Shown piece after piece: positions 1-64,000 of a stretch of DNA of 64,000 bases. Origin of the DNA: Clostridiaceae bacterium (GTDB lineage: Bacteria; Bacillota; Clostridia; Peptostreptococcales; Natronincolaceae). The notes beneath the pieces were generated by a model. That model worked only from the letters and a program-made list of their open reading frames with translations. It was not told where the DNA came from and ran no database searches. Made by a program: the position numbers and the translations under genes. The DNA is taken from the NCBI GenBank assembly GCA_020832135.1, contig JAFIFG010000124.1, positions 1 through 64,000 on the forward strand, read 5' to 3'. Numbering within the stretch: position 1 is the first letter of the stretch; the number at the start of each line of letters is the position of its first letter.

Positions 1-365
1 CCTTGCAAATATGGTGAATGGTGTAATTATATTAGCAAAGGTACTGGCTATTTTCATGTCTAAATTTATGGTAGTATATGAACCTATTGGTATTTATAAA
101 TTGTAAATGGATATTATATACATTTATTGAACACTAGTGACAAAAAATAAAATATAAATAGCCTTCCCTTGTAAAATCTTAAAGATGGCTATTTTGAAAT
201 TTATAACGGAAATTATAACTTATTAAAAGCCTTACCCCTTTATTCATAAATACTATAACTATGCGATAGATGGTGGAATTATGCACATGGAACTATTCTT
301 TTTCATATTATATATTAGAGTTAAAGAAAGCATGTGCCATTCAAAAGAATAAGGGGGTAAAGGAG
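1..365. other. Left-edge region without a complete gene
   Basis: No complete gene is visible. Two frames are open from the edge on the + strand: one stops at 61-63 and one at 104-106. The second has a hydrophobic, membrane-like composition and could be the C-terminus of a gene lying mostly outside the window, but I cannot decide between them. An imperfect inverted repeat (AAATAGCCTTC at 156-166 against GATGGCTATTT at 184-194) followed by a short T run could be the terminator of that upstream gene. The rest is AT-rich and otherwise featureless. Confidence 0.3.
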
Positions 366-1814
366 TTGAATATACAGAGGGAAACAATATATATTAAGCT
401 ATACGATACCTATGAAAAGAAAGTCGTGACTAAACCATTGGAGGAGTTGGTAAAGGAACTAGTGGCATGGAGTATGCCTCTATCCTTTCATATAGCAGCC
501 TTAAAAAGCCAAAGCATTATAATGAGAACAACAATAGTTAAACGGTTAAAAACATTTGAAGGAAGAGGGTCAGCAAATGGTGGCAAAGCGGACCTGTCCA
601 TGGAAGAATTTCAGGGATTAATGAAATTAGAAGAATACGAAGATATATGGGGGAAAGATTACCCCCAAAAAATAAAAAAGTTAAATGAAGCAGTAAGTCA
701 TACCGAAGGTATGCTTATATTTTTTAACAACAAACCAATTGATGCTAGATTCCATACGGTTTGTGGAGGATCTACAGAAAACAGTGAAAATGTAGATGGC
801 AATATTGTGCAATACTTAAGAAAGGTATTGTGTAAGTATTGTCAAAATACCCCTTATTCTTTTAACCACAAAGATATAGCCATTAAGGATGTGGAAAAGA
901 AGTTAGGGGTTAAGTTTCCTAAGGAAACCCCCGTTAACACAATGGAAATATCGAAAATATTTTATGATGTTAAAAGGGATGAAACAGGAAGAATGATTAG
1001 TTTAAAGGTAGGTGAAAAAGAGTTCCAGGGAAGACAGTTTGTAGAATTGATGGAATTAAATTCTACAAGATTTAGTTGGCTCCCTGAAACCATAAGATTT
1101 TTTACAAGAGGAAAAGGCGATGGTGTAGGTTTGTGTCAATATGGAGCTAATGAAATGGGTTCCCAAGGGAAAACCGCAGAAGAAATTTTAAAATATTACT
1201 ACACTGGAATAGCTATAAAAAAAATAGAAGCAAAAGACATAAAAAATCCCTTAAGGGGAAAAACTATAATGATTGATGCAGCTCACGGAGGCGAAAAAGG
1301 AGAAGATAATGTAGGTCTCCAAGGTCTTAGAGAAAAGGATGTGAATTTACACATTTCTTTAAGTCTAGAGAGAAAGCTAAAAGAGCTGGGAGCCACCGTC
1401 CTCATGACTAGAAGAGGAGATCATGATATACCTATCACAGAAAGAGCCGACAATGCAAATAAGCTACTCCCAAATTTTTTCATTAGCATTCACCAAAATC
1501 ATTTTAAACACCCCTCCATATCTGGAACAGAAATATATTACTATAGAGGAGATGAAGAGGCAAAGAAGCTGGGAGAGACTATAGTGGATGAAATTTCAGC
1601 TACTATACAAACCATTAACAGAGGTGTTAAAACTGCGGATTTCTTCTTACTGAGAGATATTAAAGTAAGTTCTCTTCATGTAGAAGTCGCCTATATTTCT
1701 AACCCACAGGAGGAAAAGTTATTAATGGAGGAGGATGCAAGGGAGAAGGTAGCTGAAGCTATTTGCAATGCAATTGTAAAGTACTACGGATATCCACTGC
1801 AAATAATAGAATAA
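366..1814 (+). CDS. SpoIID-domain / N-acetylmuramoyl-L-alanine amidase fusion
   Basis: This is a two-domain cell-wall hydrolase. Residues about 10-290 resemble SpoIID/LytB (the stretch AALKSQSIIMRT, a CGGSTE motif, and a GVGLCQYGA segment near residue 250). Residues about 298-482 are an Amidase_3 zinc amidase with all expected ligands: His in DAAHGG, Glu in LREKD, His in SIHQN and the catalytic Glu in HVEVAYISN. The SpoIID half looks catalytically damaged: the Glu that normally precedes MP is Ser (WSMP), and the His of the GHGVGMSQ motif is Asp (GDGVGLCQ). I see no signal peptide or membrane helix. The TTG at 366 is preferred as start because AAGGGGG lies 8 nt upstream; an upstream in-frame ATG at 270 lacks a ribosome binding site. 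A role in sporulation wall remodelling is likely but unproven. Confidence 0.8.
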   Translation: MNIQRETIYIKLYDTYEKKVVTKPLEELVKELVAWSMPLSFHIAALKSQSIIMRTTIVKRLKTFEGRGSANGGKADLSMEEFQGLMKLEEYEDIWGKDYPQKIKKLNEAVSHTEGMLIFFNNKPIDARFHTVCGGSTENSENVDGNIVQYLRKVLCKYCQNTPYSFNHKDIAIKDVEKKLGVKFPKETPVNTMEISKIFYDVKRDETGRMISLKVGEKEFQGRQFVELMELNSTRFSWLPETIRFFTRGKGDGVGLCQYGANEMGSQGKTAEEILKYYYTGIAIKKIEAKDIKNPLRGKTIMIDAAHGGEKGEDNVGLQGLREKDVNLHISLSLERKLKELGATVLMTRRGDHDIPITERADNANKLLPNFFISIHQNHFKHPSISGTEIYYYRGDEEAKKLGETIVDEISATIQTINRGVKTADFFLLRDIKVSSLHVEVAYISNPQEEKLLMEEDAREKVAEAICNAIVKYYGYPLQIIE

Positions 1815-1898
1815 ATGAATTTTAAAGTATTATGAAGCTTGTCTAGGAATATAGTAGTGTTTTTATATTTTTTTTAACTATTTATATAAAACAATTTG

Positions 1899-1928
1899 TT
1901 GACAACCATGCTTGAAACATTATATAAT
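1899..1928 (+). promoter_or_regulatory. Upstream vegetative promoter of veg (P1)
   Basis: A perfect -35 TTGACA (1899-1904) and a perfect -10 TATAAT (1923-1928) are separated by 18 bp. This is the first of two tandem sigma-A-type promoters in front of veg. Confidence 0.65.
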
Positions 1929-1943
1929 GATTATTTTAAATAG

Positions 1944-1972
1944 TTGACAATGTTGAAGATGTATGTTATTAT
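1944..1972 (+). promoter_or_regulatory. Downstream vegetative promoter of veg (P2)
   Basis: TTGACA (1944-1949), 17 bp spacing and TATTAT (1967-1972) form a second sigma-A-type promoter about 45 bp after the first and about 33 bp before the veg start codon. Confidence 0.65.
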
Positions 1973-2005
1973 ATAAATGGTATAGATGTGAAAGAAGGTG
2001 ATTGT

Positions 2006-2275
2006 TTGGCAGATAGAAGTACCTTAAATGATATTAAAAGGAATATTGAGGGATACGTAGGACAAAAAGTCACATTGAAAGCCAACAAAGGAAGAAAGAG
2101 AACCATGATCCGAGAAGGTGTACTAGAGAACACATATCCTAGCATTTTCGTAGTGAAAATCAATGGAGAATATAACTCTGTTAGAAGAGTTTCCTACAGT
2201 TATTCCGATATTCTTACCGAATCAGTTGAAGTCACCATAAGTACAGACAATAATGCTATAAAAGTAGTTAGCTAA
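2006..2275 (+). CDS. veg: Veg protein
   Basis: This small protein (about 89 aa) matches Veg of Firmicutes: it carries the conserved LNDIKRNIEGYVGQKVTLKA start, the NTYPSIFVVKI core and the SYSYSDILTESVE segment. Veg proteins are abundant in growing cells and have been linked to biofilm regulation and spore outgrowth in Bacillus; the biochemical role is unclear. The TTG at 2006 is chosen over an in-frame GTG at 1988 because AGAAGGTG lies 5 nt upstream and the resulting N-terminus (MADRSTLNDIKR) aligns with the family. It is a single-gene unit with two strong promoters in front and an intrinsic terminator behind. Confidence 0.9.
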   Translation: MADRSTLNDIKRNIEGYVGQKVTLKANKGRKRTMIREGVLENTYPSIFVVKINGEYNSVRRVSYSYSDILTESVEVTISTDNNAIKVVS

Positions 2276-2276
2276 A

Positions 2277-2311
2277 AAGAACCACCTAGAAAAAAGGTGG
2301 TTCTTTTTTTT
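2277..2311 (+). terminator. Intrinsic terminator after veg
   Basis: A hairpin with arms AGAACCACCT and AGGTGGTTCT is followed by a run of eight T. Confidence 0.9.
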
Positions 2312-2508
2312 ACAGAAATATATCTCTAATAAATTAATAAATATTTATTTTTATATGAATTTTATATAAATTCAAACATAGAACTATTTTTCAAATGCCC
2401 ACTATAATGAATAATAGCGGTGGATTTTTCTGCAATTAAGAATATACACAAAAAGAATTTTTATGCAATTAATGTATAAAAACCCTATATACATTGAAAA
2501 ATAACAAC

Positions 2509-2537
2509 TTGATTTATGTATAAAATATATATATACT
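2509..2537 (+). promoter_or_regulatory. Candidate promoter of arginine deiminase
   Basis: TTGATT (2509-2514), 17 bp spacing and TATACT (2532-2537) lie about 30 bp upstream of the arcA start in an AT-rich stretch. The match is good but the background is AT-rich. Confidence 0.5.
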
Positions 2538-2570
2538 ATATAATAACAAGAATAAAGGAGGACAATGACT

Positions 2571-3791
2571 ATGTCAGCTGGATTTTTAAATGTCACTTCA
2601 GAAATAGGAAAGTTAAAGGGAGTACTATTACATAAACCAGGGAGAGAGCTAGAACGACTAACTCCTCAATACCTACAAGAGTTGTTATTTGACGATATTC
2701 CTTGGCTTAAAAAAATGAGACAAGAGCATGATGGTTTTTCTAAAGTCATGAAGGACAGGGATTGCAATGTATATTATTATGAAGAATTACTTAAAGAGAT
2801 TTTAGGAAATCAAGAAATCAAAGAAAGCTTCATAAAAGATATTGTACTAAACTCCAATATTGATAACGTAGAGCTTGAAAGAATTATTGTAGAGTTCTTG
2901 AATACAAAGGATGCTGAAGCTATAGTGGAGGTGGCTATTGCTGGACTCCATAAAGATGATTTCCCTGATGTGGAGAGAGAACTGCATTTGGTGGATTATA
3001 TTAGAGGAGATTACCCGTTTTATATTAACCCACTACCTAATTTATATTTCACACGAGATATAGGTTCTGTAATAGGACAAGGATTATCTATTAATAAGAT
3101 GAAGACACCTGCTAGGGATAGGGAAACCATGTTTTTAAACTATATTTATAAATATCATCCTCTATTTAAGGGAGATGTTACACCTCTGTGGCATGATTAT
3201 AAGGAAATCCACAGTATAGAAGGTGGAGATATTTTAACCTTAAGTGATGAAGTGGTGGCGGTAGGATGTAGTGAGAGGACATCAGCAGCAGGTATAGAGA
3301 CTTTAGCTCAAAGATTATTTAGAGAAAGCAACATAAAAAAAGTAATAGCAGTTGAAATTCCGTTTACGAGAGCATATATGCATTTAGATACAGTGTTTAC
3401 TATGGTAGATTATGATAAGTTTACGATTTACCCTGGTGTAGAAAATCTGTTAAGAGCCTATGAATTAACTGAAGGTAAGACTACACCGAAAGTAAAGCCT
3501 ATGGAGAGCTTAAATACAACATTAAGAGATGCTTTGGGGCTTTCTGCTGTACAGTTTATTCAAAGTGGTGGTGGAGATGAAATTACAGCAGCAAGAGAGC
3601 AATGGAATGACAGTACCAACACCTTAGCAATTGCTCCGGGAGTAGTGATCACCTATAATAGAAACGAAGCCTCTAATGAGACATTAAGAAAGCATGGTAT
3701 AGAGGTAGTGGAGATCGAAGGATCTGAATTGGTTAGGGGTAGAGGTGGCCCAAGATGTATGTCTATGCCACTAGTGAGGGAGAATTTATAA
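2571..3791 (+). CDS. arcA: Arginine deiminase
   Basis: The enzyme hydrolyses L-arginine to citrulline and ammonia in the cytoplasm, the first step of the arginine deiminase pathway. The length (about 406 aa) is normal. Visible family motifs are NLYFTRD, the EGGD segment, HLDTVFT, and the C-terminal RGRGGPRCMSMPL block that holds the catalytic Cys. An ATG at 2565 is only 3 nt from AAAGGAGG, so the ATG at 2571 (9 nt spacing) is the better start. The usual partners arcB (ornithine carbamoyltransferase), arcC (carbamate kinase) and arcD are not nearby. A RocB-like gene about 3 kb downstream suggests that arginine use genes are loosely grouped here. Confidence 0.93.
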   Translation: MSAGFLNVTSEIGKLKGVLLHKPGRELERLTPQYLQELLFDDIPWLKKMRQEHDGFSKVMKDRDCNVYYYEELLKEILGNQEIKESFIKDIVLNSNIDNVELERIIVEFLNTKDAEAIVEVAIAGLHKDDFPDVERELHLVDYIRGDYPFYINPLPNLYFTRDIGSVIGQGLSINKMKTPARDRETMFLNYIYKYHPLFKGDVTPLWHDYKEIHSIEGGDILTLSDEVVAVGCSERTSAAGIETLAQRLFRESNIKKVIAVEIPFTRAYMHLDTVFTMVDYDKFTIYPGVENLLRAYELTEGKTTPKVKPMESLNTTLRDALGLSAVQFIQSGGGDEITAAREQWNDSTNTLAIAPGVVITYNRNEASNETLRKHGIEVVEIEGSELVRGRGGPRCMSMPLVRENL

Positions 3792-3880
3792 TTTATCTTT
3801 CTGAGTAGTAGTGAGGGATCTTTAGTAAAAATATGACATAGTATGATAGCAACAAAAGTTGATGTTTGACATTAGTAAAA

Positions 3881-3910
3881 AGGCTGAGGGAAATTTTTCC
3901 TCAGCCTATC
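3881..3910. terminator. Bidirectional terminator between arcA and the amidohydrolase gene
   Basis: A perfect hairpin (AGGCTGAGG / CCTCAGCCT) sits between two convergent genes. A preceding A run and following T-rich sequence allow it to serve both strands. Confidence 0.7.
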
Positions 3911-3944
3911 ATTTTGTCTTTAATTCCACCAAGGGAAGACAGTT

Positions 3945-5570
3945 TTATATTTTCTCATAGGCTAACTTTCCGCCTACAAAAGTCATTTTTACGTCGACAT
4001 CCTTTATTTCATCTGGGTGTATTTCATATAAATCCTTTTCTAGAACAACCATATCAGCTAGTTTGCCGACAGTGATACTACCCTTTAGACCCTCCTCGAA
4101 GGAGGCATAGGCAGCACCTAAGGTAAAGCCATGCAATGCTTGATCTAGGGTTAGTTTTTGCTCTGGCAACCAACCATCTTTAGGGAATCCATCTAGACCT
4201 TTTCTAGTAACCGCTGCATAAATGCCTGGTAAAACATCTAAAGGCTCTACAGGACAATCAGAACTGCATGCAACATGAACTCCTATATCAAACATGGTTT
4301 TCCAGTTGTAGGTAGTTTTAGACCTTTCCACACCAACCCTATCTTCAATAATATGAAGATCATAGTTAATAAAAATAGGTTGAATATAGGCCAGTACATC
4401 CATTTCTTTATATTTATTTAATAATGTTTCATCTGTAATTTGGCAGTGAATAATGCCATGGCGGTGGTCTTTTCTTGGTTTTTCTGTCAAGGCTTTTTCT
4501 ATACTATCAAAGGCCATATACATCATTTTATCTCCTATGGCATGAATAGCTAGTTGCATTCCTTCTTTGTGGGCAGTTATTACTAATCGATCCAGTTCCT
4601 CCTGGGTGAATATAGGAATTCCTTGAGTAGAGGTATCGTCGGCATAAGCTTCACATAAATAAGCAGTTCTTGCACCTAAAGAACCATCCCCCAATAGCTT
4701 TAAGGGTCCTATTTTGAAGAATTCATCACCCTTGCCTGTTCTGTAGCCAAGATCTAAGAAGGTATTTAGTTTATCTATATGAGGAAGCAGACATTGTTGG
4801 TATATTCTAACTGGCAATTGCTGTTGGCTTTGTAATTCTTCATAAGCCTGTAACACCTTTTTAAATTCTCTTCCTGGTAAAGCTTCAAAATCATCGGTTT
4901 GAATAGAAGTAATCCCCTGCTGTAGTGCTTTGTGGGCACCAGCTAAGATCATTTCTTTGATATCCTTCACCTCTGGCTTAGGAATTTTTCTATAAATTAA
5001 ATCTAAAGCTTTTTCTCTAAATATACCAATGGGATTACCTTCTTGATCCAAATCGAAATGGCCTCCCTCCACTTGAGGGGTATCCTTGGTAACACCTGCT
5101 AGCTCTAAGGCTTTACTGTTCACCACCAATACATGTTCACAGGCTCTTGTGAGGCATATGGGATGGTCAAGCGAGATTTTATCTAAATCTTCCCTTGTAG
5201 GAAACTTTTTTACTTGAAATAAATCCTGGTTCCAGCCCCTGCCTAAAACCCATTGCCCAGAAGCTAGATGCTTTTGGGCAATAAAGTCTTTCGTTCTTGT
5301 TATCACTTCTTCTATGGAGCCTGAGCCAATTAAACTTGCCTTCTGTAGACTATATCCATAATTGAGTAAATGCATATGACTATCATTAAATCCAGGAAGT
5401 AACATTTTTCCCTCTAAATCTATAATAGTCGTATCGCTGGTTTTAAAGGAAAGCACTTCTTCTTTTCCTCCCACCATGGCAAATTTTCCATCTTTTACAG
5501 CTATTGCTTCTACCTTGGGATAATCAGCATCCATTGTGGTGATATTACCATTAGTTAAAATCAAATCCAT
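3945..5570 (-). CDS. YtcJ-type amidohydrolase
   Basis: This is a metal-dependent hydrolase of the amidohydrolase superfamily, of the long YtcJ/NfdA type (541 aa). The N-terminus has the usual beta-sandwich strands (LILTNGNITTMD), then GFNDSHMHL with the metal-binding HxH, AIHAIGDKMMYMA in the barrel, and CSSDCPVEPLD near the last barrel strand. The C-terminal GKLADMVVLEKD segment closes the sandwich. Members hydrolyse N-substituted formamides, amides or similar C-N bonds; the substrate here cannot be predicted. It stands alone, convergent with arcA, with its start at ATG 5570 and a GGAGG-type ribosome binding site just upstream. Confidence 0.85.
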   Translation of the reverse strand: MDLILTNGNITTMDADYPKVEAIAVKDGKFAMVGGKEEVLSFKTSDTTIIDLEGKMLLPGFNDSHMHLLNYGYSLQKASLIGSGSIEEVITRTKDFIAQKHLASGQWVLGRGWNQDLFQVKKFPTREDLDKISLDHPICLTRACEHVLVVNSKALELAGVTKDTPQVEGGHFDLDQEGNPIGIFREKALDLIYRKIPKPEVKDIKEMILAGAHKALQQGITSIQTDDFEALPGREFKKVLQAYEELQSQQQLPVRIYQQCLLPHIDKLNTFLDLGYRTGKGDEFFKIGPLKLLGDGSLGARTAYLCEAYADDTSTQGIPIFTQEELDRLVITAHKEGMQLAIHAIGDKMMYMAFDSIEKALTEKPRKDHRHGIIHCQITDETLLNKYKEMDVLAYIQPIFINYDLHIIEDRVGVERSKTTYNWKTMFDIGVHVACSSDCPVEPLDVLPGIYAAVTRKGLDGFPKDGWLPEQKLTLDQALHGFTLGAAYASFEEGLKGSITVGKLADMVVLEKDLYEIHPDEIKDVDVKMTFVGGKLAYEKI

Positions 5571-6128
5571 TAAAAAACCTCCTTAGTTTAGAATTTGAAA
5601 AATATTCCGATAAATGATAAGATGTTGTTTGTTTTTTAAAACTATAATTTGGTATTGATTATAGAAAAACTATAGGGAAAAGTCAATCTCCAAAGTGAAA
5701 AACTACATTTTTCCCGAAAATTTTATTGCTGTATTGCCGCAAAAATATTGTCACTTAGAAAGTAATGGATGGTTTTAACAATAGAGAAGAAAACTTTAAA
5801 ACAACTTAGGAAATAAAAAAATTTATATTTATACAAATCAAAAATCTTTACATTTATTTAATAAATTATATAACATAAGAGAGTTATGAAAACTAACGAA
5901 GATAGGAAGAATGAATAAGAGGTGTTTTATTTTTCATCTATACTTAATAATTATAAAGATTTAACAGGAGGTTTTATTTTATACAGAAATTTTAGAAAAA
6001 TGGCATAGTATTTGCTACAACTAATAAATGGCAGAAAAATTAGCTTATATAAATGAAAGTAAAAAAATATAATTACAATGTAATAGTTGTTGTGGATATT
6101 ACTTTAAAAAACAAAGGAGGCATAATAA
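5571..6128. other. Long intergenic region upstream of the RocB-like gene
   Basis: This 558-bp stretch separates two divergent genes and contains no convincing coding sequence. It is very AT-rich. The clear signal is a sigma-54-type promoter at 6001-6016. An isolated AGGAGG at 5966-5971 is not followed by a start codon. A sigma-54 activator site would be expected here, but I could not recognise a palindrome resembling the known RocR sites. Confidence 0.5.
6001..6016 (+). promoter_or_regulatory. Sigma-54 (-24/-12) promoter of the RocB-like gene
   Basis: TGGCATAGTATTTGCT matches the -24/-12 consensus TGGCAC-N5-TTGC(A/T). The invariant GG and GC are exactly 10 bp apart, as required. It lies about 110 bp upstream of the gene. 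In Bacillus the roc arginine genes are also sigma-54 (SigL) dependent, so the context agrees. Confidence 0.65.
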
Positions 6129-7763
6129 ATGAGTTGGTATACTGAGGAAAGCATCAAGAAGATATTATATCGTATGGTAGGGGTATCGAGTGTATCCGGA
6201 ACTAGAGACGAGATTAATATGGCAAAGGAAATTTATAATATCTTTAAGGAAATACCATATTTTGAAGAAAACCCAGAGTATGTGAAATTACACCCAATAA
6301 AAAATGATCCATTAGAAAGACTTTTTGTTACAGCACTTGTTAAAGGAAAAGGTAACAGAACTGTCGTATTAATTAATCATATGGATACAGTAGATTATAA
6401 TGGTTTTGGACCATATAAAGATTTAGCTCTTAAACCAGAGGAGTTAACAAAAGCTTTAGATCCAAATGCACTTCAACAAGAACCAAAAGAAGATTTATTA
6501 TCAGGGGATTGGATTTTTGGTCGTGGAATTATTGATATGAAATGTGGTGGAGCTGCAGAAATAGCATTATTGGGTGAGGTTAGTGAAAACCTTGAAAATT
6601 TTGAAGGTAATTTACTATTTCTTTCAACTCCAGACGAAGAAAACAACTCTGCTGGGATGTTAGGAGCTATTCCTGTTTTAAATAGAATGAAGGAAGAATA
6701 TGGTCTAGAGTATGTAGGGCTAGTGAACAATGAACCTCATCCTGTGATTGATGGAAAGCATGATCTATTTATAGGAAGTATGGGTAAATTATTACCTATA
6801 TTCTATTGTGAAGGTAAGGAAACCCATGCAGGACAAATGCTAGAAGGCTTAAGTGCTGGATTGATGCTGGCAGAAGTTCAAAGAGAAATGGAACTAAGTA
6901 TGGAGTTAATTGATACGGCAGATGGAGAATATACTTATCCACCAACTGTTTTAAAAATGTCAGATACAAGAGAATTATACAATGTATCCAATATATCTTC
7001 AGCCTATGCATACTATAATGTTTTAACACTACAATTCTCTCCTAAAGATCTCATGGAGAAATTACTTAAAATTGGCCATAGAGCATTTGAAAGTACACTA
7101 AACAAATTTAAAGAAACAACAGCAGCATATGAAAAACTGTCGGGAGAAGCATTCCCATGTCCTTGGGAACCTAAAGTATTTACTTATGATGAACTTTATA
7201 AATATAATGTAGAAAAGATTGGTCCTTCCTTTGAAGAACATATGGATAAATTTATCGAAGAGAAAAAAGTAGGAGCTAAGGATGAGAGAGAATTTGCTAT
7301 TGAAGTAATCAAAGAGGCGGCTAGATTATGCCCAGATAGGGATCCTAAGATGGTAGTTGCCTTTGCGCCACCATATTACCCACATGTAAAAAATGAAGGA
7401 AAAACAGAAAATGATAGACACATGTTAGAGGTTGTAGATGAAGTGTTGGCCTATAGTAAAGAAAAATATGACGTTGACTGGAGAGTAAATAAATTCTACA
7501 AGCAATTGGCAGACATGAGTTACTGTGGTGTTCAAGATGCTGACGATATTTTAGAAATGTTAAAGCCTAATATGCCTACATTAGGATATACGTACTTCTT
7601 ACCATTAGAGGAAATGGCACAGTTTAATGTACCTGTATTAAACCTTGGACCTTGGGGTAAAGACCTTCATAAATTCACCGAGAGAGTAAATGCACCATTT
7701 TCATTTAATGATTTCCCAGACATTCTTAAATTTGCAGTAGAAAAAATATTAAAAGAAGCATAA
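6129..7763 (+). CDS. rocB: RocB-like M20 family peptidase/amidohydrolase (arginine utilisation)
   Basis: This is a zinc-dependent M20-family hydrolase of the RocB type (544 aa, the long form). Visible signatures are LINHMDTVDYNGFGP near residue 85 (metal-binding His and Asp), IFGRGIIDMKCGGAA near residue 140, and STPDEENNSAGM near residue 175. RocB is associated with arginine degradation in Firmicutes, though its exact reaction is not settled. The start is clear: AAAGGAGG 7 nt upstream of ATG. The sigma-54 promoter upstream suggests induction by an enhancer-binding activator such as a RocR homologue. A 46-bp relic of a second copy of this gene survives at 10400-10445. Confidence 0.82.
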   Translation: MSWYTEESIKKILYRMVGVSSVSGTRDEINMAKEIYNIFKEIPYFEENPEYVKLHPIKNDPLERLFVTALVKGKGNRTVVLINHMDTVDYNGFGPYKDLALKPEELTKALDPNALQQEPKEDLLSGDWIFGRGIIDMKCGGAAEIALLGEVSENLENFEGNLLFLSTPDEENNSAGMLGAIPVLNRMKEEYGLEYVGLVNNEPHPVIDGKHDLFIGSMGKLLPIFYCEGKETHAGQMLEGLSAGLMLAEVQREMELSMELIDTADGEYTYPPTVLKMSDTRELYNVSNISSAYAYYNVLTLQFSPKDLMEKLLKIGHRAFESTLNKFKETTAAYEKLSGEAFPCPWEPKVFTYDELYKYNVEKIGPSFEEHMDKFIEEKKVGAKDEREFAIEVIKEAARLCPDRDPKMVVAFAPPYYPHVKNEGKTENDRHMLEVVDEVLAYSKEKYDVDWRVNKFYKQLADMSYCGVQDADDILEMLKPNMPTLGYTYFLPLEEMAQFNVPVLNLGPWGKDLHKFTERVNAPFSFNDFPDILKFAVEKILKEA

Positions 7764-7789
7764 AAAAACAAACAAAAAATAAATAAAAA

Positions 7790-7823
7790 TTTTAAGGGAT
7801 AGACAATGTGCTATCCCTTAAAA
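7790..7823 (+). terminator. Terminator after rocB
   Basis: The hairpin has arms TTTTAAGGGATAG and CTATCCCTTAAAA with an 8-nt loop. The T tract behind it is interrupted, so it is an average terminator. Confidence 0.6.
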
Positions 7824-7839
7824 AATTTTAAAGTTTTTT

Positions 7840-7864
7840 GGAACTTTTTTCATTATTTGCCGTC
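7840..7864 (+). promoter_or_regulatory. Possible ECF-sigma-type promoter of the first YcdB gene
   Basis: GGAAC (7840-7844), exactly 16 bp, then CGTC (7861-7864) resembles extracytoplasmic-function sigma promoters of Firmicutes. The second copy of the gene keeps GGAAC (10455-10459) and the spacing but has TGTC at 10476-10479. Without a known sigma factor this is only suggestive. Confidence 0.3.
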
Positions 7865-7923
7865 TAATGTAATAGAGATAGTTTGATTAAATTTAAATAC
7901 TAAAGGGGAAGGACGTGTTTTTT

Positions 7924-10266
7924 ATGAAATTCAAAAAGACCATTAGTGGTTTGATGGTGGGGGGGATGCTGCTCTCTAGTGCTGGATTTGCCTTTGGAGA
8001 AGTTAGTAGTGTTACCGTTACGGAGCGGGCGATACCTGTGCCTTATAACCACCAAGAACAATCCATTACAGGAGGGAATTTATCAGAAGGAGAAGCTATT
8101 GATTTGTCCAAGAAGCATATTAAAAATTTCTTCGGAGAAACGATAGTTGAAGACGAAGGTTTTTATACCCATGCTAGCTACAGAGAAGATTGGCAGAATC
8201 CAGACAAATATGTGTGGGCTATAAATCTTAACAAGAGTAGTAGAGAGGGCCATGTCTCTTATAATGTAACTATACTAGATGAGGATAAAAGCTTAATGGA
8301 AATCAGAAAGTATGGAGATCCTACGGGTGACGAACCTAAGGCAGCTCAATTCACTCAAGAAGAGGCTGAAGAAATGGCATTGAAATTTCTGAAGGAATTT
8401 AACCCAAAGGTTATGAAGGATTTAGTATTAGATAACAATCATCAAGTACACTACTATTATTATAATAACAATGCCTATGGTTTAAACCCTAGAGAATACC
8501 CTGTTTTCTATACAAGACAATATAAAGGTATTCCTGTAATGAACCAGGGAGTACAAATAGGTGTAAACAATGCAACAGGGGAAATTACCTCCTATAGTGT
8601 TAGATGGAATGATGAAGCAATTCCAGCAACAGAAGCTGCTGTTACGGCAGAAGAAGCAAAAGAAGTATTTAAAGAAAATTTAAATTATACTTTAGTATAT
8701 ATACCAGTAAGAGATAGAAGTAGAGGCTATAGTGACGAAGTAGAAAAGGTAAGATTGGCATATGCACCAAACTTTGAAGGTGGAGTTTGGGTAGATGCTG
8801 AAACTGGAAAAATGCTAAATTACCATACAGCACAAGGGGATGAAATTAAACAAATAGATGTATCGGAAAGAGAAAAGGAAGCATTTAAAAAGTTAACAGC
8901 AACAAAAAGAGATACTTCCAAAGAAATTACTAGAGAAGAAGTTGCAAAGCTAGCAAAGGAAATCTTGGATAGTGTATATCCAGATAATGAAGCCTCCATA
9001 CAACGTACCAATTACACATCCTCTAATCACTATGGGTACGGTGATAGAAGAAAGGCTTGGGAGATTCAATTTGAGTTAAAGGGCGACTATCGTATTGATG
9101 GAGGCATTGGTATTGATGCTGAGACGGGAGAAATCATAAGATTTCATCTTCACAACTGGAGATTCCGTGATATGTTAATGGCTTCTGGCGAAGAATTTAC
9201 ACCAGAGGTGGAGTGGGAAGATGCTTATTATACTGCCATAGAAGTATTGAAGGAATTATATCCTGATAAGCTAAAACACCTTAACCTAGAGCAAACATAT
9301 TATGAAAATACTCATTATTATAACGATAGAAAGATAGTGAATCCAGAATATCACTTTAATTTCTCAAGAGTAGAAAACGATATTCCTTTTAGAGATAATG
9401 CTATAAGCATTTCTATAGACAGTTCCAATGGTTTATTGCAAAGTGTTTATTATAGATGGAACGATGTAGAGCTGCCGGAACCTAAAGATGTTTTAGAAGA
9501 AGAAATAGCCATGGATTTATATATGAAACAATCAAAGGTAGAATTAGGGTATATAACAAGACATGATAGAGAAAAAAATGAAAATGAAATTAAACTAGTT
9601 TATGTGAATCGTCCTAAAAACTCCGTAATCCATCAGTATATAGATGCCCATAGTGGAGAGTTATTGGATTTTTATGGTCAAGAGGTTGAAGTGAAGGATG
9701 GAGAAATAAAGGGTATTCATGAAGAACTTGAGGGGCACTGGGCTGAGAGAGAATTAAAAATCATGGCCGCCAATGGAGTTATCGATTTTGAAAAACTTAG
9801 CTTAGGGGATAAGATGACCAAGAATGAAGTTGTAAAAATGATGGTAAATGCTGTTGGACATTGGTACTATGGACATGATGGATCAGACCAGTTGAAGTTC
9901 ACAGACATAGATACCAATGATGAGTATTATCAGTATTTAGAGAGTGCAGTAACATACAAATTCATCAAAAATGAAGAAAAGAATTTCGAAGGATATAAAA
10001 ATATATCTAGAGAAGAATTAGCGGCCTTGTTGGTACAAATGACATCCCTTCAAAAGGCAGCAGAGCTTCAAGATATCTATACTTTACCTGTAGAGGATGT
10101 AGAAGAAATAGATGAAGAGAAATTAGGAGCTGTAGCCCTTATGTATGGATTAGATATTATGAAGGGTTCAGGAGAAAACTATCAACCTAAAACAGAAGTT
10201 ACGTTAGAACAAGCGGCGGTAGCTATTTATAGAACCTACAATATCTTTGGAAGACCTAGATGGTAG
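7924..10266 (+). CDS. Secreted YcdB/YcdC-domain protein with S-layer homology domains, copy 1
   Basis: This is an exported cell-surface protein of about 780 aa. It begins with a signal peptide (KFKK, hydrophobic stretch, AFAFG-type cleavage region). The long middle part contains repeated PepSY/YcdB-type modules: pieces such as VDAETGKMLNY, IDAETGEIIRFHLHNW and IDAHSGELLDFYG recur about every 100-150 residues. The last ~180 residues are SLH-like (EGHWAERELKIMAANGVIDF...), which would anchor it to secondary wall polymer. No catalytic motif is evident; PepSY-type domains are often protease-inhibitory. The ATG at 7924 aligns with the start of the paralogue; an earlier GTG at 7915 is too close to the ribosome binding site. 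It is followed by a near-identical neighbour. Confidence 0.8.
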   Translation: MKFKKTISGLMVGGMLLSSAGFAFGEVSSVTVTERAIPVPYNHQEQSITGGNLSEGEAIDLSKKHIKNFFGETIVEDEGFYTHASYREDWQNPDKYVWAINLNKSSREGHVSYNVTILDEDKSLMEIRKYGDPTGDEPKAAQFTQEEAEEMALKFLKEFNPKVMKDLVLDNNHQVHYYYYNNNAYGLNPREYPVFYTRQYKGIPVMNQGVQIGVNNATGEITSYSVRWNDEAIPATEAAVTAEEAKEVFKENLNYTLVYIPVRDRSRGYSDEVEKVRLAYAPNFEGGVWVDAETGKMLNYHTAQGDEIKQIDVSEREKEAFKKLTATKRDTSKEITREEVAKLAKEILDSVYPDNEASIQRTNYTSSNHYGYGDRRKAWEIQFELKGDYRIDGGIGIDAETGEIIRFHLHNWRFRDMLMASGEEFTPEVEWEDAYYTAIEVLKELYPDKLKHLNLEQTYYENTHYYNDRKIVNPEYHFNFSRVENDIPFRDNAISISIDSSNGLLQSVYYRWNDVELPEPKDVLEEEIAMDLYMKQSKVELGYITRHDREKNENEIKLVYVNRPKNSVIHQYIDAHSGELLDFYGQEVEVKDGEIKGIHEELEGHWAERELKIMAANGVIDFEKLSLGDKMTKNEVVKMMVNAVGHWYYGHDGSDQLKFTDIDTNDEYYQYLESAVTYKFIKNEEKNFEGYKNISREELAALLVQMTSLQKAAELQDIYTLPVEDVEEIDEEKLGAVALMYGLDIMKGSGENYQPKTEVTLEQAAVAIYRTYNIFGRPRW

Positions 10267-10298
10267 AAGGAAAAATCTAGTACAGAAAAGTTAATACA

Positions 10299-10335
10299 AA
10301 AATTCAGTAGAGATTTTCTCTGCTGAATTTTTTCT
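10299..10335 (+). terminator. Terminator after YcdB copy 1
   Basis: Arms AATTCAGTAGAGA and TCTCTGCTGAATT are followed by a T run. The hairpin is conserved after copy 2. Confidence 0.8.
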
Positions 10336-10399
10336 TTGTGCTTCTTTTTTAAAAGTATAGACATATATATTATAGGAATTTTATTGGACATAAACCTAT

Positions 10400-10445
10400 G
10401 GCAGATATAAGCTACTGTGGTGTTCAGGATGCTAATGATATTTTA
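10400..10445 (+). pseudogene. Remnant of a second rocB gene
   Basis: These 46 bp match 7508-7553 inside rocB. Translated they read ADISYCGVQDANDIL against ADMSYCGVQDADDIL in the intact gene. Nearly all base differences are at third codon positions or conservative, so the copy seems to have evolved as a coding gene before most of it was deleted. The relic then jumps directly into the leader of the second YcdB gene, through the shared stretch ATTTTA. Confidence 0.8.
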
Positions 10446-10537
10446 AAGTTTTTTGGAACTTTTTTCATCTTTTACTGTCTAATGTAATAGAGATAGTCTG
10501 ATTAAATTTAAAAATTAAAGGGGAAGGAAGTGTTTTT

Positions 10538-12901
10538 ATGAAATTTAAAAAGGCCATTAGTGGTTTAATGGTGGGGGGGTTACTACTTTCTAGTGCTGGT
10601 TTTGCATTTGGAGAAACCATTGGAGAGGCTGAAGGCCAGACCGCCATGGTGATTACAGAAAGGGCGGTACCTATGCCCTATGGTATTGAAGAGGAAGCTA
10701 TAACAGGAGGCAATCTATCGGAAGGTAAGGCATTAGACTTAGCTAAGGAGTACATTAAAGGTTTCTTTGGTGAAACCATCAATGAAGAAGATGGTTTTCA
10801 AACCAATGCCAGCTATAGGGGGGATTGGCAAAACCAAGATCAATATGTTTGGCAAATAGGTATTCATAGAAGGGGTAGGGATACTTATGTTTCTTATAAT
10901 GTTACTATCGTAGATGAAGATGCAAGTTTATTGGAGATTAGAAAATACGGCGATCCTGCTGAAGATGAGCCTAAGGCAGCGCAATTCACACAAGAAGAGG
11001 CTGAAGAGAAGGCCTTAGCCTTCCTAAAGGAATTTAATCCTAAAATCATGCAGGATTTAATATTAGATGATAATTATCAGCAATACTACCATTATTATGA
11101 TCAAAGCTCCCATGGATTACATCCTAGAGAATACGGTGTTTTTTACACTAGACAATATAAGGGTATTCCAGTAATGAACCAAGGGGTACAAATAGGTGTA
11201 AACAATGCAACTGGCAAGGTGACCTCCTATAGAATTACATGGAATAATGAAACAATTCCAGAGGCAGAGGCAAATATTACTGCAGAAGATGCTAAGGAAG
11301 TATTTAAGGATGATTTAAACTATGAGTTATTGTATGTTCCTGTAAGAGATAGAAGTAGAGGCTATAGTGAAGAAGTAGAAAAAGTAAGATTAGTTTATGC
11401 TCCGAACTTTGAAGGTGGTGCTTGGGTAGATGCAGAAACAGGAAAAATGTTAACCCACACAACCTCAATGGAAGGAGAAGAAATCAGACAGATAGATGTA
11501 TCAGAGAGGGAAAAGGAAGCATTTAAAAAGCTAACTGCAAAACAAAGAGATACCTCTAAAGAAATGACTAGAGAAGAAGTAACGAAATTTGTAGAGAAAA
11601 CCTTAGGGGCTATTTATCCAGATAATGAAGCTACCATACAGCGTACCAACTATAGTTCCTCCAATTATTATGGCATGGGAGGAAGAAGAAAGGCTTGGGA
11701 CATTCAATTTGAAATCAAGAGTGATTATCGCATTGATGGAAGTATCAGTGTTGATGCCCAAACAGGAGAAGTACTAAGGTTTAACCTTCACAACTGGAGA
11801 TTCCATGAGATGATGATGAGTTCTACAGAAGAGTTTACTCCGGAGGTAGAGTGGGAGGATGCCTACTATACTGCTATAGAAACCCTAAAGCAATTATATC
11901 CAGATAAGCTAAAGAGTCTTGATTTACAGCAGACCTATTACGAGCAGGTACACCATTATAATGATAGACGCATCATCAATCCAGAGTATCACTTTAACTT
12001 TAGAAGAGTAGAAAATGATATCCCCTATAGAGATAATCAAATAAATATTTCTATAGATAGTTCTAATGGATTATTACAGAGCGTTCACTATCGTTGGAAT
12101 GAAGTAGAGCTTCCAGAACCTAAAGAGCTTATAGAAGAAGAAGAAGGTATGGATTCCTTCATGAAGCAGTCAAAGGTAGAGTTGAGCTATGTTACAAGAT
12201 ATGATAGGGAAAAAGAAGAACAAGAAACGAAGCTAGTATATGTGAATCGTCCTAAGAATTCTGTTATCCATCAATACATAGATGCCCATAGTGGAGAATT
12301 AGTGGACTTTTATGGTCAATCTGTAGAAATAAAGGATGGAGAAGTAAAGGAGATTAATGGAGAACTTGAAGGTCACTGGGCTGAAAGAGAGTTAAAGATC
12401 ATGGCAGCCAATGGCGTTGTTGATTTTGAAAAGCTTAGCCTAGGAGATAAAATGACGAAGAATGAAATTGTGAAAATGATGGTGAGCACGATTGGAAATT
12501 ATTATTATTACGGTGAAGAAGGACAGTTAAAGTTTACAGATATAGATGCTAATGATGAGTATTACGAATATATAGATCGTGCAGTAATGTACAGATTTAT
12601 TGATAATGAAGAAAAGAATTTTGACGGATATAAAAATATATCCAGAGAAGAGTTTGCAGAACTATTAGTTAATATGACATCACTTCAAAAGGCAGCGGAG
12701 CTTCAAGGTATTTATACATTGCCTGTAGAGGACATAGGGGAAATAGATGAAGAAAAACTAGGAGCTGTAGCACTACTATATGGGTTAGATATTATGAAGG
12801 GGGCAGGAGAAGAATATAGACCTAAGGCAGAGGTTACGCTAGAGCAGGCGGCTGTAGGTATCTATAGAGCCTATAATATCTTTGGAAGACCTAGATGGTA
12901 A
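10538..12901 (+). CDS. Secreted YcdB/YcdC-domain protein with S-layer homology domains, copy 2
   Basis: This is the tandem paralogue of the protein at 7924-10266, collinear over its whole length (787 aa) with most residues identical by eye. It has the same signal peptide, the repeated PepSY/YcdB-type modules (VDAETGKMLTH, VDAQTGEVLRFNLHNW, IDAHSGELVDFYG) and the C-terminal SLH-like region. Small differences include a short insertion after the signal peptide (EAEGQTAM) and a shorter SLH loop. The start ATG follows AAGGGGAAGG with about 9 nt spacing. Having two copies may raise dosage or allow specialised surface proteins. Function is otherwise unknown. Confidence 0.8.
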   Translation: MKFKKAISGLMVGGLLLSSAGFAFGETIGEAEGQTAMVITERAVPMPYGIEEEAITGGNLSEGKALDLAKEYIKGFFGETINEEDGFQTNASYRGDWQNQDQYVWQIGIHRRGRDTYVSYNVTIVDEDASLLEIRKYGDPAEDEPKAAQFTQEEAEEKALAFLKEFNPKIMQDLILDDNYQQYYHYYDQSSHGLHPREYGVFYTRQYKGIPVMNQGVQIGVNNATGKVTSYRITWNNETIPEAEANITAEDAKEVFKDDLNYELLYVPVRDRSRGYSEEVEKVRLVYAPNFEGGAWVDAETGKMLTHTTSMEGEEIRQIDVSEREKEAFKKLTAKQRDTSKEMTREEVTKFVEKTLGAIYPDNEATIQRTNYSSSNYYGMGGRRKAWDIQFEIKSDYRIDGSISVDAQTGEVLRFNLHNWRFHEMMMSSTEEFTPEVEWEDAYYTAIETLKQLYPDKLKSLDLQQTYYEQVHHYNDRRIINPEYHFNFRRVENDIPYRDNQINISIDSSNGLLQSVHYRWNEVELPEPKELIEEEEGMDSFMKQSKVELSYVTRYDREKEEQETKLVYVNRPKNSVIHQYIDAHSGELVDFYGQSVEIKDGEVKEINGELEGHWAERELKIMAANGVVDFEKLSLGDKMTKNEIVKMMVSTIGNYYYYGEEGQLKFTDIDANDEYYEYIDRAVMYRFIDNEEKNFDGYKNISREEFAELLVNMTSLQKAAELQGIYTLPVEDIGEIDEEKLGAVALLYGLDIMKGAGEEYRPKAEVTLEQAAVGIYRAYNIFGRPRW

Positions 12902-12917
12902 AATAGAAAATCACCAT

Positions 12918-12952
12918 AAAAATCAGTAGAGAAAATCTCTGCTGATTTTTTC
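12918..12952 (+). terminator. Terminator after YcdB copy 2
   Basis: Arms AAATCAGTAGAGA and TCTCTGCTGATTT precede a T run; the structure is homologous to the terminator after copy 1. Confidence 0.8.
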
Positions 12953-13108
12953 TGTTTTTGCTTCTTTTTTAAAAGGTACAGACATATATATATTAGAGGA
13001 ATTTTATTGGACACGAATTGGAATTTGACAAACTTTCTAACATATTTTGTTGAAAGACAAATAAGATATAATAGGAGTTTTTAATTCAATAGGGAGGGAG
13101 GAAATAAT

Positions 13109-14683
13109 ATGACGGTTGAACTAATGAAGGATATACTAAAGGTGGATCAAGTGATAGGGAAAAATACCGTTCAAGCCATTATAGAAGGCGATATATTAGC
13201 ACCTGATGCGAAACCAGACATTACTAGGGTAGTGGGGGTAGATGGCAATGTTCAGGTGACTAAGAGGGAAACACAGGATAATAAGATAGTAGTAGAGGGA
13301 ACAGTTCAGTTTAAGGTACTATATGCTTCTGATAAAGGAGAAGAGCCTTTATATAGTATCGATAGTGCAACTGAATTTAAGCAGGATATAGAAATCGAGG
13401 GTATTACTGCACAAATGAAGAATGAAGTAAATGTAGAGGTAGAGCATATAGATTTTAATTTGAACAATGATAGAAAAATATCTGTAAAGGCAGTTATTAA
13501 CCTTGAAGGTACAGGGATAGAAGAGACCCAAGTTGAGATAACAAAGGACTTAGAAGGATTAGAAGATATTGAAGTATTAAAGGAAACTCTTCAATACACT
13601 GATATTATAGGAACAAATACTTCTGATACATTGGTGAAGGATGCCTTTGAATTAGAAGAGGATTTGCCTGAAGTAAAGGAAGTGTTGAGCTGGCATGCTA
13701 TACCTGTGGAGAAGGAGACAAAGATTACCGATGGTAAAGTAATCGTAGGGGGAGCATTGATTTTAGAAGTGCTATATAGTGGTGACGATGAAGAAAAACC
13801 CCTTAACGTAATCAAAAAGGAAATGCCATTTACTCATTTTGTTGAAATTCCAGAGGCCTATAGTGATATGGAATACAAATTAAAAATGAAGATGGAGGAT
13901 TTATATACAGATATAAAAGAAAATGCTGATGGTCTACATAAGGTATTGGAGGTAGAGGGCATTGTTAAGATTGAAGCAGTTGTTATGGAGACTCAAAGAA
14001 GAGAGGTTGTAGTGGATGCCTATTCACCTACAAGACCTTTAGAAGTAAAGAGGAGCTCCTTAGAGTTAAAGGAAAATCTAGGTATCCATCGTTCACAGGT
14101 TTTACTTAGGGAAACTCTAGAACTACCTAATAGTCTTCCTCCTATGGCTCAAATTTTCTCCGTAAATGCAAAGCCTATTGTAACAGATTATAGCCTAATG
14201 GAAAACAAAGTGGTGCTTGAAGGGGTGTTGGAAACCCATGTAATCTATACTGCTGAAGAAGGATTGCAGCCGATCTATAGTTATATGCAGGAAATTCCCT
14301 TTAGGCACAGTGTAGATATTGATGGAGTAAAGGGAAATATGGAGGCAGATATTGAGTTATTAGTACAGGAGTTGGATTATAGCAGAATAAATGAAGAGCA
14401 ATTAGAAGTAAAAATTAATGTAGGTACCACTTGTCAGGCCTACTGCAAAAAGACAATAGAGGTTGTATCAGAGGTAGAAGAGTTAGCAGAGGCAGTTGAT
14501 ATTACTAAAAGACCTAGCCTTACAATTTATTTCTTCCAAGAGGATGATTCCTTATGGAAGGTAGCTAAAAAGTATAATACTACACTAGAGAGTATTATGA
14601 CGGCTAATGAAATAGAGCATCCTGAGGATGTGAAAGCAGGAGATCAAATTATCATAGAAAAAGTTCATCGTTTTAAGCTTTAA
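13109..14683 (+). CDS. sipL: SipL-like spore coat morphogenesis protein (SPOCS domains + LysM)
   Basis: The protein (524 aa) contains three DUF3794/SPOCS-type modules, each with the alternating pattern of beta strands (for example DILAPDAKPDITRVVGVDG at about 27-46, and similar blocks near residues 200 and 350). It ends in a LysM domain at about residues 472-520 (DDSLWKVAKKYNTTLESIM). This arrangement matches SipL of Clostridioides difficile, which binds SpoIVA through its LysM domain to assemble the coat around the forespore. A strong AGGGAGGGAGG ribosome binding site precedes the ATG. It stands alone between terminators. Expression in the mother cell under SigE would be expected, but I could not define a SigE promoter with correct spacing. 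Confidence 0.87.
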   Translation: MTVELMKDILKVDQVIGKNTVQAIIEGDILAPDAKPDITRVVGVDGNVQVTKRETQDNKIVVEGTVQFKVLYASDKGEEPLYSIDSATEFKQDIEIEGITAQMKNEVNVEVEHIDFNLNNDRKISVKAVINLEGTGIEETQVEITKDLEGLEDIEVLKETLQYTDIIGTNTSDTLVKDAFELEEDLPEVKEVLSWHAIPVEKETKITDGKVIVGGALILEVLYSGDDEEKPLNVIKKEMPFTHFVEIPEAYSDMEYKLKMKMEDLYTDIKENADGLHKVLEVEGIVKIEAVVMETQRREVVVDAYSPTRPLEVKRSSLELKENLGIHRSQVLLRETLELPNSLPPMAQIFSVNAKPIVTDYSLMENKVVLEGVLETHVIYTAEEGLQPIYSYMQEIPFRHSVDIDGVKGNMEADIELLVQELDYSRINEEQLEVKINVGTTCQAYCKKTIEVVSEVEELAEAVDITKRPSLTIYFFQEDDSLWKVAKKYNTTLESIMTANEIEHPEDVKAGDQIIIEKVHRFKL

Positions 14684-14687
14684 AATT

Positions 14688-14717
14688 AGACCGCAGCCTT
14701 GCTAACTGCGGTCTTTT
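14688..14717 (+). terminator. Terminator after sipL
   Basis: Perfect arms AGACCGCAG and CTGCGGTCT are followed by TTTT. Confidence 0.88.
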
Positions 14718-14775
14718 AAATGAGGATAAAAAAATTTGTGTTTATTTTTAAAATTTTCATAAATTATATAAAAGT

Positions 14776-14805
14776 TTGCAGGAATTAAGGCCTGTGATAT
14801 ATAAT
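14776..14805 (+). promoter_or_regulatory. Candidate promoter of ispE operon
   Basis: TTGCAG (14776-14781), 18 bp spacing and a perfect TATAAT (14800-14805) lie 36 bp upstream of the ispE start codon. Confidence 0.5.
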
Positions 14806-14840
14806 ATATACTACTTAGTGATTATGGAGGAGTTTTTACA

Positions 14841-15719
14841 ATGAAGAAGATACAATTGAAATCTAGGGCCAAAATTAATCTTTCTCTTGACGTACTGGGA
14901 AAACGTCCTGATGGATACCATGAAGTAAAGATGATCATGCAAGAGATTGATTTATATGACAATATTATATTGGTGGAGAAAAGACATGAGGATAGTATAA
15001 AAATTATAAGTGAATGTCCATATATACCAAAGGATAGAACCAACATTGCCTATAGGGCAGCAGAGGTACTAAAAAAGAATTTTGATATCTCTTGGGGTGT
15101 AAACATTTATATAGAAAAAAATATTCCTGTAGCCGCTGGCATGGCAGGAGGGAGTTCTAATGCTGCTGCTGTATTAAAGGGATTAAATACATTGTGGGAT
15201 TTAAAGCTTACACAGCAGCAACTGATGGATATTGGCATTACTATAGGTGCTGACGTTCCCTTTTGTATTATGGGAGGAGCTGCTATAGCAGAAGGTATGG
15301 GGGAAAAACTAACACCGATCGAGGGTTTGAGAAACACCTGGATCCTAGTGGCTAAACCATCTATATCTGTTTCCACAGCGGAAGTATATAGTAGACTGGA
15401 TTTGGAAAAAATAAACAAGAAGCCAGATACAGAAAAACTCCTAGAGGCAATGGAAAGAGGAGATTTATATGCATTATCCCATAATATGGTGAATGTTTTA
15501 GAGACTGTAACCTTGAAGCAACATCCAATTATCAAGGAATTAAAAAGGAAAATGATGGAATACCAGGCCTTGGGTAGTATGATGTCCGGCAGTGGACCAA
15601 CGGTATTTGGTATTTACAAAGACTACAAAAAGGCGAAGTCCGCCAAAAATAATTTAGCTATTATTAATAAACAGACCTTTTTAATACAAAGCTATAGTAA
15701 GGGGAATAAAGATGAATAA
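14841..15719 (+). CDS. ispE: 4-diphosphocytidyl-2-C-methyl-D-erythritol kinase
   Basis: IspE phosphorylates CDP-ME with ATP in the methylerythritol phosphate route to isoprenoids. The sequence is a GHMP kinase: the N-terminal LKSRAKINLSLDVLGKRPDGYHEV is typical of IspE, the ATP-binding glycine loop is PVAAGMAGGSSNAAAVL near residue 95, and the C-terminal MSGSGPTVFGI motif is near residue 248. The length (292 aa) is normal. GGAGG precedes the ATG. The stop codon overlaps the start of the next gene (gntR) by 8 bp, so the two are translationally coupled. Confidence 0.94.
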   Translation: MKKIQLKSRAKINLSLDVLGKRPDGYHEVKMIMQEIDLYDNIILVEKRHEDSIKIISECPYIPKDRTNIAYRAAEVLKKNFDISWGVNIYIEKNIPVAAGMAGGSSNAAAVLKGLNTLWDLKLTQQQLMDIGITIGADVPFCIMGGAAIAEGMGEKLTPIEGLRNTWILVAKPSISVSTAEVYSRLDLEKINKKPDTEKLLEAMERGDLYALSHNMVNVLETVTLKQHPIIKELKRKMMEYQALGSMMSGSGPTVFGIYKDYKKAKSAKNNLAIINKQTFLIQSYSKGNKDE

Positions 15720-16407
15720 GTTAATTAAAACGAAAATAGGTAATTATAAACCATTAAGGGAAATTGTATTTGAATATTTGAGGGAAGCTATATTGGAAGG
15801 AAAGCTGGAACCAGGACGTAGACTGATGGAGATACAGTTAGCGGAGGAATTAGGGGTCAGTAGAACTCCCGTTAGAGAGGCTATTAGAAAGCTAGAGCTT
15901 GAAGGTCTAGTTATTATGGTTGCTAGAAAGGGAGCCTATGTTGCGGATGTTTCAGTAAAGGATATTATAGAGGTATTGGAAATAAGGGGCGCCATAGAGG
16001 GCTTGGCTGCATCCTTAGCAGCGGAAAGAATGACGGATGAAGAGGTCAAGGAACTTCAAACCTTAGCGGCGGAATTCAAAGATTCTCATGTGGCCAATAA
16101 TATAGAGAGAATGATTGAGAAGGATATAGCCTTCCATGAAAAAATCTTTGTGGCGGCACGAAATGAAAAATTATATCAGATTTCTCAGGGTTTGAGGGAG
16201 CAGGTTTATCGTTTTAGAGTTCGTTATATTTCTGAGTACAATAAGTCTCAGGAATTGGTGGAGGAGCACGAAAAGATAGTTAAGGCCATCTCACAACGAA
16301 ACCCCAAAAAATCCTATGGCTATGGCATGGAGCATATAGAAAATCTAGCGGTACATATGATGGATCATGTATCGGTGCCGGAGGAAAAAAACAAAAAATT
16401 CAAATAG
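15712..16407 (+). CDS. GntR family regulator, FadR/VanR (FCD) type
   Basis: The N-terminal winged helix (about residues 15-80) has the GntR signature: LREAILEGKLEPGRRL, LAEELGVSRTPVREAIRKLELEGL. The C-terminal part is an all-helical FCD ligand domain (EVLEIRGAIEGLAASLAAERM; DIAFHEKIFVAARNEKL; VEEHEKIVKAI). FCD domains bind small carboxylates, often with a metal. In many Clostridia a transcription factor gene follows ispE; its target is not evident here. It overlaps ispE by 8 bp and is followed after 24 bp by a nucleotidyltransferase gene. Confidence 0.85.
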   Translation: MNKLIKTKIGNYKPLREIVFEYLREAILEGKLEPGRRLMEIQLAEELGVSRTPVREAIRKLELEGLVIMVARKGAYVADVSVKDIIEVLEIRGAIEGLAASLAAERMTDEEVKELQTLAAEFKDSHVANNIERMIEKDIAFHEKIFVAARNEKLYQISQGLREQVYRFRVRYISEYNKSQELVEEHEKIVKAISQRNPKKSYGYGMEHIENLAVHMMDHVSVPEEKNKKFK

Positions 16408-16431
16408 CTAGAGGTTTTAGGAGGCTGGTAT

Positions 16432-17169
16432 ATGAAGGCCATTATATTAGGGGGGACAGGAAAAAAAGACATAGACAGATTTCAAGGTGATAAAGCGATT
16501 ATGCCTATAAAAGGTATTCCCATGATTCAATATGTTATCGATACACTCCATAGTAGTGAATATATTGATGAAATTGTAGTTGTAGGTGATGTAACCACAC
16601 TTCAGGACTTTCTTGGAGAAGAGACGAGGTTAAATTTTCTACAGCAAAAGACCTCTATGATGGAAAATATTATGGAGGGGGTAAATTACTTTAAAGAAGA
16701 GGACCAACTCTTGATTGCCACCTGTGATATACCTCTCATTCACCAAGAAGTGGTGGATAGGTTCATTCAGGACAGTATAAAGGCATCGGCAGAGTTTTGT
16801 TACCCCATTGTAGAGAAAAATCTGTGTCAGAGGTATTATCCTGATGCCAAGAGAACCTATGTGGCATTAAAGGATGGAAACTTTACAGGGGGAAATATGG
16901 TTTTAATATCCTCAAAAGCCATAAGAACTATGGAAAAACTTGCTTCACTTATGATAAGGCATAGAAAAAATCCTATTGGCATGTGCAAAGTATTAGGCCC
17001 AAAATTTATTTTCAAACTAATGCTTAAACAATTAACCATAAGAGAGCTAGAGATTTATATAAAAAATAAGTTTAACCTTAAGGCAAAGGCTATTATAAGT
17101 AAAGATCCTGAAATAGCCAGTGATATAGATACCGCAAAAGATATCAAAATATTAGAAAAATATTTGTAG
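16432..17169 (+). CDS. MobA-like / sugar-nucleotidyltransferase fold protein
   Basis: This 245-aa protein has the Rossmann-like nucleotidyltransferase fold. It starts MKAIILGGTG, continues with DKAIMPIKGIPMIQYVIDTL, and has the acidic metal-binding segment TCDIPLIHQEVVDRF near residue 100. The usual signature after the glycine loop (GxSxRMGxxK) is replaced by GGTGKKDIDRFQGDK, so the NTP-binding loop is unusual. The end is helical and basic. It is the last gene of the ispE operon and is followed by a terminator. The substrate is unknown; MobA-like, sugar-1-phosphate or other NTP transfer are all possible. Confidence 0.7.
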   Translation: MKAIILGGTGKKDIDRFQGDKAIMPIKGIPMIQYVIDTLHSSEYIDEIVVVGDVTTLQDFLGEETRLNFLQQKTSMMENIMEGVNYFKEEDQLLIATCDIPLIHQEVVDRFIQDSIKASAEFCYPIVEKNLCQRYYPDAKRTYVALKDGNFTGGNMVLISSKAIRTMEKLASLMIRHRKNPIGMCKVLGPKFIFKLMLKQLTIRELEIYIKNKFNLKAKAIISKDPEIASDIDTAKDIKILEKYL

Positions 17170-17201
17170 GAGCAGAGATTATTATTTTCTGCTCTTTTTT
17201 T
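17170..17201 (+). terminator. Terminator of the ispE operon
   Basis: Arms GAGCAGA and TCTGCTC with an 11-nt loop precede a run of seven T. Confidence 0.8.
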
Positions 17202-17274
17202 GTTTTTGTATATAAAAAACCAAAAGTGTAAACATTATATTAAGGAGTTATTAAATGGAAAAGGGTGAAGAAAA

Positions 17275-17481
17275 TTGAATGGTTTTTTAGAGAAATTACA
17301 GGATATTTATGATGGCTATATGTTAGCATTGATGGTATTTATAGGTTTGTTTTTGTTGTTAAGAGATGTACCTCTTTTGAGGAAAAAGAAGCTGAAAAGA
17401 GATATGAAGATAGCTAAGGCACTAGGATACATCTATATTATAGGAGGCATTGCAGTATTTGCTATACTTAGGATTATGTAG
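17275..17481 (+). CDS. Small membrane protein of the CLC_0170 type
   Basis: This 68-aa protein has two predicted transmembrane segments (about residues 15-29 and 48-66) separated by a strongly basic loop (RKKKLKRDMK). I recall small proteins of this kind next to spore germination genes in Clostridia (CLC_0170 family); the function is unknown. The TTG start has AAGGGTGA 6 nt upstream. It overlaps the stop codon of a seven-codon upstream reading frame (17255-17278) that has its own AAGGAG site. It lies 19 bp upstream of gerA and is probably in the same operon. Confidence 0.6.
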   Translation: MNGFLEKLQDIYDGYMLALMVFIGLFLLLRDVPLLRKKKLKRDMKIAKALGYIYIIGGIAVFAILRIM

Positions 17482-17500
17482 AAACTAGGGAGGAAAAGAC

Positions 17501-19090
17501 ATGGGATTTTGGCAAAAGCTGTTTGGTAAAAAGAAAAAAATTACAAAACAAGAGGATATACCACCTACTAAAAGCATAGATAAAAATTTAGAAATTATAA
17601 AAGAGTTTTTTAAAGATTGTGAGGATATCGTCTATAGAGAGTTTACTATAGGAGAAGGTGGGTGCAAAGCTGCAGTCATTTGGACCGACGGTCTAGCCGA
17701 TAGGGATCTTTTAAACGAATTTATTCTAGAACCCCTTATGATGGATGCCAGAAAGGTCCAGCCTGGCTATAAGGAAATAAAAAACAATCTAGTGAAATTT
17801 GTTGAGGAAAAAACCTTAGTTACCGCTGATATTGGTGAGGCGGAGACCATCAATGATGCCATCACCCAGATTTTAAGTGGGGAGTCGGCGTTACTGATAG
17901 ATGGCTCCGACAAAATCATCGTTATAGACTCCCGTGGCTGGCAAAGCAGGGGGATATCTGAGCCGGAGACGGAGGCGGTGGTTCGTGGACCTAGGGATGG
18001 CTTTACAGAGACCATGCGCTTCAATACAGCACAGGTAAGAAGGAGAATAAGAGACCCACGCCTTAAGCTAAAGCACCATCAAGTGGGGGAACGGTCTAAG
18101 ACGGATGTAGCTGTGATGTATGTAGATGATATTGTCAACAAGAATGTTCTGAAGGAAGTAGAGGAAAGACTAAACAAAATAGATATAGACATGATCATAG
18201 ATAGTGGACAGCTGGAGGAGTTGATAGAGGATGAATGGCAATCGCTTTTTCCCCAGGTACAGAATACAGAGCGTCCTGATACGGTGGCTTCCGCCCTCTA
18301 TCATGGGCGGGTAGCTATACTGGTGGACAATACCCCCTTTGTACTGATTGTGCCCACCACATTCAATATGTTGATGCAATCGGCAGAGGATTACTATGAG
18401 AGATGGGATATTGCTACCATCATTAGGATATTGAGGTATTTTTGTATTGTAATAGCTATCACGGCACCTGCTCTGTATGTAGGTATTACCTCCTTTCATC
18501 CACAAATGATTCCGACGGACTTGGCTCTAGCATTAGCAGCAACTAGGAGGGGTGTACCTTTCCCCGCTGTTGTAGAGGCTTTGATTATGGAGGTCACGAT
18601 AGAAATTCTCCGAGAAGCCAGTATTCGTTTACCAGGATCCATCGGTTCCACTATAGGTATTGTCGGTGGTTTGGTTATAGGGCAAGCGGCGGTGGAGGCG
18701 GGCATTGTTGGGCCATTAATGGTCATTGTAGTTGCCATTACAGCTATAGCCTCCTTTGCTATACCTAGCTATAATTTGGCAATAGCCGTTAGATTAATAC
18801 GTTTTGGTTTGCTATTTTCGGCAGCAGCCTTTGGTCTTTATGGTATTATGCTGGCGATTTTAGTGATTCTTATCCACCTTTGTAGTCTTAAGAGCTTCGG
18901 GATGCCTTATCTATCTCCCTTCATTACCTTCGTACAGGACTCTTCAGATTTGAAGGATACGGTGGTAAGGGTGCCCCATCTTGCCATGAATAAGAGAGAT
19001 ATCAATGCTCCTAAGAAAGAAAAGGGACGGCTGGATGATCATCAGGAGGAGGATTTTGATATAGAGGATAATATAGATGAGAAGAAATAA
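17501..19090 (+). CDS. gerAA: Spore germination protein GerA family (receptor A subunit)
   Basis: The A subunit of a nutrient germinant receptor in the spore inner membrane. The large hydrophilic N-terminal half (to about residue 290) contains the typical VRGPRDGFTETMRFNTAQVRRRI motif region and GRVAILVDNTPFVLI. The C-terminal half has about five membrane helices with LREASIRLPGSIGSTIGIVG, then a charged tail rich in Asp and Glu. The length (529 aa) is normal. It is followed by genes for the C subunit and two B subunits, giving an A-C-B-B order. Such operons are normally read in the forespore under SigG. Confidence 0.92.
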   Translation: MGFWQKLFGKKKKITKQEDIPPTKSIDKNLEIIKEFFKDCEDIVYREFTIGEGGCKAAVIWTDGLADRDLLNEFILEPLMMDARKVQPGYKEIKNNLVKFVEEKTLVTADIGEAETINDAITQILSGESALLIDGSDKIIVIDSRGWQSRGISEPETEAVVRGPRDGFTETMRFNTAQVRRRIRDPRLKLKHHQVGERSKTDVAVMYVDDIVNKNVLKEVEERLNKIDIDMIIDSGQLEELIEDEWQSLFPQVQNTERPDTVASALYHGRVAILVDNTPFVLIVPTTFNMLMQSAEDYYERWDIATIIRILRYFCIVIAITAPALYVGITSFHPQMIPTDLALALAATRRGVPFPAVVEALIMEVTIEILREASIRLPGSIGSTIGIVGGLVIGQAAVEAGIVGPLMVIVVAITAIASFAIPSYNLAIAVRLIRFGLLFSAAAFGLYGIMLAILVILIHLCSLKSFGMPYLSPFITFVQDSSDLKDTVVRVPHLAMNKRDINAPKKEKGRLDDHQEEDFDIEDNIDEKK

Positions 19091-19116
19091 ACTCATAGGT
19101 CAGGAGGGGAACGGAA

Positions 19117-20352
19117 GTGATGAGAAAGCAAATCATACTATGGATAATTTTAACCATAACCATAGCCTTAACAGGCTGTTGGGATTCTATTGAAATTGAC
19201 CAAAGGGGCTATGTTATGTCCCTGGGCATAGATAAATATGAGATACCTCCTCCGGGGGAAGTGGTAGAGGAAGAGGATGGGCCTGAGGAAGATGGGGACA
19301 TGGAGGAGGAAGCTGCAGTGCCTACTGCAGCCCGTATACCTGAGGACAGCCCGAGAAACAGATTTTCCTTTACCTATGTTATTCCTAATGTGGAGTTCTT
19401 AGTAGGAGAATCAGAAAATCCTAATATCGTCTATAACACCGTAGGACAAAATCTCTATTCCGCCAGTCGTATATTAACCACTCGTCTTAACAAACAGGTG
19501 TTTTTTGGACATATGAAGGTCTTGGTGATAGGGGAAGATGTAGCTAGGGATGCCCATATGTTTCGAGAGATTTTAGATGCCATTGAAAGAGATGCCTTCA
19601 TCAGTAGAAGGATTAGTGTAGCTATTGCACCTGGTTTGGCTAGAGAGGTACTGGAGGTGGAACCTCTAGTAAATCCCATGACGGGTCAATTTATGGCAGA
19701 TTTGTTTCGAAATAAGGATCGCTCCCCCCGTTCTGGCGGAGGGATCATGGGGGATGTTTTACAGGACCTTCATCGATGGGGAAATGCAGTTATACCTAGA
19801 GCAATAGCAGGGGAAGAGGACATTAAAGTGGCTGGTTCTGCTGTTATTAAGGATTATCGACTGGTGGGTTGGCTAGGAGAAGTAGAGACTAGAGCTCTAG
19901 AGATTATAAGGGGAACGGCACGACCTGGAGGACTAACTGTTATACATGAATCACAGGATGATGAGCACATTGTACCGGTGGATTTAGTTTATTTATCCTC
20001 TAAATTTCATCTAGATGAAGATAGTGATACCATAAGGATTAAAGCAGAGTTTAGCACGGACGGACAAGTTGAACAATTCTTTTTTGATCCTCAACATAAT
20101 CTGCTGGAGCCACAGCTTATTAGAGAATTGGAAGCCTTGGTATGTAAAAAGCTAGAAAAAGAAATGCTTACAACCATCCAAAAACTTCAAAAGGAATTTC
20201 AAGTGGATGTCCTAGGAATAGATCATTATCTTAGTAAATATCATCCAGGGCTTTGGGCTGAGGTGGAGGAGGATTGGCAGGAGATTTTTCCTAATATAGA
20301 AATTGAAGTAGATGTCTCTACAAGAATACGCCGGGTTGGGCTAACAAAGTAA
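19117..20352 (+). CDS. gerAC: Ger(x)C family spore germination lipoprotein (C subunit)
   Basis: The C subunit is a lipoprotein of the germinant receptor. The signal peptide ends with the lipobox LTGCWD (Cys near residue 22). GCWDSIEIDQRGYVMSLGIDK is the standard GerC start, and the C-terminal half has the compact domain ending in VDVSTRIRRVGLTK. A very acidic, Pro-rich insert (EEEDGPEEDGDMEEEAAVP, about residues 48-66) is unusual for the family. Both GTG 19117 and ATG 19120 fit AGGAGGGG upstream. Confidence 0.9.
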   Translation: MMRKQIILWIILTITIALTGCWDSIEIDQRGYVMSLGIDKYEIPPPGEVVEEEDGPEEDGDMEEEAAVPTAARIPEDSPRNRFSFTYVIPNVEFLVGESENPNIVYNTVGQNLYSASRILTTRLNKQVFFGHMKVLVIGEDVARDAHMFREILDAIERDAFISRRISVAIAPGLAREVLEVEPLVNPMTGQFMADLFRNKDRSPRSGGGIMGDVLQDLHRWGNAVIPRAIAGEEDIKVAGSAVIKDYRLVGWLGEVETRALEIIRGTARPGGLTVIHESQDDEHIVPVDLVYLSSKFHLDEDSDTIRIKAEFSTDGQVEQFFFDPQHNLLEPQLIRELEALVCKKLEKEMLTTIQKLQKEFQVDVLGIDHYLSKYHPGLWAEVEEDWQEIFPNIEIEVDVSTRIRRVGLTK

Positions 20353-20386
20353 TGAAGAATGAGGAATAAGGAATGAGGAGGTAAGA

Positions 20387-21493
20387 ATGATGTATTCCAA
20401 TAATGATAAAATATCCATCCCTCAAATGGTTAACATAAGTATATTAACCATGATAGGAATTGGGGTTCTGACCTTGCCTCGACGATTACTAGAGGAGGCT
20501 GGTACAGATGGCTGGCTGGTATTGATCTTAGGGGGTCTGGTGGGGATAGTCGTGTCCCTTACACATGGTTATATTGTTAAGTCTTTTCCAGGAAAGAGCT
20601 TCTTTCAAATTCTTTCCCTAACCCTGACAAGGCCTATAGCCTATATTGTAGCCATTTACACCATTGTTTATTTTATAGGGATGACGGGATATGTAGTCCG
20701 ATTATTTGCAATGATCATAAGGGAGTTTCTACTGCCACGGACCCCTCCTCAGCTGGTGATATTTTCTGTGCTATTTGTATCCCTTTATTTAGTAAGGGAG
20801 GGAATTGAGGTTTTAGGAAGAATGGCAGAAGTGATTATTGTACCACTAACTGTTGTGATATTAGCTTTGTTTATCATATCTTGGGGAAACGCAGAAGTCT
20901 CTAATCTTTTGCCTGTTTTTCAAACCCCCTTTGTTGAAATTATCAAGGCGGTGCCCTTTGCCCTATTCAGCTTTTTGGGTTTTGAGGTTTTATTGATTTT
21001 TGGTGGATTTGTAGATGAACCCGTCAAATCTATGAAGGTGGGGCCTATAGCTATTTTTATTGTATTATTAGCCTATCTCATCCTTAATGCTTCTACTTTG
21101 GCAACTTTAGGTGCACAACAAACAGAAAATCTTATATGGCCCCTAGTGGGTACCTTTGATACCATCGATTTCCCAGGTGCTTTTATAGAAAATGTAGAGG
21201 TTTTTATCATGGGGGTATGGATAATCACTGTATTTATGACGATGGTACCCCTCCATCTAGCGGGCACTATGTTAATTATGGAATTGGCGGGGGGGAAGGA
21301 ATATAACTACTATGCCCTACTTCCACTACCCTTCATTACTCTTCTTTCTATATGGGATGATAGTATAGCAGATGTCTACGAAAACTTAGGAAGTTTTTCT
21401 GATTATACAGCCTATGGTGTAGTGATTTTAATACCTTTAGGGATTTTTATATCTACCGTGATGAAAAGACGAAAAAAAGATAAGGCAGCGTAG
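20387..21493 (+). CDS. gerAB: GerAB/ArcD/ProY family germination permease, first copy
   Basis: The B subunit of the germinant receptor, an amino-acid-permease-like protein (368 aa) with about ten membrane helices. The family signature is at the start: KISIPQMVNISILTMIGIGVLTLPR. Further helices include LPVFQTPFVEIIKAVPFALFSFLGFEVLL. B subunits are thought to bind the germinant. The start is ATG 20387 (an ATG ATG pair is not in conflict) with GAGGAGG upstream. A paralogue follows after 34 bp. Confidence 0.9.
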   Translation: MMYSNNDKISIPQMVNISILTMIGIGVLTLPRRLLEEAGTDGWLVLILGGLVGIVVSLTHGYIVKSFPGKSFFQILSLTLTRPIAYIVAIYTIVYFIGMTGYVVRLFAMIIREFLLPRTPPQLVIFSVLFVSLYLVREGIEVLGRMAEVIIVPLTVVILALFIISWGNAEVSNLLPVFQTPFVEIIKAVPFALFSFLGFEVLLIFGGFVDEPVKSMKVGPIAIFIVLLAYLILNASTLATLGAQQTENLIWPLVGTFDTIDFPGAFIENVEVFIMGVWIITVFMTMVPLHLAGTMLIMELAGGKEYNYYALLPLPFITLLSIWDDSIADVYENLGSFSDYTAYGVVILIPLGIFISTVMKRRKKDKAA

Positions 21494-21527
21494 AAAATGA
21501 AACTATAGGCTTTAAGGAGGAAAAAGG

Positions 21528-22637
21528 ATGTATTCTAATAACGATCGTGTATCCTATTATCAAATCATTAATATACTGGTGTTGACCTTAATAGGTGTAG
21601 GGATTTTGACACTACCCCGTGATTTAGTGGAGATAGCCAGCACTGATGGGTGGGTGATATTACTGGGGGGAGGCATTCTTGCCATGGGGATCGCAGCCCT
21701 TCATGGTTATATCGTTAAATCCTTTCCAGGAAAAGGCTACTTCGAAATCCTCTGTCTTACCCTTACAAAGCCTATAGCCTATTTGTTAACAGTATTTTTT
21801 ATTATTTATTTAATAGGAACTAATGGTTTTTTAGTAAGAATTTTTGCTGAGGTTGTTAAAGTGATGCTTCTTCCCCACACCCCCATTGAAATGATTATTT
21901 TTGCTATGTTATTAACTGTTATATACTTAGTAAGGGAAGGTCTTGAACCCTTAGGTAGACTTACAAATATCATCTTTCCCACCAGTGTTATCATTGTCTT
22001 AATATTATTCGGATTGACTTTGGGTGAGGTGGATACCTCCAACATACGGCCGATTCTACAAACACCTCCTTTACAGATGCTGAAGGCTTTGGATATTGTC
22101 ATATTTAGTTTCTTAGGTTTTGAGATGCTATTAGTTTTTGGTGCCTACATAGATAAGCCCCAAAAAGCAACCAGGATAGGACCTTTAGCGGTAGGTGCTG
22201 TTCTAATATTTTATTTATTATTAAATTTCTCGGTTTTATTAAACTTTGGACCTGCGCAGACAGAAAATTTAATATGGCCCACCATCAGTGTATTTAAAAC
22301 CATTGATCTTCCAGGAGCCTTTATAGAAAATGTCGAAGTGGCGGTGATGGCAATATGGGTATTTACCGTCTTTACTACATTGGATTCCTTTTTCTTAGGG
22401 ATTACCATACTATTAAAGGATGTGTGTTCCACAAAGGAGCATAACTATTTTGTGTTGCCGGTATTACCATTTATCTACTTTATTAGTATGTACAGCATTA
22501 GTATCGGTGATGTGTATCAGGACTTCGGCATATTTAGCGATTATACAGCCTATATTATTCTAAGCATTCCCCTACTTATTCTACTGGTGATGGCAATAAA
22601 AAAGGTTTTTAAAAAGGATGGCAAAGAAAGCATATAG
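21528..22637 (+). CDS. gerAB: GerAB/ArcD/ProY family germination permease, second copy
   Basis: This 369-aa membrane protein is a tandem paralogue of the preceding gene, collinear throughout (MYSNNDRVSYYQIINILVLTL; IRPILQTPPLQMLKALDIVIFSFLGFEMLL). Two B subunits next to one A and one C suggest that the receptor can be assembled with alternative B subunits, broadening germinant specificity; this is inference. AAGGAGG lies 6 nt upstream of the ATG. Confidence 0.9.
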   Translation: MYSNNDRVSYYQIINILVLTLIGVGILTLPRDLVEIASTDGWVILLGGGILAMGIAALHGYIVKSFPGKGYFEILCLTLTKPIAYLLTVFFIIYLIGTNGFLVRIFAEVVKVMLLPHTPIEMIIFAMLLTVIYLVREGLEPLGRLTNIIFPTSVIIVLILFGLTLGEVDTSNIRPILQTPPLQMLKALDIVIFSFLGFEMLLVFGAYIDKPQKATRIGPLAVGAVLIFYLLLNFSVLLNFGPAQTENLIWPTISVFKTIDLPGAFIENVEVAVMAIWVFTVFTTLDSFFLGITILLKDVCSTKEHNYFVLPVLPFIYFISMYSISIGDVYQDFGIFSDYTAYIILSIPLLILLVMAIKKVFKKDGKESI

Positions 22638-22727
22638 GAAAAGATAAAGGAAGTGCTGTATATTTTTTCCCCTATTTGTACATACTGATAATAGAACAAT
22701 CAAATGGAGAATCAGGGGGAATTTAAT

Positions 22728-23390
22728 ATGTATAAAAAACTTGTAATGGGTATGTTGGTTGTAGTATTACTAGGAAGTTTCATAGTTAATAATAGAGGAT
22801 TTGAAGAGGTATTTGAAGTTGAAAGAAGAGGCGAAAGCTTGATTCGGTTCCATGTCTTAGCCAATAGCGATGATCCAGAGGATCAATTATTGAAGCTAAA
22901 GGTTAGGGATGAGGTAATAGCCGCCATGGCGGATGATTTGGAGCAATCCAATAGTATCGAAGAAACACGAGAAATTTTAAAGGCGAATTTACCAAAGATT
23001 CAAGAGGTGGCTGCGGAGGAAATCTTTAAAAATGGTAAGGATTTTGAAGTGGCGGTAAAATTAGAGGAGGAAGTATTTCCCACAAGACGCTATGGAGACA
23101 TGGTATTTCCAGCAGGGAGATATGAAGCTCTAAAAGTAGAAATAGGTAGAGGGACAGGAGAAAACTGGTGGTGTGTCATGTTTCCACCCCTATGCTTTGT
23201 AGATGTGAAGAGTGGTCTTACGGATGAAAAGACAAATCAAGCTATGAAGGATAATCTAACTGCAGAAGAGTATCAACTATTTTATGCCGCCAGCAAAGAT
23301 GAAGAACTTCCTCTACAGCTAAAATCTAAAATCGCAGAAGTATTTAGAGCATCAAAACATCAAATAAGTCGATTAGCATCGGCATTTTAA
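22728..23390 (+). CDS. spoIIR: Stage II sporulation protein R
   Basis: SpoIIR is the forespore-made, secreted signal that triggers SpoIIGA to process pro-SigE in the mother cell. The protein (about 220 aa) starts with a membrane or signal segment (LVMGMLVVVLLGSFIV), followed by the family block LIRFHVLANSDDPEDQLLKLKVRDEV and later NWWCVMFPPLCFVDV. The ATG at 22728 has AGGGGGA about 7 nt upstream, whereas the in-frame ATG at 22704 has none. It lies directly downstream of the ger operon and is followed by a terminator. Confidence 0.92.
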   Translation: MYKKLVMGMLVVVLLGSFIVNNRGFEEVFEVERRGESLIRFHVLANSDDPEDQLLKLKVRDEVIAAMADDLEQSNSIEETREILKANLPKIQEVAAEEIFKNGKDFEVAVKLEEEVFPTRRYGDMVFPAGRYEALKVEIGRGTGENWWCVMFPPLCFVDVKSGLTDEKTNQAMKDNLTAEEYQLFYAASKDEELPLQLKSKIAEVFRASKHQISRLASAF

Positions 23391-23418
23391 GCGGAGAAGT
23401 AAATTCTCTGCTTTTTTT
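23389..23418 (+). terminator. Terminator after spoIIR
   Basis: Arms AAGCGGAGAA and TTCTCTGCTT (one G-T pair) are followed by a T run. Confidence 0.75.
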
Positions 23419-23493
23419 ATTAAAAATTTTTATAGTTGAATAATACACTTCACAAGGATAGAATAATAATAAGGTATGAAGGAAGGTGTTATA

Positions 23494-24543
23494 ATGAAAA
23501 AAATAAATGTTATGGTGATCTTTGGAGGTAAATCAGGGGAGCATGAAGTTTCCTTGATGTCGGCAACCTCTATTCTAAAAGTGATGAAGAAAGAAAAATA
23601 CAATATTATACCTGTAGGCATTACGAAAGAAGGCATTTGGAAAAAATACGATGGACCCATAGAAAAAATAGCTACTGGAGAGTGGGAAGCTTTAGCTTTA
23701 GAGGAGGCGGTTATTTCTCTTGCTAAGGATAATTCCCATAAAATAGATGTGGTTTTTCCAGTTTTACATGGACCCTATGGGGAAGATGGTACTATACAGG
23801 GACTATTGGAAATGATGAATATACCCTATGTAGGAGCAGGTGTATTGGCATCGGCAGCTGCGATGGATAAGGTTATTACGAAGAAAATAGTTGCATCAGA
23901 GGCTATGCCGCAAGCTAATTATGTATTTATAGTGAAGGAAGACTATAGAAAAGAAGCTTCAGCATATATCCAAGAAATTGAGAAGAAATTAGGATATCCT
24001 GTATTTGTAAAACCAGCTAATTTAGGCTCCAGTGTGGGGATTTCAAAGGCTAAAGACAGACGACAGCTTTTGGATGCTATAGAAGAGGCATTAAAGCATG
24101 ACCGAAGAATCTTGGTAGAGGAATTTATAAATGGTAGAGAAATAGAATGCTCTGTTCTAGGTAACCATGAGGCAATAGCCTCTATACCAGGAGAAATTCT
24201 ACCTGCTGATGAATTTTATAGCTATAAGGATAAATATTTTGATGGTAAAAGTAGGTTTGAAATACCTGCAAATCTACCTCAACAAGTAATAGATGAAGTT
24301 AGAAATTTAGCCTTGAAGGTATATAGGCTTTTGGATTGTAGCGGACTATCTAGAGTCGATTTTTTTGTGGATAAAGAAACTAATGCCATCTATTTCAACG
24401 AAATTAATACCATGCCAGGGTTTACAAAAATCAGTATGTACCCTAAAATGTGGGAAATAACAGGGATAAAATATGAAGATTTGGTGGATCGACTCATTCA
24501 ATTGGCTATAGAGAAATTTAACGAAAGAGAAAAGGATGGATAA
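23494..24543 (+). CDS. ddl: D-alanine--D-alanine ligase
   Basis: An ATP-grasp ligase that makes the D-Ala-D-Ala dipeptide for peptidoglycan. Family motifs are clear: FGGKSGEHEVSLMSA near the start, HGPYGEDGTIQGLLE near residue 85, KPANLGSSVGISK near residue 170, and the C-terminal FNEINTMPGFTKISMYPKMW. The length (349 aa) is normal. The ATG at 23494 follows GAAGGTG by 6 nt; an upstream in-frame ATG at 23476 has no ribosome binding site. The 3' end runs up to or overlaps the following DUF1934 gene, indicating coupling. Confidence 0.95.
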   Translation: MKKINVMVIFGGKSGEHEVSLMSATSILKVMKKEKYNIIPVGITKEGIWKKYDGPIEKIATGEWEALALEEAVISLAKDNSHKIDVVFPVLHGPYGEDGTIQGLLEMMNIPYVGAGVLASAAAMDKVITKKIVASEAMPQANYVFIVKEDYRKEASAYIQEIEKKLGYPVFVKPANLGSSVGISKAKDRRQLLDAIEEALKHDRRILVEEFINGREIECSVLGNHEAIASIPGEILPADEFYSYKDKYFDGKSRFEIPANLPQQVIDEVRNLALKVYRLLDCSGLSRVDFFVDKETNAIYFNEINTMPGFTKISMYPKMWEITGIKYEDLVDRLIQLAIEKFNEREKDG

Positions 24544-24544
24544 G

Positions 24545-24970
24545 ATGAAGGAAACTAGAATGATAAAGGTAATTGGAGTACAGAAGGATGTTAAGGGAGA
24601 AGAAAATAAAATCGAACTAGTGACAGAGGGAAGCTTTTATGAGAAAAATGGAAGCCTTTATATTGTCTATAAGGAATCAGAGATTTCCGGTATGGAGGGT
24701 AGCACCACAACTTTGAAGATTGAAGGAGAAAACAAAGTATCCATGAAACGTTTTGGTAATAGTGACCTTCAATTGGTTTTTCAAGAGGGTAAAGGGTTTG
24801 ATACTAAATATAACACCCAATACGGAGACCTAGATATGGAGATATTTACCAATAAACTACAGGTGGCTATAGCAGGAGATGGGAAGAAGGGAAGTATAGA
24901 AATTCAATACGATTTATGGATTGCTGGATTAGCGGACACCAGCAATGATTTAAAAATACAGCTGATGTAA
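24545..24970 (+). CDS. DUF1934 family beta-barrel protein (YwiB-like)
   Basis: A cytoplasmic protein of about 141 aa with the alternating pattern of a small lipocalin-like beta barrel: VTEGSFYEKNGSLYIVYKESE, GMEGSTTTLKIEG and IQYDLWIAG are typical of DUF1934. The function is unknown. The ATG at 24545 sits 8 nt after AAAAGGA; the ATG at 24536 overlaps that site. It is the last gene of the ddl unit. Confidence 0.8.
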   Translation: MKETRMIKVIGVQKDVKGEENKIELVTEGSFYEKNGSLYIVYKESEISGMEGSTTTLKIEGENKVSMKRFGNSDLQLVFQEGKGFDTKYNTQYGDLDMEIFTNKLQVAIAGDGKKGSIEIQYDLWIAGLADTSNDLKIQLM

Positions 24971-24986
24971 TAAAATAGATATTTTT

Positions 24987-25018
24987 TTAATAGCGGAGAA
25001 TAATTTCTCCGCTATTAA
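24987..25018 (+). terminator. Terminator after the DUF1934 gene
   Basis: A perfect hairpin AATAGCGGAGAA / TTCTCCGCTATT with a 4-nt loop. The T tract after it is weak. Confidence 0.65.
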
Positions 25019-25125
25019 ACTATAGCAGGAGTTTTTATGGTCTTTGTAGAATGTATATAAAATAATTGGACGGGACTCTAGTACTATGGACTTAATGGTT
25101 TATTAGGGAAAGGGGTAATGACAGC

Positions 25126-26229
25126 ATGCGGTATGTACCGATTGAATATGCCAGGGAAGGTGATTTTTTGGCACAGCCTATTTTAAGTGATACAGGGTTG
25201 ATACTTTTATCTAAGGGAGCTAGGCTAACAGAAGGATTAATTAAAAAGATAAAAAAACAAGGTTTTTATTCTATTTACATATTAGATAAGGTAAGTGATG
25301 AAGAAATAGAAGATATTATTAAGCCTCAAGTTCGGCAACAAGCTGCCAGTGTTATAAAAAAAATTGTAGGCAATGTACCACTAGTGGAAGAAAGTTTATC
25401 TATTAATAAAAAAAAAGAAACGCAACAAAGCTTGGGGGAACTGGGGGAACTAATGAAGTTGATTGTGGATGATGTCTTCAATCAAAAGGATCTAGTTTTA
25501 AATCTTGTGGATATAAAAAGTGTTGATGACTATACCTACCAACACTCTGTTAATGTGATGTTAAATGCTATAGTGTTGGGTATGGGGATAGGTTTAAATC
25601 GTAACGAGTTGTATGATTTAGCTACAGGGGCGGCAGTTCATGATGTGGGTAAGGTTTTTGTACCAGTGGATATATTGAAAAAACCCAAATTATTAACTCC
25701 TGAAGAGTTTGAAGTGATTCAACAACATACAAGTAGGGGTTATAATTTTTTAAAGGATTATAGTGATTTCCCTGCTCCTGTTCGAATTGTAAGTTTACAG
25801 CATCAGGAAAAGGTGGATGGGACGGGATACCCTATGCAATTAAAGGGTAAGGATATTCATATCTATGCAAGAATTACTGCTATATCTGACGTTTACGATG
25901 CATTAACCTCTGATAGACACTATAGAAGGGCATTGCCAGGGAGTGAAGCACTGGAGTATATCATGGGCTCTAGCGGCAGACACTTTGATGCGGAACTGGT
26001 AAAAACATTTGTTGCCAAAGTAAATCCTTATCCTGTTGGAACTTTAGTTAGATTAAATAATGGAATGGAGGGAGTAGTGGAAAAGGTCAACGGTGAAATG
26101 CACTTAAGACCTATAGTAAAGATATTAAATATACAAGGAAAAGAAGCAGCCCCCTTCTTATGTGATTTATTAAAGGAGTATACTTTGGTGATAGAGGATA
26201 TTATATATAGGCTGAGTGAGGGAAGGTAA
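25126..26229 (+). CDS. HD-GYP domain protein, likely cyclic-di-GMP phosphodiesterase
   Basis: A 367-aa protein with an N-terminal regulatory segment (about residues 1-110: QPILSDTGLILLSKGARL) and an HD-GYP domain. Catalytic features are HSVNVMLNA, HDVGKVFVP (HD) and HQEKVDGTGYP (GYP). The C-terminal ~60 residues form a small beta domain (GTLVRLNNGMEGVVEKV) seen in related proteins. HD-GYP enzymes hydrolyse c-di-GMP to GMP, though some lineages act on other cyclic dinucleotides. A paralogue of the same architecture is at 52713-53792. It is monocistronic or read into the PucR-type gene 74 bp downstream. Confidence 0.88.
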   Translation: MRYVPIEYAREGDFLAQPILSDTGLILLSKGARLTEGLIKKIKKQGFYSIYILDKVSDEEIEDIIKPQVRQQAASVIKKIVGNVPLVEESLSINKKKETQQSLGELGELMKLIVDDVFNQKDLVLNLVDIKSVDDYTYQHSVNVMLNAIVLGMGIGLNRNELYDLATGAAVHDVGKVFVPVDILKKPKLLTPEEFEVIQQHTSRGYNFLKDYSDFPAPVRIVSLQHQEKVDGTGYPMQLKGKDIHIYARITAISDVYDALTSDRHYRRALPGSEALEYIMGSSGRHFDAELVKTFVAKVNPYPVGTLVRLNNGMEGVVEKVNGEMHLRPIVKILNIQGKEAAPFLCDLLKEYTLVIEDIIYRLSEGR

Positions 26230-26303
26230 GTCTTAACTCAATAGAATAACACTTAGTTTTTCTACTAGAAACAGTAGAGCTAGTAACAAAAGGGGGATAA
26301 GCT

Positions 26304-27983
26304 ATGGTTAGAAGTAATGGTATTGCTCTTGAAAGTATTATGGGCATGGAGTGTATGAAAACATCTAAAGTAATTGCTGGGTTCAAGGGAATTACTAATA
26401 CCGTATCTAGGGTAAATATTATGGCGGATCCAGATATATTAAGTTGGGTAGATGAGGGTGAGTTATTACTTACCACCGCCTATTCCTTTAAGCAGGATGG
26501 TGTTGAAACTCAAAAGAATTTTATAAAGCAATGTAGTGATAAAGGTTTAGCGGGAATTGCAATAAAGATTTATCCCTATTTGAAATCTTTGCCCCAGGAG
26601 ATTATTGATTTAGCAGATCAGTTGCATTTTCCTATAATAGAGTTGGACTACTCTGTCCCATTTACAGACATTATGACACCAGTTTTTAAAGAAATATTTA
26701 ATAAACAGGCTTCTCTACTAGAAAGATTAGAAAGAATACATGATGAACTAATGGAGGTTATTTTAAAGGGTGAAGGTATAGAAGAGATAGGAGATGTTAT
26801 TCATAAGAATGTAAAGAATCCTATCTATATAAAGATGGACTTTTTAAACTACTCTATAACAAAGCCCCAAATGATTGAGGAAGGGATAAAGAAGGCCTTA
26901 CTAAATAATATTGCAAGTTTCTATAAAAAAAGTGGTAACAATATCAATCAAAAGCAGTTTGACAAGCATCAACAGTACATCAATGGTAAATATATTCATA
27001 GAATGGTAATGCCTATTATCGTAAAGGACAGGGTATATGGCCATATTTTCACATGGGCTATAGACACACCTTTAGGTGGGTTTGACTTATCTGTATTGGA
27101 GATTGCCTCCACCACCATAGCATTAGAAATACTAAAGCAATTATCCATTAAGGAAGTAGAGAATCGATATCGCTCTGAATTTTTGGAAGATTTGATATCT
27201 TTAGACGAAGGAAGGAGAGAAAAGGCCATAGATCGAGGTCATTACTTTAAATTAAATAATGATCGGCAATATGTTATGGCGGTGATTGATATAGATGATA
27301 GCTATAGTTCCTTAAAACAAATGGATGTGGATTTTAATGCTGTGGAACAGAATATCATCAATACTGTCTATAACATACAAGAAATAATGGATAAATTATC
27401 CTTAGAAGGATTCATAGCCACTAAAACCAATGGTATTTATATTTTATTATCCTTTGATCAAGAAATTTTCAGTGTTTATAATACTTTAAAGGTATTTGGG
27501 GATCAACTACAGCATACTATGGAGAAAAAATTGAGAAATGCTGATTTTAAAATAGGCTTGGGAAGAAGCTATAGAGGGCTAATGCAAGTAAGAAATAGCT
27601 ATACAGATGCCACCAATGCCATAAAAACCACAGATATGTTAAAGAACAATAAAATTGCTTTCTTTGAGGACTTAGGTGTTTATAAAATATTGTGTCAAGA
27701 TGGTTTAAAGGAGGAACTAGAAAATTTTTACCAGGTGACTCTTCAAAAACTAGATCAATATGATAGCAAAAAATCCACCGACCTAATAAAAACCCTAGAG
27801 GTGTACTTTGAATGCAACGGTAATTTTAAGAAAATGTCAAAAATGATGTTTACCCATTACAATACCATACTATATAGGTTACAGCGTATTCAAGAGGTTA
27901 CAGGTTTATACTTAGAAAATCCACACCATCGATTGAATTTAGAGATTGCATTGAAAATTAAGAAGTTAATGCAATTATCCTAA
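26304..27983 (+). CDS. PucR family transcriptional regulator (purine catabolism)
   Basis: A 559-aa regulator. The N-terminal ~120 residues are the PucR-type sensory domain (ALESIMGMECMKTSKVIAG; SWVDEGELLLTTAYSF). The middle holds a degenerate GGDEF-like region as in CdaR/PucR proteins. The C-terminus is the HTH_30-type DNA-binding domain (MSKMMFTHYNTILYRLQRIQEVTGLYL), a normal length for the family. PucR activates purine degradation genes in Bacillus. Here it stands at the head of the purine island, which fits a role as its regulator; that link is inference. AAGGGGG lies about 8 nt upstream of ATG. It converges with the cyclase-family gene, sharing a terminator. Confidence 0.88.
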   Translation: MVRSNGIALESIMGMECMKTSKVIAGFKGITNTVSRVNIMADPDILSWVDEGELLLTTAYSFKQDGVETQKNFIKQCSDKGLAGIAIKIYPYLKSLPQEIIDLADQLHFPIIELDYSVPFTDIMTPVFKEIFNKQASLLERLERIHDELMEVILKGEGIEEIGDVIHKNVKNPIYIKMDFLNYSITKPQMIEEGIKKALLNNIASFYKKSGNNINQKQFDKHQQYINGKYIHRMVMPIIVKDRVYGHIFTWAIDTPLGGFDLSVLEIASTTIALEILKQLSIKEVENRYRSEFLEDLISLDEGRREKAIDRGHYFKLNNDRQYVMAVIDIDDSYSSLKQMDVDFNAVEQNIINTVYNIQEIMDKLSLEGFIATKTNGIYILLSFDQEIFSVYNTLKVFGDQLQHTMEKKLRNADFKIGLGRSYRGLMQVRNSYTDATNAIKTTDMLKNNKIAFFEDLGVYKILCQDGLKEELENFYQVTLQKLDQYDSKKSTDLIKTLEVYFECNGNFKKMSKMMFTHYNTILYRLQRIQEVTGLYLENPHHRLNLEIALKIKKLMQLS

Positions 27984-28004
27984 GAAGAATTGAATCCTAA
28001 AATA

Positions 28005-28030
28005 AAAAGCGGAGCATGGGCTCCGCTTTT
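28005..28030. terminator. Bidirectional terminator between pucR-type and cyclase genes
   Basis: A perfect 11-bp hairpin (AAAAGCGGAGC / GCTCCGCTTTT) with a 4-nt loop lies between convergent genes and provides A/T tracts on both sides. Confidence 0.85.
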
Positions 28031-28042
28031 GTTTTCGCTGTT

Positions 28043-28735
28043 TTACTCCTCTACTAAAGCCACAGCCCTTATAGGTGATCCAGAGCCACCACGAATTTTT
28101 AAGGGTAAACCAAAATATAAAAATCTTTTGTTCACAATCTTGTCAAGATTACAGAGGTTTTCTGTATTAGTTATATCATACTCCCCGCAAATTAAATGCC
28201 CTGAGAAATCCAAATCTTCTGGATGGTCTATAGATGGAGCATCCACACCGATATTTACTGCACCCTCTTCTGCTAACCACTTAGCAGCTTCATAGCTAAG
28301 GCCTGTATAGGTAGTTTGCCATTGTTCCGTACCAAAATACCTATCATAATGTCCCGTATGCAATAAAATAATATCTCCTTTTGTAAGCTGTTGATGAGAG
28401 TGTTTAAGGGCCTCCTGCAAATCCTTTATTTCAATTTTTCTACTGGGGGGTATATGGCTTACATCAATGCAAATGGCACTTCCCCAAAAATATTCTATGG
28501 GCATATCTTCAATGGTGGCCCCTGAAGGCTTGAATTCCCAAACAGCATCACAATGGGTACCACCATGCTCACTGATTAAAAGGTTTCTGGCGGAAAATCC
28601 TAACTTATCACTACCGGTCACCCTCTTATTTTCTTCATGGGTCATATTGGTCATAATGAAGGTAGGTTGATGCATAGGAAATACAGACATGCCTTGAAAA
28701 ATCTCTTGGGATAAATCTATTAGTTTTAAGCTCAC
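28043..28735 (-). CDS. Cyclase family metal-dependent hydrolase (candidate imidazolonase)
   Basis: A 230-aa member of the cyclase/kynurenine-formamidase/isatin-hydrolase family. The metal-binding motif HGGTHCDAVWEF (near residue 55) matches HxGTHxDxxxHF in most positions, and GDIILLHTGHYDRYF plus NIGVDAPSID are further family blocks. Relatives open cyclic amides; isatin hydrolase opens a five-membered lactam. Since every other step of xanthine fermentation has a candidate nearby, this enzyme could be the missing 4-imidazolonase making formiminoglycine. That is inference. It starts with GTG behind GAGGAGG and is read opposite to the purine operon, sharing its upstream region. Confidence 0.8.
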   Translation of the reverse strand: MSLKLIDLSQEIFQGMSVFPMHQPTFIMTNMTHEENKRVTGSDKLGFSARNLLISEHGGTHCDAVWEFKPSGATIEDMPIEYFWGSAICIDVSHIPPSRKIEIKDLQEALKHSHQQLTKGDIILLHTGHYDRYFGTEQWQTTYTGLSYEAAKWLAEEGAVNIGVDAPSIDHPEDLDFSGHLICGEYDITNTENLCNLDKIVNKRFLYFGLPLKIRGGSGSPIRAVALVEE

Positions 28736-29076
28736 TTGATTTCCTCCTCTTAAAAAATTTCGAAATATTCCATCTTATTAAATCATTATACAATGAATTT
28801 GTTAAAAATCCTTCAAAAATTTCATAGAAATTGTAGGTATACAAATTTATCGTCAAGACCAGTGATAGTGTGGGGCACAGAGGAAATAGTAGGAAATAAT
28901 TTACAAAATATTGTAACTTATATACAAAATAAAGCCTTTAAAACTGTGTAAAAACATCCTACATTCATTAAAAGTATCCAAAGGAAAAAGGCATATTATG
29001 ATGAATTGTTAGAATATAAAGAAATAAGATTTAATTTTGATAATTTATTTTTTAACTTTAAAGGAGGTATAGCTAA
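28736..29076. promoter_or_regulatory. Divergent control region between cyclase gene and purine/BMC operon
   Basis: This 341-bp AT-rich stretch must hold promoters for both the cyclase gene and the long operon. No gene is visible. The clearest element is the inverted repeat TTACAA-AATA-TTGTAA at 28901-28916, with its left half (TACAAAATA) repeated at 28922-28930. It is a candidate operator. I could not assign -35/-10 elements with confidence. Confidence 0.4.
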
Positions 29077-29979
29077 ATGGAGAAACAATACGTACTAGCA
29101 GTTCCGAATTTCAGTGATGGAAGACGTAAGGAAGTCATTGAAGCTGTCGCAAATGAACTAAGGGATGTTGAAGGAGTAAAGCTTGTAAGTTGTGAACCGG
29201 AGCATGATTTTAATAGAACGGTTTTGACGGTAATAGGTGAACCAACACCTCTAAAGGAAGCCCTTTTAAATATGGCAGGTAAATCCTATGAACTTATCAA
29301 TATGGAGGAGCAGAAGGGAACTCATCCTAGGATTGGTGCACAGGATACCATACCTATCTTTCCATTTAAAAATATAACCCTAGAAGAATGTAAGCAATTG
29401 GCGGAGGAAATAGGAGAAGAAATTTATAAAAAATATAATGTACCGGTATATTTCTCAGGGGAAAATGCTAAGTGTGAAGAGAGAAAGGCTTTATCCTTCA
29501 TTAGAAAGGGACAATATGAAGGGCTTAAAGAGGTGGTGCACACCGATGAAAGAAAGCCGGATATAGGGTCAGCAACACTACATCCTACTGCTGGAGCCAC
29601 CATCGTTAGTGCAGATATGGAGGGATTAACCGCTTATAATATTTTCCTAGGGACAGAGGATTTAAATATAGCTAAAAAGATAGCCAAGGGTGTTAGAGGA
29701 CCCGGTGGTGGATTCTCCACTATTAGATCTGTAGGCATCAAATTCCCTGAAAGATCTGGAGTAGTAGTTTCCATGAATATGTTCGACTGTACAGCTACAC
29801 CTATTTATAGAGCCTTTGATTTTGTTAAAAATGAAGCCGCTAGATACGGGGTGGCGGTGACGGGTTCGGAAATCGTAGGTCCTGTGAAGCTGGAACATCT
29901 TTTAAATTCTTTAGAGCATTATTTAGCCTTGGAGAATTTTAGAAAAGAACAAATTCTAGAAAGTCATCTGATGGAGTAA
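29077..29979 (+). CDS. Formiminotransferase (FtcD-type, candidate glycine formiminotransferase)
   Basis: A 300-aa protein consisting only of the N- and C-subdomains of formiminotransferase; the cyclodeaminase half found in mammalian FTCD is absent. The active-site block THPRIGAQDTIPIFPF is near residue 82, and VYFSGENAK and GVRGPGGGFSTIRSVG are further family motifs. Known members move the formimino group from formiminoglutamate to tetrahydrofolate. In a purine fermenter the donor would be formiminoglycine, giving glycine. First gene of the operon; a strong AAAGGAGG lies 8 nt upstream. The matching cyclodeaminase is not in the window. Confidence 0.9.
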   Translation: MEKQYVLAVPNFSDGRRKEVIEAVANELRDVEGVKLVSCEPEHDFNRTVLTVIGEPTPLKEALLNMAGKSYELINMEEQKGTHPRIGAQDTIPIFPFKNITLEECKQLAEEIGEEIYKKYNVPVYFSGENAKCEERKALSFIRKGQYEGLKEVVHTDERKPDIGSATLHPTAGATIVSADMEGLTAYNIFLGTEDLNIAKKIAKGVRGPGGGFSTIRSVGIKFPERSGVVVSMNMFDCTATPIYRAFDFVKNEAARYGVAVTGSEIVGPVKLEHLLNSLEHYLALENFRKEQILESHLME

Positions 29980-30013
29980 AGGTGAAGGAAAAAAATAAAG
30001 GGGGACATGAAAA

Positions 30014-31429
30014 ATGAAATATGATGTAATTGTAAAAAATGCAAGGATTCCTCAAGGGGATGACACGATTGTTACAAATATTTTAGTAAAGGACGAAAAA
30101 ATAGCAGGATTTTTAACGGATTTAGAAGGAGTAACCTCAGATAAAGTAATTGATGCTGAAGGACATCTGACGCTCCCAGGGTGCTTTGATTCCCATACCC
30201 ACTTTATGGATCCAGGTTTTACCCATAGAGAAAACTTCTTAACAGGAACATCTTCAGCTGCTGCCGGTGGATTAACCACCATTATGGATATGCCCTGTTG
30301 TTCAAAGCCTTCTGTAAGAGGGGTTGAGGAATTAGAGTCAAAATTAAATGCTATCAAAGACAAAGCAGTTATAGATTATGCCATGTGGGGTGGTATAACA
30401 GGAGAAGATATTCGTGCCGGTAAGAAGCATCTTATCAAAGAGCAGGTGGATTATGGTGTAACTGCCTTTAAAGTATATATGACACCATCAGTACCAACCT
30501 ATGAGAGAGTAACGGATCCTGAAATGCTAGAGGCCTTTAGATGGGTAGCAGAAACAGGAGTTCCAGTAGGTATCCATGCGGAAAATTTTGCAATGTGTGA
30601 CTATTTTGTTAAGAAATTCGAAGCGGAGGGCAGAATGGATGGTCCAGCATGGGCGGAAGCTAGATGCATAGAAGCTGAACAGGCTGCGATTGAACTAGGA
30701 ATCAACTTTGCTGAAGCTTCAGGAGCAAGATTGCACATCGTCCATATGAGTTCGGGTATTGGTGCTAAGTTAGTAGGAGAAGCCAAGAAAAAAGGTCTAG
30801 ATGTAACTTCTGAGACTTGCCCCCACTACTTGATGCTAAACTATCAAGATGCTATGACAGAGCATGGATCCTTTGCCAAGATTGCACCACCTCTTCGAAC
30901 AACAAAGGACAATGAAGAGCTTTGGGAAGGCTTGCAAAATGGTAGCGTAGACTTCATGGGAACAGACCATGCTCCTTATGAAATTGAAACAGAGAAGAAA
31001 TTTGATGGCTCAACAATATGGAATACATTCCCTGGAATACCTGGGGTAGAGACACTAGTGCCAATCATGGTAAGTGAAGGTTATAACAAAGGAAGATTAA
31101 GCCTTAGTAAATTGGTGGAGGTGTTAAGTACCAATGCCGCTAAGCAATATGGACTATATCCTAAGAAGGGTGCTATGTTCATTGGTTCCGATGCAGACTT
31201 TACCATCATTGACCTTGAAAAAGAATGGACTATTGACCAAAAGAAAACCTATTCTATGGCAAAATACAATCCATTACATGGCATTAAGCTAAAGGGTAAA
31301 CCAGTAAAAACAGTAGTTAGAGGAACCCTTGTTTATGATGACAATGTAGGCATTGTTGGTAAAGAAGGCTTCGGACAATTTGTAAGAAGACAAAACATAC
31401 AAAAATTAGATAGAGAAATTAAATATTAA
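30014..31429 (+). CDS. Allantoinase/hydantoinase-like amidohydrolase (candidate xanthine amidohydrolase)
   Basis: A cyclic-amide hydrolase of the dihydroorotase/allantoinase/dihydropyrimidinase group (471 aa). All binuclear-metal ligands are visible: HTH in DSHTHFMDPG (near residue 60), the Lys that is normally carboxylated in TAFKVYMTP, GIHAEN, HIVHMSS, and Asp in GTDHAPY. The C-terminal sandwich closes with GSDADFTIIDLEKEW. In this setting ring opening of xanthine to 4-ureido-5-imidazolecarboxylate is the attractive reaction. Allantoin or a pyrimidine ring are alternatives. GGGGGAC precedes the ATG; the next gene starts 12 bp after the stop. Confidence 0.85.
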   Translation: MKYDVIVKNARIPQGDDTIVTNILVKDEKIAGFLTDLEGVTSDKVIDAEGHLTLPGCFDSHTHFMDPGFTHRENFLTGTSSAAAGGLTTIMDMPCCSKPSVRGVEELESKLNAIKDKAVIDYAMWGGITGEDIRAGKKHLIKEQVDYGVTAFKVYMTPSVPTYERVTDPEMLEAFRWVAETGVPVGIHAENFAMCDYFVKKFEAEGRMDGPAWAEARCIEAEQAAIELGINFAEASGARLHIVHMSSGIGAKLVGEAKKKGLDVTSETCPHYLMLNYQDAMTEHGSFAKIAPPLRTTKDNEELWEGLQNGSVDFMGTDHAPYEIETEKKFDGSTIWNTFPGIPGVETLVPIMVSEGYNKGRLSLSKLVEVLSTNAAKQYGLYPKKGAMFIGSDADFTIIDLEKEWTIDQKKTYSMAKYNPLHGIKLKGKPVKTVVRGTLVYDDNVGIVGKEGFGQFVRRQNIQKLDREIKY

Positions 31430-31441
31430 GGGGGAGAGCAT

Positions 31442-32044
31442 ATGCCAAGACATGCCATAGTTGTTATAGATATGTTAAATGATTTCGTAGGGGAAAAGGC
31501 ACCGCTACGTTGTCCAGGTGGTGAAACCATCATCCCGGATTTACAAAAACTTTTTAAATGGGTTAGAAGTAGAAAGGATGACGATATCCATCTAGTACAT
31601 ATTCAGGAGGCCCATAGAAAAAATGATGCCGACTTTAGGGTAAGACCAGTGCATGCTGTAAAGGGTACTTGGGGATCGGACTTTATTAAAGAACTATACC
31701 CTGAAGGTGAAGAATATATCGTTCAAAAGAGAAGACATAGTGGGTTTGCCCATACGGATTTAGACTTGTATCTAAGGGAGGAAAACATTGATACAGTAGT
31801 AGTAACAGGGGTATGGACCAATGTTTGTGTTAGAAGTACTGCTTCCGATGCCCTATATAATGCCTATAAAGTTATTACTCTAAGTGATGGCTGTGCATCA
31901 AAAACAGAAGAAATGCATGAGTATGGGTTAAATGACTTAAGTATATTTACAAAGGTAATGACCATAGATGAATATATCGATGCATGGGAAAAAGGTGAAG
32001 ATCCTTGGTTAGGCGGAGGAGATGCCCAAAATAAAGTAAAGTAA
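31442..32044 (+). CDS. Cysteine hydrolase, isochorismatase/nicotinamidase fold (candidate ureido-imidazolecarboxylate amidohydrolase)
   Basis: A 200-aa hydrolase with the complete catalytic triad of the family: Asp in VVIDMLNDF (near residue 10), Lys in VQKRRHSGF (near residue 97) and Cys in GVWTNVCVRSTASDA (near residue 134). The family includes N-carbamoyl hydrolases such as RutB and N-carbamoylsarcosine amidase. Removal of the carbamoyl group from 4-ureido-5-imidazolecarboxylate therefore fits both fold and position between the ring-opening enzyme and the decarboxylase. The step assignment is inference. Confidence 0.85.
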   Translation: MPRHAIVVIDMLNDFVGEKAPLRCPGGETIIPDLQKLFKWVRSRKDDDIHLVHIQEAHRKNDADFRVRPVHAVKGTWGSDFIKELYPEGEEYIVQKRRHSGFAHTDLDLYLREENIDTVVVTGVWTNVCVRSTASDALYNAYKVITLSDGCASKTEEMHEYGLNDLSIFTKVMTIDEYIDAWEKGEDPWLGGGDAQNKVK

Positions 32045-32076
32045 AGTAAAGACACCAAAGGAAAGTGGTGAGGGAT

Positions 32077-32628
32077 ATGAAAATCGTTGTAGGAATAACT
32101 GGAGGCAGTTGTGCCATATATGGAGTAGGGATCTTAAAGGTATTGAAGGATTTAAATATTGAAACTCATTTGACAGTATCCACCATGGGAGAGTATGTTG
32201 TAGAACATGAATGTGGTATGAAGTTAGACGAATTAAAGGAGTTGGCGGATTTTTATTATGATAAGAAGGATCTTGCCGCCGTCATTTCCAGTGGTTCCTT
32301 TAGAACGGATGGTATGATTATTGCTCCCTGCTCTATGAAAACCTTGGGAGCAGTAGCCAATGGTATATCTGATAATTTAGTGACTAGAGCAGCAGATGTC
32401 ACCATAAAGGAAGGACGGAAATTGGTGTTAATGACTAGAGAAACACCCTTAAGTGTGATTCATTTAGAGAACATGTTGAAGCTGGCTAAAATAGGGGTAA
32501 CCATACTACCAGCTTCTCCAGGTTTTTACAATCACCCAGAAGGATTAGGAGATATTGTAAAAACCATGGTGGGGAGAGCCTTAGATCAATTAGGAATACA
32601 TGAAGAAATATATAAAAGGTGGAGTTAG
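32077..32628 (+). CDS. ubiX: UbiX-like flavin prenyltransferase
   Basis: A flavoprotein of about 183 aa in the UbiX/Pad1 family. The N-terminal GITGGSCAIYGVGILKVL, the SSGSFRTDGMIIAPCSMKTL block and GRKLVLMTRETPLSVIHLENM are diagnostic. UbiX prenylates FMN to prFMN, the cofactor of UbiD decarboxylases, and the ubiD-type gene follows directly. The ATG at 32077 gives the family N-terminus; an in-frame GTG at 32065 is possible because a GGAAA site precedes it. Confidence 0.92.
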   Translation: MKIVVGITGGSCAIYGVGILKVLKDLNIETHLTVSTMGEYVVEHECGMKLDELKELADFYYDKKDLAAVISSGSFRTDGMIIAPCSMKTLGAVANGISDNLVTRAADVTIKEGRKLVLMTRETPLSVIHLENMLKLAKIGVTILPASPGFYNHPEGLGDIVKTMVGRALDQLGIHEEIYKRWS

Positions 32629-32646
32629 TGGGAGGTGAGGAACAAG

Positions 32647-33987
32647 GTGGAAAGACAAATGCTTAGAAGCACCTTGAAAAAACTTGAAGCTATGGGGAAA
32701 CTTGAGGTTTGTAATGTAGAAGTGAACCCTGAATATGAGCTGGGGGCTGTATTAAAGTACTATAACAACGAGAGGCCCATGTTGTTCAATCGGGTGAAGA
32801 ATAGCAAAATCACTGTAGTTGGAGGATTATATGGTAGCCGAGAAATCTTTTATGATTTGATGGATACTACCCATGAGGATAGAATTTATCAGTTAATGAA
32901 TGCCATAGCTAATCCCAAACCTACGAAATTATTAAAGGATGGACCTATAAAGGAAAATATTATTACAAGAAATATAAATCTTCCAAAGCTTCTGCCGATA
33001 CCAAAGTTTCATGGCGACGATTCCTCCACCTTTATTACAGCTGGAGTCATGATAATTAAAGATCCCGACACAGGAAAGACTTTTACCTCTGTTAGACGTT
33101 TTCAAATCAATGGAGGCAATAAAATCAGTGTGTTAATTGCATCTGCTATGTTGAAAAATCAAATAGAAGCTTTAAGAAAAGGAAATAAACCTTTGGAGAT
33201 GGCGGTTGTATTGGGCTATGATGCTCCTTACTTACTGGCTTCCCAATTAAGTAGTCAGCTATATGGTGTAGATAAACACCAAATAGATAGTGCCCTTAGG
33301 GGTGAGGCCTTAGAACTTGTAAAATGTCATACAGTGGATTTAGAGGTTCCTGCATATTGTGAATGTGTTTTAGAGGGTATTATTCCTCCAGACAAAAGTG
33401 AAGTGGAGGGACCCTTTGGAGAGTTGATGGGGTATTATGGTGGTGTGGCACCCCATCCCATTATGGAGGTTACGGCAGTGCTTCATAGAAACAACCCTAT
33501 TTTCCAGGTGGCTTTCCCCTGTAGAGAAGAACATTTTTCCAATGGCCTGGTGAGGGAAATGGAGCTTTACAATGATATAAAAAGGTTAATGGATGTGAAG
33601 GATGTTCATATTACTATGGGTGGTGGCTATAGATTTCATGCTATCGTTTCTATTCATAAGAAAAACAAGGGAGAGGGAAAAACTGCTATTCTAGCTGCTC
33701 TAGGGGCAAATAAAGATCTGAAGCATGTGGTGATTGTAGATGAAGATATTGATATATTTAATCCTGATGCTGTAGAGGGAGCTATTGCAACCAGAGTCCA
33801 GGCATCCAAGGATATGGTTGTTATAGCCTCAGCTGTAGGTTCAGGATTAGACCCCTCCCATCTGTTAGAGAAAGCCAGTGATAAAATGGGAATCGATGCG
33901 ACAAAACCCGTAGGAGAAATAGGTAAGGGTTTTGAAATGGCCAAGATACCGGGATATGAAAAAATAGATATTAGCAAATATTTGTAA
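32647..33987 (+). CDS. ubiD: UbiD family decarboxylase (candidate 4-amino-5-imidazolecarboxylate decarboxylase)
   Basis: A prFMN-dependent (de)carboxylase, about 446 aa. Typical blocks are LRSTLKKLEAMGKLEVCNVEVNPEYELGAV at the start (shown in part), ITAGVMIIKDPDTGKTFTSVRRFQ near residue 135, PPDKSEVEGPFGELMGYYGG near residue 245 and VDEDIDIFNPDAVEGAIATR near residue 370. UbiD enzymes decarboxylate aromatic and heteroaromatic acids, so release of CO2 from 4-amino-5-imidazolecarboxylate is chemically reasonable. The GTG at 32647 is preferred: GGAGGTGAGG ends 6 nt upstream. Confidence 0.9.
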   Translation: MERQMLRSTLKKLEAMGKLEVCNVEVNPEYELGAVLKYYNNERPMLFNRVKNSKITVVGGLYGSREIFYDLMDTTHEDRIYQLMNAIANPKPTKLLKDGPIKENIITRNINLPKLLPIPKFHGDDSSTFITAGVMIIKDPDTGKTFTSVRRFQINGGNKISVLIASAMLKNQIEALRKGNKPLEMAVVLGYDAPYLLASQLSSQLYGVDKHQIDSALRGEALELVKCHTVDLEVPAYCECVLEGIIPPDKSEVEGPFGELMGYYGGVAPHPIMEVTAVLHRNNPIFQVAFPCREEHFSNGLVREMELYNDIKRLMDVKDVHITMGGGYRFHAIVSIHKKNKGEGKTAILAALGANKDLKHVVIVDEDIDIFNPDAVEGAIATRVQASKDMVVIASAVGSGLDPSHLLEKASDKMGIDATKPVGEIGKGFEMAKIPGYEKIDISKYL

Positions 33988-34039
33988 ATAGTTATATGGA
34001 GGATGAAGGAAGACTTTTTTAAAAAGGTGGTAGTTATAG

Positions 34040-34309
34040 ATGAGATTAGCTATAGGTATGGTGGAGACCCGTAGTATGGTAGCAGCGGTGCAGGCGGCAG
34101 ATACCATGGTAAAGTCAGCAGATGTAGAGATTAAAGATTTTGACTTTGTGGGCTCGGGAATCGTAGCTGTTATCGTAACGGGAGAAGTGGCGGCAGTACA
34201 GGCTGCAGTAGAAAATGGAAGAGAAAGAGCTGCTCAATTAGCAGAAGTGATATCCTCCAATGTCATTGCTAGGCCCCATGATGAAGTAGATAAAATTTTG
34301 GAGGACTAG
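34040..34309 (+). CDS. BMC-H shell protein 1 (GSG pore)
   Basis: A single-domain bacterial microcompartment hexamer protein of 89 aa. It follows the PduA/EutM pattern: LAIGMVETRSMVAAVQAADTMVKSADV, a pore loop FVGSGIVAVI, GEVAAVQAAVENG and the terminal VIARPHDEV. The GSG pore is the common type that passes small polar molecules. It is the first of three BMC-H genes in the operon. Confidence 0.95.
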   Translation: MRLAIGMVETRSMVAAVQAADTMVKSADVEIKDFDFVGSGIVAVIVTGEVAAVQAAVENGRERAAQLAEVISSNVIARPHDEVDKILED

Positions 34310-34334
34310 ATACTTTTAGATGGTGGTGATAAGA

Positions 34335-34625
34335 TTGGCAAATTCTTTAACAAAGGTAGTAATGGAGAATATTCTTTCGACCTCACATAAGAAGGATTAT
34401 AAAAAAGAGCCTAAAGAGAATAGGTATAATACGAGTAACAATCTAAAGGATAGAGAAGAGGCACTATTAAAAAATGTATTACATAAAAAACATCAAGCAG
34501 TTGCTTTAGAGGATTTGGCAAATAATTGTACCCATAGGGAGAAAGAAAAAAGAGTGACGGAGGCTTCAAAAGCAAGGATGAGCCTAGAGGACTTGGCACT
34601 ACAGGTTAAAAAATCAAAACTGTAG
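34335..34625 (+). CDS. Small basic helical protein, candidate BMC scaffold or cargo adaptor
   Basis: I do not recognise this protein (about 96 aa). It is basic and low in complexity, with three short amphipathic-helix-like pieces separated by charged linkers: SLTKVVMENILSTS at the start, REEALLKNVLHKK with AVALEDLANN in the middle, and MSLEDLALQVKKSKL at the end. The LEDLA pattern occurs twice. Such pieces resemble encapsulation peptides that tether enzymes to BMC shells. The TTG at 34335 is chosen because GGTGGTGA ends 5 nt upstream; an ATG at 34320 lacks such a site. It lies between two BMC-H genes in the same direction. Confidence 0.55.
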   Translation: MANSLTKVVMENILSTSHKKDYKKEPKENRYNTSNNLKDREEALLKNVLHKKHQAVALEDLANNCTHREKEKRVTEASKARMSLEDLALQVKKSKL

Positions 34626-34636
34626 GAGGTGGAGAG

Positions 34637-35014
34637 GTGAAGGGAGCCTTAGGATTAATAGAAGCAGTAGGACTAACCACTGCCATTACGGCATTAGATG
34701 CAGCTACCAAAGCAGCAGATGTTACTTTGGTAGGCTATGAGAAGGTAATTGGTGCTAGTCAAGCCGTTAGTGTTACTATACAATTGGCAGGCGAGGTTGC
34801 AGCGGTAAAGGCAGCTGTGGAGGCAGGAGTAGAACGGGGGAATAGAGTTGGTACAGTATTACATCACCACATAATACCCAGACCCCATGAGGAACTAGAT
34901 TTATTGATAGAAACCTTTGAAAAAAACCTCAAGGAGAAGAAGAAGGCATCTAAAGGTACTAAGAAAAAATCAGAGAGCAAAAAAGAGAAAGAAGAAATTA
35001 AAAAGGAGGAATAA
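34637..35014 (+). CDS. BMC-H shell protein 2 with charged C-terminal tail
   Basis: A 125-aa BMC-H protein. The core ([34 protein letters not shown] ... shown in part; [12 protein letters not shown]) is standard, but the pore loop is [10 protein letters not shown] rather than GSG. After residue ~92 comes a 30-residue tail made almost only of Lys, Glu and Ser ([18 protein letters not shown]). It starts with GTG behind GGAGGTGGA. The tail could face the lumen or cytosol and bind cargo or nucleic acid; unknown. Confidence 0.92.
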
Positions 35015-35016
35015 TA

Positions 35017-35292
35017 ATGAGTCAAGCATTAGGTATGGTGGAGACAAAAGGATTAGTTGGAGCGGTAGAGGCAGCAGATGCCATGGTAAAGGCAGCAAAT
35101 GTTACATTGGTTGGTTATGAAAAAATTGGGTTTGGACTAGTAACGGTAATGGTTAGAGGGGATGTAGGTGCTGTTAAGGCCGCCACTGATGCCGGTGCAG
35201 AGGCAGCTAGGGCTGTTGGAGAATTACACTCTGTACATGTAATACCTAGACCTCATACAGAAGTTGAAAGAGTTTTATTAAAGGGAGAATAG
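35017..35292 (+). CDS. BMC-H shell protein 3 (GFG pore)
   Basis: A 91-aa BMC-H protein very close to the PduA/EutM consensus ([52 protein letters not shown]). At the pore the usual GSG is GFG ([10 protein letters not shown]), so six Phe side chains would surround the channel. It begins 2 bp after the preceding stop with GGAGG upstream. Confidence 0.95.
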
Positions 35293-35300
35293 GATAGAGG

Positions 35301-36065
35301 ATGAATTATTACCAGCGAACACAAAACATTTTACAGCACCTTCATGTTATACAGGATGGTAAACCCTTTAAAAAAGGTGAAAATCAGCCCTTTAAACCAG
35401 TGGCTTCAAAGGTATTGACCATATTTACAGGAAGTAGAGAGGGTTTAAAGATGGGGATGGAGAGGCTGGTAAAAATAAAGGAAAAAGGCCACAAGTTATC
35501 TATTGCCTTTTCCCATAGTGCCTTAAATGTCTTAGATGTAGAGGATATAAAAGCAACCCTTCATCCAGAAAAAATATATAGAGAGGGAGAAGTTTTGGAT
35601 GATGAAGTGATGAGAAGGGATTTTGATAAAATTTTTGTCATCACTACAACTCAAAATACAGTGGTTAAGCTGGCTATGGGGATTCAAGATCAATTTATAC
35701 CTTCTCTTCTTTGGAGTATGCTGTGGCAGAAAAAAGAAGTTTTCATCAATACGAAGGGGATTCTGTCTCCTAGGGGTGTGACTTCGAAACAACTCGTATT
35801 AGAAAAAATGATGAAGGATCACCTGCAAGAATTGGAAAAAATGGGGGTAAAAACAATAGAGGAGGATAAAGAACCTCTAACCCATCAAGTAAAAAATAAT
35901 GAAATAGATAGTAAGTTTGATAGTAAAAAAACCGTTATTACAGAAGCAGATATAATAAGATGTAGTAGAGAAAACAAGGAAATGATGGTGCCTAGCAATG
36001 CCATCATAACACCTTTAGCATATGATACTGCAAAGGGACGTGGAATCACTATAGTAAAGAAATAA
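35301..36065 (+). CDS. Flavoprotein-like BMC-associated protein
   Basis: A 254-aa protein I cannot assign firmly. The middle (TQNTVVKLAMGIQDQFIPSL near residue 120, and VLTIFTGSREG near residue 38) resembles the Rossmann-like flavoprotein fold of PPC decarboxylase/UbiX-type proteins. A charged linker (about residues 185-205) leads to a C-terminal block (TEADIIRCSRENKEMMVPSN, then IITPLAYDTAKGRGI) that looks like a segment shared by other microcompartment-associated proteins; this is from memory. The N-terminal helix (YYQRTQNILQHLHVI) could be a targeting element. It sits between shell genes, so a role in or at the compartment is likely. Confidence 0.55.
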   Translation: MNYYQRTQNILQHLHVIQDGKPFKKGENQPFKPVASKVLTIFTGSREGLKMGMERLVKIKEKGHKLSIAFSHSALNVLDVEDIKATLHPEKIYREGEVLDDEVMRRDFDKIFVITTTQNTVVKLAMGIQDQFIPSLLWSMLWQKKEVFINTKGILSPRGVTSKQLVLEKMMKDHLQELEKMGVKTIEEDKEPLTHQVKNNEIDSKFDSKKTVITEADIIRCSRENKEMMVPSNAIITPLAYDTAKGRGITIVKK

Positions 36066-36113
36066 TAGAAAAAAGACAGAGAACAGTCCCTTTGTCTTAA
36101 AGGAGATGAAAGG

Positions 36114-36392
36114 ATGCATCTAGGAAAAGTAATCGGAACAGTAGTAGCTACCCGCAAAGATGAGACCTTAACCGGTTGCAAGTTGATGGCAGTACAGCCT
36201 TTAAATGTAACCAAACAGCCTATAGGAGAGGTTTTAATAGCAGTAGATACTGTAGGCGCTGGCATTAGTGAAATTATTATTTACACGAAAGGCACTGCTG
36301 CCCGCTATGGTGCATCAAAGCCACAATCATGCATTGATGCAGCAATAGTAGGGATTGTGGATCATGTAGACATATGTGCAGATGAAGAATAG
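36114..36392 (+). CDS. BMC-P pentameric vertex protein (EutN/CcmL family)
   Basis: A 92-aa EutN/CcmL-type shell vertex protein: MHLGKVIGTVVATRKDETLTG at the start (shown in part), then LMAVQPLN, VAVDTVGAG-like AVDTVGAGISE, and GTAARY. Pentamers of this family cap the twelve vertices of the shell. It is the only BMC-P in the window. No tandem-domain BMC-T protein was found. Confidence 0.95.
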   Translation: MHLGKVIGTVVATRKDETLTGCKLMAVQPLNVTKQPIGEVLIAVDTVGAGISEIIIYTKGTAARYGASKPQSCIDAAIVGIVDHVDICADEE

Positions 36393-36412
36393 TAAAGAGA
36401 GGGGGGACACTC

Positions 36413-38224
36413 TTGATAGCAGCAAAGGAAATAAAAAAAGCTATTGAATTTAGAGGATTAATAGACGTCTTAATGTCAGAGCAGAATTTTGCAGATATAG
36501 TATTGGCTGGAGGAAATATTGTCAATGTTTTAACAAGAGAAATCTATGTGGCGGATATAGCTATAAAGGGAGAGTATATTTTACTGGTGGGGGACTGCGA
36601 AAAGCTTATAGGACCTGCCACCATTGTAGTAGATGTGGAGGGGAAGTTTTTAACTCCTGGATTCATAGATTCCCACATGCATTTTGAAAGCAGTATGCTT
36701 ACTATAACAGAATTTTCAAGGTTATCTCTACCCTCAGGTACCACTACTTTAGTGGCAGATCCCCATGAAATAGGAAATGCCCTAGGGCCTATAGGTATAA
36801 AGGCAATGGCGGAGGAGTCTCGAGTTGTGCCTAATCATGTACATCTTGTGGTACCGGCATTGACACCGGATAGCCCTAAATTAGAAACCGCCGGCTATGA
36901 CATTACATCAAAGGACATGGAGGAAATACTGAATTATCCAAATGTAATAGGGATAGGGGAACTTCAAGGCTTTAGCAATGCAAAGCATGTCTATAGAAAT
37001 ACTCCTGAAGTCATAGATGACTTAGTGGCCTCCACCAGTTATGCCAAAAGCATAGGTAAAGTGGTGGATGGTAATGCACCTGAATTATTTGGTAGTGAAT
37101 TGGCAGCTCATATTATCTCTACCGGAGGGACTTGTTCCTGTCATGAAACCACTACAAAAGAGGAGTGTGTAGAGAAGCTAAGACAGGGAGTTTATGTTTT
37201 TATGCGGGAAGGGTCTACCCAAAGAAATATGGCGGAATGTATAAGAGCTGTTACAGAGGAAGGCTTGGATTCTAGAAGATGTATTCTTGCTACAGATGAT
37301 ATGGTGGCGGAGGATTTGCAAAAATTAGGTCATATGAATGAAATTGTCAAAAGAACCATAGCTGAAGGTGTAAACCCTGTGGAGGCTATACAGATGGTAA
37401 CCATCAATCCAGCCACTTATTTTGGATTTGAAGATAGAGGGGTTTTGGCTCCTGGTAAAATAGGAGATATAGCTATCCTAGATGATTTAGAAAATATGAC
37501 GGTGGAGGCAGTATTCCTAAAGGGACAGCTGGTGGCATCTAAAGGACAGCTGTTATTAAATCTTCCACCCTATATTTATCCACAAGAGGTAAAGCAGTCA
37601 GTAAAATGCAATCCTATTACGGAAAAGGATTTGGAAATCCATGTCAGTGGTTCTAAAGCCACTGTAAGATGTATTGAACTAATTCCAGATCAAAATCTTT
37701 CTGGAGCTCTAGAGGAGAACCTAAAGGTTCAGGGGGGGACAGTTATAGCCGATGTTTCAGGAGATGTTTTACACATGGCTGCTATAGAACGCTATGGTGT
37801 CAATGGTAGTATAGGAAAGGCCTTTGTGAAGGGATTTGGATTAAAGCAGGGGGCTTTTGCAGAAAGTATAGCCCACGATACCCATAATATATTGGTGGTG
37901 GGAACCAATATAAAGGATATGGTGATGGCGGTTAATAGGGTAATAGAGTTAGGTGGCGGCATCGCTGTAGCTAAGAATAGTAGAGTCATTGAAGAATTAA
38001 GGCTTCCAGTTGGGGGACTGATCACCGACGAGTTAACCGGGCCGGAAGTTAGTGAGAAAATTGCTGATTTAGAAAAAATTGTAAGGGAACAATTAGGTTG
38101 TAAAGTCCATGCACCCTTTATGCATTTATCCTTCCTATCGCTGTCAACCAGTCCTAAGTGGAAGATTACAGATCAAGGGTTAGTAGACGTTAACAACTTT
38201 GAAATACTGCCTCCAATAGTTTAA
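36413..38224 (+). CDS. Adenine-deaminase-like amidohydrolase with altered active site (candidate 4-aminoimidazole deaminase)
   Basis: This 603-aa protein has the full adenine deaminase (Ade) architecture: N-terminal sandwich, SHMHFESSM metal motif, GIGELQG, TDDM, and the C-terminal domain with SIAHDTHN. Several substrate-side motifs differ from the canonical Ade at 44815-46533: PSCVPATPFENAG becomes PALTPDSPKLETAG, DGHGPN becomes DGNAPE (a likely metal-binding His replaced by Asn near residue 221), EGSAARD becomes EGSTQRN, and CTDDKHPEDL becomes ATDDMVAEDL. It ends the BMC block and starts with TTG behind GGGGGGAC. Deamination of 4-aminoimidazole would complete the pathway; inference. Confidence 0.8.
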   Translation: MIAAKEIKKAIEFRGLIDVLMSEQNFADIVLAGGNIVNVLTREIYVADIAIKGEYILLVGDCEKLIGPATIVVDVEGKFLTPGFIDSHMHFESSMLTITEFSRLSLPSGTTTLVADPHEIGNALGPIGIKAMAEESRVVPNHVHLVVPALTPDSPKLETAGYDITSKDMEEILNYPNVIGIGELQGFSNAKHVYRNTPEVIDDLVASTSYAKSIGKVVDGNAPELFGSELAAHIISTGGTCSCHETTTKEECVEKLRQGVYVFMREGSTQRNMAECIRAVTEEGLDSRRCILATDDMVAEDLQKLGHMNEIVKRTIAEGVNPVEAIQMVTINPATYFGFEDRGVLAPGKIGDIAILDDLENMTVEAVFLKGQLVASKGQLLLNLPPYIYPQEVKQSVKCNPITEKDLEIHVSGSKATVRCIELIPDQNLSGALEENLKVQGGTVIADVSGDVLHMAAIERYGVNGSIGKAFVKGFGLKQGAFAESIAHDTHNILVVGTNIKDMVMAVNRVIELGGGIAVAKNSRVIEELRLPVGGLITDELTGPEVSEKIADLEKIVREQLGCKVHAPFMHLSFLSLSTSPKWKITDQGLVDVNNFEILPPIV

Positions 38225-38323
38225 TCAACCTAAAAAATTCATAATATTCGGAAAGGAGGGGAGGGGTTTTTAAAGGGTAATAAGAAAAGATTACCTAATT
38301 TTAAAAAAAGAGGGGGTTTTTAT

Positions 38324-39658
38324 TTGAGTACCAAAGCACAAGCAGGAGAAAATAGTTTTTTGGAAAGAACCTTTAAGCTTAAGGAACACAAAACCAATAC
38401 AAAGACTGAAGTACTGGCAGGTATTACTACTTTTATGACGATGGCTTATATCCTTATAGTAAATCCTTTGATTCTTGGAGATGCAGGGATGGATATACCT
38501 GCCCTGTTTACAGCCACAGCCTTGTCAGCAGCATTAGCTACCATTGTGATGGCATTCACTGCTAATTATCCCTTTGCATTAGCACCAGGTATGGGGTTAA
38601 ATGCCTTTTTTGCCTATGGTGTTGTCATTGGGATGGGGTATTCCTGGCAGTTTGCCTTAACAGCGATTTTAATTGAAGGTATTATATTCCTAATATTAAC
38701 TGCATTGAACGTAAGGGAAGCTATTGTAAAGGCAATACCTCTAAATATGAAACATGCCGTTAGTGTGGGTATTGGATTGTTTATTGCCTTTATAGGTCTA
38801 GCAAATGCTGAAATCGTTGTCCCTTATGAAGCAACAGCAGTAACCTTAGGAAATATGACAAGTCCTGGAGTAGTGCTGGCATTGGTGGGCTTGGTGATTA
38901 CAGGAATACTGCTGGCAAAGAAAGTACAGGGTGCTTTATTGCTGGGAATTTTACTAACTACAGCTATAGGTATACCTTTAGGGGTTACACCAATGCCTAG
39001 TGGTATTGTTAGTGCACCACCATCTTTATCGCCTATTCTATTCAAATTTGTAGGATTTGATCAAATATTCAGCTTTGATATGGTTGTTGTTGTATTTACC
39101 TTCCTGTTTGTAGATCTATTTGATACGTTAGGTACATTAGTAGGTGTAGCATCTAAGGCAGAAATGCTAGACAAAGATGGTAACTTACCAAAGGCAAAAC
39201 AAGCACTTTTTGCTGATGCTATAGGAACAACAGCTGGAGCCTGTATGGGGACCAGTACTGTAACAACCTATGTAGAAAGTGCATCCGGTGTTGCAGAAGG
39301 TGGTAGAACAGGATTAACTGCTTTAACCACTGGGGGATTATTCCTACTGGCACTGTTGTTTGCTCCTATTTTTACTATTGTTCCTTCAGCCGCTACAGCT
39401 CCTGCTCTTATTTTAGTAGGATTGTTTATGATGGAGCCTATCATGAAAATAGATCTAAAAGATTATACTGAAGCAATACCTGCATTTCTAACCATCATTA
39501 TGATGCCCCTCACCTATAGTATTGCAGAAGGTATTGTCTTTGGTATCGTTTCCTATACCTTGTTAAAGTCATTAACTGGAAGAGGAAGAGAAGTTTCAGT
39601 TATCATGTATGTATTGACCATCATCTTTATAGTCAAACATTTACCAATATTCTCTTAA
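38324..39658 (+). CDS. NCS2 family purine permease (AzgA type)
   Basis: A membrane transporter of 444 aa with about 12-14 helices. The start FLERTFKLKEHKTNTKTEVL and GITTFMTMAYILIVNP are typical of the AzgA/PbuG branch, and the ALAPGMGLNAFFAYGVV and GTSTVTTYVESASGVAEGGRTG motifs line the substrate site. This branch takes up adenine, guanine and hypoxanthine; xanthine cannot be excluded. It starts with TTG 9 nt after AGGGGG. Position at the end of the BMC operon fits a role as purine importer. Confidence 0.9.
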   Translation: MSTKAQAGENSFLERTFKLKEHKTNTKTEVLAGITTFMTMAYILIVNPLILGDAGMDIPALFTATALSAALATIVMAFTANYPFALAPGMGLNAFFAYGVVIGMGYSWQFALTAILIEGIIFLILTALNVREAIVKAIPLNMKHAVSVGIGLFIAFIGLANAEIVVPYEATAVTLGNMTSPGVVLALVGLVITGILLAKKVQGALLLGILLTTAIGIPLGVTPMPSGIVSAPPSLSPILFKFVGFDQIFSFDMVVVVFTFLFVDLFDTLGTLVGVASKAEMLDKDGNLPKAKQALFADAIGTTAGACMGTSTVTTYVESASGVAEGGRTGLTALTTGGLFLLALLFAPIFTIVPSAATAPALILVGLFMMEPIMKIDLKDYTEAIPAFLTIIMMPLTYSIAEGIVFGIVSYTLLKSLTGRGREVSVIMYVLTIIFIVKHLPIFS

Positions 39659-39662
39659 AAAA

Positions 39663-39697
39663 CTACAGCTCCTGTTCTTTGGAATAGGAGCTGTACT
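39663..39697 (+). terminator. Terminator of the BMC/purine operon
   Basis: Arms TACAGCTCCT and AGGAGCTGTA form a hairpin just after the permease stop. There is no long T tract, so termination may be partial. Confidence 0.5.
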
Positions 39698-39757
39698 ATC
39701 AAGATTTTGTAGGAATATATAAGTAATATTGTTGGTTGTGGAAGTATCATATTTGAT

Positions 39758-39769
39758 TTTCACGTGAAA
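39758..39769. promoter_or_regulatory. Palindromic operator candidate TTTCACGTGAAA
   Basis: A perfect 12-bp palindrome lies about 110 bp upstream of the guanine-deaminase-like gene and the molybdenum hydroxylase operon. It is a candidate binding site for a dimeric regulator; I saw no second copy in the window. Confidence 0.35.
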
Positions 39770-39877
39770 GTAGTAAAAATTCCACAGGATAAATTATTTA
39801 TATATTTCTATGAACTTTAGAAAGGTTTTACAAAATTGAACAGAGTTCATTTTAAATTATACAGGGGGGAAACTGGC

Positions 39878-41209
39878 ATGAAAAGATTACTTATAAAAAA
39901 TGGTACAGTTGTAACCATGAATAAACAAATGGAGATATTTAAAGGGGATGTACTAATAGAGGGAGATAAAATCATTGATATAGCACCTAAAATCGAAGTA
40001 GCAGATGTGGAAACCATAGATGCAGGGGGGAAGGTGGTTATGCCAGGATTTATTCAAACCCATATTCACTTAACCCAAACCTTGTTTCGAGGGCAAGCGG
40101 ATGATCTAGAGCTTTTAGATTGGTTAAAGAAAAGAGTGTGGCCTCTAGAGGGAAGTCATACAGAGGAAAGTAATTATATTTCAGCAAAGTTGGGAATAGC
40201 AGAATTAATTAAGTCAGGCACCACCTCTATTATTGATATGGAAACAGTGAAGCATTCGGAGGCTGCCTTTGAAGCTATAGAGGAAAGTGGATTTAGAGCT
40301 GTAACGGGAAAATGTATGATGGATTATGGTGACGGATTACCAAAGACATTAATGGAAAAGACGGGACCCTCTATAGAGGAAAGTGAAAGGTTATTAAAAA
40401 AGTGGCATGGCAGAGGTGAAGGAAGAATTCAATATGCCTTTACCCCTAGATTTGTAGTTTCCTGTACAGAAGAGCTTCTGCTAAAGGTAAGAGATTTATC
40501 TAAAGCCTATGGTGTTATGGTGCACACCCATGCCTCGGAGAATAGAGGAGAGATACAATTTGTTGAAAAGGATAGGGGTATGAGGAACATCACCTACCTT
40601 CATAAGCTTGGGTTAACCGGTGAAAATTTAGTTCTAGCCCACTGTATTTGGTTGGATGAAGAGGAAATGAAGCTGTTGGCTGAGACGGGAACAAAGGTAG
40701 CCCACTGTCCAAACTCTAACTTGAAATTAGCTTCTGGTATTGCCAAAATTCCTGAAATGCTAGAGATGGGGATTGATGTCTCCATAGGTGCAGATGGTGC
40801 ACCCTGTAATAACAATCTAGATATCTTCCAAGAAATGAAAAGTGCTGCCCTCATACAGAAGGCAAGGTTGTTAAGTCCTACTGTTATGCCAGCGGTGGCT
40901 GTGTTGAAAATGGCTACCGTAGGTGGGGCAAAGGCAATGGGAATGGAAAGAAAGTTGGGTAGTATTGAGGTTGGGAAATTAGCAGATCTTATTATTGTAG
41001 ATACAAAAAAACTACATATAGCACCTACAGAGGAAGTAAATGTTATATCTCAATTGGTGTATTCCTGTAGAGGTGACGATGTAGAAACCAGCATTATCAA
41101 TGGTAAGGTAGTCATGCGAAATAGACAGCTTTTAACCTTAGATGAAAAAGGAATTATTCAAGATAGTAATAGAGTTATAAAAAAACTTACAAAGTTCGCC
41201 AATATATAA
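39878..41209 (+). CDS. Guanine-deaminase-like amidohydrolase (ATZ/TRZ, SsnA/MTA-SAH deaminase group)
   Basis: A 443-aa aminohydrolase. Metal ligands are seen in GFIQTHIHLTQTLFRG (near residue 55), MVHTHASEN, VLAHCIWLD and GADGAPCNNNLD. This last motif is common in the group that contains guanine deaminase, 8-oxoguanine deaminase and 5'-deoxyadenosine deaminase. The context of purine permease, adenine deaminase and xanthine dehydrogenase favours guanine to xanthine. The ATG at 39878 has GGGGGGAA 7 nt upstream; an in-frame TTG at 39836 does not. Confidence 0.8.
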   Translation: MKRLLIKNGTVVTMNKQMEIFKGDVLIEGDKIIDIAPKIEVADVETIDAGGKVVMPGFIQTHIHLTQTLFRGQADDLELLDWLKKRVWPLEGSHTEESNYISAKLGIAELIKSGTTSIIDMETVKHSEAAFEAIEESGFRAVTGKCMMDYGDGLPKTLMEKTGPSIEESERLLKKWHGRGEGRIQYAFTPRFVVSCTEELLLKVRDLSKAYGVMVHTHASENRGEIQFVEKDRGMRNITYLHKLGLTGENLVLAHCIWLDEEEMKLLAETGTKVAHCPNSNLKLASGIAKIPEMLEMGIDVSIGADGAPCNNNLDIFQEMKSAALIQKARLLSPTVMPAVAVLKMATVGGAKAMGMERKLGSIEVGKLADLIIVDTKKLHIAPTEEVNVISQLVYSCRGDDVETSIINGKVVMRNRQLLTLDEKGIIQDSNRVIKKLTKFANI

Positions 41210-41256
41210 ATTATTTACTTATGGCAAGCGAGGGATCTAAATGAGGGAGGGGTAGC

Positions 41257-42120
41257 ATGGCCTTAAGGGAAGTATATAAACCCAAGGATATAACAGAAGT
41301 ATTACAATTACTAGATAAATATAAAGACAAAGGGAAAATTATAGCAGGCGGGACAGATTTAATTATTGATCTTAAAGAGAGGGCAATTGATCCTGAAGTA
41401 TTAATAGATATAGCAACTTTAGAGGAGTTAAAGGGCATTGCCTTTAAGGGTAGTTATATAGAAATTGGTGCCGCCACCACCTTTGCAGAGATGATGGATC
41501 ATGTAATAACAAAGGAAAAAACTCCGGCACTGGTGAAGGCGGCTAGGTCTATTGGGTCTCCACAGATAAGAAATACTGCGACCATAGGAGGAAATATTTG
41601 CAATGCCTCTCCAGCTGCAGATATGTTGCCGGTGCTGTTGGCATTGGATGCCAGTATAATTCTAAAGGATTTGGAGGGGGAGAAAACCATTCTACTAGAA
41701 CAAGTATTAAAGGGAAAAGGGAAAATAGATATAGAAAGAAATCAATTGCTCTCCTATGTAAAGTTTAAGGCTCCAGTAGACGGGGAAGGGTTATCCTTTG
41801 AAAAATTAGGTTTTAGAAAAGCTTTAGCTATAGCTAAAATAGCTTTAGGGGTTTTTGTAGAAGTAGAAAATAATAAGTGCAAGGAAATAAGAATAGGTAG
41901 TGGTGCTATTCATAATAGGGCTATACGAGAAAGTAAAATAGAAGATTATTTTAGAGGGAAAATCTTAAGTGATGCTGTCATAGAAGAAGGCAGTGAATTA
42001 TTTCAGGAAGAAGTAAGAGAAAGATTAATAAACCGTAGCAGTGGTGAGTTTAAAAGGGAAGCAATAAAAGGGATCTTTACTACAGCCATGAAGACGGCAT
42101 TAAGCACTATTAAATCATAG
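41257..42120 (+). CDS. Molybdenum hydroxylase FAD subunit (xanthine/nicotinate dehydrogenase type)
   Basis: The FAD-binding medium subunit (287 aa) of a xanthine dehydrogenase family enzyme. FAD contacts are in KIIAGGTDLIIDLKE (near residue 28) and TATIGGNICNASPAADMLP (near residue 108). The C-terminal CO dehydrogenase-flavoprotein domain is complete. It is the first of four subunit genes in the order FAD, 2Fe-2S, Mo-large, Mo-small. In purine fermenters the enzyme interconverts hypoxanthine, xanthine and urate. Confidence 0.92.
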   Translation: MALREVYKPKDITEVLQLLDKYKDKGKIIAGGTDLIIDLKERAIDPEVLIDIATLEELKGIAFKGSYIEIGAATTFAEMMDHVITKEKTPALVKAARSIGSPQIRNTATIGGNICNASPAADMLPVLLALDASIILKDLEGEKTILLEQVLKGKGKIDIERNQLLSYVKFKAPVDGEGLSFEKLGFRKALAIAKIALGVFVEVENNKCKEIRIGSGAIHNRAIRESKIEDYFRGKILSDAVIEEGSELFQEEVRERLINRSSGEFKREAIKGIFTTAMKTALSTIKS

Positions 42121-42137
42121 GTCTAAGGGGTGAGGGC

Positions 42138-42608
42138 ATGAAGGAAATAAAGCTAAAGGTAAACCATAAAGATTATCATGTGGCTATAGAAGAAGATATG
42201 CGGTTATTGGATTTACTTAGAAATAGACTAAACTTAACAGGAACCAAGGAGGGCTGTGGTGAAGGAGAATGCGGAGCCTGTACTGTGATTATGGATGGTA
42301 TTACAGTAAATAGTTGTATGGTGATGGCATTTCAAGCGGAAAATAGAGAGATATTTACAATAGAAGGTCTAGAAAAAGGAGGGAGGCTAGATCCTATACA
42401 ACAGGCATTCTTAGATGAAGGAGCTGTGCAATGTGGTTTCTGTACTCCAGGAATGGTGCTGTCGGCAAAGGCACTATTAGATAAAAACCCAAAGCCCACT
42501 AGGGAAGAAATAAGAGAGGGTATATCGGGAAACCTATGTCGATGTACAGGATATAACAAAATTGTAGATGCCATAGAAAAAGCCTCCGAATATAGGAAGG
42601 AGGAATAA
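42138..42608 (+). CDS. Molybdenum hydroxylase 2Fe-2S subunit
   Basis: A 156-aa iron-sulphur subunit with both cluster motifs: plant-ferredoxin-type GCGEGECGACTV plus a later Cys (NSCMV), and the helical-domain CGFCTPGM with CRCTGY. It passes electrons from the molybdenum centre to FAD. It follows the FAD gene by 17 bp and precedes the molybdopterin subunit by 1 bp. Confidence 0.95.
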   Translation: MKEIKLKVNHKDYHVAIEEDMRLLDLLRNRLNLTGTKEGCGEGECGACTVIMDGITVNSCMVMAFQAENREIFTIEGLEKGGRLDPIQQAFLDEGAVQCGFCTPGMVLSAKALLDKNPKPTREEIREGISGNLCRCTGYNKIVDAIEKASEYRKEE

Positions 42609-42609
42609 A

Positions 42610-43869
42610 ATGAAGCTTCATGTAGTGGGTCAAAATAATATGAGGGTGGATGCTGCAGCAAAGGTGACTGGAAAGGCATTATACCCTGAAGATGTTAGTT
42701 TAGAAGGAATGTTCATTGGGAAAACCTTAAGATCCCATAAACCCCATGCCTGCATTACCATAGATACTTCAAGGGCTGAAGCTATGGAGGGAGTTGTAAA
42801 GGTACTGACCTATAAGGATGTCCCCCATAATCATTACGGTGTATTGATGAAGGATCATGAGGTTTTTTGCAGTGAGAAAGTGAGGCGAATAGGTGACCCT
42901 ATAGCTTTTGTAGTGGCAGTGGACGAAGAAGTAGCTTCCAAGGCTTTGGCGAAGATTAAGGTGGAGTATAGGGAACTAAAAGCAGTATTTGACCCTGAAG
43001 TTGCCATGCACCAGGATGCTCCAAAACTTCATGGAGAAAGTAATATTGTCTATCACTATAAATTAAGACAAGGAGACATTGAAAAAGGCTTAGAGGAAAG
43101 TGCAGTTGTAGTGGAAAATACCTATGTTACACCTATGGTTGATCATGTGTTTCTTCAACCGGAGGCGGGGGTCGCTCATATGGAGAAGGACACCATTGTA
43201 GTTACTACCGCCACCCAATACCCTCATTTTGACCAATTGGAAATAGCAGAGGCCCTAGAGGTAGAGAAGGAAAAGGTAAAGGTAATCAATGCTGCAGTAG
43301 GAGGGGCCTTTGGTGGTAGAGAGGATATTACATTACAAATTCATTTGGCATTGGCTACAAAATTAACCGGAAAACCTGTAAAAGCAGTATACTCTAGAGA
43401 AGAATCCTTTATAGCCCATGCAAAAAGACATGCTATGGTAATGACCTATAAAACAGGAGCGGATGAAGAAGGGAAGCTAAAGGCAATGGAGGCAAGGATC
43501 ATAGGTGATACTGGAGCCTATGCCTCATGGGCCATTAATATAATGAGGAAGGCAGGAGTTCATGCAACCGGTCCCTATGAGATACCTAATGTAAAGGTAG
43601 ATAGCTATGCTGTATATACCAACAATCCCTTTGGGGGAGCAATGCGGGGCTTTGGTGCAACTCAACCCCCTATTGCCCATGAACAACAAATGGATATGTT
43701 GGCGGAGGCCCTCAATATAGACCCTATTAGCATACGTCTAACTAATGCTTTTAAGATAGGTTCAAAAACTGCTACAGGACAGATTTTAAAGGATAGTGTC
43801 CCTTTAAGACAGTGTATCGAAGCGGTGGCAGAAAAATTGGGATTTTCAGTGGTTAGTAGAGGGGTGTGA
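42610..43869 (+). CDS. Molybdopterin-binding subunit, N-terminal half (NdhL-like)
   Basis: A 419-aa protein equal to the first half of the usual ~750-aa molybdopterin subunit: KVTGKALYPEDVSLEGMF at the start, RIGDPIAFVVAVDEE, QPEAGVAH, AVGGAFGGREDITLQ near residue 230 and FGGAMRGFGATQPP near residue 345. It ends just before the second half begins in another gene. The same partition (about 425 + 330 residues) occurs in nicotinate dehydrogenase NdhL/NdhM of Eubacterium barkeri, so I read it as a natural two-gene subunit, not a broken gene. Confidence 0.88.
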   Translation: MKLHVVGQNNMRVDAAAKVTGKALYPEDVSLEGMFIGKTLRSHKPHACITIDTSRAEAMEGVVKVLTYKDVPHNHYGVLMKDHEVFCSEKVRRIGDPIAFVVAVDEEVASKALAKIKVEYRELKAVFDPEVAMHQDAPKLHGESNIVYHYKLRQGDIEKGLEESAVVVENTYVTPMVDHVFLQPEAGVAHMEKDTIVVTTATQYPHFDQLEIAEALEVEKEKVKVINAAVGGAFGGREDITLQIHLALATKLTGKPVKAVYSREESFIAHAKRHAMVMTYKTGADEEGKLKAMEARIIGDTGAYASWAINIMRKAGVHATGPYEIPNVKVDSYAVYTNNPFGGAMRGFGATQPPIAHEQQMDMLAEALNIDPISIRLTNAFKIGSKTATGQILKDSVPLRQCIEAVAEKLGFSVVSRGV

Positions 43870-43873
43870 TAAC

Positions 43874-44818
43874 ATGAAAAAACGAGGAAAGGGCATAGGA
43901 AGTATATTTTATGGCACAGGATATGGCAATGGATTTCCTGATGTTTCAAGATCGGTAGCTGTCCTCAGGAAGGATGGCAAGGTAAAAATCTATACTGGAG
44001 CTACGGAGGTGGGTCAGGGGTCCAAGACGGTATTGAGTCAAATAGCCGCCGAAACCCTGGGGATTTCTATAGAGGACGTCATTTTCATATGTGAAGACAC
44101 CTCCATTACCCCTGATGCTGGAACGGCAGCAGCCAGTAGGCAAACCTACAATACTGGGAATGCCATAAAGAAAAGCTGTGAAGAATTAAAGAGAAAAATA
44201 ATAGATGTAACAGTAAAGGCATCAGGGGCTGATGCTTGGGAGGAAATTAATTTAAGAGATGTTGCTTTAAACCATAAAGGTCAGATATTAAAGGGTGAAG
44301 GAGAGTTTATAGCAGAGACGACAGAAATGAAGGACGAAACAGGGCAAGGCAATCCCTACTGGCCCTATACCTTCAATGTATATGGAGTAGAGGTGGAAGT
44401 AGATACCACCAACGGTGTAGTGGAGGTGATAAAGGCAGTATGTGCACAGGATGTAGGTAGAGCCATTAACCCAAAATTAATTGAGGGACAGATGGATGGT
44501 GGCTTTGCTATGGGATTGAGCTATGCACTGTTTGAAGATTTGAATATAAAAAATGGTGAAATAAAACACAATAAATTAACTAATTATTTAATACCCACGG
44601 CTATGGATGTGCCAGACTTAGAAAAAATCATCGTTGAAGATCCTGAAGCTACAGGGCCCTATGGAGCAAAGGGTATAGGTGAACCGGTGATGATAGGTGT
44701 TGCTCCCGCCATCTTAAATGCAATATATGATGCAATAGGAGTAAGAATAACAGAACTACCTGCCACACCTAATAAAATATTGTTGGCTTTAAAAAAGAAA
44801 AGAGAGGTGGCACTATGA
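43874..44818 (+). CDS. Molybdopterin-binding subunit, C-terminal half (NdhM-like)
   Basis: A 314-aa protein that continues the preceding subunit: KRGKGIGSIFYGTGYGNG, TGATEVGQGSKTVLSQIAAETLG (shown in part: GATEVGQGSKT), TAAASRQTYNTGNA, and GPYGAKGIGEPVMIGVAPAI with the Glu (in GIGEP) expected to act as base. The frame is +1 relative to the upstream gene, with 4 bp between stop and ATG; GAGGGGTG lies upstream as ribosome binding site. Its stop overlaps the next start (ATGA). Confidence 0.88.
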   Translation: MKKRGKGIGSIFYGTGYGNGFPDVSRSVAVLRKDGKVKIYTGATEVGQGSKTVLSQIAAETLGISIEDVIFICEDTSITPDAGTAAASRQTYNTGNAIKKSCEELKRKIIDVTVKASGADAWEEINLRDVALNHKGQILKGEGEFIAETTEMKDETGQGNPYWPYTFNVYGVEVEVDTTNGVVEVIKAVCAQDVGRAINPKLIEGQMDGGFAMGLSYALFEDLNIKNGEIKHNKLTNYLIPTAMDVPDLEKIIVEDPEATGPYGAKGIGEPVMIGVAPAILNAIYDAIGVRITELPATPNKILLALKKKREVAL

Positions 44819-46533
44819 AGGAAGTCTTAAGGAAGAAGATAGAGATAGCAGCTGGAAGACGGAAGGCAGAGAGAGTACTAAAAGACTGTAAAATTATTAA
44901 TGTGTTTTCCCATGAAATTATAGAGGGAGATATTGCTATAAATGATGGAAAAATTGTAGGAATAGGTGAATATGAAGGTATAGAAGAAATAGATATAAGG
45001 GGTAAATATGTGTCTCCTGGATTTATAGATGGTCATGTCCATATAGAATCCTCCATGACTACACCACAGGAATTTGCTAAGGTAATTCTACCAAGGGGTA
45101 CCACTACTATTATCGCAGACCCCCATGAGATCGCCAATGTATGTGGCTTGGAGGGAATTAAATATATATTAGATGCCAGTAAGGACTTACCTTTAAATGT
45201 ATATATGATGCTACCCTCCTGTGTTCCTGCTACCCCCTTTGAAAATGCCGGGGCGGTTTTGGAGGCTGGAGAGTTAAAAACCATTTTAGATCATGAGAGG
45301 GTCTTAGGTTTAGGTGAATTAATGAATTACCCCGGGGTTATTGCCGCCGATGAAAAGGTGATGGATAAGGTGGTGATGGCAATGAATAAAATAATAGATG
45401 GCCACGGACCTAATATCAAGGGTAAAGATTTAAATGCTTATGTGGTGGCGGGAGTAAGGACTGAGCATGAATGCTCTACTCAGGAGGAAATGCTGGAGCG
45501 TCTAAGGCTGGGAATGTATATTTTAATAAGAGAAGGATCAGCCGCAAGGGATTTAGAAACCCTCATAAGGGCTGTCAACAAGGAAAATCTAAGAAGGTGT
45601 TTATTCTGTACCGATGATAAGCATCCAGAAGATTTAATTGCTAGGGGTCATATTGATAATAATCTACGTATGGCGGTGAAGGCAGGGATAGATCCTATAT
45701 CCTCTATACAAATGGCCACCATCAATGCTGCAGAATGCTATGGCTTAAAAAATCTAGGTGCTATTGCCCCTGGATATACGGCTGATTTGGTGGTATTGGA
45801 GGATCTGAAGGATTTTAATGTATTGAAGGTATTTAAGAAGGGTGATTTAGTAGCAGAGAATCAGAAACATTTATTTAAGGAAGCAGAGTCGGATTATTCT
45901 AGAGTAACAGATACAGTCAATATAAGAAAAATAACTAAAGAGGATCTACAGCTTAAGGTTACCTCTGATATAGTCAATGTTATTAGATTATTATCCCACA
46001 GTCTTGTGACAGAGAGGGTGGTAAGAAAAGTAGAAACAAAAAATAGTATGTTTAAGCACCATCATAGTTTAGATATTCTAAAAATGGCGGTGATTGAAAG
46101 GCATCATGCCAAAGACAATGTAGGATTGGGTTTGGTGGAGGACTTTCAGTTAAAGGGAGGGGCCATTGCATCAACTATTGCCCATGATTCCCATAATCTG
46201 ATCGTTATAGGAGATAAGGATGAGGATATGCTGCTGGCTATAGAGGAAGTCACTAGAGTGGGTGGGGGAATTACCATCTGTAGTGATGGCAAAGTACTAG
46301 AAACATTAGAATTGCCTATTGCGGGATTGATGTCAAATATTTCTATACAGGAAGTAAATAAAAAACTCATGAAGATGTTAGATATTGCTTATCATGAATT
46401 GGGGGTTAATAAAAACATAGACCCCTTTATGACACTCTCCTTTTTAGCCCTACCGGTGATTCCTGAAATCAAACTAACGGATATGGGATTGTTTGACGTA
46501 AATACATTTGAATTTATAGATATAAACCTGTAG
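44815..46533 (+). CDS. ade: Adenine deaminase, canonical form
   Basis: A 572-aa Ade enzyme that converts adenine to hypoxanthine and ammonia. The standard motifs are intact: DGHVHIESSMTTPQEFA, ADPHEIANVCG, PSCVPATPFENAG, GLGELM, DGHGPN, TEHECST, IREGSAARD, CTDDKHPEDL, and the C-terminal STIAHDSHN. It overlaps the molybdenum hydroxylase gene by 4 bp, so adenine can be carried on to hypoxanthine and xanthine by co-expressed enzymes. It serves as an internal reference for the divergent paralogue at 36413-38224. Confidence 0.93.
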   Translation: MKEVLRKKIEIAAGRRKAERVLKDCKIINVFSHEIIEGDIAINDGKIVGIGEYEGIEEIDIRGKYVSPGFIDGHVHIESSMTTPQEFAKVILPRGTTTIIADPHEIANVCGLEGIKYILDASKDLPLNVYMMLPSCVPATPFENAGAVLEAGELKTILDHERVLGLGELMNYPGVIAADEKVMDKVVMAMNKIIDGHGPNIKGKDLNAYVVAGVRTEHECSTQEEMLERLRLGMYILIREGSAARDLETLIRAVNKENLRRCLFCTDDKHPEDLIARGHIDNNLRMAVKAGIDPISSIQMATINAAECYGLKNLGAIAPGYTADLVVLEDLKDFNVLKVFKKGDLVAENQKHLFKEAESDYSRVTDTVNIRKITKEDLQLKVTSDIVNVIRLLSHSLVTERVVRKVETKNSMFKHHHSLDILKMAVIERHHAKDNVGLGLVEDFQLKGGAIASTIAHDSHNLIVIGDKDEDMLLAIEEVTRVGGGITICSDGKVLETLELPIAGLMSNISIQEVNKKLMKMLDIAYHELGVNKNIDPFMTLSFLALPVIPEIKLTDMGLFDVNTFEFIDINL

Positions 46534-46535
46534 AG

Positions 46536-46562
46536 AAGGGCGGTTATAATAACCGTCCTTTT
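46536..46562 (+). terminator. Terminator after ade
   Basis: AAGGGCGGTTAT / ATAACCGTCCTT (one G-T pair) with a minimal loop is followed by TTTT. It separates the purine enzymes from the AOR unit. Confidence 0.75.
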
Positions 46563-46677
46563 ACCACCCTTAAACCATGAAAAAAGCACATTAAGAAAGA
46601 AGCATACAAAGGATTAGGAGAATATGTGTAGAAATAAATAGGTAAGGGTACAGAAATAAGAAAAGGTGGTGCATTTT

Positions 46678-48519
46678 ATGTTGGGTGGTTATTTTGGAAA
46701 AATAATAAATATTGATCTTACAGAGGAAAAGGTAGAAATAGAAGAATTAGATGAGAAGTTGTTAAAGAAGTATTTAGGTGGAAGTGGATTGGCAACAAAG
46801 ATTTTATACGATGAAACCGATGGAGATACGGAACCATTAGGACCAGAAAACCCTCTCATTTATATGACAGGACCTTTCACTGGTACAAAGGTTCCTGTAT
46901 CTGGACGACACCAAATTGTTGCTAAATCTCCCTTAACTGATATCTTTGGAGAAGGGGATGCTGGAGGAAGATGGGGTCAAGGTCTTAAAAAAGCAGGATA
47001 TGATGGTGTTGTTGTAAGGGGAAGGGCTTCGAAGCCTATATATATATGGATCAAGGAGAAAGAAATAAAGATATTGGATGGCAAGGAAATTTGGGGTCTA
47101 GATACCTATGAAACTGATAGAAGAATTAAAGAAAAGCACGGAGAGGCATGTATTACGTCTTGTATAGGACCTGCTGGAGAAAACCAAGTACTGCTGGCAA
47201 GTATTATGCATGATGGTAGTGATGCTAGAGCTGTAGGCCGATGCGGATTAGGTGCTGTCATGGGTTCTAAAAATCTAAAGGCCATTGTAGTGGAGGGTAC
47301 TGTTGCTACACCTGTTGTGGATAGGGAGGCATTAACGATCTCTTTAAAGCAAGAAGTACCTAAAATTGTAGAAAAAACAAAGGGATTGAAGCTACTAGGG
47401 ACATCCGGCGGTACTGTCATGAGTGAAGAATTAGGTGATTTGCCTATTAGAAATTTCAAGCAGGGCAACTGGGATAAGGTTGAAGGTATATCAGGTCAGA
47501 GAATGGCTGAGACTATATTGAAGAAGAACTACTACTGTGGATCCTGTCCTATAGGCTGTGGTAGGGAAGTGGAGATTACAGAGGGTGCCTATAGAGGTGT
47601 AAAGGGTGCTGGTCCTGAATATGAAACTATCGGCATGATAGGTTCTAACTGTCTCGTGGAGGATTTAGAAGCCATAGCCTATGCCGGTGAGATGTGTAAC
47701 CGTTTAGGCATGGATACCATCTCGGTGGGGGCTGTTATAGCCTTTGCTATGGAATTGTATGAGCATGAGTTGTTACCAAAGGATAGCTTAGGTGATATAG
47801 CATTAACTTGGGGGAATGAAAAGGCAGTCATAGCATTGATAGAAAAAATTGCCCATAAAGAAGGTATAGGAGAATTATTAGCATTAGGCACAAAAAAAGC
47901 TGCAGAAAGAATTGGTGGTATAGCTTCAGAATTCGCTATACATGTAAAGGGATTAGAAGCACCAGCCCATGACCCTAGGGCCTTTAACAGTTTGGCTGTA
48001 GGTTATGCCACAGGGAATCGTGGAGCATGCCATCTTCAAGGGGCTAGTTATTTCTTTGAAAAAACTGCTACTATGCCGGAACTAGGCTATACAGAGCCTC
48101 AGGATAGGTTTGCTACAGAAGGTAAAGGCATATTGAATTATCATAGTCAAAACATTATGGGGTTAATGGATTCCCTAAAACTATGTAAGTTTGGAATATA
48201 TGGAGGCATTAACTTAACCATGATGTTAGAATGGATACACCATGTTATAGGATGGGAAATGACGGTGGAGGAGCTATTGGAAACAGGAGAACGTATATTT
48301 AATTTAAAAAGAATGTATAATGTGAAATGTGGCATCAGTAGAAAAGATGATATTTTACCTATGAGACTTTTAAGTCAGCCTAGAAGAGATACAGGTACCG
48401 GTAGCAATTTAGCGCCCTTTGGAAAGATGCTAAATGAATATTATGAAGCAAGGGGATGGGATGATTTAGGTATACCTACAGAAGCAACTCTACAGCGATT
48501 ACAGTTGAAGAATGAATAA
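46678..48519 (+). CDS. Aldehyde:ferredoxin oxidoreductase family tungsten/molybdenum enzyme
   Basis: A 613-aa AOR-family oxidoreductase. The N-terminal GGYFGKIINIDLTEEKVE and KYLGGSGLATKILYDE are typical; the bis-pterin and 4Fe-4S region contains CGSCPIGCGRE (near residue 286) and a late Cys in SLKLCKF. AORs oxidise aldehydes to acids with ferredoxin, or run in reverse. The aldehyde here is unknown. The ATG at 46678 lies 8 nt after AAAGGTGG; a GTG at 46666 overlaps that site. A MoaD-like gene follows after 18 bp, a common pairing. Confidence 0.9.
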   Translation: MLGGYFGKIINIDLTEEKVEIEELDEKLLKKYLGGSGLATKILYDETDGDTEPLGPENPLIYMTGPFTGTKVPVSGRHQIVAKSPLTDIFGEGDAGGRWGQGLKKAGYDGVVVRGRASKPIYIWIKEKEIKILDGKEIWGLDTYETDRRIKEKHGEACITSCIGPAGENQVLLASIMHDGSDARAVGRCGLGAVMGSKNLKAIVVEGTVATPVVDREALTISLKQEVPKIVEKTKGLKLLGTSGGTVMSEELGDLPIRNFKQGNWDKVEGISGQRMAETILKKNYYCGSCPIGCGREVEITEGAYRGVKGAGPEYETIGMIGSNCLVEDLEAIAYAGEMCNRLGMDTISVGAVIAFAMELYEHELLPKDSLGDIALTWGNEKAVIALIEKIAHKEGIGELLALGTKKAAERIGGIASEFAIHVKGLEAPAHDPRAFNSLAVGYATGNRGACHLQGASYFFEKTATMPELGYTEPQDRFATEGKGILNYHSQNIMGLMDSLKLCKFGIYGGINLTMMLEWIHHVIGWEMTVEELLETGERIFNLKRMYNVKCGISRKDDILPMRLLSQPRRDTGTGSNLAPFGKMLNEYYEARGWDDLGIPTEATLQRLQLKNE

Positions 48520-48537
48520 ATAAAGGTAGGTTGGTTT

Positions 48538-48762
48538 ATGAAGATTGTTTTAAGATTACACCATAGCTTAAAGGGAAAGGTGCCTATAGAGGATGGTATC
48601 TTGCAAATAAAAGAAAATATGACGGTGGAACAGTTGTTGAAGCAGCTAGACCTAAAGAGGACAACTGTTGTAGTTACCATTAATAAAAAGATTCTACCAA
48701 AGGAAACTACAATAGAAGAAAATGATAGTATAGAAATTTATCCTATTCTTATAGGGGGGTAA
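48538..48762 (+). CDS. MoaD/ThiS family sulphur carrier protein
   Basis: A 74-aa ubiquitin-fold protein ending in Gly-Gly (PILIGG), as required for thiocarboxylate formation. The fold pattern (MKIVLRLHHSL, MTVEQLLKQLDL, VVTINKKILP, IEIYPIL) fits MoaD/ThiS. Next to AOR it probably serves pterin cofactor synthesis or maturation. A terminator follows. Confidence 0.85.
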   Translation: MKIVLRLHHSLKGKVPIEDGILQIKENMTVEQLLKQLDLKRTTVVVTINKKILPKETTIEENDSIEIYPILIGG

Positions 48763-48774
48763 TCACTCCATAGA

Positions 48775-48814
48775 TAAGAGGACGGTTTGAACAAAAGAAC
48801 CGCCCTCTTATTTA
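48775..48814. terminator. Bidirectional terminator between moaD-like and gerB genes
   Basis: TAAGAGGACGGTT / AACCGCCCTCTTA with one mismatch lies between convergent genes, followed by a T-rich stretch. Confidence 0.75.
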
Positions 48815-48822
48815 TTTTGTCT

Positions 48823-49911
48823 TTATGTACTCTTTACAGAGGATTTTTTTAAGCGACTTATGGTGAAGATCATAAAGGGAATAATGAAAAAGTTTACTAA
48901 GGAAATATAAGTATAATAATTCAAGAACCTTCGCAGTACAAATAAGTTATTGGCAACCAGGTAAGCAGAAACACCTACTAAACCTGTTAGATAGTAGGGA
49001 ATCCATTTGCTGGTAAAACCCATGCCACTTAGAATTTTTAAAAGAGCATAAAAGGTAATAACATACTTTAAATACCAGCCACCAACAATTTGTAGCATGA
49101 CGAATAATTCACCCGCTTCTAGGAAACGAAAATAGGTTACCAATTGTGTTTGATCTAGATTGGGGTAAATCATAGTATTAACTACATCGATATCAAAGGT
49201 TTGTATTAGCCCCGTTAAGGAGACTATCTGCATTTGAATAACGAATAACAGACTTATTACGGCATGCTTTGTTAGCTTCGCATTGTCTTTTATTTCTGTC
49301 AAATAAGGAAAAACAATAGTTATAGCTCCATAAAGTCCTAATATTTGAAGGGTAGATAAGATAAAACCTCTGGTAATACCATCTTCAAATATAGGAAACA
49401 ATAATGCAAGCTCCTTGTTTTTTGCTGTTAGGATAGCAAGGTTAATGCCAGATATTGTAACTAAGGTTATACCTATTAGGGTTACCGTCACAATGGCAGG
49501 AAGCTTTTGTTGTACCGTGTATAATGTAGGTACTACAAAAAATAATACAAAGTACCATATAGGTGTCTCAATCAGCATATTGGTATGCATAGCATTGGCC
49601 TTTACCCCTGCACTTTCCACCAAGGTTAGGAATAGAGTCAACAAAAATAGAAAGAGAAAAAAGTTACCAATACCCTTACCCATAGCATGACAATAGACTT
49701 TATGCAAACTATAGCAGTTCTTTTTTTCAAAGGTTTTTACTGCATAGATTAAATATAGGAGAATGATTAAAGAAGCAAGAATCATAGCAATCCAACTATC
49801 CCGCATACCATTTAAGGTATAGATGGTGGGATAAGTTTTTAAGGAAACAACAGATACCGCTACGATAAAGATAGCTAGATGTTTTGATGTGAATTTATCC
49901 ATAGTTTTCAT
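48823..49911 (-). CDS. gerAB: GerAB/ArcD/ProY family germination permease (second locus)
   Basis: A 362-aa multi-helix B-subunit homologue. It begins DKFTSKHLAIFIVAVSVVSL (in place of the GVGILTLPR type, so the first helix is atypical) and has LFPIFEDGITRGFILSTLQILGLYG in the middle. It is transcribed away from the gerA-gerC pair that lies 197 bp to the right. The split arrangement suggests that the three subunits are still used together but from divergent promoters. Confidence 0.85.
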   Translation of the reverse strand: MKTMDKFTSKHLAIFIVAVSVVSLKTYPTIYTLNGMRDSWIAMILASLIILLYLIYAVKTFEKKNCYSLHKVYCHAMGKGIGNFFLFLFLLTLFLTLVESAGVKANAMHTNMLIETPIWYFVLFFVVPTLYTVQQKLPAIVTVTLIGITLVTISGINLAILTAKNKELALLFPIFEDGITRGFILSTLQILGLYGAITIVFPYLTEIKDNAKLTKHAVISLLFVIQMQIVSLTGLIQTFDIDVVNTMIYPNLDQTQLVTYFRFLEAGELFVMLQIVGGWYLKYVITFYALLKILSGMGFTSKWIPYYLTGLVGVSAYLVANNLFVLRRFLNYYTYISLVNFFIIPFMIFTISRLKKSSVKST

Positions 49912-49943
49912 CCCCTTTTCTTTAAAACTTTATTAAATACTAT

Positions 49944-49973
49944 CACTAGCTTTATAAGAAATAACACTAGCTT
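49944..49973. promoter_or_regulatory. Direct repeats in the divergent ger control region
   Basis: CACTAGCTT occurs at 49944-49952 and 49965-49973, 21 bp apart (two helical turns), between the divergent gerB and gerA genes. It is a candidate regulator site. No SigG promoter could be assigned firmly. Confidence 0.3.
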
Positions 49974-50108
49974 CAATATTATATAACTATATAAAACAGT
50001 ATTTAGTATTATCTACCAATTTATTAAATAATATCCCATCATGCATATTTCTGTAGAAACTGGAAGAAAATAAAGTGAGTCTTAACAATACACCAAAGGC
50101 AAAGTAGG

Positions 50109-51548
50109 GTGAGGATCATGAGCAAAAAAAAAATTAATGAAAAAAAATATAGAGAGCAAGTTGACTATATAAAGGAAAGATTACAGGATAACTATGACGT
50201 GAACTTTAGAGAAATCAATGTCAAAGAAGGCTGTATAACAATTGTGTTTTTGGAAAGCTTGTCGGATAGTATGTTTATTAGTGATCATATTATTATGCCT
50301 TTGATGCAGGAATCCGACGTAGGTAATGATATAGAGGTTATTAAAAAGGAAGTGTTAACCGGTAGTACCATAGGAGATGTTAATAGCAAAGAAGCTGCTA
50401 TATTGCATATTCTTTCAGGAGATGTCATACTATTATTTAGCTTTGATGATACAATCGTTTCTTGTGAAGCTAGAAAATATGCCAGTAGGGCTATAGAGGA
50501 GCCCCCCAGCGAAGTAGTGATCAAGGGGCCAAGGGAAGGTTTTACTGAAAATATCATGGAAAATATGTCTTTAATGAGGAAAAAACTGAGGAATGTAAAC
50601 TTAAAATTTGAGAGGCTATCCATGGGGGAAGAGAGTAATACAACAGTGGTATTAATTTATCTTAAGGATAAAGCTCCAGAGCATTTAATACAATACGTTA
50701 AAAGACGTCTTGAGGGAATGGAGGATAAGTTTCTGTGGGAATCCAACTACATAGAGGAGCAGTTAAAGCATAAAAAAACTGCTTTTGACACTATAGGGTA
50801 TACGGAGAAGCCGGATACCGCAGTATCTAAGATTGCAGAGGGTAGGATAGCTATATTGGTGGACAATAGTCCTTTTGCCATTACGGCGCCCCATTTCTTT
50901 CTAGAGGAAATCACCATGGCGGATGATTACTATTTAAACAAATACCCACAAAATTATTTTAGACTTATTCGATGGGCGGCATTATTAATTGCTTTGTTAT
51001 TACCTGGTCTATATTTAGCATTGACCACCTATCATTTTTCCTTAATTCCATCTGTTTTTGTATTTCGATTGGCGGTTTTAAGGGCTGGTGTGCCTTATCC
51101 TGCTTTTGTTGAGATTCTTATTATGATGTTCTTTTTTCAGATTTTAAGGGAGGCAGGAGTACGATTACCGAAGGCTATAGGTCCCGCCATCAGTATTGTA
51201 GGAGCTTTAATTCTAGGGGATGCGGCTGTGCGTTCAGGATTAGCTTCGGAAATCACAGTATTGGTGGTGGCATTATCTGCTATATCCTTATTTTTACTAC
51301 CTAGGCTTTATGGTGCCATCAGTATATGGACAGATATTATTTTGCTATTTTCAGCATTCTTGGGCCTGCCAGGATTTTTTATAGGTTTTATTGTTTTTTG
51401 TTCCCATATTGCAGGGTTGGACAGCTGTGATTATCCCTATCTTTATCCATTGGGTACCTTAAAGGTATTTGGGTTTAAAGACCATTTTGTTCGTTACGAT
51501 CTTAAAGAGATATCGAAAAATATTTTACAAGAGGATGATCAAAAGTGA
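50109..51548 (+). CDS. gerAA: Spore germination protein GerA family (second locus)
   Basis: A 479-aa A subunit shorter than the one at 17501-19090. It has the same blocks: VIKGPREGFTENIMENMSLMRKKLR (shown in part: GPREGFTENI), GRIAILVDNSPFAIT, LREAGVRLPKAIGPAISIVG, and about five C-terminal helices. It lacks the long acidic tail of its paralogue. Its stop overlaps the next gene by 4 bp. Confidence 0.9.
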   Translation: MRIMSKKKINEKKYREQVDYIKERLQDNYDVNFREINVKEGCITIVFLESLSDSMFISDHIIMPLMQESDVGNDIEVIKKEVLTGSTIGDVNSKEAAILHILSGDVILLFSFDDTIVSCEARKYASRAIEEPPSEVVIKGPREGFTENIMENMSLMRKKLRNVNLKFERLSMGEESNTTVVLIYLKDKAPEHLIQYVKRRLEGMEDKFLWESNYIEEQLKHKKTAFDTIGYTEKPDTAVSKIAEGRIAILVDNSPFAITAPHFFLEEITMADDYYLNKYPQNYFRLIRWAALLIALLLPGLYLALTTYHFSLIPSVFVFRLAVLRAGVPYPAFVEILIMMFFFQILREAGVRLPKAIGPAISIVGALILGDAAVRSGLASEITVLVVALSAISLFLLPRLYGAISIWTDIILLFSAFLGLPGFFIGFIVFCSHIAGLDSCDYPYLYPLGTLKVFGFKDHFVRYDLKEISKNILQEDDQK

Positions 51549-52654
51549 AAAGATTATGGATTGCCTTTATAGTAATACTTTCCTTACTATTAGGCGGGTG
51601 TTATAGTTACAATGATATCAACAGAGTACTGTTCCCTACAGCTATGATTATTGATATAGATGATGAGGGGGATATTATGATTTATCTAGAAATTTTCCAT
51701 GCTTTTCGAAGTACCCAAGAAAATACGGAGCAAGGGCAACGGATTTTATACCAGCAGAAGGGGGCAACTTTTCTGGAAGCTATCGAAAGCTTTGATGAGA
51801 TTGCAGCCCATGTACATAGCTTTGAGCATAATAAAGTTATTATATTTACAGAGAAGGCAGCAGAGGAGGGTATTGAAGATTTCTTGGATTTTCTTCAGCG
51901 GGGGCAACAATTTCTATTGAGACCTTTTGTAGCGGTTTATTATGGAGAACCTAAGGATCTTTTTGAGGTACCCTTAAAACAAAACGAGTATTTAGGTTTG
52001 TATATACATGATTTATTTGATCGGCCTCGAACAAGAATAACAATACGACATCGCAAGCTATATGAGGTTTTAAACGATAGGCGTAGAGGGGAAAATGTAG
52101 CTCTTATCACTGCTATAGAAGTAGATAAGAATGCTTTGGATGATATAGTGAAAAAATATGGTGTAGCTGTTATACAAAATGATAAACTGGTAGATAGAGT
52201 AGATCTATGGGAAATGCAAACCTTGGCATTTTTAATTGATACAGTAGAGTCAGGTAGAATAAGTATTCCACATCCTCAGCATGAGGGTAAGCATATAACA
52301 CTGGAAATTTTAAAGAGTAATACTAAAACGGAAGTAAACTATGAAGAGGGAAAGATACACTTAAAAAAGAAGATAGATATGAAGACCATTGTAGGAGGCT
52401 CTGAAGGTAGTCTTGTCCTAGATCAAGAGACTATTGAGAAAATTGATTATTTACTGGAGGAAACATTGAAGGAAAATCTACATGAATTCTTTCATAAATA
52501 TAGGGAAAAGGATGTTGATATATTTGAAGTGCAACAGAACTTTGAAAGAAACTATCCTCACATAGAGGTAGATAATGCTATAGAAATAACAGAACTTGAA
52601 ATAGAAGTGAATAACCATTTATCGGGAAGTACAGATAGCCTTAATTTTCAATAA
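51545..52654 (+). CDS. gerAC: Ger(x)C family spore germination lipoprotein (second locus)
   Basis: A 369-aa GerC homologue with signal peptide and lipobox LLGGCYS (Cys near residue 19). After it, YNDINRVLFPTAMIIDIDDEG takes the place of the usual WDxxEI start. The C-terminal domain is complete. Overlap by ATGA-type junction with gerA shows translational coupling. Confidence 0.87.
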   Translation: MKRLWIAFIVILSLLLGGCYSYNDINRVLFPTAMIIDIDDEGDIMIYLEIFHAFRSTQENTEQGQRILYQQKGATFLEAIESFDEIAAHVHSFEHNKVIIFTEKAAEEGIEDFLDFLQRGQQFLLRPFVAVYYGEPKDLFEVPLKQNEYLGLYIHDLFDRPRTRITIRHRKLYEVLNDRRRGENVALITAIEVDKNALDDIVKKYGVAVIQNDKLVDRVDLWEMQTLAFLIDTVESGRISIPHPQHEGKHITLEILKSNTKTEVNYEEGKIHLKKKIDMKTIVGGSEGSLVLDQETIEKIDYLLEETLKENLHEFFHKYREKDVDIFEVQQNFERNYPHIEVDNAIEITELEIEVNNHLSGSTDSLNFQ

Positions 52655-52677
52655 AAGTTAAAATAGAAGTTTTAAAA

Positions 52678-52702
52678 AGTAGCGGATAGTTTCTCCGCTA
52701 CT
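52678..52702. terminator. Bidirectional terminator between gerC and HD-GYP genes
   Basis: A perfect hairpin AGTAGCGGA / TCCGCTACT lies between convergent genes. Confidence 0.7.
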
Positions 52703-52712
52703 TTATTAGTTT

Positions 52713-53792
52713 TTAAGCCTTATTTACGGTCTCTTGAATTACCAAAGTACGATTCTCCAACAGATTTACTATTTTATTTACTTTTCTTTTATCCTTATCT
52801 ATGATGAGTTTAATGATAGGCCTAGAGAAAAATCGTCCATTTACCTTTGATACAACTCCGATACTACCATCACTTAATTTCACCAAGGTATTCATGGGAT
52901 AAGGGTTAATATTTTGAATAAAGGCTTTTGTTAAAGTAGGGTGAAACAATGTACCGCCACTACCCATAATGAATTCTAAAACCTCTGCTACAGGATAAGA
53001 TTTTCTATAGGGTCTAGTGGAGGTCATGGCATCGAACATATCGCATATCCCTATAATTTTTGAAAATAGATGAAGGTTCTCATAGGGGGTTATACCAGGG
53101 TATCCACTACCGTTATATCTCTCGTGATGCTGGAGAGTAGGAATTCGTACTGTAGGGTCTAAGTCTGTCTTGGTTTTTAAAAACTCATAGCCCTTTATGG
53201 GATGCATTTTAATTTCCTTATATTCTTCCTCTGTTAAAGATCCTCTTTTTTTAAGAATCTCATCAGGTACAAACATAAATCCTATATCATGAAGGGCAGC
53301 TGCCATCCCTAATTTATCTAGCTCTACCTTATTTAATCCCAAGCTGGATCCTAATACTAAGGCATGGATCATAACATTGATGGAATGTTCATAAATATAG
53401 CCTTCCACCGTTTTTAAGTCAAGCAGTTCTATAACGATATCTTTTTTTGTAAATATTTCATCTACAATGGTGGATATAGTGGCTTTAGCTATATGAAGAT
53501 CTGTATCGAACTGTTGGTTGGATCCTGAAGTTTGATTTTTGGCGAAAGAAGATAATTTTCTAAGGTGGGTAATAGCCCTTTGGCGTACCTCCATCTTAAT
53601 AACATCCTCTATTTCACCTTCACTGAATTCGTCACTTATATAGACTTTACTATAGCCCATCTTTTGTAGCTTCACTACTAATGATGGCTTTAATTTAACC
53701 CCTTTAGATAATAGGATTTTTCCTAGGTCGTTAAATAGAGGAAGAGCCAGCACATGATCCTCTGTGGCATGGGCTAAATCAATAATTCTCAT
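52713..53792 (-). CDS. HD-GYP domain protein, second copy
   Basis: A 359-aa paralogue of the protein at 25126-26229 with the same three parts: N-terminal segment (LPLFNDLGKILLSKGVKL), HD-GYP domain (HSINVMIHALVLG; LHDIGFMFVP; HHERYNGSGYP) and the C-terminal small beta domain (NTLVKLSDGSIGVVSKV). In the HD motif the usual Lys after HDxG is Phe (HDIGF), and GYP is kept. Activity may be altered. The ATG at 53792 follows AAAGGTGA by 5 nt; a GTG at 53801 overlaps it. Confidence 0.85.
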   Translation of the reverse strand: MRIIDLAHATEDHVLALPLFNDLGKILLSKGVKLKPSLVVKLQKMGYSKVYISDEFSEGEIEDVIKMEVRQRAITHLRKLSSFAKNQTSGSNQQFDTDLHIAKATISTIVDEIFTKKDIVIELLDLKTVEGYIYEHSINVMIHALVLGSSLGLNKVELDKLGMAAALHDIGFMFVPDEILKKRGSLTEEEYKEIKMHPIKGYEFLKTKTDLDPTVRIPTLQHHERYNGSGYPGITPYENLHLFSKIIGICDMFDAMTSTRPYRKSYPVAEVLEFIMGSGGTLFHPTLTKAFIQNINPYPMNTLVKLSDGSIGVVSKVNGRFFSRPIIKLIIDKDKRKVNKIVNLLENRTLVIQETVNKA

Positions 53793-53856
53793 GTAAATCA
53801 CCTTTTCATCTTTATATATTTAAGTAATACATCATCGAAGTAAATTCAGCTACAAT

Positions 53857-53885
53857 TCAGAGGGAGAAAAACTCCCTCTGAGAAA
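53857..53885. repeat. Inverted repeat upstream of the HD-GYP gene
   Basis: TCAGAGGGAG / CTCCCTCTGA with a 5-nt A-rich loop. No T tract follows on either strand, so it is not an evident terminator. It may be an mRNA leader structure or operator for the HD-GYP gene read leftwards. Confidence 0.45.
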
Positions 53886-53992
53886 AGCCTCATTTTATAT
53901 ATAACGATAACATACTTTGAAGGGGTAATCTATATAAATTTTTACCTAATAGTAATAGCAAATTCTGTAATTATTAAAAGGGAGGCAAAACT

Positions 53993-54020
53993 AAAAAGCC
54001 AAGAGATTTTCTCTTGGCTT
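53993..54020 (-). terminator. Terminator of the opuC operon
   Basis: Perfect arms AAGCCAAGAG / CTCTTGGCTT; on the minus strand a TTTTT tract follows. Confidence 0.8.
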
Positions 54021-54034
54021 AGGGTTGTTACTTA

Positions 54035-54937
54035 TTATAATAATCCTTTAGACTCTAAAAATTCCCTAGCTACTTGTTCCTCTGTTTGTCCAATTTCATC
54101 AATTTGGAAGTTCATTTCCTGCATTTCTTCATCGGATATTTGTCCGGCTAATCTTGAAAGAATTTCTTCTAATTCAGGATAACGTTCCAAGGTTTCTGCA
54201 TTTACCACGGGTGCTGCATAATAGGGTGGGAAGAAGTTTTGATCGTCCTCCAGTGCCACTAGGTTAAAGGCAGGAATCCTTCCATCAGTAGAGAAACCGT
54301 CAATTACATCTACTTCTCCATTTCGTACGGAACTGTAGGTTAAACCTGGGTCAAATCCTCTTTCATCTGCGAAGTTAAAGCCGTAGGCTTCCTGCAGACC
54401 AGGGTAACCATCTGGACGTTCTAGGAATTCAAAGGTTGCTCCTAGAACAAGGTCTTCATCATGATCTAATAAATCTGAGAAGGTTTCAAGCCCTAACTCT
54501 TCAGCCATTTGCTCCCTTACGGTTAAGGTGTAAGTGTTATTAAAGCCTAATTGATCCAACCATATTAAGTTGTATCCTTCTTTAAACTCTGTCTTTACGA
54601 TATCATAGGTCTCATCAGGGTCAGAAATCGCTTCTTTTTCCAACATTACAGTATAGGCGGTTCCTGTATACTCTGGGTAAAGGTCTACATCACCGGTTTG
54701 TAAAGCACCGAAGACTAATTGTGTTCCACCGAATTCTGTAACATTTACATTTAAGTCTGTACTTTCCTGAATTAATACTTGAAACATAGTTGCTAAAATT
54801 CTAGACTCTGTGAAGTTCTTAGCACCGACGGTGATGCTGTCTCCTGCTGGTTGACAAGCAGTTAAAACCATAGTAAATACTAATAAAGCAACTGTAATGA
54901 ATGTAAGTTTTTTTCTGTTATTCTTTAAAATATTCAT
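54035..54937 (-). CDS. opuCC: Glycine betaine/choline-binding lipoprotein
   Basis: The substrate-binding protein of an osmoprotectant ABC importer (300 aa). The signal peptide ends in a lipobox LTACQP (Cys near residue 28). The mature part begins with the family block VGAKNFTESRILATMFQVLI and contains EFGGTQLVFGALQTGDVDLYPEYTG (shown in part: DVDLYPEYTG). Such OpuCC/OsmX proteins bind glycine betaine, choline or carnitine in an aromatic cage. It is the last gene of the operon, 81 bp after the permease gene. Confidence 0.92.
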   Translation of the reverse strand: MNILKNNRKKLTFITVALLVFTMVLTACQPAGDSITVGAKNFTESRILATMFQVLIQESTDLNVNVTEFGGTQLVFGALQTGDVDLYPEYTGTAYTVMLEKEAISDPDETYDIVKTEFKEGYNLIWLDQLGFNNTYTLTVREQMAEELGLETFSDLLDHDEDLVLGATFEFLERPDGYPGLQEAYGFNFADERGFDPGLTYSSVRNGEVDVIDGFSTDGRIPAFNLVALEDDQNFFPPYYAAPVVNAETLERYPELEEILSRLAGQISDEEMQEMNFQIDEIGQTEEQVAREFLESKGLL

Positions 54938-55018
54938 AAAATATAAATCCTCCTCTTAAATTTTGGTTATAAGATCCTTCGTTATTGCTCAGGATGAATC
55001 TTTAAATCAAGGCTAGTA

Positions 55019-55666
55019 TTACTTTCCCCGAAGTCCTTTAGGGGTAATAAAATGTTCTACCATACCTAAGAGCCAGTCTACCAAAAGAGCAAGTAATGCT
55101 GCAGGGATAGCTCCTGATAGAATCATATGGGCATTGTCCATAGAAATCCCTCTGAAGATTAATTCTCCTAGGCCTCCGGCACCAATTAATGCGGCAATGG
55201 TGGCGGTTCCTATGTTTATAACAGTAGCAATTCTAATACCCGCCATGATTACTGAAAGAGCCAAGGGTATTTGTACCATCCTTAAAATTTGACTATAGGT
55301 CATACCCATACCTACACCAGCTTCAATAACCGCAGGATCTACATTGTTGATACCTGTATAGGTGTTTTTAATAATGGGTAATAAAGCATAGAGAAATAAA
55401 ACGAAGATAGAAGGTACTAGACCAATTCCTAGAATAGGAATAATCAAACCGAACAATGCTAAACTAGGCAAGGTCTGAAAAACATTTGCTATCCCTAGGA
55501 CTGGGTTGGCAAGTTTTCTATGTTTACTTATTAGAATACCAATAGGAACACCGATAACAATTGCTAACAAAACAGCTGTACCAGTAATTTGTAAATGCTG
55601 CCCTGTTAACCTTATAACTTGATCAATACGGTTCATAAAAAATTGAAAAAAACTCATTCTTTCCAT
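55019..55666 (-). CDS. opuCB: Osmoprotectant ABC transporter permease
   Basis: A 215-aa membrane protein with five to six helices and the ABC-permease loop (EAGVGMGMTYSQILRMVQIPLA; the EAA motif is shown in part). Typical OpuC systems carry two permease genes (opuCB and opuCD); only one is present here, so a homodimer is likely. It shares one base with opuCA and has AGGAGGAG upstream. Confidence 0.92.
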   Translation of the reverse strand: MERMSFFQFFMNRIDQVIRLTGQHLQITGTAVLLAIVIGVPIGILISKHRKLANPVLGIANVFQTLPSLALFGLIIPILGIGLVPSIFVLFLYALLPIIKNTYTGINNVDPAVIEAGVGMGMTYSQILRMVQIPLALSVIMAGIRIATVINIGTATIAALIGAGGLGELIFRGISMDNAHMILSGAIPAALLALLVDWLLGMVEHFITPKGLRGK

Positions 55667-56823
55667 TACTTATCATCTCCTCCTTCGTCGTCATCAAGAT
55701 CAGTGATGGCATCTGCAAAAAGATTTAAAATACTTGTTTGAGTAATTAATCCCTTTAAATATCCATCTTCACCAACAACAGGGAGGTTTTTACGTCTTTT
55801 TTCCTTCATAATATTAAGAACTTCCACCATATTGGTGGTCTCGGATACTGGTATAAATCCAGTGTTCATGATGTCCTTCATTTTATGCTCCGCTTCGGTC
55901 TTATTTCTTAATTCTCTAGGGGTAACAAAACCAACTACTTTTTTTGGACGGTCTCCAGCTTGATCAACAACTACCAAATAATCTGTTCTTTTTTCCTTCA
56001 TTATTTCTAAGGCTTTTGCTGGTGTGCGCTGTAGGGAAATGGTTGCTGGCTTTTTCACCATAATATCCCTAGCATAAAGCATTTCGGGGGATTTCCACAA
56101 TCTATCCTTTCCTACAAAATATTCTACAAAATCATTGATTGGATTTTTAAGGATATTTTCTGGAGTGTCAAATTGAATTACCCTACCATCCTTCATTACT
56201 GCGATTCTGTCTCCTAATTTTAAAGCCTCATCCATATCATGGGTAACAAAGACAATAGTTTTTTGTAACTCATCCTGTAACTTTAATAATTCCTCCTGCA
56301 GTTGCTCCCGGGTAATAGGGTCTAGAGCGCTGAAGGGTTCGTCCATTAAAATGACATCTGGATTGACAGCTAAAGCTCTAGCTACACCAATTCTCTGCTG
56401 TTGTCCACCACTTAGCTCATGGGGGTATTTATTTATATAAATATCAGGGTCTAGGTCCACCAGTTCTAATAATTCTCTAGCTCTTGCTGCACGTTTTTCT
56501 TTGTCCCAATTCTGCAGATAAGGAATTAATTCAATATTTTCTTTAATAGTCATATGGGGGAAGAGTCCAACTTTTTGAATAACATAACCTATATTTCTTC
56601 TTAACTCAATAGGATTTATATCCATAATGTTCTTACCATCAATAGATATAATGCCAGAAGTAGGTTCATGAAGACGATTAATCATTTTCATGGTGGTGGT
56701 TTTACCAGAACCACTTTCTCCAATTAAAATTACTAACTCGCCACTATTTATTTTTAAGTCCAAGCCTTCTATAACATTAGTTTTTCCATCATAGCTTTTT
56801 GATACTTTTTTAAACTCAATCAA
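55666..56823 (-). CDS. opuCA: Osmoprotectant ABC transporter ATP-binding protein with CBS domains
   Basis: A 385-aa ATPase: Walker A GESGSGKTT near residue 36, signature LSGGQQQRIGVARAL near residue 138, Walker B VILMDEPFSALDP. Two CBS domains follow (about residues 255-375: ARDIMVKKPATISL and MKDIMNTGFIPVSE), which in relatives sense ionic strength or bind cyclic-di-AMP. The start is TTG with AAAAGGAG 8 nt upstream. Confidence 0.94.
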   Translation of the reverse strand: MIEFKKVSKSYDGKTNVIEGLDLKINSGELVILIGESGSGKTTTMKMINRLHEPTSGIISIDGKNIMDINPIELRRNIGYVIQKVGLFPHMTIKENIELIPYLQNWDKEKRAARARELLELVDLDPDIYINKYPHELSGGQQQRIGVARALAVNPDVILMDEPFSALDPITREQLQEELLKLQDELQKTIVFVTHDMDEALKLGDRIAVMKDGRVIQFDTPENILKNPINDFVEYFVGKDRLWKSPEMLYARDIMVKKPATISLQRTPAKALEIMKEKRTDYLVVVDQAGDRPKKVVGFVTPRELRNKTEAEHKMKDIMNTGFIPVSETTNMVEVLNIMKEKRRKNLPVVGEDGYLKGLITQTSILNLFADAITDLDDDEGGDDK

Positions 56824-56842
56824 ATAATATCACTCCTTTTTT

Positions 56843-56879
56843 AACCAACAACCCAACTTTATCACATGGGTTGTTGGTT
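56843..56879. promoter_or_regulatory. 13-bp perfect inverted repeat in the opuCA leader
   Basis: AACCAACAACCCA / TGGGTTGTTGGTT with an 11-nt spacer lies just ahead of the opuCA ribosome binding site, between it and the divergent busR-like gene. It could be an operator or, in the mRNA, a hairpin next to the ribosome binding site. Confidence 0.55.
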
Positions 56880-56895
56880 GTCAAATTTAGCCACA

Positions 56896-56935
56896 TTGAC
56901 AAAATAGGTACTATAGATGTAGTATAGACAAAATA
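56896..56935 (+). promoter_or_regulatory. Promoter and repeat elements of the busR-like gene
   Basis: TTGACA (56896-56901) and TAGTAT (56920-56925) with 18 bp spacing could be the promoter. The 9-mer GACAAAATA occurs twice (56898-56906 and 56927-56935), 29 bp apart, around an inverted TACTA / TAGTA. The arrangement suits a bipartite regulator site. Confidence 0.4.
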
Positions 56936-56980
56936 AGGAAAATTCATTTGCAAAATAAATATAATGAAGGTGAAAAAGAT

Positions 56981-57571
56981 ATGAAGGTAGGTACAAGGTA
57001 TAAGCAGATAGCATTGGATGTGGCTAAGCAGATAGCTTCGGGAAAGATTTTGGAGGGTGCTAAGCTGAAGGGAAGGTCTGTATTGGCTGGGAATTATAAT
57101 GTTTCTCCCGAGACTATAAGAAAAGCTATAGCTCTTCTGGAGGAAATGAAGGTGGTACAACCTATTCCAGGTAGTGGTAGTCTTGTCTTGTCTAAGGAAA
57201 GATCAAAGGCATTTATAGAAAAATATCAATCAAAAGAAAAATTACAGGACTTCAAAATGGATATAAATGACTTGTTACAGCAAAAATCTTTAATTGACAT
57301 AGCTCTTCATAAAAAGATTAAGTCCTTAATGGATCTAACAAACACAATACATGGAGAAGATTCTGTATTTCAGCTGATTGAAATTGCAATTAAAGAAACA
57401 AATCATATAAATCAAAGTATTATAGATAGCAACTTTTGGCAGGAAACTAGGTCTAGTATTATTGCTATTAAAAGGGAAGGTAAGCTAATAGTAGCCCCTA
57501 ATCCTAGAGAAGTTTTGTTAGAGAATGACATTGTTATTGCAGTGAAGGGAAAGGAAAATACAGAGCTATAA
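56981..57571 (+). CDS. GntR-type regulator with TrkA_C (RCK_C) domain, BusR-like
   Basis: A 196-aa regulator. Residues about 1-70 are a GntR winged helix (LDVAKQIASGKILEGAKLKG; NYNVSPETIRKAIALLEEM). A helical linker follows (about 75-120), and the C-terminal ~75 residues form an RCK_C domain (LIVAPNPREVLLENDIVIAV). The same architecture is found in BusR, a cyclic-di-AMP-responsive repressor of glycine betaine uptake in lactic acid bacteria. It is divergent from the opuC operon, which supports the analogy. ATG 56981 follows GAAGGTGA; an in-frame TTG at 56948 has no site. Confidence 0.85.
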   Translation: MKVGTRYKQIALDVAKQIASGKILEGAKLKGRSVLAGNYNVSPETIRKAIALLEEMKVVQPIPGSGSLVLSKERSKAFIEKYQSKEKLQDFKMDINDLLQQKSLIDIALHKKIKSLMDLTNTIHGEDSVFQLIEIAIKETNHINQSIIDSNFWQETRSSIIAIKREGKLIVAPNPREVLLENDIVIAVKGKENTEL

Positions 57572-57603
57572 AAAGAAGGAAGGTAGCTTTGCTACCTTCC
57601 TTC
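57571..57603 (-). terminator. Terminator of the RND-tetR operon
   Basis: A perfect 13-bp hairpin GAAGGAAGGTAGC / GCTACCTTCCTTC with a 3-nt loop is followed by TTTTT on the minus strand. It includes the tetR stop codon, and may also stop the convergent busR-like gene. Confidence 0.85.
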
Positions 57604-58173
57604 AAGTCCCTTCAGAAATAAGTCTATAAACTCTTCTATTTCTCTATCAGTAATGTCGGCACCCTGCTTGCACATGTAATGCAGCACCATATAATTGGTA
57701 CCACCTAAAAAGCCAAGGGTGGCTATTTTTGTATCTATATTCCGAAAGGTGCCCTCCTCAACCGCTTGAACAAATACAGCTTCTACTAGGGATATAATCT
57801 GTTTTTTCGTCTCTAACATAAGCTGCATAAAATTCTCTTCTGGTTTCCACATTTCTTGTGAAAATATTTTAACTAAGTCTAAATGTTGACGAGTAAAGTC
57901 TATAACCACCTCAAAATATCCTTTTAGCTTTTCTCTTGTAGGATCATCCTGTTGAAGTGTCTCTTTTATACTGAATAAATAGGCTTTAATAAAAAACTTA
58001 ATCATTTCTAAAAATAATTGTTCTTTGCTATTAAAATATTCATAAATCGTACCTTTACCTATGCCGGCTTCCTCAGCTATATCCGACACAGTAGCTTTAT
58101 GGTACCCATCTCTGGCAAAGATTTTAACAGCAGCTTCTATAATTAGTTGTCTTTTTCCTTTGGTTGTGTCCAT
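57592..58173 (-). CDS. TetR/AcrR family regulator
   Basis: A 193-aa repressor with the TetR helix-turn-helix (GYHKATVSDIAEEAGIGKGT near residue 22, then IYEYFNSKEQLF) and a divergent ligand domain. It is the third gene of the efflux operon and most likely controls it, binding the palindrome at 62572-62587 ahead of the first gene. The inducer is unknown. Confidence 0.88.
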   Translation of the reverse strand: MDTTKGKRQLIIEAAVKIFARDGYHKATVSDIAEEAGIGKGTIYEYFNSKEQLFLEMIKFFIKAYLFSIKETLQQDDPTREKLKGYFEVVIDFTRQHLDLVKIFSQEMWKPEENFMQLMLETKKQIISLVEAVFVQAVEEGTFRNIDTKIATLGFLGGTNYMVLHYMCKQGADITDREIEEFIDLFLKGLEGR

Positions 58174-58187
58174 CAGGAACCTCCTAT

Positions 58188-61100
58188 CTAAGCTTTATAT
58201 GTAACGACTTTAGATTTAAAAATCTTCTTCTTTATAAAACTAGAGGTGCCGTCTAGTATGGTGTACATAACAGGAATAAATATAAGGGTTAGCAGGGTGG
58301 AAACCACTAGTCCACCAATAACTACAGTGGCCAAAGGTGCCTGTGCTTCTGTCCCTTCCCCAATACCTAATGCCAGTGGTAGAAGTCCTAATATGGTGGT
58401 AAGTGCTGTCATAAGGATAGGGCGAAGTCTAGTAGGACCAGCCGTTAGTATGGCTTCTCTTATACTCATATCTCTACTTCGTAATATATTAATATAGTCC
58501 ACCAATACGATGGCATTATTTACAACAATTCCTGCTAGAATGATAACTCCAATAATAGCAGGCACACTGACTGCTCTTCTAGTAATAAATAATCCTAAGG
58601 CACCTCCCGAGAAGGCTAGGGGTACTGATAGCATAATAGTAAAGGGGTGTAACAGTGACTCAAACTGGGAGGCTAGCACCATATATACTAAAAGCACAGC
58701 TAGAATCACTGCTAATCCTAAGCTTCTAAAGGATTCTACAAGGTCCTCGTTTTCTCCCCCCATTCTGTAGGAATAACCCTCAGGCATTACATATTCTTCA
58801 AGATTTCTCTCTATATCTCTGACTACACTTCTTAAATCACGACCTATCAGATCAGAGGTTACATGAATAGTTCTAACCTGATCTTCTCTTTGAATACGGG
58901 TAGGACCCTGTCTTACAGTTATATCCCCCACCTGCTCCAACGGAATAGTTATCCCTATAGGAGTAGGTATTTGTAAGTGACTAAAGTTTATGATGCTTTT
59001 TCGTATATGTTCCTGACTTTTTATAACTACATCTATTTCTGAACCATCTACCTTATATCTAGTAGCTACAGTACCCTGCACACTACTCCGAACTGCTTGA
59101 GCAATTTGTGCTGATGTTAAACCATAGTGAGAAGCTAAGTCTCTATTTACATTTACCTGTATTTCAGGTTTTGCATCCTCAAAGCTAGAGCTTACCTCTC
59201 TAGTTCCCTCTACACCTTCTACGAAAGAGATAATATCATTGGATATATCTTGTAATATCTCCATATCATCCCCTTGGATAGATATGGAGATTGGAGAGCT
59301 GGAGAATCCGCCTCCCATACCCATACTTTCCATAGCCTGCACAGTTATTTGGGCACCTGCTATTTCCGAGGTTTTACTTCTTATTTCATCGGCTATCATA
59401 CGACTACTACGATCTCTTTGCCGCAGTCCTGTAAGCATAACGTATATTTCCGCAATATTACCTCTTCCACCGGTATCGCCAAACATATTACCGCCCCCCC
59501 CCAGAAGAACAAAGATAGATTCTGTCTCTGGGATAGTTGAGACAATTTCTTCAATATGGGTAGCTACTTTATCTGTTTCTTCAAGTTTAACACCAGCAGG
59601 AAGCTCAAGATTTATAGTAATAATACCTTCATCCATTGAAGGGAAAAACTCTGCTCCTACAGTGAAGGCTAAGCCCATAGAAGTAATAAAAATAATAAGA
59701 GATAGACCTACTGTTGACTTTCTATGATCTAATGCCCATCTTAATATACTTTTATAAAGCAATTCTAATCTAGTAAAGAACCTTTGAAAACTATCTAAAA
59801 GTTTTTTAGATAAGGTGGTTCGCCTGTTGACTTCATTAGATAGCTTTAATAATTTAGAGGACAGCATTGGCACGATTGTAAGGGATACAAATAAGGATGC
59901 CAATAGAGAAAAAGTAACTGTCATAGCAAGTTCCTTAAACAACATGGAGGTAATCCCATCCACAAAGACAATAGGAAGAAATACCGCCACAGTAGTAATG
60001 GTGGAGGCTGTTACCGCCATACTTACTTCTGCTGCTCCTTGCTTTGCTGCTTCTACACGGGAGAATCCCTCTTGCCGAAAACGATAAATGTTCTCCAACA
60101 CAACGATGGAGTTATCCACCAACATCCCCATTCCTAGAGCAAGACCTCCAAGGGTCATAAGGTTAATGGTAATACCAGCAAAGTACATTAAAGAAAAGGT
60201 AGCAATAACTGATATAGGTATAGCTATGCCGATAATAAAGGTGGTCCTAATATTTCTAAGAAATAAGAATAAAACAATGATGGCTAAAATCCCCCCAAAA
60301 ATACTATTCTTCGCCACATTACCAATAGCCTCTTTAATATAGTCGGAAAGATCCATAATCATAACAAATTCTATATCGTCTAATTCAGTGGACAAACGTT
60401 GGAACTCTCTATTTACCCTATCAGCAACCCTGACGGTATTGAAGTCAGATTGCTTATTCACCACAAGGATAATACTATCCTCACCATTGGTACGAGCTAA
60501 TCTATCCACATCCTTAGAACCTAAGGTTACATTGGCAACATCTCTTAAGTGGATTCTACCACCATTGTGTAATGGAATAGGTAAATTTCTTATTTCCTCA
60601 ACACTCTTGAATTCTCCTAAGGTTCTTACCAAAAGCTCACGATTACTCTTTTCCACTAAGCCACCTGGAAGATTAAGGTTTTCACCCCTTAATAGATTAG
60701 CTACATGGCTTATAGATAATCCATAATGCTCTAATTTAATGGGGTCAACAATAATCTCTACCTCTTTCTCGTAACCACCGGCAACATCTACGGAGGCTAC
60801 TCCAGGGAGGCGTTCTATTCTATTTTTTATTCTATCCTCTGCTACTCTTTGTAGTTCCTCAGAATTTTTATTCCCTGTAATAGCCATTTGTATAACTGGC
60901 ATGGCCCCAGGATCTATTTTACTAACTCTAGGTGTGGAGGCATCCTCTGGAAGGAAGTCTTGAATCATATCCACCCTTTCTCGCATATCTAAGGTTGCCA
61001 TATCCATATCAATACCATCATTAAATTGAACAATGACTAGAGAGCTACCTTCTTGCGAGGTGGAAGAAATGCTCTTTACATTATTAACAGTGGCCAACGC

Positions 61101-61307
61101 TTCCTCAAGAGGTCTTGTGACCAGAGACTCCATTTCATAGGGGCCTACACCTGCATATTGTGTACTAACCACCGCTACTGGAACATTGATTTGGGGTAGA
61201 AGGTCTATAGATAGCCGAGTTAAAGAAACGAACCCCAATAACAAAATAATGAAGATCATCATCACTGTAGTGACGGGACGTTTAACGGCTATATGCGACA
61301 ACTTCAT
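58188..61307 (-). CDS. RND family efflux pump (HAE1/SwrC-like)
   Basis: A 1039-aa RND transporter with 12 membrane helices and two large extracytoplasmic loops. The start HIAVKRPVTTVMMIFIILLL, LGMGMLVDNSIVVLENI (proton-relay Asp near residue 400) and GIVVNNAIVLVDYINIL near residue 925 are characteristic. Gly-rich loop AGGGGN-type sequence (LLGGGGNMFG) is seen in the second periplasmic domain. Relatives in Gram-positive bacteria (SwrC) export amphiphiles such as surfactin. No outer-membrane channel is needed. It abuts the adaptor gene by a TAATG-type junction. Confidence 0.92.
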   Translation of the reverse strand: MKLSHIAVKRPVTTVMMIFIILLLGFVSLTRLSIDLLPQINVPVAVVSTQYAGVGPYEMESLVTRPLEEALATVNNVKSISSTSQEGSSLVIVQFNDGIDMDMATLDMRERVDMIQDFLPEDASTPRVSKIDPGAMPVIQMAITGNKNSEELQRVAEDRIKNRIERLPGVASVDVAGGYEKEVEIIVDPIKLEHYGLSISHVANLLRGENLNLPGGLVEKSNRELLVRTLGEFKSVEEIRNLPIPLHNGGRIHLRDVANVTLGSKDVDRLARTNGEDSIILVVNKQSDFNTVRVADRVNREFQRLSTELDDIEFVMIMDLSDYIKEAIGNVAKNSIFGGILAIIVLFLFLRNIRTTFIIGIAIPISVIATFSLMYFAGITINLMTLGGLALGMGMLVDNSIVVLENIYRFRQEGFSRVEAAKQGAAEVSMAVTASTITTVAVFLPIVFVDGITSMLFKELAMTVTFSLLASLFVSLTIVPMLSSKLLKLSNEVNRRTTLSKKLLDSFQRFFTRLELLYKSILRWALDHRKSTVGLSLIIFITSMGLAFTVGAEFFPSMDEGIITINLELPAGVKLEETDKVATHIEEIVSTIPETESIFVLLGGGGNMFGDTGGRGNIAEIYVMLTGLRQRDRSSRMIADEIRSKTSEIAGAQITVQAMESMGMGGGFSSSPISISIQGDDMEILQDISNDIISFVEGVEGTREVSSSFEDAKPEIQVNVNRDLASHYGLTSAQIAQAVRSSVQGTVATRYKVDGSEIDVVIKSQEHIRKSIINFSHLQIPTPIGITIPLEQVGDITVRQGPTRIQREDQVRTIHVTSDLIGRDLRSVVRDIERNLEEYVMPEGYSYRMGGENEDLVESFRSLGLAVILAVLLVYMVLASQFESLLHPFTIMLSVPLAFSGGALGLFITRRAVSVPAIIGVIILAGIVVNNAIVLVDYINILRSRDMSIREAILTAGPTRLRPILMTALTTILGLLPLALGIGEGTEAQAPLATVVIGGLVVSTLLTLIFIPVMYTILDGTSSFIKKKIFKSKVVTYKA

Positions 61308-62545
61308 TATTTTTCACCTCTTACTATTTTGACTTTGTAACCATCTCTGAGGAAATCTTGACCCTTAACAATAACACGATCCTCTAGTGTTAAGCCATCA
61401 ATAATCTCCACTAATTCACCATTATCTACACCGATGGATATGTCTTTTCTCATGGTTCTTTCTTCTTCTACTACAAAAACATAAAAGGATTCTTCCTCCT
61501 GTAATACAGCTTCACTAGGTAGAATGGTGGTGTTCTGTCTTTCATTTGTATTCATATAAACTTGGGCAAACATACCGGGCTTGATCATACCATCAGGATT
61601 ATCTATGGTAATCTTTACGGTGTAAAGCTGTGTCTTTGCATCAGGAACCGGATTTACTACTTTAATTTCGCCGACTGTTTTTTCATCAGAAACAGCGGGA
61701 ATGATAAGCTCTACAGTATTAGCCTTCAACACCCTGTTAATCATCCCTTCTGTTGCATTGACAATAACCTCCAAGGAAGATATGTCAGTTATGGTTAAAG
61801 CTGGTTGAGCAGAAGCCATACCTCCAACTTCTATGTTTAAGGAGGATATAACGCCACTTATTGGTGCTGTTACCATAGTGTTTTCTAATGTTTTTGAGCT
61901 AGTATGGTATGCGGTACGGGCTTGATTTAATTGAGATTCTAGTGAGGCTAACTGTGCTTCGTGGGCCTTGCTATTTTTATAGTGAAGCTTGGCCTGCTGT
62001 AATTGTATATCAGAAGCTGCTAGCTTTGCCTGTTGATAATCTTGGTATGAAACAGCTCCTGCCTCATATAGTTTCTCTATTCTTTCAAAATTTGCTTGGG
62101 CATGTTCATAACTTTTCTTAGCCCCTTCATAGGCAAGTCTTGTATTATCTACCTGCTGGTGAATTCTTTCTTTTTGTTGGATATAGTTAGCTTTACTGCT
62201 TTCATAAGCAAGACGAGCACCTTCAATTTGGTCTGTAATATTTTCTCTATCTAAAATAAACAAAGTGTCTCCTTTTTTAACGTAATCCCCTAAGGTCACA
62301 TGTAAGGCCCTTACTTCTAAGAGTCCTTGAACTTCAGGAATAATTGTTACAGTATCAATAGCACTAAGTTGTCCGCTTAGGGTAATGCTTTGGGACAGAT
62401 CACCTAATTTTGGATAAGCTACTTCTACAGCGAATATATTCTCTTGTTCCGCCTGTACTTCGATGGATTGGTTATTACCACAGCCAGCTAAGATAAGACT
62501 TGATATAATAAGTCCCCAAATAAGTAATAAAGCTTTCTTTGACAT
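61307..62545 (-). CDS. RND efflux periplasmic-type adaptor lipoprotein
   Basis: A 412-aa HlyD/AcrA-type adaptor with a lipoprotein signal (LILAGCGNN, Cys near residue 22). The order is biotinyl-lipoyl half (ITLSGQLSAIDTVTIIPEVQ), a long coiled coil (about residues 115-215), the second lipoyl half (MVTAPISGVISSLNIEVG) and a beta-barrel with MPGMFAQV-like KPGMFAQVYM. It is the first gene of the efflux operon. Confidence 0.9.
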   Translation of the reverse strand: MSKKALLLIWGLIISSLILAGCGNNQSIEVQAEQENIFAVEVAYPKLGDLSQSITLSGQLSAIDTVTIIPEVQGLLEVRALHVTLGDYVKKGDTLFILDRENITDQIEGARLAYESSKANYIQQKERIHQQVDNTRLAYEGAKKSYEHAQANFERIEKLYEAGAVSYQDYQQAKLAASDIQLQQAKLHYKNSKAHEAQLASLESQLNQARTAYHTSSKTLENTMVTAPISGVISSLNIEVGGMASAQPALTITDISSLEVIVNATEGMINRVLKANTVELIIPAVSDEKTVGEIKVVNPVPDAKTQLYTVKITIDNPDGMIKPGMFAQVYMNTNERQNTTILPSEAVLQEEESFYVFVVEEERTMRKDISIGVDNGELVEIIDGLTLEDRVIVKGQDFLRDGYKVKIVRGEK

Positions 62546-62571
62546 CTATACAATACCTCCAGTACATTAAT

Positions 62572-62587
62572 CTGACCACAGAGTCAG
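62572..62587. promoter_or_regulatory. TetR-type operator upstream of the efflux operon
   Basis: CTGAC-CACAGA-GTCAG is an inverted repeat 27 bp upstream of the adaptor start codon. The TGAC/GTCA half-sites with 6-8 bp spacing resemble AcrR/TetR operators. Confidence 0.55.
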
Positions 62588-62835
62588 TCTATTAATTATA
62601 GAATATTTTGGAACAATATGCAACTGTTGGAAAAGCTATATTTAAAAAAATATAAAGAAAAATACGAAATAATACATACAAATAGAAAAAGATACAAAAC
62701 ATGATGAATTCTCTATAGATACGACTTAAAACATGAAAAACATTTAACACTATGAAAAATTTTAGATATTTAAATATACTAATGCATAGAATTTTAAAAA
62801 GTTTCATAGAGGGGAAGGGGATAAACTTTACTCTA

Positions 62836-63037
62836 TGTGGATAAGGACAAGCTTATTAACATATCTATTAACAAGCCTGTCCCTTCAAAAATCATATTAT
62901 CAACATTTTTACCCACATTATACACAGTTATCCTATGAACATATACACAGATTTAACAAGGAAGAGGGTAGAAAATTATATTTTGTTGAAAAATAAAGTC
63001 GAAATTAGTAAAATAGGAATATACACCCTGTGTATAA
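62836..63037. promoter_or_regulatory. Cluster of DnaA-box-like 9-mers
   Basis: Perfect TTATNCACA-type boxes: TGTGGATAA at 62836-62844 (minus), TTATACACA at 62918-62926 (plus) and TGTGTATAA at 63029-63037 (minus). Related boxes: TTATCAACA at 62897-62905, TTATTAACA at 62853-62861 and ATATACACA at 62941-62949. Six boxes in 200 bp of non-coding DNA is dense. Confidence 0.45.
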
Positions 63038-63065
63038 AATTTATTTCCCATAAGAGGTGTGACCT

Positions 63066-64000
63066 TTGAAAAAAATATTATACTTAATCTATGAAAAAAA
63101 GTCTCTACAAATAAGGTTGTTTGCATTGTTTTTACTACTGATTTATTTCCCTATCTTCTTAAATGCTTTCTTACTTCAGAGACAAACAGTAAATGCTGTA
63201 AAAAAAGAGAGAATAGAGAGCATACAGCAAATTTTAGAAAAGACAAGGGAAAATATAGCCTTTACCATCGATAATGTTGAAAAAGCCGCCAATGATACCT
63301 CTCAGCAGATGGGTATTAGAAAGGGTATTGAGGATTATCATGATTTATCTCTTGAAAGAAAAGCATCCTTTCATAATTTTCTTACACGACAGTTGGCCGT
63401 CCTTAATGACAAAAGCATTTATATAGACAAAGCAGCTATTGTACTGCCTGATGGAACTGTCTTCTTCTATAAAGATGGATTTGATGTTTATACATATGAT
63501 GTTTCATCTGATTTTTTATATAAGAAAGTAATAGCTTCTACAGAGATGATAGATTGGTATCATGTTATAGAGGAAGACTTTTTTATGGATTATGGAGAGA
63601 CAGAAGTGTCCTTCATGACACATAAAATAAAGGATCTTCAGCAGGAAAAGGTGGTTGGGCATCTTCTGGTATTTATAAACGATCAATATTTTCAAGACAT
63701 CTACAGACAAGTATTTATCGGAGAAAATGGAAGGGTAGTACTATATGATGATAAGATAACTCCAATTGATAGAGAGAGGAAGGAATCTTCTTCTAATACT
63801 TTGATAAAGCCTCTGATGGAGGAAACGGGTACTGTAGATATTGTAGAGGAGGTAAAAATAGATAATGAAAACTATCTGCTAAGTATATTACCTCTAGAGA
63901 ATGAGAGGGGATTTGTGACGGGTATGATACCTGTTGAGGAATTGACGAAGTCCATTGAAGATGCCCTCAGAAGGAATAACCAGTTAATTATTTTTGTTAG
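63066..64000 (+). CDS. Membrane sensor protein, 5' part only (dCache-like; probable histidine kinase or similar)
   Basis: The gene is open from TTG 63066 to the window edge (over 310 codons). AAGAGGTG lies 8 nt before the TTG. After a short cytoplasmic start (LKKILYLIYEKKSLQIR) comes a membrane helix (about residues 18-38: LFALFLLLIYFPIFLNAFLL, in part), then about 260 residues of extracytoplasmic domain starting with a long helix and followed by dCache-like alternation. A second membrane helix seems to begin at the edge (NNQLIIFV). Such proteins are often YesM-type histidine kinases or chemoreceptors; the output domain lies outside the window. Confidence 0.75.
   Translation, partial: MKKILYLIYEKKSLQIRLFALFLLLIYFPIFLNAFLLQRQTVNAVKKERIESIQQILEKTRENIAFTIDNVEKAANDTSQQMGIRKGIEDYHDLSLERKASFHNFLTRQLAVLNDKSIYIDKAAIVLPDGTVFFYKDGFDVYTYDVSSDFLYKKVIASTEMIDWYHVIEEDFFMDYGETEVSFMTHKIKDLQQEKVVGHLLVFINDQYFQDIYRQVFIGENGRVVLYDDKITPIDRERKESSSNTLIKPLMEETGTVDIVEEVKIDNENYLLSILPLENERGFVTGMIPVEELTKSIEDALRRNNQLIIFV

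Follow-up and report, generated by a model that had tools for sequence, protein, structure and literature searches.

The gene cluster and its two adenine deaminase homologues

The window analysed here (the whole stretch of 64,000 nucleotides from a Clostridiaceae bacterium) contains a gene cluster in which BMC-H and EutN shell genes stand beside a UbiD-family decarboxylase, amidohydrolases and a formiminotransferase, the combination that marks a Xau/BUF1 xanthine microcompartment locus. All genes are on the plus strand except where stated. The first is an FTCD-like formiminotransferase (29077-29979), with formiminoglycine as the presumed substrate. It is followed by a cyclic amidohydrolase of the hydantoinase/allantoinase-like type (30014-31429), a candidate xanthine amidohydrolase, and by an isochorismatase-fold hydrolase (31442-32044), a candidate ureido-hydrolase. 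The UbiX flavin prenyltransferase (32065-32628) and the UbiD-family decarboxylase (XauD; 32635-33987), which would make 4-aminoimidazole, come next. Three BMC-H shell genes (34040-34309, 34637-35014 and 35017-35292) span positions 34040-35292, and behind them are a TIGR02536-like shell-associated protein (35301-36065; 49 bits, below the cut-off) and an EutN/CcmL pentamer, the BMC vertex protein (36114-36392). A PF04199 'cyclase' of the kynurenine formamidase/isatin hydrolase family, a candidate 4-imidazolone hydrolase, is encoded on the minus strand (28043-28735). This hydrolase is conserved in 55 of the 80 loci related to the BMC copy; it is divergent and upstream in Clostridia, and in most Bacilli clusters it lies directly downstream of the Ade-like gene. 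A DUF1989 gene is found behind it in most of these Bacilli clusters (18 loci; for example, 12649-13272 in L080).

A small lysine-rich ORF without an assigned family (34320-34625) lies amid the shell genes and is weakly conserved in a few loci; an unmatched ORF of 183 residues occupies the same place in A. metalliredigens. The isochorismatase-fold hydrolase has a close homologue of solved structure, 3hb7 (phmmer 410 bits, full length), labelled isochorismatase hydrolase, which could be re-read as a ureidoimidazole hydrolase. Further downstream in the window, the xanthine dehydrogenase-like molybdenum subunit is coded by two ORFs, 42610-43869 and 43874-44818, located 4 bases apart. This split is probably not a sequencing error, because it recurs in about 35 related loci; in other clusters the subunit is a single ORF of ~750 residues.

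The gene at 36413-38224 codes for a protein of 603 amino acid residues with a TTG start. It consists of Amidohydro_1 and Adenine_deam_C domains, belongs to TIGR01178, the NCBI adenine deaminase model, and is presented here as a candidate Ade-family 4-aminoimidazole deaminase ('XauE-type'). This cluster also encodes a canonical adenine deaminase, Ade (44815-46533, plus strand, 572 residues), which begins 6.6 kb further downstream. The position and strand of both genes are as reported in the first-pass annotation. The two proteins have 38% identity across residues 24-599 of the 603-residue protein. The TIGR01178 score of the latter is 492.3 bits, narrowly above the cut-off of 472.5, and that of the canonical Ade is 651 bits. 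Both are above the cut-off, and automatic annotation is therefore likely to name both adenine deaminase.

The AlphaFold2 (AF2) model of the 603-residue protein has a pLDDT of 92.8. Its best match in the PDB is 3nqb_A (Z 46.0, rmsd 2.7, 578 residues aligned, 29% identity), the structure of Atu4426 from A. tumefaciens and a member of the Ade/AdeC family. In the predicted model, the two-domain fold of 3NQB and its domain order are retained over the whole length.

The metal site and the Asn-type clade

The active site residues were compared in an alignment of 206 Ade-family rows. The rows came from the 80 loci mentioned above, the bacterial family of the window and a sample of 293 genomes of the class, with E. 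coli AdeD and the aligned part of 3NQB as further rows. The metal ligands in the AlphaFold 3 model of YerA are His87, His89, the bridging Glu179, His210, His231 and Asp283 (PMC12133300). The 603-residue protein shares with Ade/AdeC the two HxH ligands, His88 and His90 (H88-M-H90, 36674-36682), the bridging Glu183 (36959-36967, a segment that also codes for Gln185), the beta6 ligand His244 (37142-37144) and the beta8 residue Asp295 (37295-37297), which is both a ligand and the general base by the alignment and the YerA ligand set. The core of HxH, GE, H-E and TDD is thus retained, as had been noted at first pass.

The complete binuclear ligand set is not found in this protein. The residue at the beta5 position is Asn221 (codon 37073-37075), which sits directly after the strand 217-220 in the AF2 model, while the canonical Ade has the metal ligand His197. 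This column, DGHGP in Ade and DGNAP here, is identified as the beta5 metal ligand because of the YerA ligand list (PMC12133300). Of the 206 rows, 89 carry Asn at this point, 116 carry His and a single one carries Cys. Asn is present in all 89 distinct sequences of the branch, and His in 116 of the 117 other Ade-family proteins, E. coli AdeD and 3NQB included. The earlier suggestion that a metal-ligand His had changed to Asn agrees with both the YerA set and this distribution. YerA, an N6-methyladenine deaminase, is likewise an Ade-family enzyme with a changed substrate, but it retains all six metal ligands, including His210 at the position of Asn221 (PMC12133300). An Ade-family protein with Cys at beta5 is encoded at 7294-9072 of L162. 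Its motifs are altered (SGLDEY for DPHE, and GVWETVR), a second Ade-family gene is close by in the same genome, and the protein presents another possible change of function.

The first-pass annotation had read four motif changes together as the loss of the adenine deaminase signature. All four pairs are exact: besides DGHGP/DGNAP they are PSCVPATPF/PALTPDSPK, EGSAARD/EGSTQRN and TDDKHPEDL/TDDMVAEDL. The change of DGH to DGN proved to be clade-diagnostic, but the differences at TDDKHPEDL and EGSAARD are not, because proven adenine deaminases vary at these motifs. E. coli AdeD deviates from the canonical copy with TDDRNPWEI and SSCVPALEG, and 3NQB with TDDVFPDDL and R-GSHDHL. The two motifs, from which one or both of these proteins deviate, were consequently rejected as evidence. 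On the whole, the majority of the motif differences quoted at first pass carry little weight. Also clade-diagnostic, and less prominent than DGH to DGN, are the changes of Met to Gln at position 185 and of Ala or Ser to Asp at position 153. Among the differences from Ade that are fixed in the branch are Gln185 (Met in 97% of Ade; Met170 in the canonical copy), two residues past the bridging Glu183, Asp153 (Ala in 76%) and Gln270 (Ala in 73%). The groups for this comparison were set by the beta5 residue; gene context and the tree yield identical groups. The protein also differs from Ade by an insertion before beta5. His233, which is invariant in the branch and corresponds to Tyr in Ade, was considered as a replacement metal ligand. 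This is unlikely, as it would be located inside helix 227-236 in the model.

In quick trees without bootstrap, one branch with an SH-aLRT support of 100 and a long stem of 0.74 separates the Asn-type rows from all others. The clade persists, with a stem of 0.79, when all seven motif blocks are removed and the Gottschalkiaceae genes are added. The BMC-linked members thus form a clade, and do so without the motif columns.

Gene context, co-occurrence and purine-fermenting relatives

A shell gene is located less than 700 bp upstream of 84 of the 89 Asn-type sequences and of none of the His-type sequences. Grouping by context rather than by residue gives the same result, with Asn in all 84 shell-adjacent sequences. 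The other five comprise L017 and L046, at contig ends, two identical Thermosyntropha copies, both also at contig ends, and L065, a free-standing copy in Acidaminobacter. The constant neighbourhood is UbiX, UbiD, three BMC-H genes, EutN and the Asn-type gene. It spans Clostridia, Bacilli, a Synergistales genome and deltaproteobacterial MAGs, and it is retained also in loci without amidohydrolase and isochorismatase-fold genes in the vicinity.

BMC-free copies of the Asn-type gene are L065, L244, L246, L249 and L250. Four of these, L065 (9944-12590), L246, L249 and L250, are extra paralogues in genomes that also carry the BMC cluster. The L065 and L250 copies adjoin a PF04199 hydrolase, and the L065 and L246 copies adjoin ABC-transporter genes. 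In the Thermosyntropha lipolytica genome no BMC domain was found. The Asn-type enzyme, UbiD, the isochorismatase-fold hydrolase and the amidohydrolase are present in this species (L078/L079, L229) as a shell-free version of the pathway. The BMC-free copies and the BMC-free Thermosyntropha indicate that the Asn-type enzyme does not require the shell.

The association with the decarboxylase is strict. With the UbiD of the window as bait, and close orthologues defined by 54-100% identity, the pathway-type UbiD and the Asn-type protein were found in the same 11 of the 293 class genomes, 11/11 in both directions, although these genomes are not independent observations. UbiD accompanies the Asn-type gene in 10 of 10 further selected genomes, one of them BMC-free.

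These observations bear on the possibility that the 603-residue protein is a genuine adenine deaminase, a paralogue that tolerates its active site changes and was taken up into the purine operon to supply the pathway with adenine. The score above the TIGR01178 equivalog cut-off is in its favour. However, the tight link is to a decarboxylase and not to adenine use, and no member of the branch has retained the beta5 ligand. A His-type Ade is present in all 11 Asn-type class genomes, as it is downstream in the window, so these genomes could deaminate adenine without the Asn type.

Purine-fermenting relatives provide further evidence on this point. C. acidurici 9a has two Asn-type genes and one canonical-type Ade homologue. 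The first Asn-type gene belongs to a BMC cluster that also contains UbiX, UbiD, the amidohydrolase and the isochorismatase-fold gene, and the second is outside any BMC cluster. C. acidurici ferments xanthine and does not use adenine; Hartwich et al. reported three adenine deaminase genes in this species and did not find the genes for the post-xanthine steps (PMC3519856). By gene content, the BMC cluster supplies candidates for these steps. A. angusta also has two Asn-type copies and does not use adenine. The presence of the Asn type therefore does not confer adenine use in these two species.

The genome G324, taken as G. purinilytica, is the main observation in favour of adenine as the substrate. 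Its only intact Ade-family genes are two of the Asn type; of a canonical Ade, 65 residues remain, and a PF00962 deaminase is absent. G. purinilytica grows on adenine (PMC4582583, PMC5737214). Either another deaminase is at work there, or an Asn-type protein might accept adenine. A match between the presence of canonical Ade and adenine use in the Gottschalkiaceae was also considered; there is no correlation, and the sole adenine user has only the remnant. Taking both sides together, we consider it unlikely that the protein in the window is an adenine deaminase.

Probable function and relation to earlier work

The classical pathway from xanthine to glycine, reportedly established by Rabinowitz and Pricer in 1956, requires that the ring be opened, the ureido group hydrolysed, the product decarboxylated and 4-aminoimidazole deaminated, after which the imidazolone ring is opened and the formimino group transferred. 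Family membership and gene context suggest how the enzymes of the cluster may be placed on it. The xanthine ring would be opened by the cyclic amidohydrolase, the ureido group would be taken off by the isochorismatase-fold hydrolase, and 4-amino-5-imidazolecarboxylate would be decarboxylated by the UbiX/UbiD pair. The PF04199 hydrolase is the natural candidate for opening the imidazolone ring, and the FTCD-like enzyme would transfer the formimino group. With these enzymes allotted to the other steps, the deamination of 4-aminoimidazole is left for the 603-residue protein. It is very probably the 4-aminoimidazole deaminase (4-aminoimidazole + H2O -> 4-imidazolone + NH3) of an anaerobic xanthinase pathway. 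We infer this substrate from the clade, the co-occurrence with UbiD, the constant core neighbourhood, the C. acidurici genome and elimination. The earlier proposal of a different substrate, most plausibly 4-aminoimidazole, is thereby supported.

Two other assignments have to be considered. According to the first, the 4-aminoimidazole step belongs to the 5'-deoxyadenosine-deaminase-like amidohydrolase at 39836-41209, and the Ade-like protein is otherwise employed. This follows a published prediction: the locus was described as BUF (BUF1) by Axen (2014), and in the work of Ravcheev (2019), where xanthine use was predicted, step 5, the deamination, was given to Amet_4572, 'XauE' (PMC6620236), to which the gene at 39836-41209 corresponds by synteny. 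Its homologue does share the cluster in many genomes. However, an orthologue (63% identity or more) is present in only 6 of the 11 genomes with the pathway decarboxylase, 32 of the 62 long cluster loci have one, and the protein scores 715 bits against NF005557, far above the 5'-deoxyadenosine deaminase cut-off of 522. This assignment is therefore very improbable. The second would place the Ade-like enzyme at an adjacent step, for example with the imidazolone ring or the not yet decarboxylated 4-amino-5-imidazolecarboxylate as its substrate. It draws on the facts that the substrate is deduced from context and that the intermediates are all small imidazoles, but it is hardly tenable, since decarboxylation precedes deamination in the classical pathway, Ade-type chemistry is the deamination of a ring N=C-NH2 group, and PF04199, related to isatin hydrolase and kynurenine formamidase, is the better candidate for ring opening.

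The cluster of A. metalliredigens has the same order as that of the window: FTCD, cyclic amidohydrolase, isochorismatase-fold hydrolase, UbiX/UbiD, BMC-H genes, EutN, permease and XDH. Genes were counted between the anchors given by Ravcheev (FTCD 4586, UbiD 4581, XDH 4569-68). By this count, which does not use locus tags, the Ade-like gene is Amet_4574, and Amet_4572 is the deoxyadenosine-deaminase-like gene. The idea that Ravcheev (2019) had already made the Ade-like assignment is rejected by this count; the words adenine and deaminase are absent from the main text of that paper and Amet_4574 is not mentioned there (PMC6620236). The PF04199 gene corresponds by count to XauA (Amet_4587), which was placed at the six-membered ring step (PMC6620236).

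The preferred function, the deamination of 4-aminoimidazole, may be described in terms of the retained ligands, from which the mechanism is deduced. A metal-activated water would attack C4, the amino-bearing ring carbon, and ammonia would leave, as in Ade. The beta-metal would keep Glu183 and His244, and with Asn at beta5 it may be weaker, absent or bound via the Asn. Gene order suggests that UbiD and the deaminase are the cargo of the shell, so that 4-aminoimidazole would be made and consumed inside. No encapsulation peptide is evident on either protein, and the N-terminal helix of the deaminase is also present in the BMC-free copies. On this view the shell, by confining 4-aminoimidazole, would improve the pathway without being required for it. 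We tentatively propose, as a possibility that is less than even, that the change of His to Asn at beta5 gave the enzyme a modified site, perhaps with a single metal, and specificity for 4-aminoimidazole, that only UbiD and the deaminase are obligatory cargo, and that the shell confines 4-aminoimidazole. If this is true, it would be a 4-aminoimidazole-confining shell, unlike the aldehyde-confining metabolosomes.

Tong and co-workers reportedly characterised four hydrolases from different families and a prenyl-FMN decarboxylase. Such an enzyme set fits the cluster of the window. A 2025 paper (PMC12507026) attributes to Tong et al. 2023 (Cell Chem Biol) the identification, in Clostridia and Bacilli, of a gene cluster for the xanthinase pathway, which is independent of oxygen, and the taxa and steps given there match the operon of the window. 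The function of the Asn-type family has therefore probably been published already, and the statement at first pass that the 4-aminoimidazole step lacks an enzyme is probably outdated. The diagnostic residue, the correction to Ravcheev (2019) and the link of C. acidurici to the BMC cluster may be new.

By the beta5 residue alone, true adenine deaminases can be told from a purine-fermentation enzyme to which TIGR01178 gives the same name, and a published gene assignment is corrected. The model organism C. acidurici is unable to use adenine, and an explanation is also offered for two of its three 'adenine deaminase' genes. Finally, the BMC cluster is placed in C. acidurici, which ties the pathway biochemistry of the 1950s to a microcompartment.
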